DNA of 50,871 nt from Eubacterium sp. An11 (lineage in GTDB: Bacteria > Bacillota > Clostridia > Lachnospirales > Lachnospiraceae). Position 1 is the first letter of the stretch, and every line of letters starts with the position of its first letter. Below are positions 1-50,871 of the stretch, piece after piece. The stretch is from NCBI RefSeq assembly GCF_002161065.1, contig NZ_NFLV01000024.1, positions 1-50,871 of the forward strand, given 5' to 3'. The notes under the pieces were generated by a model, which searched no databases, was not told where the DNA came from, and worked only from the letters and a program-made list of their open reading frames with translations. Made by a program: the position numbers and the translations under genes.

Positions 1-52
1 TGTAATCTTTTACGGCCCGTAGCTTCACTTCTGGTAATATTCCTCTAGGCAT
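1..52 (-). CDS. Transposase OrfA, N-terminal fragment cut by the window edge
   Basis: The first 17 codons are visible and read MPRGILPEVKLRAVKDY. This resembles the start of the helix-turn-helix OrfA proteins of IS3-family elements, which bind the IS ends. A strong Shine-Dalgarno (GGAGGGG) lies upstream but is buried in a hairpin. The right-edge copy begins MPKKKISVEDKLYAVN, with the same spacing of Lys, Ala and Val residues, which supports the reading frame. Too little is present to name the family with certainty. Confidence 0.6.
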   Translation of the reverse strand, partial: MPRGILPEVKLRAVKDY

Positions 53-58
53 AATAAA

Positions 59-112
59 ACTCCCCTCCAGATAAACAGTTTTATTATTTCAACTGTCTAC
101 CTAAAGGGGAGC
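59..112 (-). promoter_or_regulatory. Hairpin hiding the transposase ribosome binding site
   Basis: On the minus strand the IS terminus (112-101) pairs over 12 bp with the Shine-Dalgarno region (70-59). An inner 6-bp stem, ACAGTT/AACTGT (96-91 with 80-75), closes around a GAAATAATAA loop. RNA read into the IS from outside would fold so that the ribosome binding site is masked, a known way for elements to avoid transposase expression from neighbouring promoters. The right-edge IS has the same fold with different bases. Confidence 0.6.
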
Positions 113-117
113 ATATC

Positions 118-142
118 ATCCTGCTTTGCAGGATTCTTTTTT
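118..142 (+). terminator. Rho-independent terminator at the IS boundary
   Basis: ATCCTGC/GCAGGAT forms a 7-bp stem with a TTT loop, followed on the plus strand by TTCTTTTTT. It abuts the IS end. No plus-strand gene is visible upstream inside the window, so it would stop transcripts leaving the IS or the region beyond it. Confidence 0.5.
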
Positions 143-149
143 AATTTAA

Positions 150-170
150 CCAGGAAATAAAAGTTCCTGG
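150..170 (-). terminator. Hairpin just downstream of the L,D-transpeptidase
   Basis: CCAGGAA/TTCCTGG is a perfect 7-bp stem with a 7-nt loop, 12 nt past the stop codon of the minus-strand gene. Only a weak T-rich stretch follows, so it may be an inefficient terminator or a 3'-end stabilising hairpin. Confidence 0.4.
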
Positions 171-181
171 TCAAATAAACT

Positions 182-1636
182 TTAATAAATCACGATCGGG
201 AATCCGGCCTCTACATTTTTATAAATGGTAGCGGCAGCAGAATATGGCAGGTTGACACAGCCGTGAGAACCATTGCTTCGGTAGATGGAACCGCCGAAAC
301 TGCTTCTCCAGGTGGCGTCATGCATGCCCTGATTGCCGTTAAATGGCATCCAGTAAGTAACGTCGGAACTGTAGCCGCTTCCGTTGGCGTTGGTGCCGGT
401 GAGGGTTGACGGGCTTTGTTTATAAGTAAGGGCATATACACCTGTGTAGGTATCATAGGTACCGGCTGTTCCGGTAACGCAGGAGGTGTTGAGAATACAC
501 TCTCCGTCAACATAGAGCCAAACTTCCTGGTTGGAGATACTGATCTCCACATAGGAATCACCGATATCATCCTTGGCGGAATTCCGGCATCTTGCGGTAT
601 AGGAGTATACCGGTTCTCTGGTGACAGTTTTTCCGTTGGTGATGTTTTTGATCAGCTTAGCCTTTTCACCGTCAAAATAAATCTTCCACCCGTAATCGCC
701 GCCGTAGGCGTTGATGGTCTCCCCGGAAGAAGTGGTAAATTTTCGGGAAGCTCCCATGGTGTTATATTTGCTGCCGAGTTTTTCAACATAATCACCCACT
801 TTGCTGTCATCGAGGGTGACTTCAAAATCATCGGAAATGTTCACCCAGTCCTTGATGGTGTTGTAATCGACGGTTTCCGTGGTGTAGCTGAAATCATAGG
901 TGATATTGCTGGAGCCGTATTTGTTGGCTGCGGCAAGAGCGTTCTGTACGGCTTCGTCATTTTCATAGTAATTCGGAAGCTTGTAAAGATTCTCTTTCTC
1001 CAGATTGATAACAGTAACGCCGGTGGCAAGGCCTGTCTTTATGGCGTCCAGAAGCTGTTTTTTCTTTACGGTGTTGCCGAGTACTTCCGGAACAACCTCA
1101 AACTGTGTCTCTCCGGCCTGTATGTAGGCATCCTGCGGAGCCACCACATTTGCTGCGTCGAAACATTCCAGATTATCTACAACCTCGGCCAGCTTGTCTT
1201 CATCGAAGGTCACGTCCAGGGTAACGGTGTGATCCTCTTCGCCGAAGAAATGAGTAACCCAGCTCCATGGGCTCTGTGCACGGAAGAGATCGGAAATCTG
1301 TGAACCCACGGAGATGACAGTGTCAATGTCCTGCGGGTCGATGATCTCTGTACGTTCTTTCTCTTCCAGAGCAATTTTGTGTGATTCCAGATCCTCGGTG
1401 AAAGTCCGTTCTGCTTCGTCGAGGGTCATTCCGCCCAGGCTGACGCCGTTTACATACATATCGCGGTAAAAATGGTCTTTATAATGGTAAACACCGATTC
1501 CGTAAGCCAGAACGATGATAACAAAAACAGCGCCGATGATCCATTTGACAGGAAGGGAGGACTTTTTCTTTGCCGCGGTCTTAGCCTGGGTCCGCCTTCC
1601 GCCCTGTGGTTGTTTTGTTTGCTTTTCCTTTTTCAT
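182..1636 (-). CDS. Membrane-anchored L,D-transpeptidase (YkuD fold)
   Basis: This enzyme makes 3-3 cross-links in peptidoglycan or attaches chains to it, on the outer face of the membrane. The 484-residue protein has a basic Lys/Gln-rich cytoplasmic start, one membrane helix (about residues 31-50), two putative peptidoglycan-binding modules of the PG_binding_4 kind in the middle, and a C-terminal YkuD domain. The catalytic signature SHGCVNLP is complete, with His458 and the nucleophile Cys460. This layout is common in clostridial Ldts, which have an extended stalk. The start follows AAAGGATG. A possible -10 box lies near 1769-1774. The next minus-strand gene upstream (CYTH protein) is 180 nt away, so it is probably a separate unit. 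The family is clear; the particular cross-linking role is inferred. Confidence 0.9.
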   Translation of the reverse strand: MKKEKQTKQPQGGRRTQAKTAAKKKSSLPVKWIIGAVFVIIVLAYGIGVYHYKDHFYRDMYVNGVSLGGMTLDEAERTFTEDLESHKIALEEKERTEIIDPQDIDTVISVGSQISDLFRAQSPWSWVTHFFGEEDHTVTLDVTFDEDKLAEVVDNLECFDAANVVAPQDAYIQAGETQFEVVPEVLGNTVKKKQLLDAIKTGLATGVTVINLEKENLYKLPNYYENDEAVQNALAAANKYGSSNITYDFSYTTETVDYNTIKDWVNISDDFEVTLDDSKVGDYVEKLGSKYNTMGASRKFTTSSGETINAYGGDYGWKIYFDGEKAKLIKNITNGKTVTREPVYSYTARCRNSAKDDIGDSYVEISISNQEVWLYVDGECILNTSCVTGTAGTYDTYTGVYALTYKQSPSTLTGTNANGSGYSSDVTYWMPFNGNQGMHDATWRSSFGGSIYRSNGSHGCVNLPYSAAATIYKNVEAGFPIVIY

Positions 1637-1768
1637 GAGTACATCCTTTCATGTGTGACATTAGTTAAAACCGGTATTCTCTTTTTGATCATGATAAGAG
1701 AACAACTCCCCTCTATAGGGCAGCAAATCTCTGTAAAAAGGCAAAAATACAGATTTTAGCCACCATAT

Positions 1769-1774
1769 ATTATA
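1769..1774 (-). promoter_or_regulatory. Possible -10 box for the L,D-transpeptidase gene
   Basis: TATAAT on the minus strand, about 130 nt upstream of the start codon. No convincing -35 box lies at the expected distance, so the assignment is weak. Confidence 0.3.
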
Positions 1775-1819
1775 GTGCATACAAAAAGAAAATGATACCG
1801 GTCAAACCTTACAATTATG

Positions 1820-2308
1820 TTAAGACTTTGTGATATGTGACAAAAAATCTTTTACCTCCTCCGGCGTGCGCTGGCTCAGGCTGGAATTATGAAAACGGGA
1901 ATCCATGGTGACGTCTTCGCCGAACCAGTCAGGAGCTTTGTAGCTGTTGGCGGCTTCGATGTCCGGAAACTCAATTTCTGCCATAATGAAACCTTCGTAA
2001 GCACCGTGGAACACATCAAGCTCGATCAGATATCCGTGGGATTCCGGAATCTTATAGCGGGTTTTTTCTATTATAATGCCATCAGTTTTGGTGGCAAGAT
2101 GAGAGAAGCTCTCCCGGGAAAGAGGCATTTCCACCTCTTCTCTGGCGAGAAGGCCTTCGGATTTTACTGTCAAAATATAATCCTCATTCTTCTGCCGGAT
2201 ACGTATGACCGGACTGGTGCAGACATAGGCCTGTGAAATGTGATCATGAGGATAGGAATCCAGATCTTCTGGAAGATGCCGGATCAGATATTTTCGTTCG
2301 ATTTCCAT
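1820..2308 (-). CDS. CYTH-domain phosphatase/cyclase-family protein
   Basis: The 162-residue product begins MEIERKYLI, the ExExK metal/triphosphate-binding signature of the CYTH superfamily (class IV adenylate cyclase, thiamine triphosphatase, inorganic triphosphatase). Basic residues typical of the triphosphate tunnel follow (RIRQK, LTVKSEG) and then paired acidic strands (ELDVF, AEIEF). Most bacterial members of this short kind hydrolyse inorganic triphosphate or thiamine triphosphate rather than making cAMP. Two ATGs are adjacent: 2308 has AGAGG 5 nt upstream and 2311 has GGAGG 10 nt upstream, and the first fits the family start better. The substrate cannot be told from sequence. Confidence 0.85.
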   Translation of the reverse strand: MEIERKYLIRHLPEDLDSYPHDHISQAYVCTSPVIRIRQKNEDYILTVKSEGLLAREEVEMPLSRESFSHLATKTDGIIIEKTRYKIPESHGYLIELDVFHGAYEGFIMAEIEFPDIEAANSYKAPDWFGEDVTMDSRFHNSSLSQRTPEEVKDFLSHITKS

Positions 2309-2475
2309 CATAACCTCTTTTCCTCCGCCGATGAGCGGAAATAAAAATATAATATACTGAGATCTTTCTGCGGCAGCAAAATGATAAATGTATCCCCCGC
2401 AGAGAATATATATCAATTACAATAGTATACCGGATTTTTGTAAAAAAGGAAACCATGAATTTATTATGGCTGACC

Positions 2476-2504
2476 TTGATTAATATGTCTTTTTAGGCTA
2501 TTAT
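2476..2504 (+). promoter_or_regulatory. Sigma-A-type promoter of the 2.5-7.4 kb operon
   Basis: TTGATT and TATTAT are separated by exactly 17 bp, placing a transcription start near 2511, about 48 nt before the first gene. The spacing is ideal and both boxes are close to consensus. Confidence 0.6.
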
Positions 2505-2558
2505 TTAAGGAAGCGTTATAAGAAAACGTCTTATAATATATTTGCAGGAGGTTTATTC

Positions 2559-3104
2559 ATGAGTTTAGTATATGTATTTTTTGCAGATGGATTTGAAGAA
2601 GTGGAGGCGCTCACAACCGTGGATTTATTGAGACGGGCCGGTGAGGATGTGCGCATGGTTTCTATTATGGGAAGAAAGACTGTGACCGGTTCCCATAATA
2701 TTTCCGTAGACTGCGATATGGTTTTTGAAGAGATTGGAAAGACAGCAGACCTTCTTGTCCTTCCGGGCGGACTGCCGGGAACAGATCATTTGAGAGAACA
2801 CAGAGAACTGGCGGATCTTCTCACAGAACAGTACCAGGATGGACGGTATGTGGCAGCCATCTGTGCGGCCCCTTCCGTGCTGGCAGGACTCGGATTCCTG
2901 AAGAACAGAAAGGCAACCAGTTATCCGGGATGTGTGGATGCGTCTCAGTGCGGCAGCTATGTGGAAGAACCGGTGGCAGTGGATGGAAATGTCATCACCA
3001 GCCGGGGTGTCGGCACGGCGATTCCTTTTGCTCTTGCGCTGATCGAACTGCTGGAGAGCAAAGAAGAAGCAGAGAAAATTGCTGCCCCCATCGTGTACCG
3101 GTAA
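2559..3104 (+). CDS. DJ-1/PfpI family protein
   Basis: This is a 181-residue single-domain protein of the DJ-1/YajL branch of the class I glutamine amidotransferase-like superfamily. Such proteins are reported as glyoxalases, deglycases or chaperones; the activity of this one is not known. The start has the conserved GFEEVEA acidic patch, and the reactive cysteine sits in the nucleophile elbow AAICAAPS (Cys102). SYPG and TSRG motifs complete the pocket. The gene follows a consensus AGGAGG and a good promoter. It is the first gene of a tight plus-strand operon with envelope genes, which may be coincidental. Confidence 0.9.
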   Translation: MSLVYVFFADGFEEVEALTTVDLLRRAGEDVRMVSIMGRKTVTGSHNISVDCDMVFEEIGKTADLLVLPGGLPGTDHLREHRELADLLTEQYQDGRYVAAICAAPSVLAGLGFLKNRKATSYPGCVDASQCGSYVEEPVAVDGNVITSRGVGTAIPFALALIELLESKEEAEKIAAPIVYR

Positions 3105-3117
3105 GCAGGAGGAATAC

Positions 3118-3906
3118 ATGAACCAGGAAAACCAAGTCGGCTTTTTCAGGCGGTATTTTATCGCCTGTTTTCAGCCGGGAAAATATAAGTTACTGCTGGA
3201 GAAAAAGACAGGCAGCCATGTGATCTATATGATTCTTCTCGTTGCCTTCCTGCTGATCGTGGATACATTGATTCCATTTGGAGCGTGGATGACCAGTGTG
3301 GGTGGATTCAGGAATCTCTTTTTAAATCGTCTGCCTGCATTTACTCTGGAAGACGGAACCTTTGAGATTGAGTCGCCCATTTCTTTTGAGATTGGACAGG
3401 CCATTCGGGTGGAGATGAATTCGGATGTGGAAAAATACACGAAGAAGGATTTTGAGGAAGAATACCAGGAAGAGATTCTGGTGAGCCGGACCAACGTGCT
3501 GATCCGGGCCGGAGAGAGGGGATCGGATCTGCAGCTGTCTTCTCTTGGGAATATGTATCTGGACAATCAGGTGCTGACAGCGGCGATTCCGGCGCTCATG
3601 GTGATGCTCGTGTTTTATTTTCTGATAATGTTCGCGTCCAAAGCTGTGCAGTATGCGGTGGTCGCTCTGGTGTACGGTTTGATCTGCCGGGTGGGTGTGC
3701 GCTCGCCGGAGGGAAAGACCATTTCCATCGGAGATTCTTTCTGGATCGCGGTGTATGCCAAGACACTCTTTGCCATCATCGCCAGCGTGAATTCCAGTCT
3801 GGGATATCCGGTCAGCAGTTTCTGGGTATCTGTTATTTCTATTGTGATCGTGATGAGCTATATGTTTAAAGCGGAGGTTTCCGTTCTGAAACCGGAGACT
3901 TCCTGA
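3118..3906 (+). CDS. DUF1189-family membrane protein
   Basis: A 262-residue integral membrane protein of unknown function. One hydrophobic helix lies near residues 36-60, an extracytoplasmic region of about 95 residues follows, and then there are three or more helices to the C-terminus. The pattern and the YFIACFQPGKY start match the DUF1189 family seen throughout Firmicutes. The start was placed at the ATG after AGGAGG (GCAGGAGGAATACATG) rather than an earlier in-frame ATG inside the preceding gene. Gaps to both neighbours are 13 nt, so it is cotranscribed with the DJ-1 and cobU genes. Confidence 0.75.
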   Translation: MNQENQVGFFRRYFIACFQPGKYKLLLEKKTGSHVIYMILLVAFLLIVDTLIPFGAWMTSVGGFRNLFLNRLPAFTLEDGTFEIESPISFEIGQAIRVEMNSDVEKYTKKDFEEEYQEEILVSRTNVLIRAGERGSDLQLSSLGNMYLDNQVLTAAIPALMVMLVFYFLIMFASKAVQYAVVALVYGLICRVGVRSPEGKTISIGDSFWIAVYAKTLFAIIASVNSSLGYPVSSFWVSVISIVIVMSYMFKAEVSVLKPETS

Positions 3907-3919
3907 AAGGGGAGATATT

Positions 3920-4474
3920 ATGTCTAAAGTGATTATGGTGACCGGCGGCAGCCGGAGCGGAAAAAGTGTGCTTGCGGAGAAAAAAGCGATAGAGTATGGC
4001 AAGAGAAGCGTACTGTATATCGCCACGGCAATTCCCGTTGATGAGGATATGAAGGAGCGGATCCGGATTCATCAGGAACGCCGGGATTCCGAGTGGGGCA
4101 CCTACGAAGGATACCGGGATCTGGGTGAGGTGGTCAGCAGCACAGAGAAAGATACGATTCTTCTGGACTGTGTGACCGTACTGATCACCAATATCCTCAT
4201 GGAAGACGAAAAAGATTTTGATAAACTGAGCAGCCGGGAGATTGAAGATCTGGAAGCGCAGGTGATGATGGAACTGAGCAACATTATCAAAGGTGCAAGA
4301 GACGGCAATAAGACGTTGATTCTTGTGACCAACGAAGTGGGAATGTGTGTTGTTCCGTCCTACCGCCTGGGACGTATCTTCAGTGATATCACCGGGAAGG
4401 CTAACCAGCTCATCGCTTCATTGAGTGATGAGGTCTACATGTCTATCAGCGGCATTCCGCTGCGTCTGAAATAG
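3920..4474 (+). CDS. cobU: Adenosylcobinamide kinase / adenosylcobinamide-phosphate guanylyltransferase
   Basis: This bifunctional enzyme of cobalamin assembly phosphorylates adenosylcobinamide and then adds GMP. The P-loop GGSRSGKS is at residues 9-16, the histidine that forms the GMP adduct is in IHQERR (His51), and ILLDCVTVLITN and TNEVGMCVVP are typical of the family. The length of 184 residues is normal. No other cobalamin gene lies in the window, so it works with distant genes or in salvage. It sits between DUF1189 and sortase in the operon, 13 nt and 8 nt from its neighbours, a functionally mixed context. Confidence 0.93.
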   Translation: MSKVIMVTGGSRSGKSVLAEKKAIEYGKRSVLYIATAIPVDEDMKERIRIHQERRDSEWGTYEGYRDLGEVVSSTEKDTILLDCVTVLITNILMEDEKDFDKLSSREIEDLEAQVMMELSNIIKGARDGNKTLILVTNEVGMCVVPSYRLGRIFSDITGKANQLIASLSDEVYMSISGIPLRLK

Positions 4475-4482
4475 GTGGTTTC

Positions 4483-5268
4483 ATGAAAAAGAGAAAAAGA
4501 AGTCCTCTGTCTGCCCTGATTCTGCTCATTTGCCTGGCTGTTGCCGCCTTTTCCGCCTGGAAACTTTACGGATATTTCCGGGGATACAGGGATGGAGAAA
4601 AAGAGTACGAGGAGCTGACCCAGTATGTGGATACCTCACAGCAGGGGGAGACAAAGAAGGGCAAAAAGGACAAATGCCCGATTACCGTGGATTTCGAATC
4701 CCTGCGCGCCATCAATGAAGATATTGTCGCGTGGGTCTATATCCCGGATACGGGCATCAATTATCCGGTGGTCCAGGGGGAGGATAATGAGTATTATCTC
4801 CATCATACATTTGAGAAAAAGGAAAATTTCTCTGGAGCCATCTTTATGGATATCACTTGCCGGCCGGATTTTTCCTCGGACAACAGCATTTTATTCGGGC
4901 ATAATTTAAGAACCGGGGAGATGTTCGGCGAACTTAAAAAATTATATGATACCGACTACAATGAAGAGGCTGATTACCGGAAGCATCCGGTCATCTGGGT
5001 GGTGACGCCTGATGCGGCCATGGAATACCGGATTTTTGCTGCGAGAGAAATCAGTGTGGAAAAAGACACGGATGTGTATATGGTGGATTTTGCGCAGGAA
5101 GAAGAGTACCAGGCGTGGATGCAGAAGCAGAAGGAGGCATCCATGTATGAGACGGATACGGATATTTCTTCCTATGAGCCGATGCTTACGCTTTCCACCT
5201 GTACTTCTGATACGGAGGACGGCCGTTTTGTGGTGCAGGCTGTCCGGATTCAGAGAAGTGCGCAATAA
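4483..5268 (+). CDS. srtB: Class B sortase
   Basis: A membrane-anchored cysteine transpeptidase that attaches surface proteins to the wall or builds pili. The 261-residue protein has an N-terminal signal-anchor (about residues 10-27), the WVYIPDTGINYPVVQ stretch typical of class B enzymes, His140 in FGHN, Cys240 in TLSTC, and the catalytic arginine shortly after (GRFVVQAVR). No LPXTG or NPXTN substrate gene is recognisable nearby, so its substrate is encoded elsewhere. It is followed 27 nt later by an LTA-synthase-like gene, giving the end of the operon a cell-surface theme. Confidence 0.92.
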   Translation: MKKRKRSPLSALILLICLAVAAFSAWKLYGYFRGYRDGEKEYEELTQYVDTSQQGETKKGKKDKCPITVDFESLRAINEDIVAWVYIPDTGINYPVVQGEDNEYYLHHTFEKKENFSGAIFMDITCRPDFSSDNSILFGHNLRTGEMFGELKKLYDTDYNEEADYRKHPVIWVVTPDAAMEYRIFAAREISVEKDTDVYMVDFAQEEEYQAWMQKQKEASMYETDTDISSYEPMLTLSTCTSDTEDGRFVVQAVRIQRSAQ

Positions 5269-5295
5269 ATATGATCGTAATGGAAAGGAAATGTG

Positions 5296-7386
5296 ATGTG
5301 GAGAAAATTATGGAATTCTTCCGGCTGGAAGGTTCTGTGCTGTAATGTTATAACTGCTCTGGCTCTCAACCTTTTCCTGGAATGGATGGAAAGAAAATCC
5401 ATAAAAGAAGTGCTGGCGTTTATCAACGAAAGAACTTACGTTTTTCTTTTTAACGCGGCCATTCTCTTTATGTTTCTTTCCATCGTACTGCTTGTCAGAA
5501 AGAAAATATTTGTGTACACAGTCATCACAGCATGCTGGATTTTAATAGGACTGACCAACGGCATAGTTTTGAACGGACGAAAAACGCCGTTTACCGCAGT
5601 GGATCTGACTGTGGCAAAATCTATTCTGCCGGTGCTTAACAGCTATCTCGAGCTGTGGCAGATTGTGATGCTGGTGATTTTGATGGTGGCGGCCGTTATT
5701 TTTCTGGTCTGTCTGTGTCTGTATTCTCCGTCCAGCGGAGAATCCTTTAACAGGCGGGTCAATGTGCTGCTTGAGCTGGTACTGCTGGTTGCCTTTGGAA
5801 TATTTGCCTATGTGGGCGTGGGAAAGGGACAGCTGATCAGCAAGTTTGATAACCCGATTAACGGGTACAAAGATTACGGCGTTGCCTACGGGTTTTGTGT
5901 GACGGCTCTGGATACCGGCATTGACCGGCCGATCAATTACAGCCGAGACAGGGTCAATAAACTGAAAAATAAGATGGCTGACCTTCTTTCTGAGGAGGAA
6001 GCGGAAGAAAATGCGGAGGACAGCAGAGAGCCTAATATTATTTTTATCCAGCTGGAATCCTTTTTTGATCTGTCCCAGGTGAAAAATCTGGATATTTCAG
6101 AGGATCCGATTCCGTTTTTTCATCAGCTTCAGGAAAATACCACTTCCGGGCGGCTGCGGGTGCCGGTTTATGGAGCCGGAACCATCAATACGGAGTTTGA
6201 AGTCATCACTGGAATGAGTACAGCTTATTTCGGTACCGGAGAGTATCCTTATCGAAGTGTTCTCCAGAAGAAGACCTGCGAGAGCATTGCCTACTGGCTG
6301 AAGGATCTGTCTTATGAGAGCACAGTGATTCATAATAACAATGCATCTTTTTATGACCGCTATAAAGTATTTTCCAATTTGGGATTTGATAATTTTATCA
6401 CCATTGAAAACATGAAAGTAAAAAGCTGGACGGAGGCCGGCTGGGCGAAAGATGCGGTGCTTACCGATTACATCCTTGATACCATGGAAGAGACGGCTGA
6501 GAAAGATATTATTTATACCATTTCTGTCCAGGGACACGGAGATTATCCGACATCCAGCCAGGAGGGCTCGGAGATTCAGGTGACCGGCGAGGGATACAGC
6601 GAATCCTATCTGAATCAGGTGACATATTACGCCAATCAGATTCATGAGATGGATGCATTTTTGGAAGATCTCATCGGAAAACTGGAAAACTGCGGAGAGG
6701 ATACCATGGTCATCGCTTATGGGGACCATCTTCCGGGACTGGATTTTGAGACGGATGATCTGAAAGAAGGCAATAAATATGAGACCCCATATTTTATCTG
6801 GGATAACTTTGGTTATAACAGCAGCCACAAAAAAGAAGAGTCAGAGAACCTGAAGGCCTGGGATCTGGCTTCCAAAGTTCTTTCCCAGGTAAACATTCAC
6901 AGTGGAGTGATCAATCAGTTCCATCAAACTATGAAGGGGACCAGGAACGAGGGTAAGAACCTGAAGCTCCTGCAGTACGACATGCTTTACGGTGCGGATT
7001 TCTCCCATGAAGGGGAAGAGGAACTGGAGCCTACAACCTTGTGTTATAGTCTGAAGCCGGTCGAGGTGACAAAAGTCAAGGAAGATGACGGAAAATATTT
7101 GCTGCTGGGTGAGAATTTTAACGAATACAGTCGTGTGTACATTAATGGAATTCTGACCAATTCCACGCTGAAGAGCGATAAAGTTCTGGAAATCAAGGCC
7201 AGCGCATTGAAGGACGGAGATGAAATCACGATCCATCAGGTGAGCAAGACCAATAATAATATTACGCTGAACAAGTCTGAAGTATTTACCTTTGATCTGT
7301 CTCAGGCAGAACCGCTGTACAGGGATGATTCCTGGCAGAAAGCGGAGATCGATGACGAGAACATAGATATCTCATCGGAAAAATGA
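5296..7386 (+). CDS. LTA-synthase-family sulfatase with extra C-terminal domain
   Basis: A polytopic membrane enzyme of the LtaS type, which transfers glycerol-phosphate (or a related phospho-alcohol) to an envelope polymer. About five N-terminal helices (residues 10-190) are followed by an extracellular sulfatase-like domain beginning NIIFIQLESFF. The likely nucleophile threonine is in YGAGTINTEFE, and VQGHGDYP and AYGDHLPGL carry the metal ligands. After the sulfatase domain there is an extension of about 130 residues with a beta-rich, IPT/TIG-like pattern (YLLLGENFNEYSRVYING), which is absent from classical LtaS. The ATG at 5296 was chosen over the GTG at 5293 because AAAGGA lies 6 nt upstream of it. 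It is the last gene of the operon, ahead of a long terminator hairpin. Confidence 0.85.
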   Translation: MWRKLWNSSGWKVLCCNVITALALNLFLEWMERKSIKEVLAFINERTYVFLFNAAILFMFLSIVLLVRKKIFVYTVITACWILIGLTNGIVLNGRKTPFTAVDLTVAKSILPVLNSYLELWQIVMLVILMVAAVIFLVCLCLYSPSSGESFNRRVNVLLELVLLVAFGIFAYVGVGKGQLISKFDNPINGYKDYGVAYGFCVTALDTGIDRPINYSRDRVNKLKNKMADLLSEEEAEENAEDSREPNIIFIQLESFFDLSQVKNLDISEDPIPFFHQLQENTTSGRLRVPVYGAGTINTEFEVITGMSTAYFGTGEYPYRSVLQKKTCESIAYWLKDLSYESTVIHNNNASFYDRYKVFSNLGFDNFITIENMKVKSWTEAGWAKDAVLTDYILDTMEETAEKDIIYTISVQGHGDYPTSSQEGSEIQVTGEGYSESYLNQVTYYANQIHEMDAFLEDLIGKLENCGEDTMVIAYGDHLPGLDFETDDLKEGNKYETPYFIWDNFGYNSSHKKEESENLKAWDLASKVLSQVNIHSGVINQFHQTMKGTRNEGKNLKLLQYDMLYGADFSHEGEEELEPTTLCYSLKPVEVTKVKEDDGKYLLLGENFNEYSRVYINGILTNSTLKSDKVLEIKASALKDGDEITIHQVSKTNNNITLNKSEVFTFDLSQAEPLYRDDSWQKAEIDDENIDISSEK

Positions 7387-7406
7387 GTCTTAAAAATAAA
7401 AACAGA

Positions 7407-7502
7407 CAGCCGCCGGATTTCATTCCGGGATATGTTTCTGTCGGGACAGTAGAATTTCCACTGTCCTGCAACACATTTCCTGGAAGAGAAATCCGGCGGC
7501 TG
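7407..7502. terminator. Very long bidirectional terminator hairpin
   Basis: A 15-bp perfect stem (7407-7421 with 7488-7502, CAGCCGCCGG...) continues as an 8-bp stem (7423-7430 with 7478-7485, one G-U) and a terminal 7-bp hairpin GGACAGT/ACTGTCC (7444-7466). T-rich tracts follow on both strands. It lies between the convergent sulfatase and LytTR genes, so it should stop transcription from both sides. Confidence 0.75.
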
Positions 7503-7504
7503 TT

Positions 7505-8218
7505 TTATTTCTGGTCTTCCTCCCACATACAGCTCATGAAATTTTGCTGTAATTCTTTATAGTAGGTGCGGCTGACCGGAATCTGGGTGCCGTCCGATAA
7601 AGTACAGAACTGACGGTTCATGGTGATGATATGTCTGCAGTTGACCAGAAAACTTCGGTGAGAGAAGCAGAACCAGTTCTCTACGGTATCTTTCAGATCG
7701 TGCAGTTTTTCCGTAGTTTTGTAAGAAGCATCTCTGGTATGAATCTCCGTATTTCTGAGCACCCGTTCCATGTAAAGGATATCTTTTTGAGGGATACGGG
7801 CGGAACTTTTTCCAAACTGAATGGAAAGATAAAAATGTTCCAGTTCCTTCAGACGGGCGATGGCCTTATGCAGCGCCTTGGGCAGATAGGTGTCTATCTG
7901 ACTTTTCAGGATAAAATAAATGTGAGAAGATTCATAAACCTGCGATGCGTAATCTACATAATTGGTAATATAAATAATCTGGCAATCCGGAAGCACGGAG
8001 GTGATATCCTTGGCGGTCTGGATTCCGGAAGAATCCCGCAGTTCAATGTCCATAAAGACAATCTGCGGTTCCACTTTTTGTTCCCGGACGGCAGTTAAAA
8101 TATCGGCGGCATCAGAAAAAGAAAGAACCTGCGCTTCCATGGGACTGCACTGCTCGATTTTCTGACTTATTTCTCTTGATGCGATGGGGTTGTCTTCACA
8201 GACAGCAATCGTCAACAT
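7505..8218 (-). CDS. LytTR-type response regulator
   Basis: A 237-residue transcription factor of the AgrA/ComE type. The receiver domain (about residues 1-120) has the acidic pair in CEDN and the phosphoacceptor Asp57 in IVFMDIEL. The LytTR DNA-binding domain (about 135-235) has ILYMER and the FSHRSFLVN and PVSRTYYKEL motifs. The start at 8218 follows AAAGGAG; an earlier in-frame ATG lacks this. It is the only response regulator in the window and lies at the downstream end of five membrane signalling genes on the same strand, so it is the likely output of that system. It ends at the shared terminator hairpin. Confidence 0.93.
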   Translation of the reverse strand: MLTIAVCEDNPIASREISQKIEQCSPMEAQVLSFSDAADILTAVREQKVEPQIVFMDIELRDSSGIQTAKDITSVLPDCQIIYITNYVDYASQVYESSHIYFILKSQIDTYLPKALHKAIARLKELEHFYLSIQFGKSSARIPQKDILYMERVLRNTEIHTRDASYKTTEKLHDLKDTVENWFCFSHRSFLVNCRHIITMNRQFCTLSDGTQIPVSRTYYKELQQNFMSCMWEEDQK

Positions 8219-8312
8219 GAAAAAGCTCCTTTCTGTTTCGTTTTTATTCTTCATAGATAAAGGACACTGCAGATGGATATTTTTCGCATTACAGTGTTAA
8301 AAAGCCACTATT

Positions 8313-8318
8313 ATTATA
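8313..8318 (-). promoter_or_regulatory. Possible -10 box in the 152-nt gap before the LytTR gene
   Basis: TATAAT (minus strand) lies about 95 nt upstream of the LytTR start. The -35 region (TTTCTT) is poor, as expected if the promoter needs an activator. No terminator is visible after the preceding gene, so readthrough from it is also possible. Confidence 0.4.
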
Positions 8319-8370
8319 CTAGAATTTCAAAAATTAAGAAACAGAAAAAAGGTGCAAATATGTCAGACTT

Positions 8371-9246
8371 TTATAGAAAATGTTGGATATATTTTCTTGC
8401 CTCATCATTGCGCCCTTCTTTCAGAAGAAGCGAAATGACCTGAAGATGACCTGTAACATCGTGATGCTGTTTACGTAATAAAAAAGTCTTTTTACGCAGT
8501 TGATCAAAGTCGGACATATTTTGTTCCAGGATTTTCTGCTTCTTTCGGTGAACATGGAAATTTTTCAGGATGCGCTGCAGTTCCCGGGCACCCTGGAAGA
8601 AGAGCACGGAAGATAAAAATATTCCTGCAAATACAAAGAACCAGCCTGCGGCGCCCATGTGTTCCGGAAATACATAAAGGACGCCGGTACCGATGAAAAA
8701 GGCAACCAAACCTAATTTGAATAGTGTATGTAAATTCATTTTCTGTATATAGTTGTTCCAGAGAAGAACAGCGAAAGGAGTGAAAATCGTCTGCACGATG
8801 ACCGGAGGGAAAATGAACAAAAAAAGGCGGACAGGGTCATTTTCCGGCGCGATCGTATTGGAAGAAATATTCAGCTCAAGCCCCAGAGAATAATTCACCA
8901 GATAATAGGCAATGCCCATGGTCAGTTCGATGCAGCCGGCATAGAGAAGGACAAACATGGTATTCTCAACATGGCGCAGGAAGCTGCCCTGGTACAGGAG
9001 CATACCTGCGAGAAAAGGGGAGAGGAACAGAATGATCTTATAGGATGCGGTGGTGACCTCTCCGGTCAGGAAAGTATAAAACAGGGGAATCAGTAAAAAA
9101 GGTATACTGAGTCCAAAAGGATGCCGGACCCGGGAGCGGGGCTGCATGGTCCTGACAGTGTAATAATATACGGACAGCTGATAGATAATATGAGATACGG
9201 CAAAAGACGCCACAAATAACTGAGAGGAAGATAAGTGCAATGTCAT
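8371..9246 (-). CDS. Seven-helix receptor ending in a phosphoacceptor helix, no ATPase (copy A)
   Basis: A 291-residue membrane protein. Seven hydrophobic segments are followed by a conserved block (GTGVLYVFPE, GWFFVFAGIFL), a charged coiled-coil and, at the very C-terminus, LRKQHHDVTGHLQ. The last resembles the H-box of AgrC/GHKL-type kinases (HDxxNHLxxI), with Gly in place of Asn. His262-Asp263 are the candidate acceptor pair. The protein stops 29 residues later, so there is no room for an ATPase domain. The start at 9246 follows AAAGGAG. It lies 81 nt downstream of a GHKL ATPase gene that lacks the acceptor His. I infer a receptor/phosphoacceptor half of a split kinase; the ligand is unknown. 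Copies B and C are paralogues. Confidence 0.75.
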   Translation of the reverse strand: MTLHLSSSQLFVASFAVSHIIYQLSVYYYTVRTMQPRSRVRHPFGLSIPFLLIPLFYTFLTGEVTTASYKIILFLSPFLAGMLLYQGSFLRHVENTMFVLLYAGCIELTMGIAYYLVNYSLGLELNISSNTIAPENDPVRLFLFIFPPVIVQTIFTPFAVLLWNNYIQKMNLHTLFKLGLVAFFIGTGVLYVFPEHMGAAGWFFVFAGIFLSSVLFFQGARELQRILKNFHVHRKKQKILEQNMSDFDQLRKKTFLLRKQHHDVTGHLQVISLLLKEGRNDEARKYIQHFL

Positions 9247-9303
9247 GGGAAAACTCCTTTGATATAAGTGTATTTTATGTGCGGGCGCCGGCAAAGCGTT
9301 ATA

Positions 9304-9322
9304 GGAACATTACCGACAGTAT
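9304..9322 (-). promoter_or_regulatory. Third, diverged copy of a TGTCGG motif
   Basis: In the gap between the ATPase gene and receptor A, the plus strand reads GGAACATTACCGACAGTAT. It shares GGAA and CCGACA with the two repeats upstream of the cluster (13164-13223), but the spacing between them is 4 bp shorter. It may be a binding site for the LytTR regulator or may be chance. Confidence 0.25.
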
Positions 9323-9327
9323 GGCAG

Positions 9328-10188
9328 TTAAGTAAAATCGATCATGATATCGGAGATAAATGTATCCCCGTGATCCTGCCACTGACAGACGCCGTCTCTC
9401 TTGCGCACAATTTCTTCGATGATGGACAGACCCAGTCCATGGTAGAATGTATCGGCCTTTGTGGTTGTATGGTCAAAGACCACAGCCGGATTTTTGGTGT
9501 TTTCCATATGGATAAAGAGAAAATTATTCTTGTAGTCGATGGAAAGTCTCAAAAAGGGGGACGGCTGACCGGAAGTCTCACAGCTTTCAATACCATTGTT
9601 AAGCAGATTGAAAAAGAGGCTGATAAAGGTGGGAGCCGGAATCCCGATTTTCTCAGGGAAAAGAATATCACAGGAAAAAGTGATGCCGAGATTGTGACAT
9701 TCCGTTTCCTTTCCATGAAGGATGACATCCAGAATATCGTTATCACAATAATGCTTATAACGTACGCTCTGAAAAGAAGAAGAAAAATCACCGCAGACGT
9801 GGCGGGCCTCCTCCAACTGTCCGTTTTCCAGCAAATGATCGATCTGCCGCAGATGTTCTTTTACATCTTCCATCTGTCTTTCCATATCTGCCTGGGAGGT
9901 GCGCAGACTCCGTTCCTGCCGGAGAGCAGCCCTGCGCTGCATTTCCAGATATTCCACATTTATCTTTGCGTAAAACTCCCGCAGAGAGATAAAGATAAAA
10001 GCGACAATGAACAATATAATAATGACGTAAATAAAGAAGAACAGCACAATAGAAATGTGCGTCCGGTACACATAAAGATAGTAGGCGAAAACGAAAAGCG
10101 GTATGGTCAGAAGCAGGGCTGCCAGGAGAAGACCCACCCGCCGGAGTTTCTGTTTTGATGTTGTCTTATCATTGGTACTTTTATCCAT
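9328..10188 (-). CDS. Membrane GHKL ATPase subunit lacking the acceptor histidine (copy A)
   Basis: A 286-residue protein with two membrane helices (about residues 18-40 and 45-68), a coiled-coil, a dimerisation-helix-like segment and a C-terminal GHKL ATPase domain. The N-box is NLLNNGIESC (from residue 194) and the G-box HGLGLSIIEE (about residue 250), with an MENTKNP motif between; these are the nucleotide- and Mg-binding elements and look intact. The segment EDVKEHLRQI aligns without gaps with HDVTGHLQVI of receptor A, placing Glu107 where the acceptor His should be. It therefore looks able to bind ATP but not to autophosphorylate in the usual way. The start at 10188 follows GGGAGGGG. It is a paralogue of copy B. 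Confidence 0.8.
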   Translation of the reverse strand: MDKSTNDKTTSKQKLRRVGLLLAALLLTIPLFVFAYYLYVYRTHISIVLFFFIYVIIILFIVAFIFISLREFYAKINVEYLEMQRRAALRQERSLRTSQADMERQMEDVKEHLRQIDHLLENGQLEEARHVCGDFSSSFQSVRYKHYCDNDILDVILHGKETECHNLGITFSCDILFPEKIGIPAPTFISLFFNLLNNGIESCETSGQPSPFLRLSIDYKNNFLFIHMENTKNPAVVFDHTTTKADTFYHGLGLSIIEEIVRKRDGVCQWQDHGDTFISDIMIDFT

Positions 10189-10222
10189 GGAACCCCTCCC
10201 GCTTTTGGTAGAATGAAATGAT

Positions 10223-10266
10223 AAACGTATCACTGTACGTTTTTTTATAAATCAAATACCATTATA
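10223..10266 (-). promoter_or_regulatory. Promoter -10 box and palindrome ahead of the second signalling module
   Basis: On the minus strand TATAAT (10266-10261) is followed by the palindrome AAACGTA/TACGTTT with a 6-nt spacer (10242-10223), about 35 nt before the ATPase A start. The -35 box is weak. The palindrome sits where an operator, or a hairpin in the early leader, could control the module. Confidence 0.45.
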
Positions 10267-10310
10267 ATCGATATCAGGAAAAGAGAAAAGGGAAAAATAA
10301 AGGAATAAAC

Positions 10311-10340
10311 GAGATAAAAAGAGCGGTCTTGCTGCCGCTC
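10311..10340 (-). terminator. Rho-independent terminator between the two signalling modules
   Basis: GAGCGG/CCGCTC with an 8-nt loop is followed on the minus strand by TTTTTATCTC. It ends the upstream module (ATPase B, receptors C and B) and separates it from ATPase A, receptor A and LytTR. Confidence 0.75.
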
Positions 10341-10382
10341 CATTTACTCTGACTGGGCAATCGGGAAGAAGATGCAGATCTT

Positions 10383-11264
10383 TTATAAAATTTTCAAAAG
10401 TTCACGAATATACTTTTGTGCCTCTACGGTTTTCCCCTCTGTTAAAAGATAGGAAATCGTCTGCAGATGCCCGGCGATATCGTGGCTCTGTCGTCGTAAG
10501 TGCAGATTCCGTTCTTTCACAGCTTTGTAATTGTCCAGATTTTTATAAAATATTTCTTTTTCTTTCTGGTGCAGATGAAAGGACATGCGTATCTGATGGA
10601 TTCCGCGGAAGAAGAGAAGAATCGAAAGCAATGTTCCCAGAAAGACAAAAATCCACCCGATTTTTCCCATAAACTGTGGAAAAACATACAAAACACCACT
10701 GCCCGACAGCGATGTGGCCAAAACGAGCTGAATCAGTATCTTCAAATTAATATATTGCACCGCCGTTTGCCACAGGCATATGAAAAAAGGCATAAGAAGA
10801 ATCTGCATTACAATGGGCAGACCGATAAAAATCAGTAAATCCACAGGATCATCCTTCGGGACAACAGGGTCTGCGGCAGAATGAACCTCTTGTTGAAGAA
10901 GAAACATCAGAGGATAATACAGAAGCCCCATGACAAACTCAACAATCCCCAGGCAGATCACGATGAAAAAATAATTTCCCAGACGCCTCCAGAAACGTGC
11001 TTTGTAAAGAAATATGCTGGCTGCCAGAGATGTACAGTAAAAAATAACCTTGAAAAAAGGGGACTGTGCGTCACCGGTAAATCCTGTATACAAAAGAAGA
11101 ATGCCCAGGAAGGGGAGACTGCGCAGAAAGGGCCTTTTTACAGAAAAACGTGTTGTAAGCGTCCGGCTGAAAAAGAAAACCATGGATGCCGCATAGCAAA
11201 GATGTGCGAACAGGTAGATGAGAGTGTTCAGTTGGGATGCGGAAGCGGTAAGTGTGGGTGACAA
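10383..11264 (-). CDS. Seven-helix receptor ending in a phosphoacceptor helix, no ATPase (copy B)
   Basis: The 293-residue product is a paralogue of copies A and C, with seven hydrophobic segments, the block GSGVLYVFPQ followed by GWIFVFLG, a charged coiled-coil and the terminal LRRQSHDIAGHLQ motif. His261-Asp262 are the candidate acceptor pair, and the chain ends 32 residues after the Asp-containing pair begins, without a catalytic domain. Translation appears to start at a TTG: AAAGGAG lies 7 nt upstream and no ATG fits. This Shine-Dalgarno overlaps the end of the preceding gene (18-nt gap), suggesting translational coupling. It is the last gene of its module, before a terminator. Confidence 0.75.
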   Translation of the reverse strand: MSPTLTASASQLNTLIYLFAHLCYAASMVFFFSRTLTTRFSVKRPFLRSLPFLGILLLYTGFTGDAQSPFFKVIFYCTSLAASIFLYKARFWRRLGNYFFIVICLGIVEFVMGLLYYPLMFLLQQEVHSAADPVVPKDDPVDLLIFIGLPIVMQILLMPFFICLWQTAVQYINLKILIQLVLATSLSGSGVLYVFPQFMGKIGWIFVFLGTLLSILLFFRGIHQIRMSFHLHQKEKEIFYKNLDNYKAVKERNLHLRRQSHDIAGHLQTISYLLTEGKTVEAQKYIRELLKIL

Positions 11265-11282
11265 TGGGGAGCTCCTTTCTTA

Positions 11283-12209
11283 TCATTTGCTCTGAGAATT
11301 TTTTTGGTGTTCAGTCGGCGGCGTATTTATCTCCTGCTTCAGCTCCTCAATATAAGTAAGCGCCTCTTCTGTTTTCCCTTCCGATATGAGGTAAGAAACC
11401 GCCTGCATGTGCCCGGTCAGGTCATGATGTTGTTTTCTAAGTTGAAGGCTTTCTTCCTGCTGTTTTTTGAAATCAGTCAGATGTTGTTTTAAGAGTTTCT
11501 GCTCTTTTTCCTGAAGATAGGATTTGCGGAATAATTTTTGGAGATTGATGATGCCCAGAAAAAATACGACTATGGACAGGAGTAGGCAGAGAAAGGCCAA
11601 AAACCATCCGACACGGCCAAATAAGTCGGGGAAAATATACGGGACACCGCTGAAACTGATGAAAGTCAGGAGACCAAACTGGATGATGAGTTTCAGGTTG
11701 ATTTTACATAAATATTTTTTCCATACGATAATTGCCAACGGTGTCAGCAGGAACTGGATGATAACGAAGGGGATTCCCGTCAGGCACAGTTTCTGGATGT
11801 CATGGGTGGAGGACAGAGTATTTGGGATAAAAGGAATACCGAAGCAAAGTTCCAGAATACCAATACAGTAAATATATACCAGTATATTTTCTGCCAACAG
11901 AGAATACGCAACGCCAAAGAAAAAATTACCGATGCGCTGCATGACCGTCTCTTTGTACAGAATTATGCATGCCAGAAACATGGAGCCGTACAGGAAGAAA
12001 ATGTGAGTGGGAGAGTGCACTTCTCCGGTAACTACTTTATAGCAGACTGGAATCAGCAGAAAAGGAAGGTTCTGTAGAACTGGATGAACTTTGGAAAAAC
12101 GAGGGGTCAACGTGTGGCGGTAGTAATATAAAACAGAGGCTTCATTTAATGCATGGGAAATAGCAAAAAATATGAAGTATGGTTCAAAGGGGGAAGTTTT
12201 TGGGAACAT
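11283..12209 (-). CDS. Seven-helix receptor ending in a phosphoacceptor helix, no ATPase (copy C)
   Basis: The 308-residue product is the third paralogue. Its membrane part is the most diverged (SGVPYIFPDLFG, GWFLAFLC), while the C-terminal LRKQHHDLTGHMQ motif is conserved, with His262-Asp263 as the candidate acceptor pair. It has a polar tail of about 20 residues beyond the second helix start that A and B lack, but still no ATPase domain. AAAGGAG precedes the ATG. It lies 60 nt after ATPase B and 18 nt before receptor B. Divergence in the membrane half with conservation of the acceptor helix is what receptors for different ligands feeding one output would show; this is inference. Confidence 0.75.
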   Translation of the reverse strand: MFPKTSPFEPYFIFFAISHALNEASVLYYYRHTLTPRFSKVHPVLQNLPFLLIPVCYKVVTGEVHSPTHIFFLYGSMFLACIILYKETVMQRIGNFFFGVAYSLLAENILVYIYCIGILELCFGIPFIPNTLSSTHDIQKLCLTGIPFVIIQFLLTPLAIIVWKKYLCKINLKLIIQFGLLTFISFSGVPYIFPDLFGRVGWFLAFLCLLLSIVVFFLGIINLQKLFRKSYLQEKEQKLLKQHLTDFKKQQEESLQLRKQHHDLTGHMQAVSYLISEGKTEEALTYIEELKQEINTPPTEHQKNSQSK

Positions 12210-12269
12210 AAATACTCCTTTCCGGGAAAATATAGAAATCTACAAAATTACCATGAAAATATTACATTG

Positions 12270-13139
12270 CTATCGGTATCGCAGCATAATATCAGATACA
12301 AAAGTAATCTCTTTGTCCTGCCAATGACAGGACCCGTCCCGCTGCCGGGCGGTTTCTTCTATAATGAGAAGGCCGAGACCGTGAGAAAAAGTATCGGGTT
12401 TGGTGGTGGTATGAGTAAACGTTACAGAAGGATTCTTTGAATTTTCCATGCGAATCAGCAGAAAATCTCCCTTGTAATTTACAGAGAGTTTCAAAAACAG
12501 ATTTTCCTGCCCGGAGGAAGTACATCCTTCTATACCATTATTCAGTAAATTAACAAATAAACTGATAAGGACAGGGGCTGGCAGCTGCATCTGTTCAGGT
12601 AAAAGAATTTGGCAGGAAAATGTGATGTCCAGTAAGTCGCACTCTGCTTTTTTTGTGTGGATAATTACATCGAGGATGTCATTTTTGCAGTAATGTTTAT
12701 AGCGGGTTCCCTGAAAATAAGAAGAAAACTGTGTACAGAGTTTCCTGGCATCTTCTGTTTTGTTTTTCTTCAAAAGGAGTTCCAATTTCGTAAAATGAGC
12801 AAGAGCAGTAGACATTTGTTCCTGCATTTGCTTCTGTGACTGAAGAAGGAATTGTTCTTGCCGTTTAGCGGCAATTTCCTGCGCCTGCAGATAATCATTG
12901 TCGATTTTTTTATAATATTCCTTTAACGAAATGTACACATATGCGCCGATAAAAAAGATAGGGATGGAATACACCAGGGTAGAAATGTACACCAGAGTAT
13001 AATCCTGTTCTGTAAAATCCTGGTAGGTATAAAAGTAAAAAATAGTCAAAGCTGCCGCAGTGATCAGCGATAGGATTGCGAAAATAAGACATTTTAATAA
13101 TTGCTTTTTTTGCTTTTGATGTTTTGATATGGATTTCAT
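12270..13139 (-). CDS. Membrane GHKL ATPase subunit lacking the acceptor histidine (copy B)
   Basis: A 289-residue paralogue of copy A with two membrane helices (about residues 16-37 and 48-71), a Gln-rich coiled-coil, and a GHKL ATPase domain with N-box NLLNNGIEGC (from residue 197) and G-box HGLGLLIIEE. In the gap-free helix alignment STALAHFTKL replaces HDVTGHLQVI, so Ser110 and Thr111 stand in place of the acceptor His-Asp. The shared motif RYKHYC(D/K)NDILDVI between coil and ATPase is strongly conserved in both copies and could be the docking surface for the receptors. It is the first gene of the cluster. Its ribosome binding site (AAGGGGAT) lies unusually far upstream, about 13 nt. Confidence 0.8.
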   Translation of the reverse strand: MKSISKHQKQKKQLLKCLIFAILSLITAAALTIFYFYTYQDFTEQDYTLVYISTLVYSIPIFFIGAYVYISLKEYYKKIDNDYLQAQEIAAKRQEQFLLQSQKQMQEQMSTALAHFTKLELLLKKNKTEDARKLCTQFSSYFQGTRYKHYCKNDILDVIIHTKKAECDLLDITFSCQILLPEQMQLPAPVLISLFVNLLNNGIEGCTSSGQENLFLKLSVNYKGDFLLIRMENSKNPSVTFTHTTTKPDTFSHGLGLLIIEETARQRDGSCHWQDKEITFVSDIMLRYR

Positions 13140-13156
13140 ATGATTTTTTGTATCCC

Positions 13157-13223
13157 CTTATATGGAAATAATGCTTCCGACAATGTATATATCTTTTTAG
13201 ACGGAAACAATACATCCGACAAT
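13157..13223 (-). promoter_or_regulatory. Two 21-bp direct repeats and promoter ahead of the signalling cluster
   Basis: Positions 13164-13184 and 13203-13223 are imperfect direct repeats that begin GGAAA and end CCGACAAT on the plus strand, 39 bp apart (about four helical turns). On the minus strand the proximal repeat supplies a -35-like TTGTCG, with TATAAG (13162-13157) 15-16 bp downstream. Repeats of this kind upstream of a LytTR-linked cluster are candidate regulator sites, although the repeat is longer than the classic 9-bp LytTR element. Confidence 0.5.
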
Positions 13224-13456
13224 ATCTGTAAAATTTCAGCAAATTTCTTAAAAGGATTATACATGAGTCCGGGGTGGCTTTGCAAGGAAAGGATGTAAAC
13301 AGTAGATTTACCCTTTATGAAAAGGAAGACAGCAGGTGGAAAATTAGCATAATTGTACAGAATATTTTTATGTTAGGAAAGAAATATTTGTGTTATACTT
13401 TACATATATAAACGAGATAGAAATTTGTAAAAATAAAACAATTATGTAAAAAACAG

Positions 13457-13485
13457 TTGTTTGAGTGGCGGCTGTGAGATATAAT
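13457..13485 (+). promoter_or_regulatory. Promoter of the 52-residue protein gene
   Basis: TTGTTT and TATAAT are separated by exactly 17 bp, with a predicted start about 46 nt before the ATG. This is the divergent partner of the signalling cluster; roughly 230 bp of AT-rich sequence separate it from the 21-bp repeats. Confidence 0.65.
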
Positions 13486-13537
13486 TGTATTGTCTTTAAG
13501 GAAGACAATACCCGGGAAACCGGAGAAAGGAGGAAAA

Positions 13538-13696
13538 ATGAGCGATATAATGACAGAAAAAGAAATGCAGACGGTCAAAATGTCTACATTATATCAGTTA
13601 CGGCTGATTATTGCCAATGGAGAAAAAGAGGAATATACGAAGGACGAAATCGTTGAGCTTTTGGATAAGATAGCAATGGCAAAAGAACAGGAATAG
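13538..13696 (+). CDS. 52-residue protein of unknown function
   Basis: A small soluble, charged protein beginning MSDIMTEKEMQ, followed by two predicted helices (STLYQLRLIIANG and DEIVELLDKIAMAKEQ) linked by a KEEYTKDE turn. It has no signal peptide or Gly-Gly leader motif, so it is not an obvious signalling peptide. Translation is well supported: AAAGGAGG lies 5 nt before the ATG, a 17-bp-spaced promoter lies upstream and a strong terminator downstream. It is divergent from the split-kinase cluster and convergent with the flavoprotein fragment. I do not recognise a characterised family. Confidence 0.7.
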   Translation: MSDIMTEKEMQTVKMSTLYQLRLIIANGEKEEYTKDEIVELLDKIAMAKEQE

Positions 13697-13716
13697 CAGA
13701 AAAAGAAAGTAACATA

Positions 13717-13790
13717 CATATGATAAGGATAGAACAGGAGCAGAAAAATCTGAAAGTTGTATTTTCCTGCTCCGTTTTTTATATCATATG
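13717..13790. terminator. Nested terminator hairpin after the 52-residue protein
   Basis: The core stem GGAGCAG-AAAAT / ATTTT-CTGCTCC (13737-13773, one bulge) is followed by GTTTTTT on the plus strand. An outer inverted repeat CATATGATA/TATCATATG (13717-13725 with 13782-13790) encloses it. Confidence 0.75.
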
Positions 13791-13825
13791 AAGTTTCATT
13801 TATATAGAGTCTTATTTATATGGAT

Positions 13826-14020
13826 TTAAATGGATTTTCCCAGATCATAGGCCTGCTGTAATTCCGGTTTTCCGTTGATATCACCCACATCTCCGTTGCC
13901 TCCGGCAAGGACGTGGCCGAGGTTGGTCCACTGCAGATGTTCCATGAGATGATCGTAATAAAGAAGGACGTCATCGAAGCCATGGCCTTCTGCTGCGTCA
14001 ATCCTGGCAGATCTGGAAGT
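13826..14020 (-). pseudogene. C-terminal remnant of a second flavodoxin-like reductase
   Basis: The 65-codon open stretch reads TSRSARIDAAEG, then LLYYDHLMEHLQWTNLG and GNGDVGDINGKPELQQA, ending LGKSI at a stop. This is the C-terminal third of a flavodoxin-fold NAD(P)H-dependent oxidoreductase. It resembles the end of the intact gene immediately upstream (W..(F/L)G.VL, VGDI, final helix) but is not identical. A stop codon (14021-14023) precedes it in frame and no ribosome binding site or start is present. It is best read as the remains of a tandem homologue that lost its first two thirds. Confidence 0.7.
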
Positions 14021-14050
14021 TTACTTCCAAACTTTATAATTTCTATGTAA

Positions 14051-14596
14051 TCACAGTTTATCTGCCAACGCAGCGGCCCGGGCACATCCGTCTGTCTTTT
14101 CAATATCGCCCACATTTAACACACCCGGAACGAGAACTTCACCGAACATATCCCACTTGAGCAGGGCTGCGGAACGCTCGACAGGAATCCGGACGCCGTC
14201 TAAGACGGTGACATCGTTTTCTTCGCAGCAGGCGATCAGGCCGCATTTCTTTCCGGCGATATCTTTTCCGGCAACACAGAAAGAATAGATATGGTCAATG
14301 ACACATTTAATCTGTGCCGGAATGGAATACCAATAAACCGGCATGGTAAGGACAACGGCATCGGCATCAAGGATTTCCGGGGCGATGATATTGAAGTCAT
14401 CATCAAAAGAACAGGCTTTGCCGGTTTTGAAACAGGTTTCGCAGGCATGACATCCGCCCAGATTCATCATGGCGGCGTCAAAACGGACAACAGAGTGTCC
14501 CTTGCTTTCGGCAGCTTTGATGAAGGCGTCTGTCATGGCAAAGCTGTTACCGTCTTTTCGTGGACTTCCGGTGATTACAACGATTTTTTTACTCAT
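14051..14596 (-). CDS. Flavodoxin-fold NAD(P)H-dependent oxidoreductase
   Basis: A 181-residue FMN-dependent reductase of the NADPH-dependent FMN reductase/iron-sulfur flavoprotein kind. The FMN phosphate loop is TGSPRKDGNS near the N-terminus. The GGCHACETCFKTG segment contains closely spaced cysteines as in iron-sulfur flavoproteins, and TMPVYWYSIPAQ is the second flavin-binding loop. AGGAGG precedes the ATG by 9 nt. It is divergent from an HxlR regulator with palindromic operators in between, the usual arrangement for redox- or electrophile-responsive reductases. The C-terminus is shorter than in many relatives, and homologous C-terminal sequence follows as a separate remnant. Confidence 0.88.
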   Translation of the reverse strand: MSKKIVVITGSPRKDGNSFAMTDAFIKAAESKGHSVVRFDAAMMNLGGCHACETCFKTGKACSFDDDFNIIAPEILDADAVVLTMPVYWYSIPAQIKCVIDHIYSFCVAGKDIAGKKCGLIACCEENDVTVLDGVRIPVERSAALLKWDMFGEVLVPGVLNVGDIEKTDGCARAAALADKL

Positions 14597-14707
14597 TTCA
14601 TTTTACCTCCTGATTGATTTTGTAGTGCTGTGATATTATAATCATAGCAAGAATAAAACAAAAAACAAGTACGCACATTCAGGTGCGATACTTACATTGG
14701 AGATATA

Positions 14708-14747
14708 TACTTATAATTAAGTAAGATACTTACCTGAAGGTAAGTAT
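14708..14747. promoter_or_regulatory. Two tandem palindromic operators for the HxlR regulator
   Basis: TACTTA-N4-TAAGTA (14708-14723) and ATACTTACC-N4-GGTAAGTAT (14726-14747, perfect 9-bp arms) share the core TACTTA-N4-TAAGTA. Their centres are 21 bp apart, exactly two helical turns, so two dimers would bind the same face of the DNA. They lie between the divergent reductase and HxlR genes, 45 nt from the latter. A further half-site, TACTTAC, is at 14689. Confidence 0.75.
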
Positions 14748-14791
14748 TCTGCCGCAGGTGCGGGCGATGTGAAAGAGAAAGGAGAAAACAT

Positions 14792-15124
14792 ATGGGAGAG
14801 AGATGCATTTCCAATGAAAGCCTCAGCAGCACAGGTTTCAGTTACACGCTGTCGCTGATCAATGGGAAATACAAAATGACGATTCTGTATACGCTGATGG
14901 AGTTCGGCGTCGTCCGTTTTAACGAGATGAAAAAATATATCGGCGGGATATCCTATAAAACTCTCAGTTCAACGCTGAAAGAACTGGAAGCGGATAAGCT
15001 GGTTCACCGGGAGGAATATCCGCAGATTCCGCCTAAAGTAGAATACAGTCTCACAGAGCGGGGCAAATCTCTGATTCCGATTCTGGACGGGATGTGTGAG
15101 TGGGGAGATAAAAACCGCCTGTAA
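14792..15124 (+). CDS. HxlR-family transcriptional regulator
   Basis: A 110-residue winged-helix DNA-binding protein. It has the HxlR hallmarks GKYKMTILYTL, RFNEMKKYIGGISYKTLSSTLKELE (recognition helix region) and VEYSLTERGKSL (wing). Members usually bind palindromes as dimers and often carry a redox- or electrophile-sensitive cysteine; here Cys5 near the N-terminus and a cysteine in GMCEWG near the C-terminus are candidates. AAAGGAG precedes the ATG. The adjoining tandem palindromes and divergent flavin reductase suggest it controls both genes. Confidence 0.92.
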   Translation: MGERCISNESLSSTGFSYTLSLINGKYKMTILYTLMEFGVVRFNEMKKYIGGISYKTLSSTLKELEADKLVHREEYPQIPPKVEYSLTERGKSLIPILDGMCEWGDKNRL

Positions 15125-15173
15125 TATAAAAGGGCAGTCCTTGTGCTGTCGGAGAAAAGAAAGGAGAAATTGT

Positions 15174-16301
15174 ATGAAACAACAAAATGTAGTGAAAAAA
15201 CTTACAATCCTGGCTGTTTTGGTCCTGGCAGTCTTCGGTACATTTCTTATGGCGAAGCCTGTGCGGGCAGCGGAGAGTGGACAGGTGACGGTGACCGGCT
15301 ATCGGTCATACAGCTATGCCTGGCAGGTGCTCTCTCTGGTGAATCAGGAAAGGGCAAAGGTGGGGCTCCCGGCTTTGACCATGGATCAGGAATTACTGGA
15401 TGCTGCCATGCAGCGGGCGTATGAGACGGCCGTATATTATTCTCATACAAGACCGGACGGAAGAGCGTGTTTTACGGCATCGAGTCTGACCGTGGGAGAA
15501 AACATTGCCGCCGGTCAGTTCAGCCCGGCCCATGTCATGAACTCCTGGATGAACTCAGAGGGACACAGAGCGAATATCCTTGATACAGGTTATGCCAGCA
15601 TCGGTATCGGCGCAGTCGAAGTCGATGGCAGATACTATTGGGTGCAGTGCTTTAGCGGAGCGACGTCACAGGAAGCAGACAGGGGAAATTACACGGATGG
15701 AAATGCGTCTGCGGCAGTATCGTTTGACCAGAATGTTGCGCCAATCCGCATAAGCCCGGGGAGCAGCACCATAAACCTTGGCAGCGGCAGCACGGCTTCC
15801 CTCACCTTTTCGGGAGTCTTCGGAACAATCCCGGTGACAAACCGGACGCTTCTGTTCCAAAGCTCCAATCCGGCGGTCTGCACCGTGGACGCCGGCGGCA
15901 ATCTTCGCGGCGCGGGCATCGGCACGGCAACGATCCGTCTGCTCTCACCAACCGACGGCAGCGTTCTGTCCTCCGCAAATGTGACCGTAACCCTTGATTT
16001 AAAGGAGACCTCCATCAAAAAATTGACGGCCGGCAAAAAGAAAATAACTATCAAGTGGAAGAAACAGAAGAAAAATACAGACGGCTACGAAATCCAGTAC
16101 TCCACAAACAAAAAATTCAAAAAAGCTGTCAAGACGGTGACTGTCAAAAACAACAAAAAGAACACGAAGACGATCAAAAAGCTGAAACGCGGAAAGAAAT
16201 ATTACGTGCGGATTCGTACCTACAAAGATGTATCTTCCAATGGGCAGACCATTCGCGTGTACTCTGACTGGTCAAAAAAGAAGGGTGTGAAGGTGAGATA
16301 G
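15174..16301 (+). CDS. Secreted CAP-domain protein with Ig-like and very basic FN3-like domains
   Basis: The 375-residue exported protein has a signal peptide (hydrophobic core about residues 10-27, cleavage likely after VRAAE-type sequence) and a CAP/SCP domain (about 50-165) with YSHTRPDG, GENIA and SWMNSEGHRANIL carrying the conserved His/Glu cavity. A Big_2-like Ig domain follows (about 185-280). The last 95 residues are a fibronectin-III-like module that is extremely Lys-rich (for example KKKITIKWKKQKK), which could bind anionic wall polymers. The start was set at the ATG after AAAGGAG at the signal peptide. Function is unknown; bacterial CAP proteins are usually surface or sporulation-associated. 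Confidence 0.88.
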   Translation: MKQQNVVKKLTILAVLVLAVFGTFLMAKPVRAAESGQVTVTGYRSYSYAWQVLSLVNQERAKVGLPALTMDQELLDAAMQRAYETAVYYSHTRPDGRACFTASSLTVGENIAAGQFSPAHVMNSWMNSEGHRANILDTGYASIGIGAVEVDGRYYWVQCFSGATSQEADRGNYTDGNASAAVSFDQNVAPIRISPGSSTINLGSGSTASLTFSGVFGTIPVTNRTLLFQSSNPAVCTVDAGGNLRGAGIGTATIRLLSPTDGSVLSSANVTVTLDLKETSIKKLTAGKKKITIKWKKQKKNTDGYEIQYSTNKKFKKAVKTVTVKNNKKNTKTIKKLKRGKKYYVRIRTYKDVSSNGQTIRVYSDWSKKKGVKVR

Positions 16302-16364
16302 GAGATTATGGCCGGAAAATGAAAAATACCTTGGTGAAAATGTAATGGTAGAACCATATAGATG

Positions 16365-16460
16365 AAAAAGACCTGTTCCATTCTCTGAGCTGCTCCCAAA
16401 AAAATTGGAATAAAATTCCAACAATCGGGAGGACAGTTCAGAAAATGTGCAGGTCTTTTT
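16365..16460. terminator. Very long bidirectional terminator hairpin
   Basis: An 11-bp outer stem (AAAAAGACCTG/CAGGTCTTTTT), a long middle stem with few mismatches around CTGAGCTG and GGACAGTTCAG, and a perfect terminal hairpin TTGGAAT/ATTCCAA (16405-16421) make a 96-nt structure with T-runs on both strands. It separates the convergent CAP and Uma2 genes. Confidence 0.75.
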
Positions 16461-16497
16461 GCTACTTTTTAAGTTATAGCTTTTTGATTATATTTAA

Positions 16498-17046
16498 TTA
16501 TAATTGAAAGCTTAATTTAGAAAAATCAATAAAGCAATCGTCGTAAATGCCAGCTTTTATGATGTTATGAAAAGAATGTTCCGTCATATTTTCGTGTTCG
16601 AAATTATATACCAGAATTCGACTTTTGTCCGGATCGACAATCCAATATTCCCGAACCCCGGCGGTGCGGTATTTAAAGAGTTTAGTATAATAGTCCATCC
16701 GGTGGCTGCTGGACGAAACAATTTCAATGATCCAGTCAGGCGCACCGACACATCCTTTATCAGTGAGTTTATTGTTATCGCAGATGACACTGATATCTGG
16801 TTCCACATAATTCTTTGCATCCTGATTGAGAAAAACAGCAAAAGGAGCAATGTCAATCTCACAATTGCCGCCTTTTTGATCAATATAATCGGCGATAGCC
16901 CGGCTTAAAGAAAGCAAAAGCCGTTGGTGTTTACGGGATGGAGGAGCCATGTAATATATATGCCCGTCTACTAATTCAGCGCGGGTGTTGTCCGGAAGAG
17001 AATAGATATCTTCAAGGGTGTAAAGTTGTTCCTGAGCAAATGCCAT
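16498..17046 (-). CDS. Uma2-family (DUF820) PD-(D/E)XK nuclease-fold protein
   Basis: The 182-residue protein has the Uma2 pattern: YTLEDIYSLPDNTRAELVDGHIYYM at the start, EPDISVICDN with the acidic metal ligand, PDWIIEIVSSSS with the E of the core, and KLFKYRTAGVREYWIVDP. The fold is related to restriction endonucleases, but activity is undemonstrated for most members. These genes are often solitary and multicopy, as here. AGGAGG lies 8 nt before the ATG. It is followed by the shared terminator. Confidence 0.88.
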   Translation of the reverse strand: MAFAQEQLYTLEDIYSLPDNTRAELVDGHIYYMAPPSRKHQRLLLSLSRAIADYIDQKGGNCEIDIAPFAVFLNQDAKNYVEPDISVICDNNKLTDKGCVGAPDWIIEIVSSSSHRMDYYTKLFKYRTAGVREYWIVDPDKSRILVYNFEHENMTEHSFHNIIKAGIYDDCFIDFSKLSFQL

Positions 17047-17235
17047 AGATGAATCCTCCTCTCTGGATGATCTAATAAAATAGTAAAAGATAGTTTATAC
17101 AAAACAATAAGAAAAAATCAATATAATAATAAATGCCTGTTCGAAAATGGGCCTGTTTTCAGTATATCATAAACAAAGAAAAGGGAGCAAGTTTCCCGCC
17201 GATTATTTCTTATAGAAATCCCCATGAGGATATGA

Positions 17236-17309
17236 TACAATTCAAGTAAATTGGGTAACCGTTCAGCTATGTGTCCGGAAGAGATGGCATAGCTGAATGG
17301 ATTAGTTAC
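17236..17309 (+). promoter_or_regulatory. Upstream promoter and structured leader of the hydroxyacid dehydrogenase gene
   Basis: An extended -10 (TGATACAAT; box 17236-17241) with TAGAAA 17 bp upstream is followed by a perfect 10-bp inverted repeat TTCAGCTATG/CATAGCTGAA (17262-17297, 16-nt loop). This repeat is flanked by GTAAC/GTTAC (17255-17309). The repeat lies about 80 nt before the gene and could be an RNA control element or an operator. It matches no riboswitch I recognise. Confidence 0.4.
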
Positions 17310-17334
17310 TGGTGCACCGAGCCGCCAAAAATAT

Positions 17335-17363
17335 TTGATTATCGACGCGACAGAATATATAAT
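17335..17363 (+). promoter_or_regulatory. Second promoter-like sequence next to the start codon
   Basis: TTGATT and TATAAT are 17 bp apart, but the -10 box is only 14 nt from the ATG. Transcription from here would start inside the ribosome binding site, so it is either fortuitous or gives a nearly leaderless mRNA. Confidence 0.35.
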
Positions 17364-17377
17364 CGGGAGGGATAGAT

Positions 17378-18394
17378 ATGACATACGAAGAAGTAATGAA
17401 ACAGGCAAGGTTTGAGGTGGGCCCATACTGTAAGGTCTGTCCGGTGTGCAACGGCCGGGCTTGTAAGAACCAGATTCCGGGGCCGGGAGCCAAGGGAATC
17501 GGTGATGTGGCCATCCGGAATTATGATCAGTGGCAGCAGATCCGGGTGAATATGGATACCATTGGAGAAAACGTGGAGCCGGATACCAGCATTGAGCTGT
17601 TCGGCAATAAGTTTGCTTATCCGTTTTTTGCGGGGCCGGTAGGTGCCATGCGGCTTCACTATGGGGATAAATACGATGATGAGGAGTACAATCAGATTCT
17701 GGTTTCCGCCTGTGCCAAGTATGGTATTGCCGCTTTTACCGGAGACGGAACGGACCCGAACGTATTTCAGGCGGCTGCCAGGGCCATTAAGGACAATGAC
17801 GGAAGAGGAATCCCGACCATCAAACCGTGGAATATGGAGACCATCCACGAGAAACTTGATCTGGTGTTTGAGAGCGGCGCCATGATGGCGGCCATGGACA
17901 TTGATGCGGCGGGACTGCCGTTTCTGAAAAATATGGAGCCGCCGGCAGGCAGTAAGACCGTGGAAGATTTATCCCTGATCGTTCATGACGCGGAGCGTCC
18001 GTTTATCATCAAGGGAATCATGACGGTGAGAGGCGCCAAGAAAGCCTACGAGGCCGGGGCATCCGCCATTGTGGTGAGTAATCACGGCGGCCGGGTACTG
18101 GATCAGACACCGGCTACAGCAGAAGTGCTGGAGGAGATCGTGGAATGGAACGAAGGCCGCATGAAGATCTTTGTGGACGGCGGTATCCGGACGGGTATCG
18201 ACGTGTTTAAGGCGCTGGCCATGGGCGCCGATGCGGTACTCATCGCGAGACCGTTTGTGCAGGCGGTGTACGGCGGACAGGAGGAAGGCGTGCGGCTGTA
18301 TATCGAGAAGCTGGCTGCGGAGCTAAAGGATACCATGGCTATGTGCGGAGCGACGGATATCCAGAGCATTTCCCGCAAGATGATCCGCAGATAA
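17378..18394 (+). CDS. FMN-dependent alpha-hydroxyacid dehydrogenase-like protein
   Basis: A 338-residue TIM-barrel flavoenzyme of the lactate/glycolate oxidase superfamily, which oxidises 2-hydroxyacids. The active-site histidine and arginine are in SNHGGR, the FMN phosphate site in FVDGGIRTGIDVFKAL, and IIKGIMT supplies the conserved lysine. It differs from LldD in its N-terminus, where CKVCPVCNGRACK holds four cysteines in a small cluster that could bind metal or an Fe-S centre; I infer this. GGGAGGG precedes the ATG. The substrate is not predictable from sequence. It lies upstream of the HAD phosphatase in the same direction (83-nt gap). Confidence 0.85.
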   Translation: MTYEEVMKQARFEVGPYCKVCPVCNGRACKNQIPGPGAKGIGDVAIRNYDQWQQIRVNMDTIGENVEPDTSIELFGNKFAYPFFAGPVGAMRLHYGDKYDDEEYNQILVSACAKYGIAAFTGDGTDPNVFQAAARAIKDNDGRGIPTIKPWNMETIHEKLDLVFESGAMMAAMDIDAAGLPFLKNMEPPAGSKTVEDLSLIVHDAERPFIIKGIMTVRGAKKAYEAGASAIVVSNHGGRVLDQTPATAEVLEEIVEWNEGRMKIFVDGGIRTGIDVFKALAMGADAVLIARPFVQAVYGGQEEGVRLYIEKLAAELKDTMAMCGATDIQSISRKMIRR

Positions 18395-18477
18395 TTTCGC
18401 TGGCAAATGTATTCGGAGGGTGTTTCCAGAGAAAATACAAAGGTTCTTCTTAGGATTACGGAAGACGAAAGGGACAG

Positions 18478-19143
18478 GTGAAGAAAATGCAGAAAAAAGA
18501 TACAGTGGTTTTTGATTTGGACGGCACTCTGCTGGATACGCTGGATGATCTGAAAAACAGCGTTAATTATGCCCTGGAGAGCAATGGTTATCCGGCCCGG
18601 ACGAAAGACGAGGTTCGGCGGTTTGTGGGTAACGGTATTTTGCTGCTCATGCAGCGGGCGCTGCCTTCGGGACAGGAAAATCCGGATTTTGACAAAGTAT
18701 TTTCTTGTTTTAAAGAACATTACGGAATCCATTGCAACGACCTGACGAAGCCTTATGACGGAATCATGGAGTTGCTGGAGCTGCTGAAAGAAAAAGGCGT
18801 CAAGATGGCCATTGTCTCCAACAAGGCAGATTTTGCGGTGAAAGAGCTCAGCGAGATTTATTTTAAAGGAATTATTCCGGTGGCCATCGGCGAGAAAGAG
18901 AGTGAAGGCATCCGGAAGAAACCTGCGCCGGACACGGTCATGGAGGCGCTGCGTCAGCTGGGAAGTACCACGGAACATGCGGTCTATGTGGGAGATTCCG
19001 AGGTGGATCTGGCCACGGCGAAGAACTGCGGTATGGATTACATTTTATGTGAATGGGGCTTCCGGGAGCGGGAGAAGCTGGAAGAGCTGGGCGGAAAAGT
19101 CTTCGTGAAGAAGCCGTCGGAGATCGCGGATCTTATTTTGTAA
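18478..19143 (+). CDS. HAD-superfamily phosphatase, phosphoglycolate-phosphatase-like
   Basis: A 221-residue Mg-dependent phosphatase. Motif I is VFDLDGTLLDT (nucleophile Asp), motif II IVSNKAD, and motifs III/IV KKPAPDTV and VGDSEVDLATAKN, with a helical cap between motifs I and II. This is the Gph/PGPase subfamily, which acts on phosphoglycolate or other small phosphoesters. Two starts are possible: GTG at 18478 with AAAGGG upstream, or ATG at 18487 with AGGTGA upstream. The protein is unaffected in its active site either way. Confidence 0.88.
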   Translation: MKKMQKKDTVVFDLDGTLLDTLDDLKNSVNYALESNGYPARTKDEVRRFVGNGILLLMQRALPSGQENPDFDKVFSCFKEHYGIHCNDLTKPYDGIMELLELLKEKGVKMAIVSNKADFAVKELSEIYFKGIIPVAIGEKESEGIRKKPAPDTVMEALRQLGSTTEHAVYVGDSEVDLATAKNCGMDYILCEWGFREREKLEELGGKVFVKKPSEIADLIL

Positions 19144-19255
19144 ATTTTATCAGATATAGAAAGACTTCTGGGCGAGTTTCCATTTGCCACAAAAATTTCC
19201 ATTATAATTGTTTTGTTTTTGCAGATAATAGGCTTACGGTAAACAAAAGCTTTTG

Positions 19256-19284
19256 ATGTGCTTCACAAAAGAGATGAAGCACAT
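19256..19284 (+). other. Hairpin downstream of the HAD phosphatase
   Basis: ATGTGCTTCA/TGAAGCACAT is a perfect 10-bp stem with a 9-nt loop. No T-run follows, so termination would be weak. It lies 97 nt before the spore protein gene, in whose 5' region no clear sigma-A promoter is seen, as expected for a forespore gene. Confidence 0.45.
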
Positions 19285-19380
19285 GCCGATTAAAATAGAG
19301 TAACTGTTGACAAAGCAAAAAACAAAACATTTATTAAAATGTCATCCGGATGATTCCAGATAACATGGAGGTAAAATACA

Positions 19381-19602
19381 ATGGCAAAAAGTTATACCAA
19401 AACCAATCAGGTGGAAGTACCGGAAGCGAAGGACGCAATGGACCGTTTTAAAATGGAAGTTGCCAATGAGATCGGTGTGGATTTAAAACCGGGTTATAAC
19501 GGTAATATCACAGCGAAGGAAGCTGGTTCCATCGGTGGAGAGATGGTTCGTAAAATGATCAAAAAACAGGAACAGCAGATGGCAGGAAGCAGCGAGGAAT
19601 AA
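19381..19602 (+). CDS. Small acid-soluble spore protein, alpha/beta type
   Basis: A 73-residue DNA-binding protein that coats and protects spore DNA. The two conserved family blocks are present: KMEVANEIGVDLKPGYNG, containing the Glu-Ile site cut by the germination protease, and ITAKEAGSIGGEMVRKMI. The start after GGAGG is unambiguous. It shows that the organism forms, or descends from formers of, endospores. Expression is expected in the forespore under sigma-G, by family knowledge. Confidence 0.95.
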   Translation: MAKSYTKTNQVEVPEAKDAMDRFKMEVANEIGVDLKPGYNGNITAKEAGSIGGEMVRKMIKKQEQQMAGSSEE

Positions 19603-19665
19603 TTTCAGCTGAATAAAGCATGCTGATTCCGGACAAAATATCATAAAATACGGAAAAAGATAAAT

Positions 19666-19713
19666 GACAGAAGGCTGTCGCTCTGGTCTGTGACCGGGGC
19701 GGCGGCTTTTGTC
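19666..19713 (+). terminator. Large hairpin after the spore protein gene
   Basis: The arms 19666-19686 and 19694-19713 pair over about 20 positions with a single bulge, but several pairs are G-U on the plus-strand RNA. The opposite strand would not pair as well, so it acts as RNA of the plus strand. Only a short T-tract follows. Confidence 0.55.
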
Positions 19714-19794
19714 ATATAACCGGATATTTCCGGGAGCTCTTTTTGTAAACAGCCCAGGGAGCCTTGTTCCAGGGAGTCTTTTCGAAAAAAATTA

Positions 19795-19823
19795 TGGACA
19801 GTCCACTCTGAACATGCTATAAT
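19795..19823 (+). promoter_or_regulatory. Sigma-A promoter of tig
   Basis: TGGACA and TATAAT are separated by exactly 17 bp, with a start near 19830 and a leader of about 110 nt. Confidence 0.65.
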
Positions 19824-19939
19824 ACTAAAATGTGTTTTCAGATTTACAAAAACCGAACTGAACAGGAAGAGGCGGATTGGATTTCTCGTTCCCTGTTTTG
19901 GTTAAAAATAAGGAACATATGATTTAAGGAGGAAACGTA

Positions 19940-21268
19940 ATGAGTGTACAGGTTGAAAATTTAGAGCATAATATGGCGAAGCTGACCATCGAGGTGGACG
20001 CTGCTGAATTTGATGCTGCCTGCAAGAAAGTATATAATAGAAAGAAAGGTTCCTACAGTCTTCCGGGATTCCGTAAGGGCAAGGTTCCGATGAATATCAT
20101 CGAGAAGACATACGGCGCAGGTATCTTCTATGAAGATGCTGCCAATGAGATCATGCCGAAGGCATACGCAGACGCTCTGGAGGAGACCAAGCTTGACGTG
20201 GTTTCCCGTCCGGAAGTAGATGTGACACAGATCGGAAAAGGAGAGAACTTCATCTTTACTGTTTCCGTAGCTGTGAAACCGGAAGTAACTCTGGGACAGT
20301 ACAAAGGACTGGAAGTAGAGAAAGACGCTGTGGAAGTGACCGACGAGGAAGTGGACGCAGAACTTAAGAAAGCACAGGAGCAGAACGCAAGAGAGATCAC
20401 AGTGGAAGACCGTCCGATCAAAGAGGGCGACATCATCACTCTGAATTATGCGGGAACCATCGACGGAGTTCCGTTTGATGGCGGTACTGCAGAGAGCCAG
20501 AAGCTGGAAATCGGCTCCCACTCTTTCATTGATACCTTCGAAGATCAGCTGGTGGGACTGAACATTGGCGATGAGAAAGACGTAGAGGTTACCTTCCCTG
20601 AGGAGTACCATGCGGCAGAGCTTGCCGGCAAACCGGCAAACTTCCATGTGAAGATTCTTGGCATCACTGAGAAACAGCTGCCGGAGATCGACGATGATTT
20701 CGCACAGGATACCACAGAATTTGATTCTCTGGAAGAATACAAAGCAGATATCAAGGCTAAACTTCTCAATGACAAAGAGGAGCAGGCTAAGAATACCATG
20801 GAAAACGCACTGGTAGAGAAAGCAGTAGAGAATGCGACAATGGATATCCCGGATGCCATGGTGGAATCTCAGGTAGACCAGATGGTTCAGGAATTCCAGC
20901 AAAGAGTAAGCTATCAGGGTATTTCCTTTGATCAGTATCTGCAGTTCACCGGTCAGAATCCGGATACTTTCAGAGAGAGCATGAAACCGGAAGCATTAAG
21001 AAGAATCCAGAGCAGCCTTGTTCTTGAGGCCATTGTGGCAGCAGAGAATATTGAAGCTACAGACGAAGACCTGAATAAGGAATTCGAGAGAATGGCATCC
21101 ATGTACCAGATGGAGGCAGATCAGATCGCTTCTTACATGGGAGATGCTGAAAAAGAAAACATGAAAAATGATATTGCCATCCAGAAGGCAGTGGACTTCA
21201 TCAGAGAACAGGCTGTTGTGACAGAAGCTTCCGAAGAACTTGAATATGAGGGTGGAGACGCTGAGTAA
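19940..21268 (+). CDS. tig: Trigger factor, ribosome-bound chaperone and prolyl isomerase
   Basis: This protein binds nascent chains at the ribosome exit. The 442-residue chain has the N-terminal ribosome-binding domain with GFRKGKVP (about residues 44-51), an FKBP-type isomerase domain (about 155-245, DIITLNYAGTIDG), and the helical C-terminal arms. It ends in an acidic tail (EELEYEGGDAE). AAGGAGG precedes the ATG. It begins the conserved block tig-clpP-clpX-lon-engB, linking folding and ATP-dependent proteolysis; clpP follows after 55 nt. Confidence 0.97.
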   Translation: MSVQVENLEHNMAKLTIEVDAAEFDAACKKVYNRKKGSYSLPGFRKGKVPMNIIEKTYGAGIFYEDAANEIMPKAYADALEETKLDVVSRPEVDVTQIGKGENFIFTVSVAVKPEVTLGQYKGLEVEKDAVEVTDEEVDAELKKAQEQNAREITVEDRPIKEGDIITLNYAGTIDGVPFDGGTAESQKLEIGSHSFIDTFEDQLVGLNIGDEKDVEVTFPEEYHAAELAGKPANFHVKILGITEKQLPEIDDDFAQDTTEFDSLEEYKADIKAKLLNDKEEQAKNTMENALVEKAVENATMDIPDAMVESQVDQMVQEFQQRVSYQGISFDQYLQFTGQNPDTFRESMKPEALRRIQSSLVLEAIVAAENIEATDEDLNKEFERMASMYQMEADQIASYMGDAEKENMKNDIAIQKAVDFIREQAVVTEASEELEYEGGDAE

Positions 21269-21323
21269 GAAGAGCGGACCACTCAAAGTCAGCTAGAATA
21301 ATAAGGGAACAGGAGGTAGTAAT

Positions 21324-21908
21324 ATGAGTTTAGTACCTTATGTTATTGAGCAGACCAGTCACGGGGAGAGATCTTATGATATTTACTCCCGTTTGTTAAA
21401 AGACAGAATTATTATTCTGGGAGAAGAAGTCAATGATGTGACAGCCAGTCTGGTTGTCTCCCAGATGCTTTTCCTTGAGGCCGAAGACCCGGATAAAGAT
21501 ATCAATCTGTATATCATGAGCCCGGGCGGATCCGTTACCGCGGGTATGGCCATCTATGATACCATGCAGTTTATCAAGTGTGACGTATCCACCATCTGTA
21601 TGGGTATGGCGGCCAGCATGGGCGCCTTCCTGCTGGCAGGAGGAACCAAGGGCAAGCGTCTCGCGCTTCCGAATGCGGAGATCATGATTCACCAGCCGTC
21701 GGGCGGCGCACAGGGTCAGGCAACAGAGATTGAGATTGTGGCTGACCAGATTTTGAAGACCAAAGAAAAATTAAATCGTATTCTCGCAGAGAATACGGGA
21801 CAGACTTACGAGAAGATCAAGGCCGACACAGAGAGAGATAACTACATGACAGCACAGGAAGCGCTGGAGTACGGTATCATCGATGTGGTTGTGGACAAGA
21901 GACAGTAG
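21324..21908 (+). CDS. clpP: ATP-dependent Clp protease proteolytic subunit
   Basis: A serine peptidase that forms the double-heptamer degradation chamber in the cytosol. The 194-residue chain has catalytic Ser98 in GMAASMGAF, His123 in MIHQPSGG and the Asp further on. The [10 protein letters not shown] start is typical. AGGAGG precedes the ATG. It lies between tig and clpX, its ATPase partner, and is separated from clpX by a 190-nt gap that contains a promoter. Confidence 0.97.
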
Positions 21909-21983
21909 GGCTGCCGGATGATTTCCGGTTGAGGATTTTCAGACCGGATAAACAAAAAACAGCATCTGGCAAAGCGCAGTAAG

Positions 21984-22027
21984 TTGACATATGAAGGTTA
22001 CCGCGGTATATTTGCTGTGGTAACCTT
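21984..22027 (+). promoter_or_regulatory. clpX promoter overlapped by an inverted repeat
   Basis: A perfect -35 TTGACA and a -10 TATATT are 17 bp apart (21984-22012). The -10 box lies in the loop of an inverted repeat, AAGGTTACCGC/GTGGTAACCTT (21994-22004 with 22017-22027, one G-U). A repressor bound there would cover the -10 box; as RNA the same repeat forms a hairpin at the 3' end of clpP. It does not resemble CtsR or CIRCE sites. Confidence 0.6.
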
Positions 22028-22098
22028 TCCTTAAAAATATGCGGTTTTTCGCTGAAGGCGGAACGCCGTTATATGACAGCGTAAAAGAGGTGAAATAA

Positions 22099-23397
22099 AT
22101 GGCGTCACGAACGGACAATAACAAGCAGTTTCGTTGTTCCTTTTGTAATAAGACCCAGGACCAGGTAAGAAAACTGGTGGCAGGGCCAAAGGGCGTATAT
22201 ATCTGTGATGAGTGCATCGAGGTATGTGCGGAGATCATGGAAGATGAATTTGAAGAATATAACGATGACACCCAGGAGATCAACCTGATGAAGCCGAAGG
22301 AGATGAAGGCATTTCTGGATGATTATGTCATCGGACAGGAAGAGGCAAAAAAGGTCTTGTCTGTGGCTGTTTATAACCATTATAAACGGATTCTCACAGA
22401 TAAGAGTTACGATATAGAGTTACAAAAGAGTAATATCATCATGCTGGGGCCGACCGGTTCTGGTAAAACCTTACTGGCACAGACACTGGCAAGGCTCTTG
22501 AACGTACCGTTTGCCATCGCTGATGCGACGGCTCTGACGGAAGCCGGCTATGTGGGCGAGGATGTGGAGAATATTCTCCTGAAGCTCATTCAGGCTGCCG
22601 ACTATGACATAGAGAGAGCACAGACCGGTATTATTTATATTGATGAGATTGACAAGATCACCAGGAAGTCTGAGAATACATCCATCACCAGAGACGTTTC
22701 CGGCGAGGGAGTACAGCAGGCATTGCTTAAGATTCTTGAGGGAACCGTAGCTTCCGTTCCGCCGCAGGGCGGAAGAAAGCACCCGCATCAGGAGTTTCTT
22801 CAGATAGATACGACCAATATTCTTTTTATCTGCGGTGGTGCCTTTGATGGTCTTGAGAAGATCATCGAGAGCCGGATCGGAAAGAAATCCATCGGTTTCC
22901 AGGCAGAAGTGGCCGGCAAAGAGAAAAAAGATGTCGGTGAGCTGCTCAAACAGGTACTGCCGGAAGACTTTGTGAAATTCGGTCTGATTCCGGAGTTCAT
23001 CGGTCGTGTGCCTGTCAATGTTTCTCTGGAGCCGCTGGATGAGGAGGCGCTGATCCGTATCCTTACAGAACCAAAGAGTGCTCTGGTGAAACAATATCAG
23101 AAGCTCTTTGAACTGGATGGTGTGGAACTGATCTTTACCGAGGACTCTCTGAAGGCCATTGCCGAGAAGGCCATTGCCAGAAAGACAGGAGCCAGAGGAC
23201 TCCGCTCCATTGTGGAATCAGTGGTCATGGATCTGATGTACACGATTCCTTCTGACGAGCTGGTGGCAACCTGTACCATTACCGCGGAGGCGGTGGAGGG
23301 AACCGGGGAACCGATCCTGACCTATCATGATGAGCCCGTCAGCAAGAAGAGCATCACAAAAAAACACAGGAAAAAAACCGGCAACGAGATTGCTTAA
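22099..23397 (+). CDS. clpX: ATP-dependent Clp protease ATP-binding subunit ClpX
   Basis: An AAA+ unfoldase that feeds substrates to ClpP. The 432-residue chain starts with the C4 zinc-binding domain (CSFC and CDEC pairs) used for dimerisation and adaptor binding. Walker A GPTGSGKT, Walker B IIYIDEID, the pore motif GYVGED and the IGF-like loop used to grip ClpP are in the expected order. AGAGGTGA precedes the ATG. It has its own promoter and probably leads a clpX-lon-engB transcript. Confidence 0.97.
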
Positions 23398-23410
23398 CAT
23401 CATAAATAAC

Positions 23411-23455
23411 GGGCTGACACAAGGAGATGTGCATAAACATTTATTGTGCCGGCCC
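23411..23455 (+). other. Hairpin between clpX and lon
   Basis: GGGCTGACACAA pairs with TTGTGCCGGCCC over 12 positions with one mismatch and one G-U. Only CTTTAT follows, so it may attenuate readthrough into lon or protect the clpX 3' end. Confidence 0.5.
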
Positions 23456-23481
23456 TTTATGATTCTAAAGGAGGAAATTTT

Positions 23482-25788
23482 ATGGAGAATCGATCATTCC
23501 CGGCGCTTGCGCTTCGGGGGAAGATGATTTATCCGGATACATCAGCCTTTTTTGAGGTTTCCCGGGCCAAATCCCTGAAAGCTCTGGAGGAGGCTGTTAA
23601 TCATAATCAACTGATTTTTTTATTGAATCAAAAAGATCCGGCGGAGGAGAATCCGTCAAAGGATGATCTGTATCAGGTCGGCACCATCGCAAGGATTCAG
23701 CAGATGGTCAAAGCAGGGCAGGGAATCCTACGGGTGTTTGTGGAAGGTCTTGCCCGGGCGAAGGTGCTGGATTTTCAGGATGTGGAGCCGTGCCCGTGGG
23801 TGATCGTGGAACAGATAGATTCCGAAGAATTTCCGGAGGGGGAAAACGACGAGAAAGCCCGTTTCCGGCTGATCACCGACCTGCTCAGCGAATTTATCGA
23901 CAAAAATCCGGGATTTCTTACCAATCAGATCCAGGCTGCCATCGACAAAGGAAAGCTGCTCCCGCTCATGTACGAACTGGCTTTAGAACTTCCGTTTGAT
24001 CTGGAGCGAAAGCAGCAGTTTCTCGAGGAGACCAGCGTGGTCCGTCAGTCAGAAATGCTCATGAATATCCTGATGGAAGAGTCGGAAATCAGTGATATCC
24101 GCAATGAGATCACAGAGAAAGTCAAGAAAAATGTGGATAAGAACCAGAAAGATTATCTTCTGCGGGAGCAGCAGAAGGTGATCCGCAAGGAACTGGGAGA
24201 GGAAGACATTTCTTCCGATGCTGATGAATATCTGGAAAAATGTGAAAAGCTCCACGCATCCAAAGAAGTGAAGGATAAGATACGAAAAGAAATCAATCGC
24301 TTCAAGAGTGTGCCGCCTATGGCTTCCGAGAGCATTGTCATGCGCAATTATATCGAGACCATGCTGGAAATGCCATGGAAGAAGGCTTCCAAGGACAATA
24401 AAGATCTCAAAAAGGCCACGGCCATTCTGGAAGAAGACCATTACGGTCTGGAAAAGGTAAAGGAGAGAATCCTTGATTATCTGGCAGTCCGTTCTCTGAC
24501 GAAAAAAGGGGAGACGCCGATCCTTTGCCTGGTGGGACCGCCGGGAACCGGAAAGACATCCATTGCCAAATCCATTGCCCGTGCATTGAATAAGAAGTAT
24601 GTCCGCATTTCTCTGGGCGGCGTCCACGATGAAGCCGAAATCCGCGGCCACAGAAAGACCTATGTGGGAGCCATGCCGGGGCGGATTGCCGAAGGTATCC
24701 GGCAGGCCGGCGTGAGAAACCCGCTGATGCTTCTGGATGAGATTGATAAAGTGAGCAGCGATTATAAGGGAGATACGGCTTCCGCTCTGCTGGAGGTGCT
24801 GGATGGCGAACAGAATGTCAATTTCCGGGATCACTATCTGGAGGTGCCGCTGGATCTGAGCGAAGTGCTGTTCATTGCCACAGCCAACGAGCCGGAACGA
24901 ATTTCCAGACCGCTTCTTGACCGTATGGAGATCATTGAATTGTCCAGTTATACGGAAAATGAAAAGTTTCATATAGCCAAACAATATCTGATCCGCAAAC
25001 AGCGCAAAGCCAACGGTATTTTGAAAAAACAGATTGACATCCCTGATGATGTGATTTACGAGATTATCCGTTCCTACACCAGAGAGGCCGGTGTCCGGGA
25101 TCTGGAAAGAAAGATCGGCCGGATCATGCGCAAAGCCGCCAGAGCTATACTGGAGGGCCAGGATAAGCTGGAAGTACATGTGGAAGACCTGGAAGACCTG
25201 CTGGGAATGGCGCCTTACTCAGAAGATGACAAAGCGACTAAGCCGCAGGTGGGCATCGTCCGCGGCCTGGCCTGGACCAGCGTCGGCGGGGACACGCTTT
25301 CCATCGAAGTAAATGTGATGCCGGGCAAGGGAAAACTGGCGCTCACCGGCCGCATGGGAGATGTTATGAAAGAGTCCGCTCAGATCGGTTTGAGTTATAT
25401 TCGTTCTATTGCGAGACAGTATGAGATTGACGGCGAATTTTTTGAGAAGCATGACATCCATATCCATATTCCTGAGGGAGCTGTGCCGAAGGACGGACCG
25501 TCCGCGGGAATCACTATGACCACCGCCATGCTTTCCGCCATCACCGGACGGAAAGTCCGGGGAGATCTGGCCATGACGGGAGAGATTACTCTGCGGGGAC
25601 GGGTCCTGCCGATCGGAGGTCTGAAAGAAAAGCTTCTGGCGGCCAAGGCAGCCGGCATGAAGGAAGTGCTGGTGCCGGATAAGAACCGGAGGAATATCCG
25701 GGAACTGGACAAAGAGATTACAGAAGGTCTTAAAATTACATTTGTGGAAGACATGTCCCAGGTGCTTGAAAAAGCGTTTGTGGATTAA
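23482..25788 (+). CDS. lon: ATP-dependent protease Lon
   Basis: A hexameric AAA+ serine protease for damaged and regulatory proteins. The 768-residue chain has the LON N-terminal domain (PALALRGKMIYP), a coiled-coil, Walker A GPPGTGKTS, Walker B MLLDEIDKV, and the protease domain with catalytic Ser674 in DGPSAGIT and Lys717 in GLKEKLLAA, 43 residues apart as in E. coli Lon. The start at 23482 follows AAAGGAGG; an upstream in-frame ATG lacks this signal. engB follows after 44 nt. Confidence 0.97.
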   Translation: MENRSFPALALRGKMIYPDTSAFFEVSRAKSLKALEEAVNHNQLIFLLNQKDPAEENPSKDDLYQVGTIARIQQMVKAGQGILRVFVEGLARAKVLDFQDVEPCPWVIVEQIDSEEFPEGENDEKARFRLITDLLSEFIDKNPGFLTNQIQAAIDKGKLLPLMYELALELPFDLERKQQFLEETSVVRQSEMLMNILMEESEISDIRNEITEKVKKNVDKNQKDYLLREQQKVIRKELGEEDISSDADEYLEKCEKLHASKEVKDKIRKEINRFKSVPPMASESIVMRNYIETMLEMPWKKASKDNKDLKKATAILEEDHYGLEKVKERILDYLAVRSLTKKGETPILCLVGPPGTGKTSIAKSIARALNKKYVRISLGGVHDEAEIRGHRKTYVGAMPGRIAEGIRQAGVRNPLMLLDEIDKVSSDYKGDTASALLEVLDGEQNVNFRDHYLEVPLDLSEVLFIATANEPERISRPLLDRMEIIELSSYTENEKFHIAKQYLIRKQRKANGILKKQIDIPDDVIYEIIRSYTREAGVRDLERKIGRIMRKAARAILEGQDKLEVHVEDLEDLLGMAPYSEDDKATKPQVGIVRGLAWTSVGGDTLSIEVNVMPGKGKLALTGRMGDVMKESAQIGLSYIRSIARQYEIDGEFFEKHDIHIHIPEGAVPKDGPSAGITMTTAMLSAITGRKVRGDLAMTGEITLRGRVLPIGGLKEKLLAAKAAGMKEVLVPDKNRRNIRELDKEITEGLKITFVEDMSQVLEKAFVD

Positions 25789-25832
25789 GTGAAACCTTCC
25801 CCGTAATCGCGGAGAAAGCGAGGAGAACACAT

Positions 25833-26447
25833 ATGATCATAAAAAATGTAGAACTGGAAACGGTCTGCGGTATCACCAGCAAGCTGCCGGAGAATCAGCT
25901 GCCGGAGGTGGCTTTTGCGGGCAAATCCAACGTGGGCAAATCTTCCCTGATCAATGCCCTTGTCAACCGGAAATCGCTGGCCAGAACGTCCGGTCAGCCG
26001 GGAAAGACCCAGACTATTAACTTTTATAATGTCAATAAAGAAATGTACATCGTGGATCTGCCGGGATACGGTTATGCGAAAGTATCAAAGGAAGTGGCGG
26101 CAAAGTGGGGACCGATGATCGAGAATTATCTGCACACTTCCCGCCAGCTGCGCATGGTCTTTTTGCTCATTGATCTGCGTCATAAACCGGGGGCCAATGA
26201 TATTCAGATGTACCGGTGGATACTCAGTAATGGCTTTTCGCCGGTGATCGTCGCCACCAAGGCGGATAAGATCAAGAGAAGTCAGCTGAAAAAGCAGTTA
26301 AAGCAGCTGGAGGAGACGCTGAAGGTCATCGAAGGCGTTCCGATCATCCCGTTTTCTGCGGTCACAAAGCAGGGAAGGGATGAAATCTGGGAGCTCATCG
26401 AGACTTACGCCCTGGGCGAGGAGATGGAGATTTCGGAGGAGGAATAG
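25833..26447 (+). CDS. engB: Ribosome-biogenesis GTPase EngB/YsxC
   Basis: A small GTPase needed for assembly of the large ribosomal subunit. The 204-residue chain has G1 GKSNVGKSS, G2 around TSGQPGKTQT, G3 DLPGYGYAK, G4 TKADK and G5 PFSAVTK. AGGAGA precedes the ATG. Its place directly after lon is conserved in Firmicutes. Transcription ends at a strong hairpin just downstream. Confidence 0.96.
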   Translation: MIIKNVELETVCGITSKLPENQLPEVAFAGKSNVGKSSLINALVNRKSLARTSGQPGKTQTINFYNVNKEMYIVDLPGYGYAKVSKEVAAKWGPMIENYLHTSRQLRMVFLLIDLRHKPGANDIQMYRWILSNGFSPVIVATKADKIKRSQLKKQLKQLEETLKVIEGVPIIPFSAVTKQGRDEIWELIETYALGEEMEISEEE

Positions 26448-26451
26448 TAAA

Positions 26452-26492
26452 AAGGAGAAGAGTCCGTTATGAAAAGGCGGACCCTTCTCCTT
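26452..26492. terminator. Bidirectional terminator after engB
   Basis: AAGGAGAAG-GTCCG pairs with CGGAC-CTTCTCCTT around an 11-nt loop, followed by GATTTTTG on the plus strand and preceded by A-rich sequence. It lies between convergent genes. Confidence 0.75.
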
Positions 26493-26500
26493 GATTTTTG

Positions 26501-27025
26501 TCAATGATCCAAAAGCAGTGTTTCCATTACCTGGCAGTAGACCGTATCGCTTTTTTCAGACCATTTATCACAGATGGCGATGGCCTGTTCTTTGGATACC
26601 ACGTTGATCTTCAGCTCCATGAGGATGGTGCCCCGTTCTTTGATCTGGGCATGCACCATGTATTCCCCTTTTTTCAGCGGGTAATAATCGGCGGTGATAT
26701 TGACTTCCTTGCGGAGCTGATATTTGTGTTCTTTAAAATAGCCGAGAATGTCATTTTTAATGGCGTCGGATATTTTGGAATCAAACATCTGCAGAGCTTC
26801 CCGTCCGTTTTGCGTCAGATGGTAATGGGTGGTGTTGCGGATCAGTTCGCCCCGGATAAAAGAGGATTCTGCCAGCTCATTGACGGCTTGCTGCATGTGA
26901 AAATAGGAGGTATAGCCATGGGTGACAAAGAATTCGCTGAGTTGAGAAGTGGTCAGCGGAAAATCCAGATTGTCCAGCATGTACAGTACCATTAATTTAT
27001 ATAAAGTTAACGATTCTTCAGACAT
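26501..27025 (-). CDS. DUF4364-family protein
   Basis: The 174-residue protein has an N-terminal winged-helix-like segment (LTTSQLSEFFV, YTSYFHMQQAVNELAES, HYHLTQNGREAL) and a C-terminal alpha/beta part. It is a family common in Clostridia with no assigned role; the winged-helix pattern suggests DNA binding. The start at 27025 follows GGAGAG; a Met 7 codons upstream lacks such a signal. It is convergent with engB and downstream of a radical SAM gene. Confidence 0.8.
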   Translation of the reverse strand: MSEESLTLYKLMVLYMLDNLDFPLTTSQLSEFFVTHGYTSYFHMQQAVNELAESSFIRGELIRNTTHYHLTQNGREALQMFDSKISDAIKNDILGYFKEHKYQLRKEVNITADYYPLKKGEYMVHAQIKERGTILMELKINVVSKEQAIAICDKWSEKSDTVYCQVMETLLLDH

Positions 27026-27092
27026 TGTTCTCTCCGTTTCGTGCATAAATGTACCGGCTTTCTGCCGGTCTCCTGTATCATGTATTCCTGTA

Positions 27093-28037
27093 TCATTTCT
27101 CTGTGATCATAGAGCCTGCCGCAGGATGTACCTGCCATTGCTTTCCCTGAAAAGAATCCCGCCGTTTCATTTCCTGATGGATGGAATTCAATACGTTCCG
27201 TTTGTGGAGACTCCAGGTGGGAGCGATGAGCAGATCTCTCGGCCCGTCGCCGGTCATTCGCTCAATGACGATATCGGGGCGAAGCATCTCTATACAGGAA
27301 ATCACACAAGAGATATAACTTTCCGGCGTAAACAGGGGAAAAGGCTCCTGTGCATAAATATCCGCCAGCCGGGTATTCTTTAAAATATGAAGCATGGACA
27401 GCTTGACTCCGCCGACGGGCAGCGCGTTTACATACCGGATGGTTTCCGCCAGCATCTCAGGAGATTCGCCGGGCAGACCGAGGATCAGATGAGCGGTGGT
27501 CCGGATACCGCGGGCGGCACATGCTTCCGCGGCCTGGGTGAATACTTCTGTTCGGTATCCGCGGTTTAAAAAAGCGGCCGTGGAATCGTGGCAGGTCTGC
27601 AGGCCCATTTCCAGAAAGACTGGTTTGATCCGGTTGATTTCTTCCAGGAGATCAAGGACCGGTGCAGGAAGACAGTCCGGCCGGGTTCCGATGGCGATGG
27701 CGGCAATCTCTTCTGGTGCGATGGCTTCCTCATAGAGAGCCCGGAGTCGATCCACCGGTCCGTAAGTGTTGGTAAACGCCTGAAAATAGGCGATATATCT
27801 GCCGCCGGAATACTTTTTGCTGCTCTGGCCTTTTCCACGGGCAATCTGCCCGGAGACAGAAAGCCGGGAACTCTCTGCGTAGTCTCCGCTTCCGCCTTCA
27901 CTGCAGAAAATGCAGCCGCCCTCAGATAGAGTGCCATCCCGGTTTGGACAGGTAAAACCGCCGTCGATGCTGATTTTATAAACTTTTTCTCCGAACGTTT
28001 CTTTTAAAAAACGGCTGTAGGAGTAGTAGCGTTCCAT
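27093..28037 (-). CDS. Radical SAM protein of the YhcC / TIGR01212 family
   Basis: A 314-residue iron-sulfur enzyme that cleaves S-adenosylmethionine. The cluster-binding cysteines lie in GFTCPNRDGTL and GGCIFCS, the first being set further apart than in the standard CxxxCxxC motif, as is typical for this family. GTRPDCLP and ILGLPGES are SAM-binding elements. The C-terminus has RDLLIAPTWSLHKRNV. Substrate and reaction are unknown. AAGGATG precedes the ATG. It is transcribed away from rho. Confidence 0.88.
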   Translation of the reverse strand: MERYYSYSRFLKETFGEKVYKISIDGGFTCPNRDGTLSEGGCIFCSEGGSGDYAESSRLSVSGQIARGKGQSSKKYSGGRYIAYFQAFTNTYGPVDRLRALYEEAIAPEEIAAIAIGTRPDCLPAPVLDLLEEINRIKPVFLEMGLQTCHDSTAAFLNRGYRTEVFTQAAEACAARGIRTTAHLILGLPGESPEMLAETIRYVNALPVGGVKLSMLHILKNTRLADIYAQEPFPLFTPESYISCVISCIEMLRPDIVIERMTGDGPRDLLIAPTWSLHKRNVLNSIHQEMKRRDSFQGKQWQVHPAAGSMITEK

Positions 28038-28368
28038 GTTTTTTCATCCTTCCAGAGCTTTATTTTATCATCAGGAATACGTTTATGCAAATAAAAACAG
28101 TTGTTTTCTCCGGAAAATGTGTTATCATAGTTGTATTATAAATAATTATGTGAAATATATAGAAGATTCTTTCTTATGCATATCAATAGTCTCATTGTTC
28201 TGAGATATTATTTATACCCTGACTAAAATATGGACATGTCTGCACATTTGCTCTGCCGGACCGGCGGGCGCGGTATTATCGTTGTTTCCACGGTTTCTGA
28301 TATTTTAAATTTCTGAGAAATCGCGGGCAGTGCAGACGGTGGTTTTTTGATATACAATGGAGGTTTAT
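28038..28368. other. Intergenic region and long leader upstream of rho
   Basis: This 331-nt AT-rich region has a possible promoter (TTGTTT at about 28100 with TATCAT 16-17 bp downstream) and would give rho a leader of about 230 nt. Long leaders are usual for rho because Rho terminates its own transcription. A short GC-rich element (TGCCGGACCGGCGGG) lies near 28255. No conserved RNA is recognised. Confidence 0.4.
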
Positions 28369-29886
28369 ATGAATTATAGAAATATGACATTGCTGCAGCT
28401 GCGTGCTGCGGCCAAAGAAAAAGGACTTCGGGGCATCAGCACACTGAAAAAGGAGCAGCTGATCGAGCGGCTGATGGAAACAGAGCATACATCCAATACA
28501 GAACGTCCGGAACGTCATCCGTCACATTTTGGTGAAAGAGGAAGAACGGAGCGTCAGAATCATGAGCATATGAACGGCGAGCGCGCGGATCATGGCAGAA
28601 GAAATTTTGAGCAGCCAAGAAACAACGAGCATCAGGAATATGAGAGAAGGACAGAAGAACGGACAGAGTACGGCCGGTCTGAGAATGAGCGTCCGGAACA
28701 CAGCCGGACAGAAAATGGCCGCACAGAAAATGGTATGAAAAGCGAGCTGGAGAGTCTGGACAGCGGCGAGAAAGCCAACGGTATTCTGGAAGTCATGCCT
28801 GACGGCTACGGATTTATCCGCTGTGAGAACTATCTGCCGGGGGAGAACGATGTGTATGTCTCCCCGTCTCAGATACGGAGATTTAATTTAAAAACCGGAG
28901 ATATCCTGGTGGGAAATACCCGGGTAAAGACCCAGAATGAGAAATACAGCGCACTGCTTTATGTGGAGTCGGTCAACGGATATAAACCTTATGAGGCCCA
29001 GAGAAGAAAAAGTTTTGAAGATCTGACTCCGATCTTCCCGAATGAGAGGATCCGTCTGGAGATTCCGGGAGCGCCGGTATCCATGCGGATGGTGGATCTG
29101 CTTTCTCCGATCGGAAAAGGCCAGAGGGGAATGATCGTATCCCAGCCGAAAACCGGAAAGACCACCCTTTTAAAACAGATTGCCAAGAGTATCACCACGG
29201 CCTACTCCGATATGAAGCTGATCGTTCTGCTCATCGATGAGCGTCCGGAGGAAGTGACTGATATCCGGGAGTACATTGAGGGACCGAACGCGGAAGTAAT
29301 CTATTCCACCTTTGACGAGCTGCCGGAACATCACAAACGGGTGTCCGAGATGGTGCTGGAGCGGGCCAAACGTCTGGTGGAGCACGGAGAGGATGTGGTG
29401 ATTCTTCTGGACAGTATCACCCGTCTGGCAAGGGCCTACAACCTGGTGGTGCCGCCAAGCGGACGGACCCTGTCCGGAGGTCTTGATCCGGCGGCATTAC
29501 ATATGCCGAAAAAGTTCTTCGGAGCAGCCAGAAACATGCGGGAGGGCGGCAGCCTGACCATTCTTGCCACCGCTCTGGTGGATACCGGAAGCAAGATGGA
29601 CGATGTGGTCTTCGAGGAATTCAAGGGCACCGGTAATATGGAACTGGTTCTTGACAGGAAACTTTCCGAGAAGAGAATTTTCCCGGCCATCAATATCCAG
29701 AAATCCGGAACCCGGCGGGACGACCTGCTTCTCACCAAAGAAGAGCAGGAGATCGTATTTGCCCTGCACCGGGAAATGTCCGGAAACCGTGCCGAAGAAA
29801 ATGTGGAGCAGATTCTTCAGTTCTTTAAGAGAACCAAAAATAACCAGGAATTTATACAGGTAATGCGCCAGTCCCTGTTGAAATAA
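28369..29886 (+). CDS. rho: Transcription termination factor Rho with low-complexity insertion
   Basis: A hexameric RNA-dependent ATPase that ends transcription. The 505-residue chain begins with the short helical N-terminal domain (residues 1-37), then an insertion (about 40-125) dominated by Arg, Glu, Asn, His and Gly, then the cold-shock RNA-binding domain (from about 135, [14 protein letters not shown]) and the ATPase (Walker [10 protein letters not shown], Walker [12 protein letters not shown]-loop and R-loop regions). The ATG at 28369 has GGAGG 5 nt upstream; an ATG at 28357 overlaps that signal. Such insertions occur in Rho of many anaerobes and are reported to affect RNA binding or condensation. 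Confidence 0.96.
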
Positions 29887-29928
29887 TTACAAAAATCCGT
29901 CGGTGTCAGTATGGGGAAACAGTAATTC

Positions 29929-29957
29929 TTGACGGAGTACGATTTCTGTGAAATAAT
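29929..29957 (+). promoter_or_regulatory. Promoter ahead of the zinc-ribbon membrane protein
   Basis: TTGACG and AATAAT are separated by 17 bp, about 120 nt before the start codon. No terminator is evident after rho, so readthrough may add to expression. Confidence 0.45.
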
Positions 29958-30078
29958 GAAATGGACATATTTTGTTCCGATTTGAAAAGCGATTAACACG
30001 GTTAATATGCTGACCTTATACAAAATGTCGTTCATGTCAAATGGACGTGTCAGAACGGAAAGAAACAGGAGAAGAAAA

Positions 30079-30480
30079 ATGAATCGTTTTAAGAACTTTT
30101 TTCATGGAATATACGGAATTGACGGATTGTCCTGCGGACTGCTGTTTTTAAGTATTCTGATCAACCTGCTGACCGCGGTGATCCCGGTGGAAGGGATCCG
30201 GAATCTGAATCCCATTGGGTTGATTCCTCTGCTGCTCTGTCTGCTGCGGTTCTTTTCCCATAATCACCAGACAAGAAGACGGGAGAACGAGCGTTTCTTA
30301 AAGATCATGCGGCCATTGTTCGAGTACTTTGACCGAAAGAGCGAGGAACGGGAACAGGCACAGATTTTCCGGTTTTTCAAATGCCCCGCATGCTCCCAGA
30401 AGATCCGGGTTCCCAGAGGAAAGGGCAAGATTGAGATTACCTGCCCCAAATGCGGAAATAAATTTATAAAGAAAACGTGA
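30079..30480 (+). CDS. Small membrane protein with C-terminal zinc ribbon
   Basis: A 133-residue protein with two hydrophobic helices (about residues 16-35 and 44-60), a basic/acidic linker and a C-terminal zinc ribbon with two CPxC knuckles (Cys102/105 and Cys122/125). By charge, the ribbon lies in the cytoplasm. The start follows AGGAGA; earlier in-frame Met codons lack a signal. The function is unknown; it may sense metal or bind nucleic acid at the membrane, which is speculation. Confidence 0.75.
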   Translation: MNRFKNFFHGIYGIDGLSCGLLFLSILINLLTAVIPVEGIRNLNPIGLIPLLLCLLRFFSHNHQTRRRENERFLKIMRPLFEYFDRKSEEREQAQIFRFFKCPACSQKIRVPRGKGKIEITCPKCGNKFIKKT

Positions 30481-30514
30481 CATATATTCAAGATTCGCCT
30501 GCGAGTCTTGGCGC

Positions 30515-30544
30515 AAGAGTTCTGCTTAGCAGAACTCTTTGTTT
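30515..30544 (+). terminator. Rho-independent terminator
   Basis: AAGAGTTCTGC/GCAGAACTCTT is a perfect 11-bp stem with a TTA loop, followed by TTTGTTT. A second, smaller hairpin (AAGATTCGC/GCGAGTCTT) precedes it at 30490-30509. Confidence 0.85.
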
Positions 30545-30608
30545 ATGTCACGGAAAATTTTGTGAAAATAAATATCATAAGGACATTGTTGAAAACAGTG
30601 GCGCAGGA

Positions 30609-31259
30609 CTAATGATCGCACTGCATTGCTTCCGCAGCTTTTTTGGAAAACACACATCCGCAGTAGTTCTGCCGGTAAAGATGATATTCTTCCGACAGTG
30701 CGATGGAACGGAGATACCCGCCCTTTTTCTTGAAATCAGAAGGCAGATGGCGTACGCCATATTCTTCGGCCAGACGCTCCCCGATTTCGTTGATCCACTG
30801 GGCGTTTTTATGGGGACTGATGGAGAGGGTGGTGGTGAAATAGTCGGCGTGAAGTTCGGCGGCTTTTTTGGCGGCCTCCCGCATCCGGAGTTCATAGCAG
30901 TGGTAGCAGCGTTCTCCCCGCTCCGGCAGGTCTTCCATACCCTTTGCCATTTCAAAAAAACATCCCGGATCATAGCTGCCTTCCATGAGAACAACCTGTC
31001 CGCGTTCTTCATAGCCGGCTTCCCGGATGAATCTTTGCAGTTCGTGCATCCGTTTTTGATATTCCGTTTCCGGCGTGATATTAGGATTATAGAAAAATAA
31101 TGTAATATGACAATATCTGGTCAGGTATTCCAGCACGTAGCTGCTGCAGGGAGCGCAGCAGGCGTGAAGAAATAAATGAGGTTTCTGTTCTTCCGGCAGA
31201 TTTTCGCCGATCTGCCCGGTGATTTTGTCCAGTTCTTTCTGATAATTTATTTTATTCAT
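30609..31259 (-). CDS. queH: Epoxyqueuosine reductase QueH
   Basis: The last enzyme of queuosine tRNA modification, reducing epoxyqueuosine at the wobble position. The 216-residue chain has the QueH signature cysteines in HACCAPC, CYHCYELR and YCGCVFS, which bind an Fe-S cluster and a second metal, and SISPHKNAQWINEIG. It is unrelated in sequence to the cobalamin-dependent QueG. AAAGGA precedes the ATG. It stands alone, divergent from the next gene. Confidence 0.93.
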   Translation of the reverse strand: MNKINYQKELDKITGQIGENLPEEQKPHLFLHACCAPCSSYVLEYLTRYCHITLFFYNPNITPETEYQKRMHELQRFIREAGYEERGQVVLMEGSYDPGCFFEMAKGMEDLPERGERCYHCYELRMREAAKKAAELHADYFTTTLSISPHKNAQWINEIGERLAEEYGVRHLPSDFKKKGGYLRSIALSEEYHLYRQNYCGCVFSKKAAEAMQCDH

Positions 31260-31449
31260 AGAAAAGTCCTTTCCGGTCGATTCGCCTGTCTCGTTGATAC
31301 TTTTGAGTTATCAAATAATGATAATAACAGAAATGAGGCCGTTTTTCCAGCGGGAAAAGCGGACAAAAAAGTACCTTTGTACAGACAACGGAAGGCGTTC
31401 ACTTTTTGCCGTCGGCTTCATATACTAATAAAAAAATGCAGGTGTATCT

Positions 31450-32682
31450 ATGGCAGATTATGGACAATTGAAGATCAGTCTGGTGGAGTCCGGCAGTGAG
31501 CGGCCGGTGCCGGGGGCGTCGGTGGAGATTTCTTCTACGGGGGAGCCGGACCAGATCCTGGAGCGGCTCATGACGGATTCCTCCGGGCAGACGGAGACGG
31601 TGGAACTGGAGGCGCCGCCTGTGGAGTATTCCATGGAGCCGACAGATGAGCAGCCTTATTCCGAGTATAATCTGCGGATCAATGCGCCGGGGTATGAGCC
31701 GCTGACGGTTTCCGGCGCGCAGATTTTTTCCGGGCAGCTGGCCCTGCAGAATCAGGGAATGCTGCTTTCGGCGCAGGCTCAGGGAGATTACCGGATTCTG
31801 GCCATCGGGCCGCATACATTGTTTGGAGAGTATCCGCCGAAGATTGCGGAAAATGAGATCAAAGATATTCAGGCCACCGGAGAGGTGGTGCTGAGCCGGG
31901 CGGTCGTTCCGGAATTTATGGTGGTCCATGACGGAGCGCCTTCGGATGCCACGGCGCCGAATTACTATATTCAATATAGAGATTACATTAAAAATGTGGC
32001 TTCCTGCGAGATCTACTCCACATGGCCGGAGGCGACCCTGCGGGCCAATATTCTTGCCATCATGTCTTTCTCTCTGAACAGAGTGTACACGGAATGGTAC
32101 CGGAACCGGGGATATGACTTTACCATCACTTCTTCCACGGCCTATGACCAGAAGTGGATCAACGGCAAGACCATCTATGAGAGTATCAATCTGGTGGTGG
32201 ATGATATTTTTAACGCGTATCTGTCAAGACCCGATGTCAGTCAGCCGATTCTGGCTCAGTACTGTGACGGACGAAAGGTGACCTGTCCGAATCATCTCAG
32301 TCAGTGGGGATCCAAGAGTCTTGGTGACGAAGGATTGTCGGCGGAAGAGATTCTTCAATATTATTACGGAAGCGATATCTATATCAATACGGCGGATATG
32401 ATATCCGGCGTTCCGGCGTCCTGGCCGGGATATACGCTGACCGTGGGCTCTTCCGGAGAAAAGGTCCGCCAGATGCAGGCGCAGTTAAACCGAATTGCGG
32501 AGGACTATCCGGCCATGCCGACTATCCGGGCCGACGGAATCTTTGGTTCCGCCACGAAGAATTCCGTGGAGACCTTCCAGCGGATCTTTAACCTGCCGGT
32601 GACCGGGCAGGTGGATTTTGCCACCTGGTATAAGATCAGTCAGATTTATGTGGGAGTGAGCCGGATTGCGGAACTGAACTGA
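31450..32682 (+). CDS. SpoIID-like protein with C-terminal peptidoglycan-binding domain
   Basis: The 410-residue protein has no obvious signal peptide. It starts with a carboxypeptidase-regulatory-like beta domain (about residues 1-105) and has a SpoIID/LytB-like middle (RANILAIMSFSLNRVYTEWYRNRG, AYDQKWI). It ends in a PG_binding_1 domain (about 335-405, VRQMQAQLNRIA, DGIFGSATKNSVETFQ). SpoIID-type proteins cut glycan strands in sporulation; the key catalytic residue cannot be confirmed by eye. The gene is monocistronic, with a weak AGGTG ribosome site and a terminator downstream. A spore envelope role is inferred. Confidence 0.75.
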   Translation: MADYGQLKISLVESGSERPVPGASVEISSTGEPDQILERLMTDSSGQTETVELEAPPVEYSMEPTDEQPYSEYNLRINAPGYEPLTVSGAQIFSGQLALQNQGMLLSAQAQGDYRILAIGPHTLFGEYPPKIAENEIKDIQATGEVVLSRAVVPEFMVVHDGAPSDATAPNYYIQYRDYIKNVASCEIYSTWPEATLRANILAIMSFSLNRVYTEWYRNRGYDFTITSSTAYDQKWINGKTIYESINLVVDDIFNAYLSRPDVSQPILAQYCDGRKVTCPNHLSQWGSKSLGDEGLSAEEILQYYYGSDIYINTADMISGVPASWPGYTLTVGSSGEKVRQMQAQLNRIAEDYPAMPTIRADGIFGSATKNSVETFQRIFNLPVTGQVDFATWYKISQIYVGVSRIAELN

Positions 32683-32795
32683 CAAATGCTTTATTGAAAA
32701 GCTTATCAGGCAATAAGATGAAAGAAAATACCGGTCCGTCGGGGGAAATCCTGTGACACAGCATTTTTGCAGGATTCGAAAAAATAATTGCAGAA

Positions 32796-32843
32796 AGTGG
32801 TGCGTTGATTTCAAAAAGAAAGAAAGCGCGCCACTATTTTTTT
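32796..32843 (+). terminator. Rho-independent terminator
   Basis: AGTGGTGCG pairs with CGCGCCACT (one G-U) around a 22-nt A-rich loop, followed by ATTTTTTT. The sequence from here to about 32995 holds nothing else that I can identify. Confidence 0.7.
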
Positions 32844-32997
32844 CACCATTTACCGGACTTGTCTCTTAATAAAATAAGGAAAACAGGGAATCTTCAGAGA
32901 CAGCAGAGACAAACAGGCAGAGCCGGAAAGAGGAAACGCAGGAGATGCTCAGAATAAAAACGATAGTTAAAAATTTGAAAAATTCATATTTCCACTC

Positions 32998-33026
32998 TTG
33001 TATTTGAGGATGATATATGTTAGAAT
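32998..33026 (+). promoter_or_regulatory. Strong promoter ahead of a candidate small RNA
   Basis: TTGTAT and TAGAAT are 17 bp apart, and the -10 box has the extended TGnTAGAAT form. The predicted start is near 33033; no gene with a ribosome site follows for 300 nt. Confidence 0.6.
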
Positions 33027-33032
33027 TTTAGC

Positions 33033-33190
33033 AATTTAAGCAATGATACGGTGGCGCAGTCTGAATTGACGCGGTGTGGCGGATCTGTGAATTTGATCTG
33101 CCGCCATACAGAGAAAAAGATACGCTCCCGGCGCGGATGGATCATATCTGTTCCGCTGTTTCTAAGCCGGGGGTTCCCGTCTTTTTTTTT
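33033..33190 (+). ncRNA. Candidate structured RNA of about 155 nt, class unknown
   Basis: Between a strong promoter and a run of nine T's there is no convincing ORF but clear structure. One 9-bp stem pairs 33074-33082 with 33101-33109. A second element pairs CTCCCGGC (33125-33132) with GCCGGGGG (33166-33173) and encloses an inner GCGGA/TCCGC hairpin. A short CGGG/CCCG stem then leads into the T-run. It may be a free small RNA or an attenuated leader of carAB, whose start is 160 nt further on. It does not show a PyrR-binding consensus and I cannot match it to a known class. Confidence 0.4.
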
Positions 33191-33351
33191 GCGCGCACGC
33201 AAAAAGTCCTTTGACAGGGCGTAAGCCTGCGTGGGAAGAATGAGATGGCCGGGGAGGCGGAAAGCCGACCGGGAGGGAAACGATCGTTGCGAGAATTATC
33301 TATATTTTGTAAACCATAATCAATGTTCTATATAGAAAGGAACGAGACATC
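33191..33351 (+). other. Leader region of carA
   Basis: Just after the T-run, TTTTTGCG/CGCAAAAA forms a hairpin that shares the T-run and so competes with its use as a terminator. Further on, CCGG and GGC pair with GCC and CCGG (about 33252-33275). Together with the preceding structured RNA this could make a regulated leader. carA itself has AAAGGA about 10 nt from its ATG. Confidence 0.35.
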
Positions 33352-34431
33352 ATGAAAGCATTTCTAATCTTAGAAGATGGAACGGTGTTAACGGGAGAAA
33401 GCTTTGGCGCCCAGAAGGAAGTCATCAGTGAAATCGTTTTTAACACATCCATGACAGGATATCTTGAGATACTCACAGACCCGTCTTATGCAGGGCAGTC
33501 TGTGGTGATGACCTATCCCCTGATCGGCAATTACGGTATCTGTACAGAGGATATGGAATCTGTGCATCCGTGGACCAGTGGCCTCATTGTGAGAGAATAT
33601 TCCAAGCTGGCCAGCAATTTCCGTAATGAAATGACATTGGATACATTTTTAAAGAAATACGATATTCCCGGAATCGCCGGCGTGGACACCAGATATCTCA
33701 CCAAAATTTCCAGAGAACACGGTGTCATGAATGGTCTGATTACCACCAGAGAAGATTTTGACCTTGAAAAAGAGCTGGAACGCATCAGAGCCTATAAAGT
33801 ACAGGGCGTTGTCCGGGAAGTCTCATGTAAGGAGAAAAGAGTGCTGCCGGGAGACGGATTCAAGGTTGCGCTGATGGATTACGGCGCAAAATACAACATT
33901 GAGAAGTCTTTAAACCGGCTGGGATGTCAGGTTACCGTATATCCTGCCTACACGAAGGCGGAAGAAGTTCTTGCCGATGAGCCGGACGGCATCATGCTCT
34001 CCAACGGTCCGGGAGACCCGAAGGAATGCGTGGAGATCATTGAGGAGCTCAAGAAGCTGTTCGCCACGGATGTGCCGATTTTCGGTATCTGTCTCGGCCA
34101 CCAGCTCATGGCTCTGGCCAACGGCGCGGATACGAAGAAAATGCGCTACGGCCACAGAGGGGCCAACCATCCGGTGAAAGATTTAAAGACCGGCAAGGTG
34201 TACATTTCCTCCCAGAATCACGGTTATGTGGTTATGGAAGATTCCCTGAACCGGGATGTGGCGGAGGTGAGCTTCGTCAACGTCAATGACGGAACCCTGG
34301 AAGGTATCCACTATCTGGGCAAGAATGTCATGACGGTGCAGTTCCATCCGGAAGCCTGCCCGGGACCAAATGATTCCGAGTTTTTATTTAAAGAGTTTAT
34401 GAATATGATGGAGGTAGCGAAAGATGCCTAG
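33352..34431 (+). CDS. carA: Carbamoyl-phosphate synthase small (glutaminase) subunit
   Basis: This subunit releases ammonia from glutamine for carbamoyl phosphate used in pyrimidine and arginine synthesis. The 359-residue chain has the CPSase small N-terminal domain (VFNTSMTGYLEILTDPSY) and a class I glutamine amidotransferase domain with nucleophile Cys247 in GICLGHQ and the His-Glu pair in QFHPEA. The stop overlaps the carB start by 8 nt, indicating coupled translation of the two subunits. Confidence 0.97.
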   Translation: MKAFLILEDGTVLTGESFGAQKEVISEIVFNTSMTGYLEILTDPSYAGQSVVMTYPLIGNYGICTEDMESVHPWTSGLIVREYSKLASNFRNEMTLDTFLKKYDIPGIAGVDTRYLTKISREHGVMNGLITTREDFDLEKELERIRAYKVQGVVREVSCKEKRVLPGDGFKVALMDYGAKYNIEKSLNRLGCQVTVYPAYTKAEEVLADEPDGIMLSNGPGDPKECVEIIEELKKLFATDVPIFGICLGHQLMALANGADTKKMRYGHRGANHPVKDLKTGKVYISSQNHGYVVMEDSLNRDVAEVSFVNVNDGTLEGIHYLGKNVMTVQFHPEACPGPNDSEFLFKEFMNMMEVAKDA

Positions 34432-37400
34432 AAATCCCAGTATAAAAAAAGTTCTTGTCATCGGTTCCGGTCCGATCGTTATCGGACAGGCCGCAGAGTT
34501 TGACTATGCAGGAACCCAGGCCTGCCGTTCCTTAAAAGAAGAAGGAATCCATGTGGTTCTGGTCAACTCCAATCCGGCGACGATCATGACAGACAAAGAC
34601 ATTGCCGATGAAGTATATATTGAACCGCTGACACCGGAAGTGATCAAAAAGCTTATTTTAAAGGTGTCCCCGGACAGCCTTCTGCCTACTCTGGGCGGAC
34701 AGGCGGCCCTGAACATTGCCATGGAGCTTGATGAATGCGGTTTCTTAAAAGAGCATAAAGTAAAGCTGATCGGAACCACCGGAAAGACCATCCGGAAGGC
34801 GGAAGACCGTGAGGCTTTCAAGGAGACCATGGAGAAGATTGGTGAGCCTATCGCACCGAGCCAGATCGTCACCAATGTGGAAGACGGTCTTGCCTACGCG
34901 AAGGAGATTGGTTATCCGGTCGTGCTGCGTCCTGCCTACACACTGGGCGGCAGCGGCGGCGGTATCGCTGAGAATGAAGAAGAATTTGTGGAAATCATCC
35001 AGAACGGTCTTCGTTTGAGCCGTGTGGGCCAGGTTCTTGTGGAACGCTGCATCGCCGGCTGGAAAGAGATCGAGTACGAGGTAATGCGGGACGGAAACGG
35101 TACCTGTATCACCATCTGTAACATGGAAAACATTGACCCTGTGGGTGTGCATACCGGCGACAGTATCGTAGTCGCTCCTTCCCAGACTCTGGGAGATAAG
35201 GAGTATCAGATGCTCAGAAACTCAGCCCTGAATATCATTTCCGAGCTGGGAGTGGAAGGCGGATGTAACGTGCAGTTCGCTCTGCATCCGGACAGCTTTG
35301 AGTACTGCGTTATTGAGGTAAATCCTCGTGTCAGCCGTTCCTCTGCGCTGGCTTCCAAGGCCACCGGTTATCCGATCGCCAAGGTTACCGCAAAGATCGC
35401 TCTGGGCTATAATCTGGACGAGATCAAGAACGCGGTCACAGGAAAGACCTTTGCCAGCTTTGAGCCGGCGCTTGACTACTGCGTCGTAAAAGTGCCGCGT
35501 CTTCCGTTCGATAAATTTATTTCCGCGTCCCGTCATCTGACCACACAGATGAAGGCCACCGGAGAGGTTATGAGTATCTGCACGAACTTTGAAGGTGCGC
35601 TCATGAAAGCGCTTCGTTCCCTGGAACAGCATGTGGACAGCCTGATGCACGGAGACTTTGATAAATTAAGCGATAAAGAACTGGTGGAACATCTGCACAT
35701 CGTGGATGACCTGCGCATTTACTGTATCGCGGAAGCATTAAGAAGAAAGATGGATCCGGCGATGATTCACGACATCACAAAGATTGACCGCTGGTTCATT
35801 GATAAATTCAACAACATTGTGGAGATGGAAGCAGCCCTCAGAAACTGCGGCGGCGAGCCGGATGAGGCGCTTCTGCGGGAAGCAAAACGGATGGAATTCC
35901 CGGATACGGTGATCGGTCAGCTGATCGGAAAAGATGAGGCTTATGTGAAGAACCTTCGCCGTCAGATGGATATCCGTCCGGCTTATAAAGTGGTAGACAC
36001 CTGTGCGGCAGAGTTTGACGCAGAGACACCATATTACTATTCCTGTTTCGGAAGCTTCAATGAAGTGGAAGAGACCAGCGATAAGAAAAAGATCATGGTC
36101 CTTGGCTCCGGCCCGATCCGGATCGGACAGGGTATCGAATTTGACTACTGTTCCGTTCACAGCGTGTGGGCGTTCAAGGAAATGGGTTATGAGACCATCA
36201 TCGTCAACAACAACCCGGAGACTGTCAGCACCGACTTTGATATTGCGGACAAGCTGTATTTCGAGCCTCTGACGGAAGAGGATGTGGAACATATCGTGGA
36301 GCTTGAGAAGCCGGATGGAGCTGTGGTACAGTTCGGCGGACAGACAGCCATCAAACTGACAGAGAAGTTAAATAAGATCGGCGTGCCGATCCTTGGAACC
36401 AGCGCGGAGAATGTAGATGCCGCCGAGGACAGAGAACTGTTTGACCAGATCCTTGAAGAATGCTGCATCCCTAGACCAAAGGGAGATACTGTATTTACCA
36501 AGGAAGAGGCGCTGCGGGTAGCCAATGAGCTGGGCTATCCGGTTCTGATCCGTCCATCCTACGTACTGGGCGGCCAGGGTATGCAGATTGCCGTTTCCGA
36601 TGAGGATATCGTGGAATTCATGGATATCATTCAGCGGTATGCCCAGGAACACCCTATCCTCATTGATAAGTATCTCATGGGCAAGGAAGTGGAAGTCGAC
36701 GCGGTCTGCGACGGCGAAGAGATCCTGATTCCGGGTATCATGCAGCACGTGGAGAGAGCCGGTATCCATTCCGGAGACAGTATTTCCGTATACCCGGCCA
36801 GAGACCTTTCTCCGAAGATCAAGAAGGTCATTGCCCATTATACAAGACTGCTGGCAAGAGCTCTCCATGTGGTGGGCCTGATCAACATTCAGTTCATCGT
36901 ATACCAGGATGAAGTGTATGTCATCGAGGTGAACCCTCGTTCTTCCAGAACGGTGCCGTATATCAGCAAGGTAACCGGTATCCCGATCGTGGATCTGGCC
37001 ACAAAAGTAATGACCGGACAGAAGTTAAAAGACCTGGGTTACGAGCCGGGACTGGCTCCGGAATCCCCATACTGGGCCATCAAGATGCCGGTATTCTCCT
37101 TCGAGAAGATCCGTGGAGCGGATGTCAGCCTTGGACCGGAGATGAAGTCCACAGGAGAATGTCTGGGTATCTCCAAAAACTACGAGGAAGCGCTCTATAA
37201 AGCATTCCTTGGCGCGGGCATCAACCTGCCGAAACATAAAAAGATGATCATGACCGTAAAAGACGCTGACAAACTGGAAGCCGTGGAAGTGGGACGCCGG
37301 TTTGCGGCTCTGGGCTATGAGATTTACGCCACAAGAAGTACCTGCAAGTGCTTAAGAGACAACGGCGTACCGGCCAAGAGGGTCAATAAGATAGAAGAAA

Positions 37401-37657
37401 ACCGGCCGAATCTGCTGGATCTCATTCTGGGCCATCAGATTGACCTGATCTTAGATACCCCGTCTCAGGGAATCGAGAGAAGCAAAGACGGATTTATCAT
37501 CCGTCGTCACGCGGTGGAGACCGGTGTGACCTGCCTGACTTCCATCGATACAGCCAATGCGCTGCTGACCAGTCTGGAGTCCGACTGCCGGGATGATCTG
37601 TCTCTGGTGGATGTGGCACGTATTGATAAAGAGATTGAGGAAGAGCATAAAAAATAA
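34424..37657 (+). CDS. carB: Carbamoyl-phosphate synthase large subunit
   Basis: The 1077-residue synthetase is built from two homologous ATP-grasp halves (about residues 1-550 and 551-935), each starting with a VLGSGPI(R/V)IGQ motif, and a C-terminal MGS-like allosteric domain (about 936-1070). It makes carbamoyl phosphate from bicarbonate, ammonia from CarA and two ATP. GGAGGT lies 8 nt before the ATG inside the carA end. The length is normal. No other pyrimidine or arginine gene is adjacent. Confidence 0.97.
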   Translation: MPRNPSIKKVLVIGSGPIVIGQAAEFDYAGTQACRSLKEEGIHVVLVNSNPATIMTDKDIADEVYIEPLTPEVIKKLILKVSPDSLLPTLGGQAALNIAMELDECGFLKEHKVKLIGTTGKTIRKAEDREAFKETMEKIGEPIAPSQIVTNVEDGLAYAKEIGYPVVLRPAYTLGGSGGGIAENEEEFVEIIQNGLRLSRVGQVLVERCIAGWKEIEYEVMRDGNGTCITICNMENIDPVGVHTGDSIVVAPSQTLGDKEYQMLRNSALNIISELGVEGGCNVQFALHPDSFEYCVIEVNPRVSRSSALASKATGYPIAKVTAKIALGYNLDEIKNAVTGKTFASFEPALDYCVVKVPRLPFDKFISASRHLTTQMKATGEVMSICTNFEGALMKALRSLEQHVDSLMHGDFDKLSDKELVEHLHIVDDLRIYCIAEALRRKMDPAMIHDITKIDRWFIDKFNNIVEMEAALRNCGGEPDEALLREAKRMEFPDTVIGQLIGKDEAYVKNLRRQMDIRPAYKVVDTCAAEFDAETPYYYSCFGSFNEVEETSDKKKIMVLGSGPIRIGQGIEFDYCSVHSVWAFKEMGYETIIVNNNPETVSTDFDIADKLYFEPLTEEDVEHIVELEKPDGAVVQFGGQTAIKLTEKLNKIGVPILGTSAENVDAAEDRELFDQILEECCIPRPKGDTVFTKEEALRVANELGYPVLIRPSYVLGGQGMQIAVSDEDIVEFMDIIQRYAQEHPILIDKYLMGKEVEVDAVCDGEEILIPGIMQHVERAGIHSGDSISVYPARDLSPKIKKVIAHYTRLLARALHVVGLINIQFIVYQDEVYVIEVNPRSSRTVPYISKVTGIPIVDLATKVMTGQKLKDLGYEPGLAPESPYWAIKMPVFSFEKIRGADVSLGPEMKSTGECLGISKNYEEALYKAFLGAGINLPKHKKMIMTVKDADKLEAVEVGRRFAALGYEIYATRSTCKCLRDNGVPAKRVNKIEENRPNLLDLILGHQIDLILDTPSQGIERSKDGFIIRRHAVETGVTCLTSIDTANALLTSLESDCRDDLSLVDVARIDKEIEEEHKK

Positions 37658-37672
37658 AAGCGGGCGGCCGCA

Positions 37673-37705
37673 GGGGCGGAAAAGAGCAATGACAGCTTCC
37701 GCCCC
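37673..37705 (+). other. GC-rich hairpin between carB and glnA
   Basis: GGGGCGGAA/TTCCGCCCC is a perfect 9-bp stem with a 15-nt loop. No T-run follows. It lies 46 nt before glnA, whose downstream neighbour is an ANTAR RNA-binding regulator, so a leader function is possible. Confidence 0.45.
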
Positions 37706-37751
37706 GATCATGAGAACAAAACAGTAATCCGTAAATATATGGAGGATGGAC

Positions 37752-39083
37752 ATGAAAAAGTATACCAAACAGGATATTATACAGCTGGTGGAAGAAAATG
37801 ACGTCCAGTTCATACGTCTGCAGTTTACCGATGTGTTTGGAGCCCTGAAAAACGTGGCGATTCCCACCAGTCAGCTGGAACGTGCTCTTGACAATAAATG
37901 TATGTTTGACGGCTCTTCCATTGAAGGGTTTGTGAGAATCGAAGAATCCGATATGTATCTGTATCCGGATCTGAACACTTTCGAGATTCTTCCGTGGAGA
38001 CCGCAGCACGGCCGGGTGGCGAGATTCATGTGTGATGTATACCGCCCGGAAGGGATTCCCTTTGAGGGAGACAGCCGCTATGTGCTGAAAAAGGTGCTGG
38101 AAAAGGCATCGGAGATGGGATACACCTTTGATGTGGGCCCGGAATGCGAGTTTTTCCTTTTCCATACGGATGACAATGGACAGCCGACGGTGATCACCCA
38201 CGAGAAAGCGGGATATTTCGATGTGACTCCGCTGGATCTGGGAGAAAATGCGAGAAGGGACATCATTCTCAATCTGGAGCAGATGGGCTTCGAGATCGAG
38301 GCGTCCCATCATGAGGTGGCTCCGGCTCAGCATGAGATCGACTTTAAGTATGACAATGCGCTGGCCACCGCCGATAAGATCATGACGTTTAAGATGACGG
38401 TGAAAACCATCGCAAAACGCCACGGCCTCCATGCCACCTTTATGCCGAAGCCGATCCAGAATGTGGATGGTTCCGGTATGCATATCAACATGTCTCTGGA
38501 AAAAGACGGAAAGAACATTTTCTTTGATAAAAACGATCCGGAGGGCTTAAGTGAAGACTGCTATCATTTTGTGGCAGGTCTCATGAAGCATGTGCGGGGC
38601 ATGACCTGCATCTGTAATCCTCTGGTGAACTCTTATAAGCGTCTGGTGCCGGGATATGAAGCCCCGGTGAATATCGCCTGGTCTTCCATGAACCGCAGTC
38701 CGCTGATCCGGATTCCGGCCGCGAGAGGCGCGGGCACCCGGGTGGAATTTCGCAGCCCGGACGGCGCGTCCAATCCATATCTGGTCATGGCACTCTGCCT
38801 GGCAGCCGGTCTTGACGGCATTAAAAATAAGCTGATGCCGCCAAAACAGGTGGGAAGAAATATGTACATGCTGACAGATGAACAGCTTCGTAGTATGAAA
38901 ATCGGAGAGCTTCCGAGAACCCTCGGAGAAGCATGCAGCGCTTTTGAGGAGGATTTATTCCTGCAGAGCATTTTGGGACCGCATATTGCAGGAAAGTTCC
39001 TGGAGGCCAAAAAGAGAGAGTGGAATGAATACTGTGAATACGTTTCACAGTGGGAAATCGACGAGTATCTTTATAAATTTTAG
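37752..39083 (+). CDS. glnA: Glutamine synthetase type I
   Basis: This enzyme makes glutamine from glutamate, ammonia and ATP as a dodecamer. At 443 residues it matches the Gram-positive GSI-alpha type, which lacks the adenylylation site. FTDVFGALKNV, GSSIEGFVRIEESDMYL and NRSPLIRIPAARG are conserved active-site segments. The start at 37752 has GGAGG 6 nt upstream; the ATG at 37746 abuts it. The neighbouring carAB consumes glutamine and the next gene is an ANTAR regulator, a frequent pairing in Clostridia. Confidence 0.96.
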   Translation: MKKYTKQDIIQLVEENDVQFIRLQFTDVFGALKNVAIPTSQLERALDNKCMFDGSSIEGFVRIEESDMYLYPDLNTFEILPWRPQHGRVARFMCDVYRPEGIPFEGDSRYVLKKVLEKASEMGYTFDVGPECEFFLFHTDDNGQPTVITHEKAGYFDVTPLDLGENARRDIILNLEQMGFEIEASHHEVAPAQHEIDFKYDNALATADKIMTFKMTVKTIAKRHGLHATFMPKPIQNVDGSGMHINMSLEKDGKNIFFDKNDPEGLSEDCYHFVAGLMKHVRGMTCICNPLVNSYKRLVPGYEAPVNIAWSSMNRSPLIRIPAARGAGTRVEFRSPDGASNPYLVMALCLAAGLDGIKNKLMPPKQVGRNMYMLTDEQLRSMKIGELPRTLGEACSAFEEDLFLQSILGPHIAGKFLEAKKREWNEYCEYVSQWEIDEYLYKF

Positions 39084-39127
39084 AATTCACAGGAAACCAC
39101 ACAATTGAATGTCTGCAGGTGAAAGAA

Positions 39128-39670
39128 TTGATCAATATAATTGTTGTTTTCCCAAAGAAGGAAGTTGCGTTAAAAATTAAAAACATTCTTGTGAAGAACG
39201 GATATGACGTGGCGGCCGTATGTCTGACCGGCGCCCGGGCCATGGAAGCCGTGGAGCGTCTGGAAGCGGGCGTGCTCATCTGCGGCATTCGATTTGTCGA
39301 TATGGTATATCACGAGCTCAAAGAATATCTGCCGGATTATTTTGAGATGATCGTGGTGGCCAGACGGGAGCAATGGCAGGAATACGGAGAAGATGATGTG
39401 GCCTGGCTTCCACTGCCGATGAGAGGCTTTGACCTGGTGGATCTGGTAGCAGAAATGCAGGGCGAGATCGCCCGGAAGCTGAAAAGAGACAGGAGCAGGC
39501 CGAAAGTCCGCACAGCGGAAGAACAAAATGTCATCAATCATGCCAAAGAGCTTCTGATGGAGAAAAACGGCTGTACAGAAGAGGAAGCACACCGTTATCT
39601 CCAGAAGCAGAGTATGGACAGCGGCACCAATCTGGTGGAGACCGCCTATATGGTTCTTGATATGTTTTAG
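39128..39670 (+). CDS. ANTAR-domain RNA-binding regulator, probably nitrogen control
   Basis: The protein is about 180 residues, with a receiver-like N-terminal domain (INIIVVFPKKEVALKIKNILVKNG) and a C-terminal ANTAR domain (about the last 60 residues, with EEQNVINHAKELLMEKNG and EEEAHRYLQKQSMD), which binds paired RNA hairpins to prevent termination. In the receiver, ICGIR replaces the usual acidic phosphorylation site, so it is probably not phosphorylated. The start is a TTG at 39128 with AGGTGA upstream; a GTG at 39119 is the alternative. Position after glnA suggests glutamine/nitrogen regulation. Confidence 0.85.
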   Translation: MINIIVVFPKKEVALKIKNILVKNGYDVAAVCLTGARAMEAVERLEAGVLICGIRFVDMVYHELKEYLPDYFEMIVVARREQWQEYGEDDVAWLPLPMRGFDLVDLVAEMQGEIARKLKRDRSRPKVRTAEEQNVINHAKELLMEKNGCTEEEAHRYLQKQSMDSGTNLVETAYMVLDMF

Positions 39671-39702
39671 GTGACGGAAGACAGGTGAGAAAGGAGAAGG
39701 CG

Positions 39703-40548
39703 ATGAAGTTTACGAAGATGCATGGTATCGGAAACGATTATGTATATATCAACTGTTTTGAGGAAGAAGTAAAGAATCCGGAAGCTTTGGCAAAATTCGT
39801 CAGCAACCGTAATTTTGGAGTGGGTTCCGACGGACTGATTCTCATTCGTCCGTCCGATGTGGCGGATTTCCGGATGGAGATCTATAACTCCGATGGTTCC
39901 CAGGCGGAAATGTGCGGAAACGGCATCCGCTGTGTGGGAAAATATGTGTATGATAACGGCCTGACCGATAAGACCGATATCACGGTGGACACTCTGGGAG
40001 GTATCAAACACCTGAAACTGACTGTGGAAGACGGAAAAGTATCCCTTGTCCGCGTCAACATGGGCGAGCCGGTTCTGGATCCGGAGAAGATTCCGGTCAG
40101 ATACAAAGAAAATCCGGTGGTCAATGTGCCTATCGAGGTCAACGGAAGAGAATATCACATATCCTGCGTATCCATGGGAAATCCTCATGCGGTGGTTTTC
40201 ATGAACCATGTGAAAGATCTGGATATCCGGATGATCGGTCCGTGTTTTGAGAACCATACCCGTTTCCCAAAACGGATCAATACGGAATTTGTGGAAGTCA
40301 CAGACCGGAAAAATGTCAACATGCGCGTGTGGGAGCGGGGCGCGGAGGAGACTTTGGCCTGCGGTACCGGTGCCTGCGCGGTGACGGTGGCCTGCGTGTT
40401 AAATGACAAGACGGATAATCAGATTACCGTTCATCTTCTGGGCGGAGATCTGCAGATCGAGTGGGACAGGGAGTCCAACCAGGTCTATATGACCGGACCG
40501 GCCACCACGGTATTTGACGGAGAACTTTACGAGTATCCGGAAGAATAG
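39703..40548 (+). CDS. dapF: Diaminopimelate epimerase
   Basis: This enzyme converts LL- to meso-diaminopimelate for lysine and peptidoglycan. The 281-residue chain is built of two similar halves with the two catalytic cysteines, Cys71 in MCGNGIRC and Cys220 in LACGTGA. The start at 39703 follows AAAGGAG. It is 84 nt upstream of dapL, the enzyme that makes its substrate. Confidence 0.96.
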   Translation: MKFTKMHGIGNDYVYINCFEEEVKNPEALAKFVSNRNFGVGSDGLILIRPSDVADFRMEIYNSDGSQAEMCGNGIRCVGKYVYDNGLTDKTDITVDTLGGIKHLKLTVEDGKVSLVRVNMGEPVLDPEKIPVRYKENPVVNVPIEVNGREYHISCVSMGNPHAVVFMNHVKDLDIRMIGPCFENHTRFPKRINTEFVEVTDRKNVNMRVWERGAEETLACGTGACAVTVACVLNDKTDNQITVHLLGGDLQIEWDRESNQVYMTGPATTVFDGELYEYPEE

Positions 40549-40632
40549 AAAGATCCGGGAATCTGCCGCGCACGGCGGATATCACGAAAAAATACAAACA
40601 GCATCAGGCGATCAGCCGGAGAGGAGACAAAC

Positions 40633-41847
40633 ATGTTTAAGATTAATGATAATTATTTAAAACTGCCGGGCAGTTATCTGTTCTCAAATATTGCAAAAAA
40701 AGTGGATGCTTACAGCAAGGCACATCCGGATAAAGAGATCATCCGTCTCGGTATCGGCGATGTGACCCAGCCTCTGGCGCCGAAGATCATCGAGACCCTT
40801 CATGAAGCGGTGGACGAGATGGCACACGCAGAGACATTCCACGGCTATGCTCCGGATCTGGGCTACGCATTTTTAAGAGATACCATCGCCAAAAATGATT
40901 ATAAGGACAGAGGCTGCGATATCAGCGCCGATGAAATTTTCGTCAGCGACGGTGCAAAGTGCGACTCCGGAAATATTCAGGAGATTTTCAGTGTGGATAA
41001 TAAGATCGCTGTCTGCGACCCTGTTTATCCTGTTTATGTGGATACCAATGTTATGGCGGGAAGAACCGGCACCTATGATCCGGCCACAGAGACCTGGAGT
41101 GATGTGATCTATATGCCGTGTACCGCAGAGAATAACTTTATTCCGGAATTCCCGAAAGAGAATCCGGATCTGATCTATCTCTGCATCCCGAACAATCCGA
41201 CAGGAACCACCATCACAAAAGCACAGCTGCAGGAGTGGGTGGACTACGCCAACCGGATTGGCGCCGTTATCATTTACGATGCCGCCTATGAGGCATACAT
41301 CAGCGAGGATGATGTTCCGCACAGCATTTATGAGTGCGAAGGGGCAAGAACCTGCGCCATCGAGCTGCGGAGCTTTTCCAAGAATGCCGGCTTTACCGGA
41401 ACCCGTCTGGGCTTCACGGTTGTACCAAAAGATCTGAAGGCAGGGGACGTATCTCTGCACGCACTCTGGGCAAGACGTCACGGAACCAAATACAACGGCG
41501 CACCGTACATCATTCAGAAGGCAGGCTGGGCATGCTATACAGAAGAAGGCAAGGCGCAGTTAAAAGAGCAGGTTGCTTACTATATGAACAACGCAAAAAC
41601 GATTAAGGAAGGTCTGGCAGACGCAGGATTTACTGTGTTTGGCGGAGTAAACGCACCATATATCTGGCTGAAAACACCGGATAAGATGACTTCCTGGGAG
41701 TTCTTTGATTACTTGCTTGATAAAGCAAATGTGGTGGGAACTCCTGGTTCAGGATTCGGACCGAGCGGAGAAGGATATTTCCGTCTCACCGCTTTCGGAT
41801 CCCATGAGAACACCCTCCGTGCTATGGAGAGAATTAAAAATCTGTAA
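40633..41847 (+). CDS. dapL: LL-diaminopimelate aminotransferase
   Basis: A PLP-dependent class I aminotransferase that converts tetrahydrodipicolinate directly to LL-diaminopimelate, bypassing the acylated intermediates. The 404-residue chain has the N-terminal [15 protein letters not shown] typical of Dap[10 protein letters not shown], and the PLP lysine in [18 protein letters not shown] precedes the ATG. It pairs with dapF in a two-gene unit closed by a terminator. Confidence 0.96.
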
Positions 41848-41851
41848 AGAG

Positions 41852-41887
41852 ATATACCGTCGGAAATTGTTTCCGGCGGTATATTTT
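41852..41887 (+). terminator. Rho-independent terminator after dapL
   Basis: ATATACCG-CGGAAA pairs with TTTCCG-CGGTATAT with one internal mismatch and a TTG loop, followed by TTTTG. Confidence 0.8.
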
Positions 41888-41967
41888 GTGTCTGTAAGGA
41901 AATCTTACAAAATGTGAAGATTCTTTTAATTCTTTTTCATAATAATGATTTTTTTATACAGATGTGC

Positions 41968-41973
41968 TATCAT
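41968..41973 (+). promoter_or_regulatory. Possible promoter of the transporter operon
   Basis: An extended -10 box TGCTATCAT (core 41968-41973) lies about 104 nt upstream of the first adaptor gene. The -35 region is AT-rich without a clear box. Confidence 0.4.
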
Positions 41974-42076
41974 ATCAAAAGGTTTGCATTTTCTCAATGT
42001 GCATGAAACAGACATTTTCAGATAGAAATCGGGCCTTGGTATGCCCGGATCAGGATGAAAAGCAGGGAGGACAAGA

Positions 42077-43972
42077 ATGTTTGGAAACAAAAAAAACGAC
42101 AGTTTCTCCGGAAATGAGAAACAGAATGCTCCGGGAAGTGGAGACAAAGAGAAAAAGTTCACAGGTTCTCTGGAAAAAATAGAGGGAAAAAAAGAAAAGC
42201 TTTCAAAACTTTTGAAACGAAAAAAGAAAGACGAGGAACCAGTTTCCCTGTATGAGCCGGAGATGGAGTATGTCACCGCGGAAGAACTGCAAAAAGAAGA
42301 AAAAGAGCGCGTGAACGCGGCAGCGCAGAAAGAGGGCGGCGGTACGGACAGCGGCAGGCAGGACGGCGCGCAGACAACCGGCGGGAAAGAGCAAAAGATC
42401 GGGAAAGATTCCGGCGTCCGGACGAGGTTTAAGAATCTCTTTTCCAAAAAGGATGAAGCAGCGCAGAAGACCGGGACTGCCGGTCCGCAGAGCACTTTGT
42501 TTGACGATGAGCCGATCCTTTATGATATTGATGATGAAAAGGGACTGCGGAAGCTTTCAAAGAAGAAGCTGGCAGTGATCGCCGGGGCGGTGGTCATTGT
42601 CCTGGGAGCCGCTTCTTATTTTATTTTCACGAATCTTGGCGGTTCCGTGGACGGAACGGCCTACGTGGAGTCGGTGAAAGATATCATGAGTTACGGCAGC
42701 GGCAGCGGTATGAACAACCGCTACACCGGAGAGGTGGAACCGCAGGATTCCTGGGATATCACACTGCAGTCGGATCTTTCCGTGGATGAATGTTATGTGA
42801 AGGCCGGAGATCAGGTCAAAGAGGGAGATAAACTGTTTTCTTATAATACAGAGGAGATGACTCTGGCAAAAGAGCGAGCGCAGCTGGAAGTGGAGACTCT
42901 GAAGAATGAGAACTCAGAACTCCAGCAGAATATCAAGACATACCAGAACGATCTGAAAAGCGCCAGCACCAGGGAGCGGATCGAACTGCAGACAGAGATC
43001 CTGACTGCCCAGACAACCATTAAAAAGAATGAATACAGCATTGATTCCGCCAACGATGAGATCGATGATCTGAATAAAAATATCAAGGATGCCACTGTGA
43101 CCAGCAAGATGGACGGTGTGGTACAGAGCATCAACGAGGAAGTGGGCATGGGCTCCGGTTCGGATGATTCCGACGATGAGGACTCTTACGATTATTCAGA
43201 TACCGGAGATGACTCCACTTACATGACCATCGTGGCAGTGGGAGACTACCGTGTCAAGGGAAGTGTTTCCGAGACCAATGTATGGTCTTTGACGGAAGGA
43301 GATCCGGTGATCATCCGTTCCCGTGTGGATGACACGGCCAAATGGACCGGAGTGATCAGCTCCATCAATACCGATGAGACGGAAGATTCCGACGAGTCTT
43401 CGGATGATATGGATTACTATATGGATGATTCCTCTTCCGGAGAGTCCGCATCCACCTATAATTTTTATGTGGAGCTGGACAGCGATGACGGCCTGATGAT
43501 GGGACAGCATGTCTTCATTGAACAGGATTTCGGACAGGATGAGGAACGGGAAGGCATCTGGCTGCCGTCCGCCTATATTTATATGGATGAGGATAAGTAT
43601 TATGTATGGCGGGCGAACCGTCGTGACCGGCTGGAGCTTCATGAAGTAACCGTCGGAGAGTATGACGAGGATCTGGATGAATATCAGATTCTGGACGGAC
43701 TGGATGAAGATGATTATATCGCCAGCGATACCGGCAGTCTTCAGGAAAACATGAAAACGACCACCGATATTTCCGAAGCCGATACTACAGACGAATATTA
43801 TGAGGAAGAAACCTCCGATGATGACTTGTACTATGACGAGGGAGACGGGGATGAATACTATGACGATGAATCCTCCGATGATGAAATGTATGAGGATTCC
43901 TATGAGGATGACGGTCTCGGAGATGATATCGATCTGATTGACGAGGGATTTGACCCGGCGGAATTTGAGTAG
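42077..43972 (+). CDS. HlyD-family adaptor with long cytoplasmic head and acidic tail
   Basis: A 631-residue membrane-fusion-type protein. A charged cytoplasmic region of about 160 residues precedes one membrane helix (about 165-187). Outside there is a split lipoyl-like domain (VKAGDQVKEGDKLF... and VTSKMDGVVQSI), a coiled-coil hairpin (about 245-325) and a beta domain interrupted by Asp/Ser-rich insertions. The last 80 residues are strikingly acidic and Tyr-rich (DDDLYYDEGDGDEYYDDE), possibly cation-binding. Such adaptors bridge ABC pumps to outer-membrane channels in Gram-negatives; here there is no outer membrane, so the role differs. It is the first gene of a four-gene transporter operon. 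Confidence 0.8.
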   Translation: MFGNKKNDSFSGNEKQNAPGSGDKEKKFTGSLEKIEGKKEKLSKLLKRKKKDEEPVSLYEPEMEYVTAEELQKEEKERVNAAAQKEGGGTDSGRQDGAQTTGGKEQKIGKDSGVRTRFKNLFSKKDEAAQKTGTAGPQSTLFDDEPILYDIDDEKGLRKLSKKKLAVIAGAVVIVLGAASYFIFTNLGGSVDGTAYVESVKDIMSYGSGSGMNNRYTGEVEPQDSWDITLQSDLSVDECYVKAGDQVKEGDKLFSYNTEEMTLAKERAQLEVETLKNENSELQQNIKTYQNDLKSASTRERIELQTEILTAQTTIKKNEYSIDSANDEIDDLNKNIKDATVTSKMDGVVQSINEEVGMGSGSDDSDDEDSYDYSDTGDDSTYMTIVAVGDYRVKGSVSETNVWSLTEGDPVIIRSRVDDTAKWTGVISSINTDETEDSDESSDDMDYYMDDSSSGESASTYNFYVELDSDDGLMMGQHVFIEQDFGQDEEREGIWLPSAYIYMDEDKYYVWRANRRDRLELHEVTVGEYDEDLDEYQILDGLDEDDYIASDTGSLQENMKTTTDISEADTTDEYYEEETSDDDLYYDEGDGDEYYDDESSDDEMYEDSYEDDGLGDDIDLIDEGFDPAEFE

Positions 43973-44022
43973 GATAACGACGGAATGTGAAGGACATATT
44001 CGTTCTGAAAGGAAGAATGGAC

Positions 44023-44715
44023 ATGCTTTTAGAGCTTAAGCATATTTATAAAAATTACAAGCAGGATAAAATTGTAGTACCTGTGTTAAAAGATATCAAT
44101 ATTTCCATTGATGAGGGAGAGTATGTGGCAATTATGGGGCCCTCCGGTTCAGGGAAGACGACATTGATGAATATCATCGGATGTCTGGACCGTCCCACGG
44201 AGGGAGAGTATTATCTGGAAGGTCAATCCATTGTCAACTATACCGAAAACCAGCTTTCAGACCTTCGGCTGAAAACCCTGGGATTTGTGTTTCAGAGTTT
44301 TAATCTTCTGCCAAAACAGACGGCCCTCGACAATGTGGCGCTGCCTTTAAGCTATGCGGGAATCCCGGTAAAAAAGAGGCGTCAGATCGCATTTCAGACC
44401 CTGCAGCGTGTGGGACTGGCGGACCGTGTGAATTTTAAGCCGTCCCAGCTGTCCGGCGGGCAGCAGCAGAGGGTGGCTATCGCCCGGGCCCTGGTCAATA
44501 ATCCGAAGATTATTCTGGCCGATGAACCTACAGGAGCTCTGGACAGCCGTTCCGGCACCCAGGTCATGAAGCTTTTTCAGAAGCTCAATGACGAAGGAGT
44601 AACGGTCATCATGATCACCCATGATGCCAATATTGCCGGCCATGCCAAAAAGGTTCTTCGAATTCTGGATGGAGAGATAGCGGATGATTCACAGGAAGGA
44701 GGCCAGAAGCTTTGA
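44023..44715 (+). CDS. MacB/LolD-type ABC transporter ATPase
   Basis: The ATP-binding subunit of a type VII (mechanotransmission) ABC system, about 230 residues long. Walker A is GPSGSGKTT, the signature LSGGQQQR, Walker [13 protein letters not shown], and the H-loop is in ITHDANIA. The match to LolD/MacB/FtsE-type ATPases is strong. ATGs at 44017 and 44023 both follow AAAGGA; the second has better spacing (9 nt). Its stop overlaps the TTG start of the next gene (TTGA), so the ATPase and giant adaptor are translationally coupled. Confidence 0.92.
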
Positions 44716-47700
44716 AGAACAAAAAGAAGATAATTATTATTTGTATTGTTGTCATTTTGGTTCTTGCGGCCATTGTCGCCGGCGTCGTCTATTTTGTGCG
44801 GAGCCGGGGCGGTTCCGTGGTGGACGTCTATTCCATGGAATTGCTGAACAGTTCCGGATTTGCCGGCGGTGAGTCCTCGCTGAGCGGAACGATCAATTCT
44901 GATTATGTACAGGAAGTGTACGCCGATGAGGATCAGGATGTGGCCGATGTTTATGTACAGCAGGGAGATTATGTGAAAAAGGGAGATAAGCTTCTGAAGT
45001 ACGATGTGGAGGAGCAGGAACTTGATCTGAAGCTGCAGGAGCTGGAGATCCAGTCGTCCACTATGGAACTGGAAGATCTGGAGGATGAGCTGAACGAGAT
45101 GAAGAAGGCCCGCGCGTCGGGCACTATTGACGGCAGCGGCAGTGATGTGATGAACGCTTCCCTGAATCTTTCCTCTCTGCGAGGAGATATCCTGGCACGG
45201 CTGATGAGTAACAGCGACCAGGAGGACAAGACCACAGAAGAATCCGCTTCCGACACCTCAGGAGCAGAAGAATCCGGTGCCGGAACTACGGCATCCGGCG
45301 ATACGGAGCAGACTTCCGGCACCGATACCTCCGGAGAGACCACGGAGAGCAGCGGCACCACGGCCGGCTCTTCCACAGAAACCGGCACGGCGGGGAGCAC
45401 CACAGAAACCGGCGCTTCCAGCGAGACGGAAAGTTCTTCTGCAGATACGCAGAAGGAGACCACCGGTTCCTCAGCGGTAAAGAAGCAGACCCGCTCCACA
45501 GCCCCGGAAGCAAAGACCAGTTCCGAGGAAGAAGAGGAGACAGGGGAAAGCGAGCTGCTGGATAAAGTGACCAGTTTGGATGAAGCATCATCCGGAAACG
45601 GTTCGGAGGAGAATCCGTATATTTTCAATCTGAATTCGTCAGCAGAAATAAAAGGTTCTGTTCTCAGCCAGCTGGTGGGAGAAGAGAAGAAAAATATTTA
45701 TGCCTATTTCTTCCAGTATGCTTCTGATGAAGCGTATGAGAATGACGCTGATAAGAGCCCAGCTGAAAGAGAAAACTATACGGGTAAAATTGAAATCAAT
45801 CCGAACAAATTTGCATCTGAGTGGAGCGAAGACAGTTATTCATTTTCTTCCGCCCAGGCATTGGTAAAAGACCGCAAATTAAAAGAAAGTATCACAGCGA
45901 TCAGTGACAGAGAGACTGGAGAGGGTACCGATGGTGCTCCGTATGTGTTCTTATTAAAAGAAAATGGAACAGATAAGATGATATCCGGTTCTGTTATCTA
46001 TAGTTTGCTCAGAGGAAATTATACAGCAGTATTTAAAGTATATGATTCAGAAACAGCATATGCCAATAGTAGTGATAACCCAAGAGCAAGTTTTGTATTA
46101 AATCCTGTATATGACACAGACGGAATAGATCAGAATGCGCTGTATTCGATAGAGAATTTAAAGGAATTAATCAGTGATAAAAAGCTAAAGAGCAAGATTG
46201 AGCTGATCAATGATAATAGTTTCGGAGACGGCAGTGCCAATGATTCTTATATCTACCTGCTCAGTTCAGGAGGCACTGTACGTGGTTCTGTGGTTCTTGC
46301 ACTGGTGGGCGGTGATTATTATGCGGAATTTCAGGAGTATGCGAGCGAGGATGCCTATAAGAATAACCCATACTCTCCGGCCCATAGTGTAAGTATTACT
46401 CCTGGTATGCCGGTCGCAGGTATTGAAGCTGCACGGGAGTATACGTTGGATGACTTACAAAAGGCCCTTGACGCCGCTGAAGCGGCTTCCAGAATCCCAA
46501 ATGTCTTAAAGACAGAAATCACCGACAAGAAGAATGATGCTTACAGCGGTTCAGGTACCATGAATGATCCGTATGTATACCGGATGATCAGTGATGGAAG
46601 AATCCGCGGATCGGTGATCAATGATCTGATGAAAAATAATGAATTTGCCGTATTTTATGAATATGATTCTGAGGAGGACGGCAGGAGAGAGAACGTGGCC
46701 AATTCCATTGAGATCCGGCCGAATACCATTTTCAAGGAGAGCATCGCTTCCTTTGGATGGTATACGCTGGCGGATTTAAATGACGCCATGGTGACGGCAG
46801 ATCATATCCAGATCCGTCCTAACAGAACATCGGTGACAGCAGGCAAGTCCTATAATTTCACCGCAAAGCTCAGTGGTAAGAACAGTGATGTGCTGAAAGT
46901 GACCTGGGAACTGAAACGAAATAAATCCGATGCCACCACGTTGATCAACGGTACGCTGACGGTGGGAGAAGATGAGACAGCCAGCACGCTGCGGATCATC
47001 GCCTCAGCGGGAGGCAAGAGAGCAGTGCTTACCGTGAAGGTGAAGAAGAGCAGCAGTTCTTCTTCGGGAAGCGGCAGCAGCGGATCCGGTGGCAGTTCAG
47101 GAAGCGGCAGCGGCGGTTACGACAGCGGTTCTTCTTCAGGAAGTGGAAGCAGCGGTGGAAGCGATACCGATTACAGCAGCTACACAGCGGATGAGCTGGC
47201 GGAAGCTATTTCTGATAAAGAGTCGGAGATTGCGGAGGCAAGACAGAACCTCAGTGAGGCGAAGATTGATTATGAGGAAGCCAAAAAGGAAGTGGACGCG
47301 GCCACAGTGAAAGCGACGGTAGACGGTGAAGTAACGCTGGCTTACACCAAGGAAGCCATGCCGGACGACGGTTCACCGGCCATCATTGTAAGAGGCGAGG
47401 ACGGCATGTACGTGGATGTGGATGTCAGCGAGATGTCACTGGATACGGTGAAGGTTGGCGGAACTATCTACTGCACCTCCATGGAGACCTATGAACAGTA
47501 CGAGGCGGAAATCATTGATATTTCCCCTTATCCGGCATCCGGCAATAGTTCTGATTCCAGTTATGACGGAACGTCCAATCCGAACAGTTCCTATTATCCG
47601 GTGGTGGCCTATATTGCCAATGCGGACGGTCTGGTGACCGGTGAGACGGTGGAAGTCTCCTACAGTTCTCAGTCCATGGGAACGATGTCGGATGAAGCCA

Positions 47701-47942
47701 TTTATCTGCAGAAGGCTTATGTCCGCACCGATGATGATGACAGAAGCTACGTTTACAAAGAAGGAAAGAACGGCCGCCTGGAGAAGCAGTATGTGAAGAC
47801 CGGAGAGACCCTTTACGGACAGTATGTGGAGATCCTTTCCGGGCTGACCATGGATGACAATATTGCGTTCCCTTATGGAAAAGATGTGAAAGAGGGAGCC
47901 AAGGTGGAACTTTCTGAAAATACAGATAATATTATATATTAG
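44712..47942 (+). CDS. Giant HlyD-family adaptor with four internal repeats
   Basis: The 1076-residue protein is about two to three times the usual length. It has one N-terminal membrane helix (about 6-30), the first lipoyl half (VYVQQGDYVKKGDKLL), the first coiled-coil arm (to about 140), a Ser/Thr/Glu-rich linker (about 165-275), four repeats of 102-108 residues (295-700), an Ig-like segment (about 700-780), a Ser/Gly linker, the second coil arm (about 830-860), the second lipoyl half and the beta-barrel domain. The insert thus sits at the tip of the adaptor hairpin. The repeat stretch is visibly more AT-rich than its flanks. The start is TTG with AGGAGG 9 nt upstream, overlapping the ATPase stop. 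Confidence 0.82.
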   Translation: MKNKKKIIIICIVVILVLAAIVAGVVYFVRSRGGSVVDVYSMELLNSSGFAGGESSLSGTINSDYVQEVYADEDQDVADVYVQQGDYVKKGDKLLKYDVEEQELDLKLQELEIQSSTMELEDLEDELNEMKKARASGTIDGSGSDVMNASLNLSSLRGDILARLMSNSDQEDKTTEESASDTSGAEESGAGTTASGDTEQTSGTDTSGETTESSGTTAGSSTETGTAGSTTETGASSETESSSADTQKETTGSSAVKKQTRSTAPEAKTSSEEEEETGESELLDKVTSLDEASSGNGSEENPYIFNLNSSAEIKGSVLSQLVGEEKKNIYAYFFQYASDEAYENDADKSPAERENYTGKIEINPNKFASEWSEDSYSFSSAQALVKDRKLKESITAISDRETGEGTDGAPYVFLLKENGTDKMISGSVIYSLLRGNYTAVFKVYDSETAYANSSDNPRASFVLNPVYDTDGIDQNALYSIENLKELISDKKLKSKIELINDNSFGDGSANDSYIYLLSSGGTVRGSVVLALVGGDYYAEFQEYASEDAYKNNPYSPAHSVSITPGMPVAGIEAAREYTLDDLQKALDAAEAASRIPNVLKTEITDKKNDAYSGSGTMNDPYVYRMISDGRIRGSVINDLMKNNEFAVFYEYDSEEDGRRENVANSIEIRPNTIFKESIASFGWYTLADLNDAMVTADHIQIRPNRTSVTAGKSYNFTAKLSGKNSDVLKVTWELKRNKSDATTLINGTLTVGEDETASTLRIIASAGGKRAVLTVKVKKSSSSSSGSGSSGSGGSSGSGSGGYDSGSSSGSGSSGGSDTDYSSYTADELAEAISDKESEIAEARQNLSEAKIDYEEAKKEVDAATVKATVDGEVTLAYTKEAMPDDGSPAIIVRGEDGMYVDVDVSEMSLDTVKVGGTIYCTSMETYEQYEAEIIDISPYPASGNSSDSSYDGTSNPNSSYYPVVAYIANADGLVTGETVEVSYSSQSMGTMSDEAIYLQKAYVRTDDDDRSYVYKEGKNGRLEKQYVKTGETLYGQYVEILSGLTMDDNIAFPYGKDVKEGAKVELSENTDNIIY
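45594..46815 (+). repeat. Four tandem protein-level repeats inside the giant adaptor
   Basis: Units start at 45594, 45918, 46224 and 46548 (residues 295, 403, 505 and 613), with periods of 108, 102 and 108 codons. Each begins G-x-G and has PY(I/V)(F/Y) (one unit has SYIY), then GSV(I/V/L) followed by a Leu-rich turn, a (F/Y)-x-x-Y-(A/D)SE motif, and ends with a Y-(T/S)-(L/I)-x-(D/N)-L-type helix. The DNA copies are too diverged to recombine easily. I do not recognise the domain. Confidence 0.8.
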
Positions 47943-47971
47943 GGATTTCTTGAAAGGACGGGTGTGAAATT

Positions 47972-49231
47972 ATGCTGGAAAATATACGATTATCTTTTCA
48001 GGGAATCTGGGGACACAAGCTGCGTTCCCTGCTGACGATGCTGGGCATTATCATTGGTATCGCCGCTATCATTGCCATCGTCTCCACAATCCGTGGAACC
48101 AATGAGCAGATCCGGAAAAACCTCATCGGTTCCGGAACCAATACCGTAAATGTACGTCTGGTGGAAAGCGGAGACTGGGACTACGATATGGCTTATAGCA
48201 GCATCCCCAACGGAATTCCGGTGCTGGATTCCGACAGCCGGGATGAGCTCAATGATATTGACCACGTGGAGGATGCTTCCCTGTATACAATCCGGACGGC
48301 GGTGGATTACATTTACTATAATGCCACCGCGCTGCAGGGCGGAGAGCTGATCGGGGCGGATTCCCATTATCTGCATACCTGCGGGTATGTCATGACAAAG
48401 GGAAGAGCCTTCACAGAAAGCGATTATACCAATTACCGGAAGGTGGCTGTTATCGATACGACAGCGGCCGACAGCCTTTTTGAAGATGAGGACCCTGTGG
48501 GTAAAACTCTTGATATCCAGGGAGAACCTTTTATTGTCATTGGCGTGATCGAGGAGTCCTCAGAGTTTGAACCGGTCATTGAATCGGTGGAAGACTATTA
48601 CCAGTATGTCTACAATGATGCCAGCAGCAGCGGCAGCGTCATTGTGCCGGATACGGTTTGGAATATTGTGGGACAGTACGATGAGCCGCAGAATGTGCGC
48701 CTTCTGGCGGATTCCACGGATGCCATGAGCAATGTGGGACGGCAGGCAGCCAATCTTCTGAACCAGTCCGTGGATAATGAAGATGTTAAGTACAGCGCAG
48801 AAGATATCATGGAGCAGGCACAGCAGAATGAACAGCTCAGCGAGTCCACCAATCAGCAGCTGATCTGGATTGCCAGCATTTCCCTGTTGGTAGGCGGTAT
48901 TGGCGTTATGAATATCATGCTGGTGTCCGTGACTGAGCGTACCAGAGAGATTGGTCTGAAAAAGGCCATTGGAGCAAGGAAAAACAAGATACTGGCACAG
49001 TTTCTGACGGAGGCGGCGGTGTTGACCAGCCTCGGCGGTATTATCGGAACGATCACCGGTATTATCTTTGCGGAGGCGATCAACCGGATATCCGGCGTGC
49101 CGGTGGCTATCAGCGTGCCGGCGGCAATCATTGCCATTGTCTTTTCCATGCTGATCGGTATTGTGTTCGGATTTGTTCCTGCGGTCAAAGCGGCCAACAT
49201 GGATCCAATCGTGGCACTGAGGCACGAATAG
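47972..49231 (+). CDS. MacB-type ABC transporter permease
   Basis: The 419-residue permease has the MacB/FtsX layout: one N-terminal helix (about 20-42), an extracytoplasmic MacB_PCD-type domain (about 45-290) and three C-terminal helices (about 298-415). NIRLSFQGIWGHKLRSLLTMLGIIIG and the closing LVGGIGVMNIMLVSVTERTREIGLKKAIGA are family signatures. These permeases do not carry substrate through the membrane but transmit force to extracytoplasmic partners, which here would be the two adaptors. It lies 29 nt after the giant adaptor. Confidence 0.93.
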   Translation: MLENIRLSFQGIWGHKLRSLLTMLGIIIGIAAIIAIVSTIRGTNEQIRKNLIGSGTNTVNVRLVESGDWDYDMAYSSIPNGIPVLDSDSRDELNDIDHVEDASLYTIRTAVDYIYYNATALQGGELIGADSHYLHTCGYVMTKGRAFTESDYTNYRKVAVIDTTAADSLFEDEDPVGKTLDIQGEPFIVIGVIEESSEFEPVIESVEDYYQYVYNDASSSGSVIVPDTVWNIVGQYDEPQNVRLLADSTDAMSNVGRQAANLLNQSVDNEDVKYSAEDIMEQAQQNEQLSESTNQQLIWIASISLLVGGIGVMNIMLVSVTERTREIGLKKAIGARKNKILAQFLTEAAVLTSLGGIIGTITGIIFAEAINRISGVPVAISVPAAIIAIVFSMLIGIVFGFVPAVKAANMDPIVALRHE

Positions 49232-49253
49232 AGAATTATTTCTTAAAAAAACT

Positions 49254-49282
49254 AAAATGGGGGGTGAAAAAACCCTCATTTT
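49254..49282 (+). terminator. Hairpin after the transporter operon
   Basis: AAAATG-GGGT pairs with ACCC-CATTTT with G-rich mismatches inside, followed by GTTGATAATT. The T-tract is poor, so termination may be partial. It lies 65 nt before glmM. Confidence 0.5.
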
Positions 49283-49347
49283 GTTGATAATTACAAATGA
49301 CAGAGTAACTGAAAATATGCTAACAAATGTAATGATAGGAGAGAATT

Positions 49348-50697
49348 ATGGGAAAATATTTTGGAACCGACGGTTTTCGCGGTGAAGCAAATGTAACACT
49401 GACAGTGGAGCATGCCTATAAAGTGGGACGTTTCCTCGGATGGTATTTTGGAAAAGACAAAGAGGATAAATGCCGGGTGGTTATCGGAAAGGACACAAGA
49501 AGATCCAGCTATATGTTTGAGTATTCTCTGGTGGCCGGTCTGACTGCATCAGGCGCGGACGCATACCTTCTTCACGTGACGACCACACCGAGCGTTTCCT
49601 ATGTGGCGAGAACAGAAGATTTTGACTGCGGTATCATGATTTCCGCCAGCCATAATCCGTATTATGACAATGGAATCAAGCTGATCAACTCCAAAGGGGA
49701 GAAGATGGATGAGGAAACCATTCTCAAGGTGGAAGATTATATCGACGGAAAAGTAGAGGTTCCATTTGCCGTGAAGGATGAGATTGGATGCACGGTGGAT
49801 TATGCAGCGGGCAGAAATCGTTATATCGGTTACCTGATTTCCCTGGCGACCCGTTCCTATAAGAACATGAAAGTGGGTCTGGACTGCGCCAACGGCAGCG
49901 CCTGGATGATCGCCAAGAGTGTGTTTGACGCACTGGGCGCCAAGACCTATGTGATCAATGCGGAGCCAAATGGCCTGAATATCAACACCAACGCAGGCTC
50001 CACCCATATTGAAGTGCTGCAGTCCTTTGTGAAAGAGAATCAGCTGGATGTGGGATTTGCCTTTGACGGAGATGCGGACCGCTGTATCGCCGTAGATGAA
50101 AATGGAAAAGTGATTGACGGAGACCTGATCCTGTATGTATGCGGAACTTACATGAAAGAGCGGGGAACGTTACATAATAACACCATTGTAACGACTGTCA
50201 TGTCCAACTTCGGTCTGTACAAAGCGCTGGACAGAGAGGGCATTTCCTATGAAAAGACCGCTGTGGGCGATAAGTACGTATATGAGAATATGGTGAAAAA
50301 CGGACACCGCATCGGCGGCGAGCAGTCCGGCCACATTATTTTCAGCAAATACGCCAACACCGGCGACGGTATTCTCACAGCCATCAAGATCATGGAAGTG
50401 ATCCTTGAAAAGAAAATGCCTCTGTCCAAACTGGCCAGCCCGGTGAAGATTTATCCACAGGTATTAAAGAACGTGAGAGTCAAGAGCAAACCGGAGGCTC
50501 AGAACGATGCCGATGTGCAGGCTGCCGTGCAGAGCGTGGCTGACAGTCTTGGTGATACCGGACGTATTCTTGTCCGGGAGAGCGGCACAGAGCCGGTGAT
50601 CCGTGTCATGGTGGAAGCGGAAACCATGGAGGAATGTGAGAAGTATGTGGATTCCGTCATCGCGGTGATCAAAGAAAAAGGTCACTGCGTGGAGTAA
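49348..50697 (+). CDS. glmM: Phosphoglucosamine mutase
   Basis: This enzyme interconverts glucosamine-6- and -1-phosphate on the way to UDP-GlcNAc and peptidoglycan. The 449-residue chain has the catalytic phosphoserine Ser101 in ISASHNPYYDNG, the Mg loop FDGDADRC and the C-terminal phosphate-binding RESGTEPVIRV. GTDGFRGEAN is the standard start. AGGAGA precedes the ATG. Its normal 3' region is interrupted by the right-edge IS 56 nt downstream. Confidence 0.96.
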   Translation: MGKYFGTDGFRGEANVTLTVEHAYKVGRFLGWYFGKDKEDKCRVVIGKDTRRSSYMFEYSLVAGLTASGADAYLLHVTTTPSVSYVARTEDFDCGIMISASHNPYYDNGIKLINSKGEKMDEETILKVEDYIDGKVEVPFAVKDEIGCTVDYAAGRNRYIGYLISLATRSYKNMKVGLDCANGSAWMIAKSVFDALGAKTYVINAEPNGLNINTNAGSTHIEVLQSFVKENQLDVGFAFDGDADRCIAVDENGKVIDGDLILYVCGTYMKERGTLHNNTIVTTVMSNFGLYKALDREGISYEKTAVGDKYVYENMVKNGHRIGGEQSGHIIFSKYANTGDGILTAIKIMEVILEKKMPLSKLASPVKIYPQVLKNVRVKSKPEAQNDADVQAAVQSVADSLGDTGRILVRESGTEPVIRVMVEAETMEECEKYVDSVIAVIKEKGHCVE

Positions 50698-50755
50698 AGG
50701 CAGGATTTTCTCAGAAATAAAAAAGGCCGTTGCCAGAATATGCACTGTGCAAGTG

Positions 50756-50818
50756 ATATGCTCCCTTCTGGGTAGACAAGTGAAATAATAAAAACTTGTC
50801 ACTTAGGAGGGAGTATAT
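50756..50818 (+). promoter_or_regulatory. Hairpin hiding the transposase ribosome binding site
   Basis: ATATGCTCCCTTCT (50756-50769) pairs over 14 positions with AGGAGGGAGTATAT (50805-50818), which contains the Shine-Dalgarno. An inner 7-bp stem GACAAGT/ACTTGTC (50775-50800) closes the structure. The inner stem has different bases from the left IS but still pairs. Confidence 0.65.
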
Positions 50819-50821
50819 TTT

Positions 50822-50871
50822 ATGCCTAAAAAGAAAATATCTGTTGAAGATAAGCTATATGCTGTAAATCT
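50822..50871 (+). CDS. Transposase OrfA, N-terminal fragment cut by the window edge
   Basis: Sixteen complete codons, MPKKKISVEDKLYAVN, preceded by TAGGAGGGAG. They are homologous to the fragment at the left edge and consistent with an IS3-family helix-turn-helix OrfA. The rest lies outside the window. Confidence 0.6.
   Translation, partial: MPKKKISVEDKLYAVN

Follow-up and report, generated by a model that had tools for sequence, protein, structure and literature searches.

A LytTR-linked gene cluster of Eubacterium sp. An11 may encode a natural split sensor histidine kinase

Introduction

Sensor kinases of the AgrC/ComD type (HPK10) combine a polytopic receptor, a SPOB_a-like acceptor helix and a HATPase_c_5 domain, with a LytTR regulator encoded beside them. 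AgrC and ComD carry the acceptor and the ATPase in one chain. To our knowledge, the characterised natural split kinases are split CheA proteins only. CheA3 of Rhodobacter sphaeroides is reported to take up label only in the presence of both CheA4 and ATP, and the first-pass annotation of the DNA studied here was right to name this pair as a split precedent (PMC3591291). The same source describes EnvZ engineered into two chains, with ATPase and His domain working on separate polypeptides, and it counts 1556 of 42417 HisKA proteins without an ATPase domain and predicts split kinases among HisKA proteins (PMC3591291). In Synechocystis, a cheA homologue is split into two genes encoding PilL-N and PilL-C (Hik36/Hik43), which interact in a bacterial two-hybrid assay (PMC7656254). 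Sensor proteins can also lose kinase function. DivL of Caulobacter has Tyr in place of the acceptor His, keeps its H, N, G1, F and G2 boxes, carries PAS domains and reads DivK~P (PMC4211667), and MaeK of Lactobacillales is a sensor kinase without working ATP-dependent kinase activity (PMC5457438).

Results

The window, meaning the whole stretch of DNA that we analyzed (50,871 nucleotides of Eubacterium sp. An11), contains a cluster of six genes on the minus strand, transcribed in the order A2, R3, R2, A1, R1 and LytTR regulator. Intergenic gaps in this order measure 60, 18, 194, 81 and 152 bases. Re-reading of the frames showed that the first-pass annotation had placed the six genes and their reading frames correctly; all six frames are open and no stop codon was found inside any of the genes. 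A ribosome-binding-site-like stretch lies close before the start of five of the six genes, and A2 has a weaker one at a greater distance.

Three genes, all on the minus strand, encode putative receptor subunits: R1 (8371..9246, 291 aa), R2 (10383..11264, 293 aa, TTG start) and R3 (11283..12209, 308 aa). Each carries an HD motif (His262, His261 and His262, respectively), and the matches to SPOB_a reached 31.2, 23.8 and 24.8 bits, placing R1 above and R2 and R3 below the curated Pfam cut-off of 28.1 bits. In alignment A3, HD is invariant in all 15 receptor-only rows, and R2 and R3 were both included in building the receptor search profile. No Pfam match to an ATPase domain was obtained for R1, R2 or R3. 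The first-pass annotation had described these proteins as seven-helix receptors that end about 30 residues after the HD motif without an ATPase domain. The motif and the missing domain were confirmed, and the distance fits R1 and R2 (29 and 32 residues after the acceptor His) but is too short for R3 (46 residues). Tails of 29-56 residues after the His were found in 25 receptor-only proteins of several lineages; the median for 59 ordinary kinases was 183. As for the seven helices, an AlphaFold model of R1 (6 aligned rows, mean pLDDT 76.1) fits seven membrane segments, whereas hydropathy gave 6, 5 and 5 for R1, R2 and R3. A Foldseek search of the R1 model against the PDB yielded no match at E 0.001 or better.

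The putative ATPase subunits A1 (9328..10188, minus strand, 286 aa) and A2 (12270..13139, minus strand, 289 aa, first gene of the cluster) matched HATPase_c_5 (PF14501) with 62.9 and 54.9 bits, both above the curated cut-off of 22 bits. Both contain NLLNNGIE and HGLG, and their GHKL boxes are complete. The acceptor column of a profile of 59 ordinary kinases, occupied by His in all 59, holds Glu in A1 and Ser in A2. Hydropathy predicted two membrane segments each. Motifs, acceptor column and hydropathy thus bear out the earlier description of two-helix proteins with intact N- and G-boxes and no acceptor His. An AlphaFold model of A1 (4 aligned rows, mean pLDDT 51.6) was unusable and was discarded. 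Matches of our profiles to solved structures were weak, with HK853-type kinases found at E about 0.0085 by profile A4, and the AgrC kinase module at E 0.25, ranked below unrelated repeat proteins, by profile A3.

The last gene (7505..8218, minus strand, 237 aa) encodes the single LytTR response regulator that had been noted to follow. Its receiver and LytTR DNA-binding domains gave Pfam matches to Response_reg (43 bits) and LytTR (62.3 bits). Read by eye, the phosphorylation residues ED, D, T and K are kept. Relatives of this regulator adjoin R and A genes in L018, L025 and L026. A longer ORF from 8254 is an alternative for this gene.

Since A1 and A2 have the acceptor His replaced and the GHKL boxes kept, the main rival to a split kinase, and a live one, is that they are pseudokinases of the DivL kind. 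In that case they would bind nucleotide or the regulator to modulate some other process, and an ordinary kinase encoded elsewhere in the genome would phosphorylate the regulator. DivL keeps its boxes yet can act without kinase activity (PMC4211667). The Eubacterium sp. An11 genome holds at least eight other HATPase_c_5 matches, and the acceptor His was present in seven of seven that were read, each of which could supply phosphate. Moreover, there are His-less GHKL proteins without a receptor-only partner. One of these, G049:C14 (L029), is full-length and lacks HD, and neither a receptor-only gene nor a LytTR gene was seen in 8 kb; another is found in L158, where, as in L004 and L203, a degenerate His-less GHKL-like protein adjoins a complete kinase.

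The split genes might instead be the products of decay or of misassembly, that is, frameshifted or truncated full-length kinases. The second receptor gene of G166 is interrupted by a stop and the regulator of G955 is broken over two frames, so decay does occur at such loci. Against this reading, all six frames of the window are intact, and four genomes of the genus have uninterrupted frames for R, A and regulator; G020 has the same gene set and order as the window, and G022 and G017 have intact R-A-regulator sets. Omega against the CHKCI004 orthologue was 0.13 for R1, and values of 0.15, 0.084 and 0.119 were obtained for R2, A1 and A2, giving a range of 0.08-0.15 in the four subunit genes where it was computable (for R3, dN was 0.106 and dS was saturated). 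These values indicate purifying selection on these four genes. Given also the truncation zone common to the 25 receptor-only proteins across lineages, the idea of frameshift remnants is not supported, and decay or artefact is close to refuted and highly improbable.

If the two halves belong together, they should co-occur in other genomes, as the first-pass annotation had reasoned. Indeed, a GHKL protein without HD adjoins the receptor at 14 of 16 readable receptor-only loci, these 14 coming from 10 genera of the family, and a LytTR regulator gene lies beside the R/A pair in all 14 complementary loci. N and G box residues are conserved in the GHKL neighbours of the receptors; the G-box of the G453 ATPase is weak. 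The two exceptions are G955, taken up below, and G398, where the neighbouring kinase is intact and full-length. Two loci of G513 were left out of the count, as they reach the ends of their contigs and could be full-length kinases that were cut off there, and candidates from G085 and G590 were left out for inner stops. Scoring covered 6-8 candidates per genome from among the matches listed, so the counts of split loci are lower bounds and more such loci may exist. Among short-frame candidates, L062, L064, L067-L073, L132-L134, L139-L143, L197-L202 and L204 were rejected as complete kinases that carry the acceptor His.

As controls we used 40 hand-picked HATPase_c_5 proteins among the matches listed; 39 could be evaluated and 39 of 39 carried the His. 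His-less proteins made up 14 of 15 GHKL neighbours versus 0 of 39 controls (Fisher p 4.6e-12, a guide only, since the loci are not independent). The acceptor of G017 is ambiguous, the profile giving His via an insert of about 8 residues and an ungapped alignment giving Asn. With G017 counted against the pattern and the His-less G049:C14 added to the controls, p was 9.7e-10.

G955 has two receptor-only genes and no GHKL gene within the 9 kb examined, which would fit receptors that act on the regulator as phosphatases or as sinks for its phosphate, with A as an independent regulator of the receptors. This explanation accounts neither for the His-less GHKL neighbours nor for their conserved N/G box residues, nor for the fusions described below, and we regard it as quite improbable.

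Four natural fusions were found in three further genera (two in G049, one each in G194 and G172), each beside a LytTR gene. The fused chains run from a receptor with HD through one or more further membrane helices to a GHKL domain without HD; the absence of HD from the second module was read by eye in all four, because the profile left the acceptor helix unaligned. Fused chains, the complementarity of the missing halves at 14 of 16 loci and the LytTR gene alongside all speak against pseudokinases of the DivL kind, and we are aware of no receptor lacking an ATPase that partners DivL. We therefore hold the pseudokinase reading to be unlikely.

The fusions also raise the question of whether frameshifting or read-through joins the halves of the window into one kinase chain, the more so as G304 and G180 have receptor and ATPase genes that overlap or abut. 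The order A2-R3-R2-A1-R1 with gaps of 18-194 bases and the position of the ATPase gene before the receptor gene in G453 and G017 argue against such a product, which we consider scarcely credible.

A single clade of the 25 receptor-only rows was rejected in a quick tree (p-AU 9.3e-36), which suggests more than one origin of the receptor-only form. On a tree of 62 rows, built without the two contig-end rows of G513 and with one copy of the G398 kinase, the receptor-only label needs 8 changes, and its starred branches force 4, be they gains or losses. For the His-less ATPases a single origin was not rejected (p-AU 0.075); their tree needs 7 changes, and the main group comprises 15 rows at a support of only 83. 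Four long-branched ordinary rows were left out of this tree and L090, the G244 ATPase, was scored as His-less. G307 carries four receptor-only paralogues, all with RHD, next to a full-length paralogue that has RRD instead; they group at support 100. The loci look like a transition series, with an intact kinase plus an extra receptor in G398, a His-less kinase plus four receptors in G307 and a separate ATPase elsewhere.

We also searched for a signal and for regulator binding sites. No GG-leader or AgrD-like ORF was recognised by eye among the small ORFs of the cluster gaps, and AgrB (PF04647) had no match in the Eubacterium sp. An11 genome, with a profile that may lack sensitivity, as it matched 3 of 14 control genomes, none over the cut-off. 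The best conserved small ORF of the gaps (52 aa, no Pfam or NCBIfam match) was dropped as a pheromone candidate. It occurs in 3 of 24 genomes of the genus (G000, G020 and G022) and is absent from G017 despite the split pair there; among 249 further genomes of the family it was found in two, G191 and G036, the G191 copy beside unrelated genes. TCCGACAAT occurs twice upstream of A2 and was rejected as a binding site, as the window holds 12 copies with up to one mismatch versus 15.2 expected by chance.

Discussion

Complementary loss of parts, co-location, purifying selection, fusions and one truncation zone in separate lineages can be read from the DNA itself. On these grounds the cluster likely encodes a natural split, hetero-oligomeric histidine kinase working in trans, which supports the interpretation given in the first-pass annotation. 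We infer complex formation, phosphorylation in trans, phosphotransfer and receptor sharing, as follows. R would sense a signal through its membrane part; its DHp hairpin would be a shortened one, with the phosphorylated His on helix 1. A, anchored by two membrane helices, would retain a complete GHKL domain together with a DHp-like hairpin that lacks the His, and would be unable to phosphorylate itself at the usual place. The two would form a complex as neighbours in the membrane, probably via a common four-helix DHp bundle, allowing A to phosphorylate the His of R in trans. R would then hand the phosphate on to the LytTR regulator encoded alongside.

Several receptors might use one or two common A subunits, in which case different signals may feed one regulator. 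Of the 14 loci, 6 have a surplus of receptors over ATPases (two with 3:2, three with 2:1 and one with 4:1), which makes it plausible that receptors and ATPases are interchangeable modules. We see roughly even chances for a broader proposal, namely that the family contains a modular class of receptor kinases, reached by more than one evolutionary path, in which acceptor-only receptors use one or two common membrane ATPases, in the way that Janus kinases serve several cytokine receptors, signals are integrated on one LytTR regulator and receptors are gained without gaining kinases.

A split kinase of this kind would represent a natural family with co-located partners in 10 genera, where for ordinary sensor kinases there were earlier a database prediction and the engineered EnvZ. 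The natural fusions offer a guide to the joined form of R and A. Experiments can now ask directly if a single kinase subunit is able to serve several receptors in trans, and if the split layout gives sharp or bistable responses as modelled for CheA3/CheA4. For annotation, the cluster is a warning against dismissing truncated kinases that lack an ATPase domain, as they may be functional.

The cluster shares with the AgrC/ComD type a polytopic receptor, a SPOB_a-like acceptor, HATPase_c_5 and an adjacent LytTR gene, but receptor/acceptor and HATPase_c_5 are on separate chains in the window instead of on a single one. Like DivL, A1 and A2 keep DHp and GHKL regions with the acceptor His replaced; DivL differs by its Tyr, its PAS domains and its reading of DivK~P. 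MaeK belongs to a citrate-family system, and the accessible part of its description mentions no partner GHKL protein (PMC5457438). The EnvZ split was engineered and is not natural. PilL-N/PilL-C resemble the proposed pair in that two genes jointly encode one kinase, yet they are a split CheA of a pilus/phototaxis cluster for which the accessible text mentions no LytTR regulator (PMC7656254). CheA3/CheA4 likewise place acceptor His and ATPase on different proteins, but as described they belong to a cytoplasmic chemotaxis cluster with a P1 acceptor domain and CheY6 (PMC3591291). In contrast, the window encodes membrane receptors, SPOB_a/DHp-type acceptors, GHKL HATPase_c_5 proteins and a LytTR transcription factor, and its six proteins gave no Pfam match to Hpt P1 or CheA P3/P4/P5 domains up to E 1. 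The first-pass annotation knew of no LytTR system with this layout, and the open-licence literature, among the matches listed, shows none either. The split principle was already known for CheA; the LytTR-linked membrane layout appears to be new.

Receptor and ATPase genes of the cluster

The cluster at 7505-13139 comprises six minus-strand genes whose reading frames are free of inner stops: ATPase subunit A2 (13139-12270), receptor R3 (12209-11283), receptor R2 (11264-10383), ATPase subunit A1 (10188-9328), receptor R1 (9246-8371) and, last, a LytTR response regulator (8218-7505). The intergenic gaps, in this order, are 60, 18, 194, 81 and 152 bases. As the first-pass annotation had described, the receptors carry an HD phosphoacceptor motif and lack an ATPase domain. 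R1 matched SPOB_a at 31.2 bits (cut-off 28.1) and R3 and R2 at 24.8 and 23.8 bits, below the curated cut-off of 28.1; no Pfam match to an ATPase domain was found in R1, R2 or R3, and only 29 (R1), 32 (R2) and 46 (R3) residues follow the HD. The two-helix ATPases, said to have intact boxes and no acceptor His, matched HATPase_c_5 at 54.9 (A2) and 62.9 bits (A1) and both retain NLLNNGIE and HGLG. The acceptor column, which holds His in all 59 ordinary kinases of our profile, is occupied by Glu in A1 and by Ser in A2. The single LytTR regulator lies at the end of the cluster, as annotated, and by eye retains the ED, D, T and K residues.

In an ungapped reading the R1 acceptor helix RKQHHDVTGHLQVISLLLKEG superposes on the A1 helix ERQMEDVKEHLRQIDHLLENG, and the receptor profile matched A1 across the membrane and hairpin part (E 1e-7). 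Given these matches and the domain content, the A proteins look like a kinase minus its front half and His, and the R proteins like a kinase minus its back half. The predicted structure of R1 (pLDDT 76.1) has a plausible seven-helix body with a long helix reaching the HD; that of A1 (pLDDT 51.6) was unhelpful.

Natural fusions of the two halves

Both parts also occur in one chain, in G049 (590 aa and 600 aa), G194 (564 aa) and G172 (589 aa; G-numbers denote the genomes searched). In these chains a receptor with HD is followed by one or two more membrane helices, judged by hydropathy, and a GHKL domain whose hairpin lacks an HD by eye, the ordinary-kinase profile having left this second acceptor helix unaligned. 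A LytTR gene adjoins each of the four fused proteins. Residues 32-284 of A1 align with a G049 fused chain (pair E 4e-24), and R1 matches the acceptor part of a G049 fused chain at 34% over 73 residues. These natural fusions suggest that the R and A halves belong together. The strongest rival reading is that the A proteins are DivL-like pseudokinases, because DivL retains its boxes without an acceptor His (PMC4211667); it would, however, leave the fusions and the mutual loss unexplained.

Selection on the cluster genes

Protein identity between the cluster and its CHKCI004 orthologues (genome G020, locus L018) is 69-82%. Omega values were 0.13 for R1, 0.15 for R2, 0.084 for A1 and 0.12 for A2. 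Synonymous sites were saturated in R3 and the regulator, where dN was about 0.10. Judged by these values, the cluster genes do not look like decay products. The first-pass annotation had named frameshifting from full-length kinases as an origin of the receptors that would contradict a split kinase; the lack of inner stops and the omega of 0.084-0.15 (R1, R2, A1, A2) speak against such an origin.

Co-occurrence in other genomes

A search of 99 near relatives detected the ATPase at E <=1e-20 in 5 genomes including the own genome. G020 has the identical gene order A2-R3-R2-A1-R1-regulator. G022 and G017 each have an R-A-regulator set, the former beside the same sulfatase-domain neighbour as in the window and the latter in a different neighbourhood, and the two ATPase matches in G049 are one fused chain, adjoined by the second, and one full-length protein. 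Receptor profile searches covered 397 family, 392 order and 291 class genomes in overlapping sets, with few candidates scored per genome; short-frame matches were fetched and read, leaving out G085 and G590. Among the matches listed, at least 16 loci with receptor-only proteins, which end shortly after the HD, had readable surroundings, and 14 of the 16, from 10 genera, have both a LytTR gene and an adjoining GHKL protein that lacks HD (the own genome G000, G020, G022, G017, G166, G304, G453, G331, G180, G244, G718, G712, G727 and G307). The two families thus do co-occur beyond this genome, as the proposal of a split kinase had called for. The acceptor of G017 can be read in two ways, as His if an insert of some 8 residues is allowed and as Asn otherwise, so a strict count gives 13 loci instead of 14; two G513 loci reaching contig ends were left out of the counts. 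In G307 the GHKL partner is full-length, with a receptor part of its own and RRD in place of RHD, and four receptor-only paralogues adjoin it. G166 has a second, stop-interrupted receptor gene just upstream of its ATPase gene (locus L060, 5962-6848).

There were two exceptions. The receptor-only gene of G398 adjoins an intact full-length kinase, and G955 (L196, 3031-5586) has two receptor-only genes, a regulator broken across two frames and no GHKL gene within the 9 kb fetched. The G955 locus may be decayed, or its partner may be encoded elsewhere. It would also be compatible with ATPase-less receptors acting as phosphatases, an idea drawn from the existence of MaeK (PMC5457438), but such a role would account poorly for the other loci.

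Control kinases

As controls we hand-picked 40 proteins among the listed HATPase_c_5 matches in 40 family genomes (20 short-frame, 20 long-frame), leaving out some of known His state: the window's two, the two G049 fused chains, the G049 match C14, G054:C18 and the own C18. One was a fragment and the remaining 39/39 have the acceptor His, as HD or HE. It is also present in G054:C18 and the own C18, and in 7/7 proteins read of the 8 other HATPase_c_5 proteins listed in the own genome. The His is missing from the GHKL neighbour at 14/15 of the loci that have one vs 0/39 controls (Fisher p 4.6e-12); p was 9.7e-10 with G017 counted contrary and G049:C14 joined to the controls, and 3.9e-8 for a rough 9/10 vs 1/40, all of these being guides since the loci share ancestry. 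G049:C14 (L029, 254-1600) is a His-less full-length GHKL protein with RQFRDE in its HD region; neither a LytTR gene nor a receptor-only gene was seen in the 8 kb fetched around it.

Another set recurs at L004 73-2112 (the own C18), L158 1195-3257 and L203 193-3621, where one or two long membrane proteins of kinase-like layout adjoin a short one-helix complete kinase. By eye the long proteins lack the acceptor His and intact ATP boxes. A LytTR gene adjoins the set in L158 and L203.

Evolutionary history

In the GHKL tree one group of 15 rows (support 83, unstarred) contains the window ATPases, their counterparts from G020, G022, G017, G304, G712, G166, G718 and G331, the fusions of G049 and G194, and G049:C14. 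Six further His-less proteins are scattered, and a single origin of His-less GHKL proteins was not rejected (p-AU 0.075). In the receptor tree, a quick tree, a topology uniting the 25 receptor-only rows in one clade was rejected (p-AU 9.3e-36), and the starred branches require the receptor-only label to change four times, by gain or loss. In its first version the G307 receptors cluster with the RRD protein of that genome (support 100) and the G398 receptor-only protein with its own intact kinase (support 98). We conclude that the receptor-only form was reached by more than one path and, the trees being quick ones with long branches, put no number on the gains. Tails after the His measure 29-56 residues (median 36) in the 25 receptor-only rows vs a median of 183 in the 59 ordinary kinases; that separate lineages end in one zone argues for the truncated receptor being a working module.

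Neighbouring genes

A gene for a 52-aa protein (13538-13696, plus strand) is divergent from A2. With 8 codons changed in G020 the protein is still identical, and with 25 changed in G022 it keeps 96% identity; it had no match in Pfam or NCBIfam. Relatives occur in G191, where the neighbouring genes, a GroEL-like one among them, are unrelated, and in G036, whose neighbourhood was barely read. Ahead of the gene lies an inverted repeat, GTATTGTCTT/AAGACAATAC (13487-13511), with paired changes in G022 by eye. Upstream of A2 (13151-13228) is a pair of 39-base direct repeats that are 72% identical. The CHKCI004 cluster gaps contain small antisense ORFs of 47 and 45 aa (L018 5702-5845 and 7106-7243, minus strand), without counterpart among small ORFs in the window's cluster gaps. 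A sulfatase-domain protein (5293-7386), by eye lipoteichoic-acid-synthase-like, adjoins the cluster in G020 and G022 too, and a CAP/fn3 protein (15096-16301) is a neighbour retained in G020. These two neighbours make a cell-wall link of the regulon possible. No pheromone gene was recognised, and AgrB had no match in the own genome with a profile whose controls were weak.

Proposed mechanism and known systems

Phosphorylation of R by A in trans is the most likely reading of these sequences. A would bind ATP and phosphorylate the His of R inside a mixed DHp bundle; from R the phosphate would pass to the LytTR regulator. The sequence itself shows the complementary parts, the fusions, the selection and the co-location, and from these we infer an A:R complex, phosphate transfer and receptor sharing.

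CheA3/CheA4 is an established split kinase, and the same source counts 11 split vs 470 complete CheA and 1556/42417 HisKA proteins without ATPase domain (PMC3591291). For PilL-N/PilL-C, a CheA homologue split in two, two-hybrid tests are described (PMC7656254). Among the papers listed in searches of an open-licence library there was no LytTR-type split kinase.
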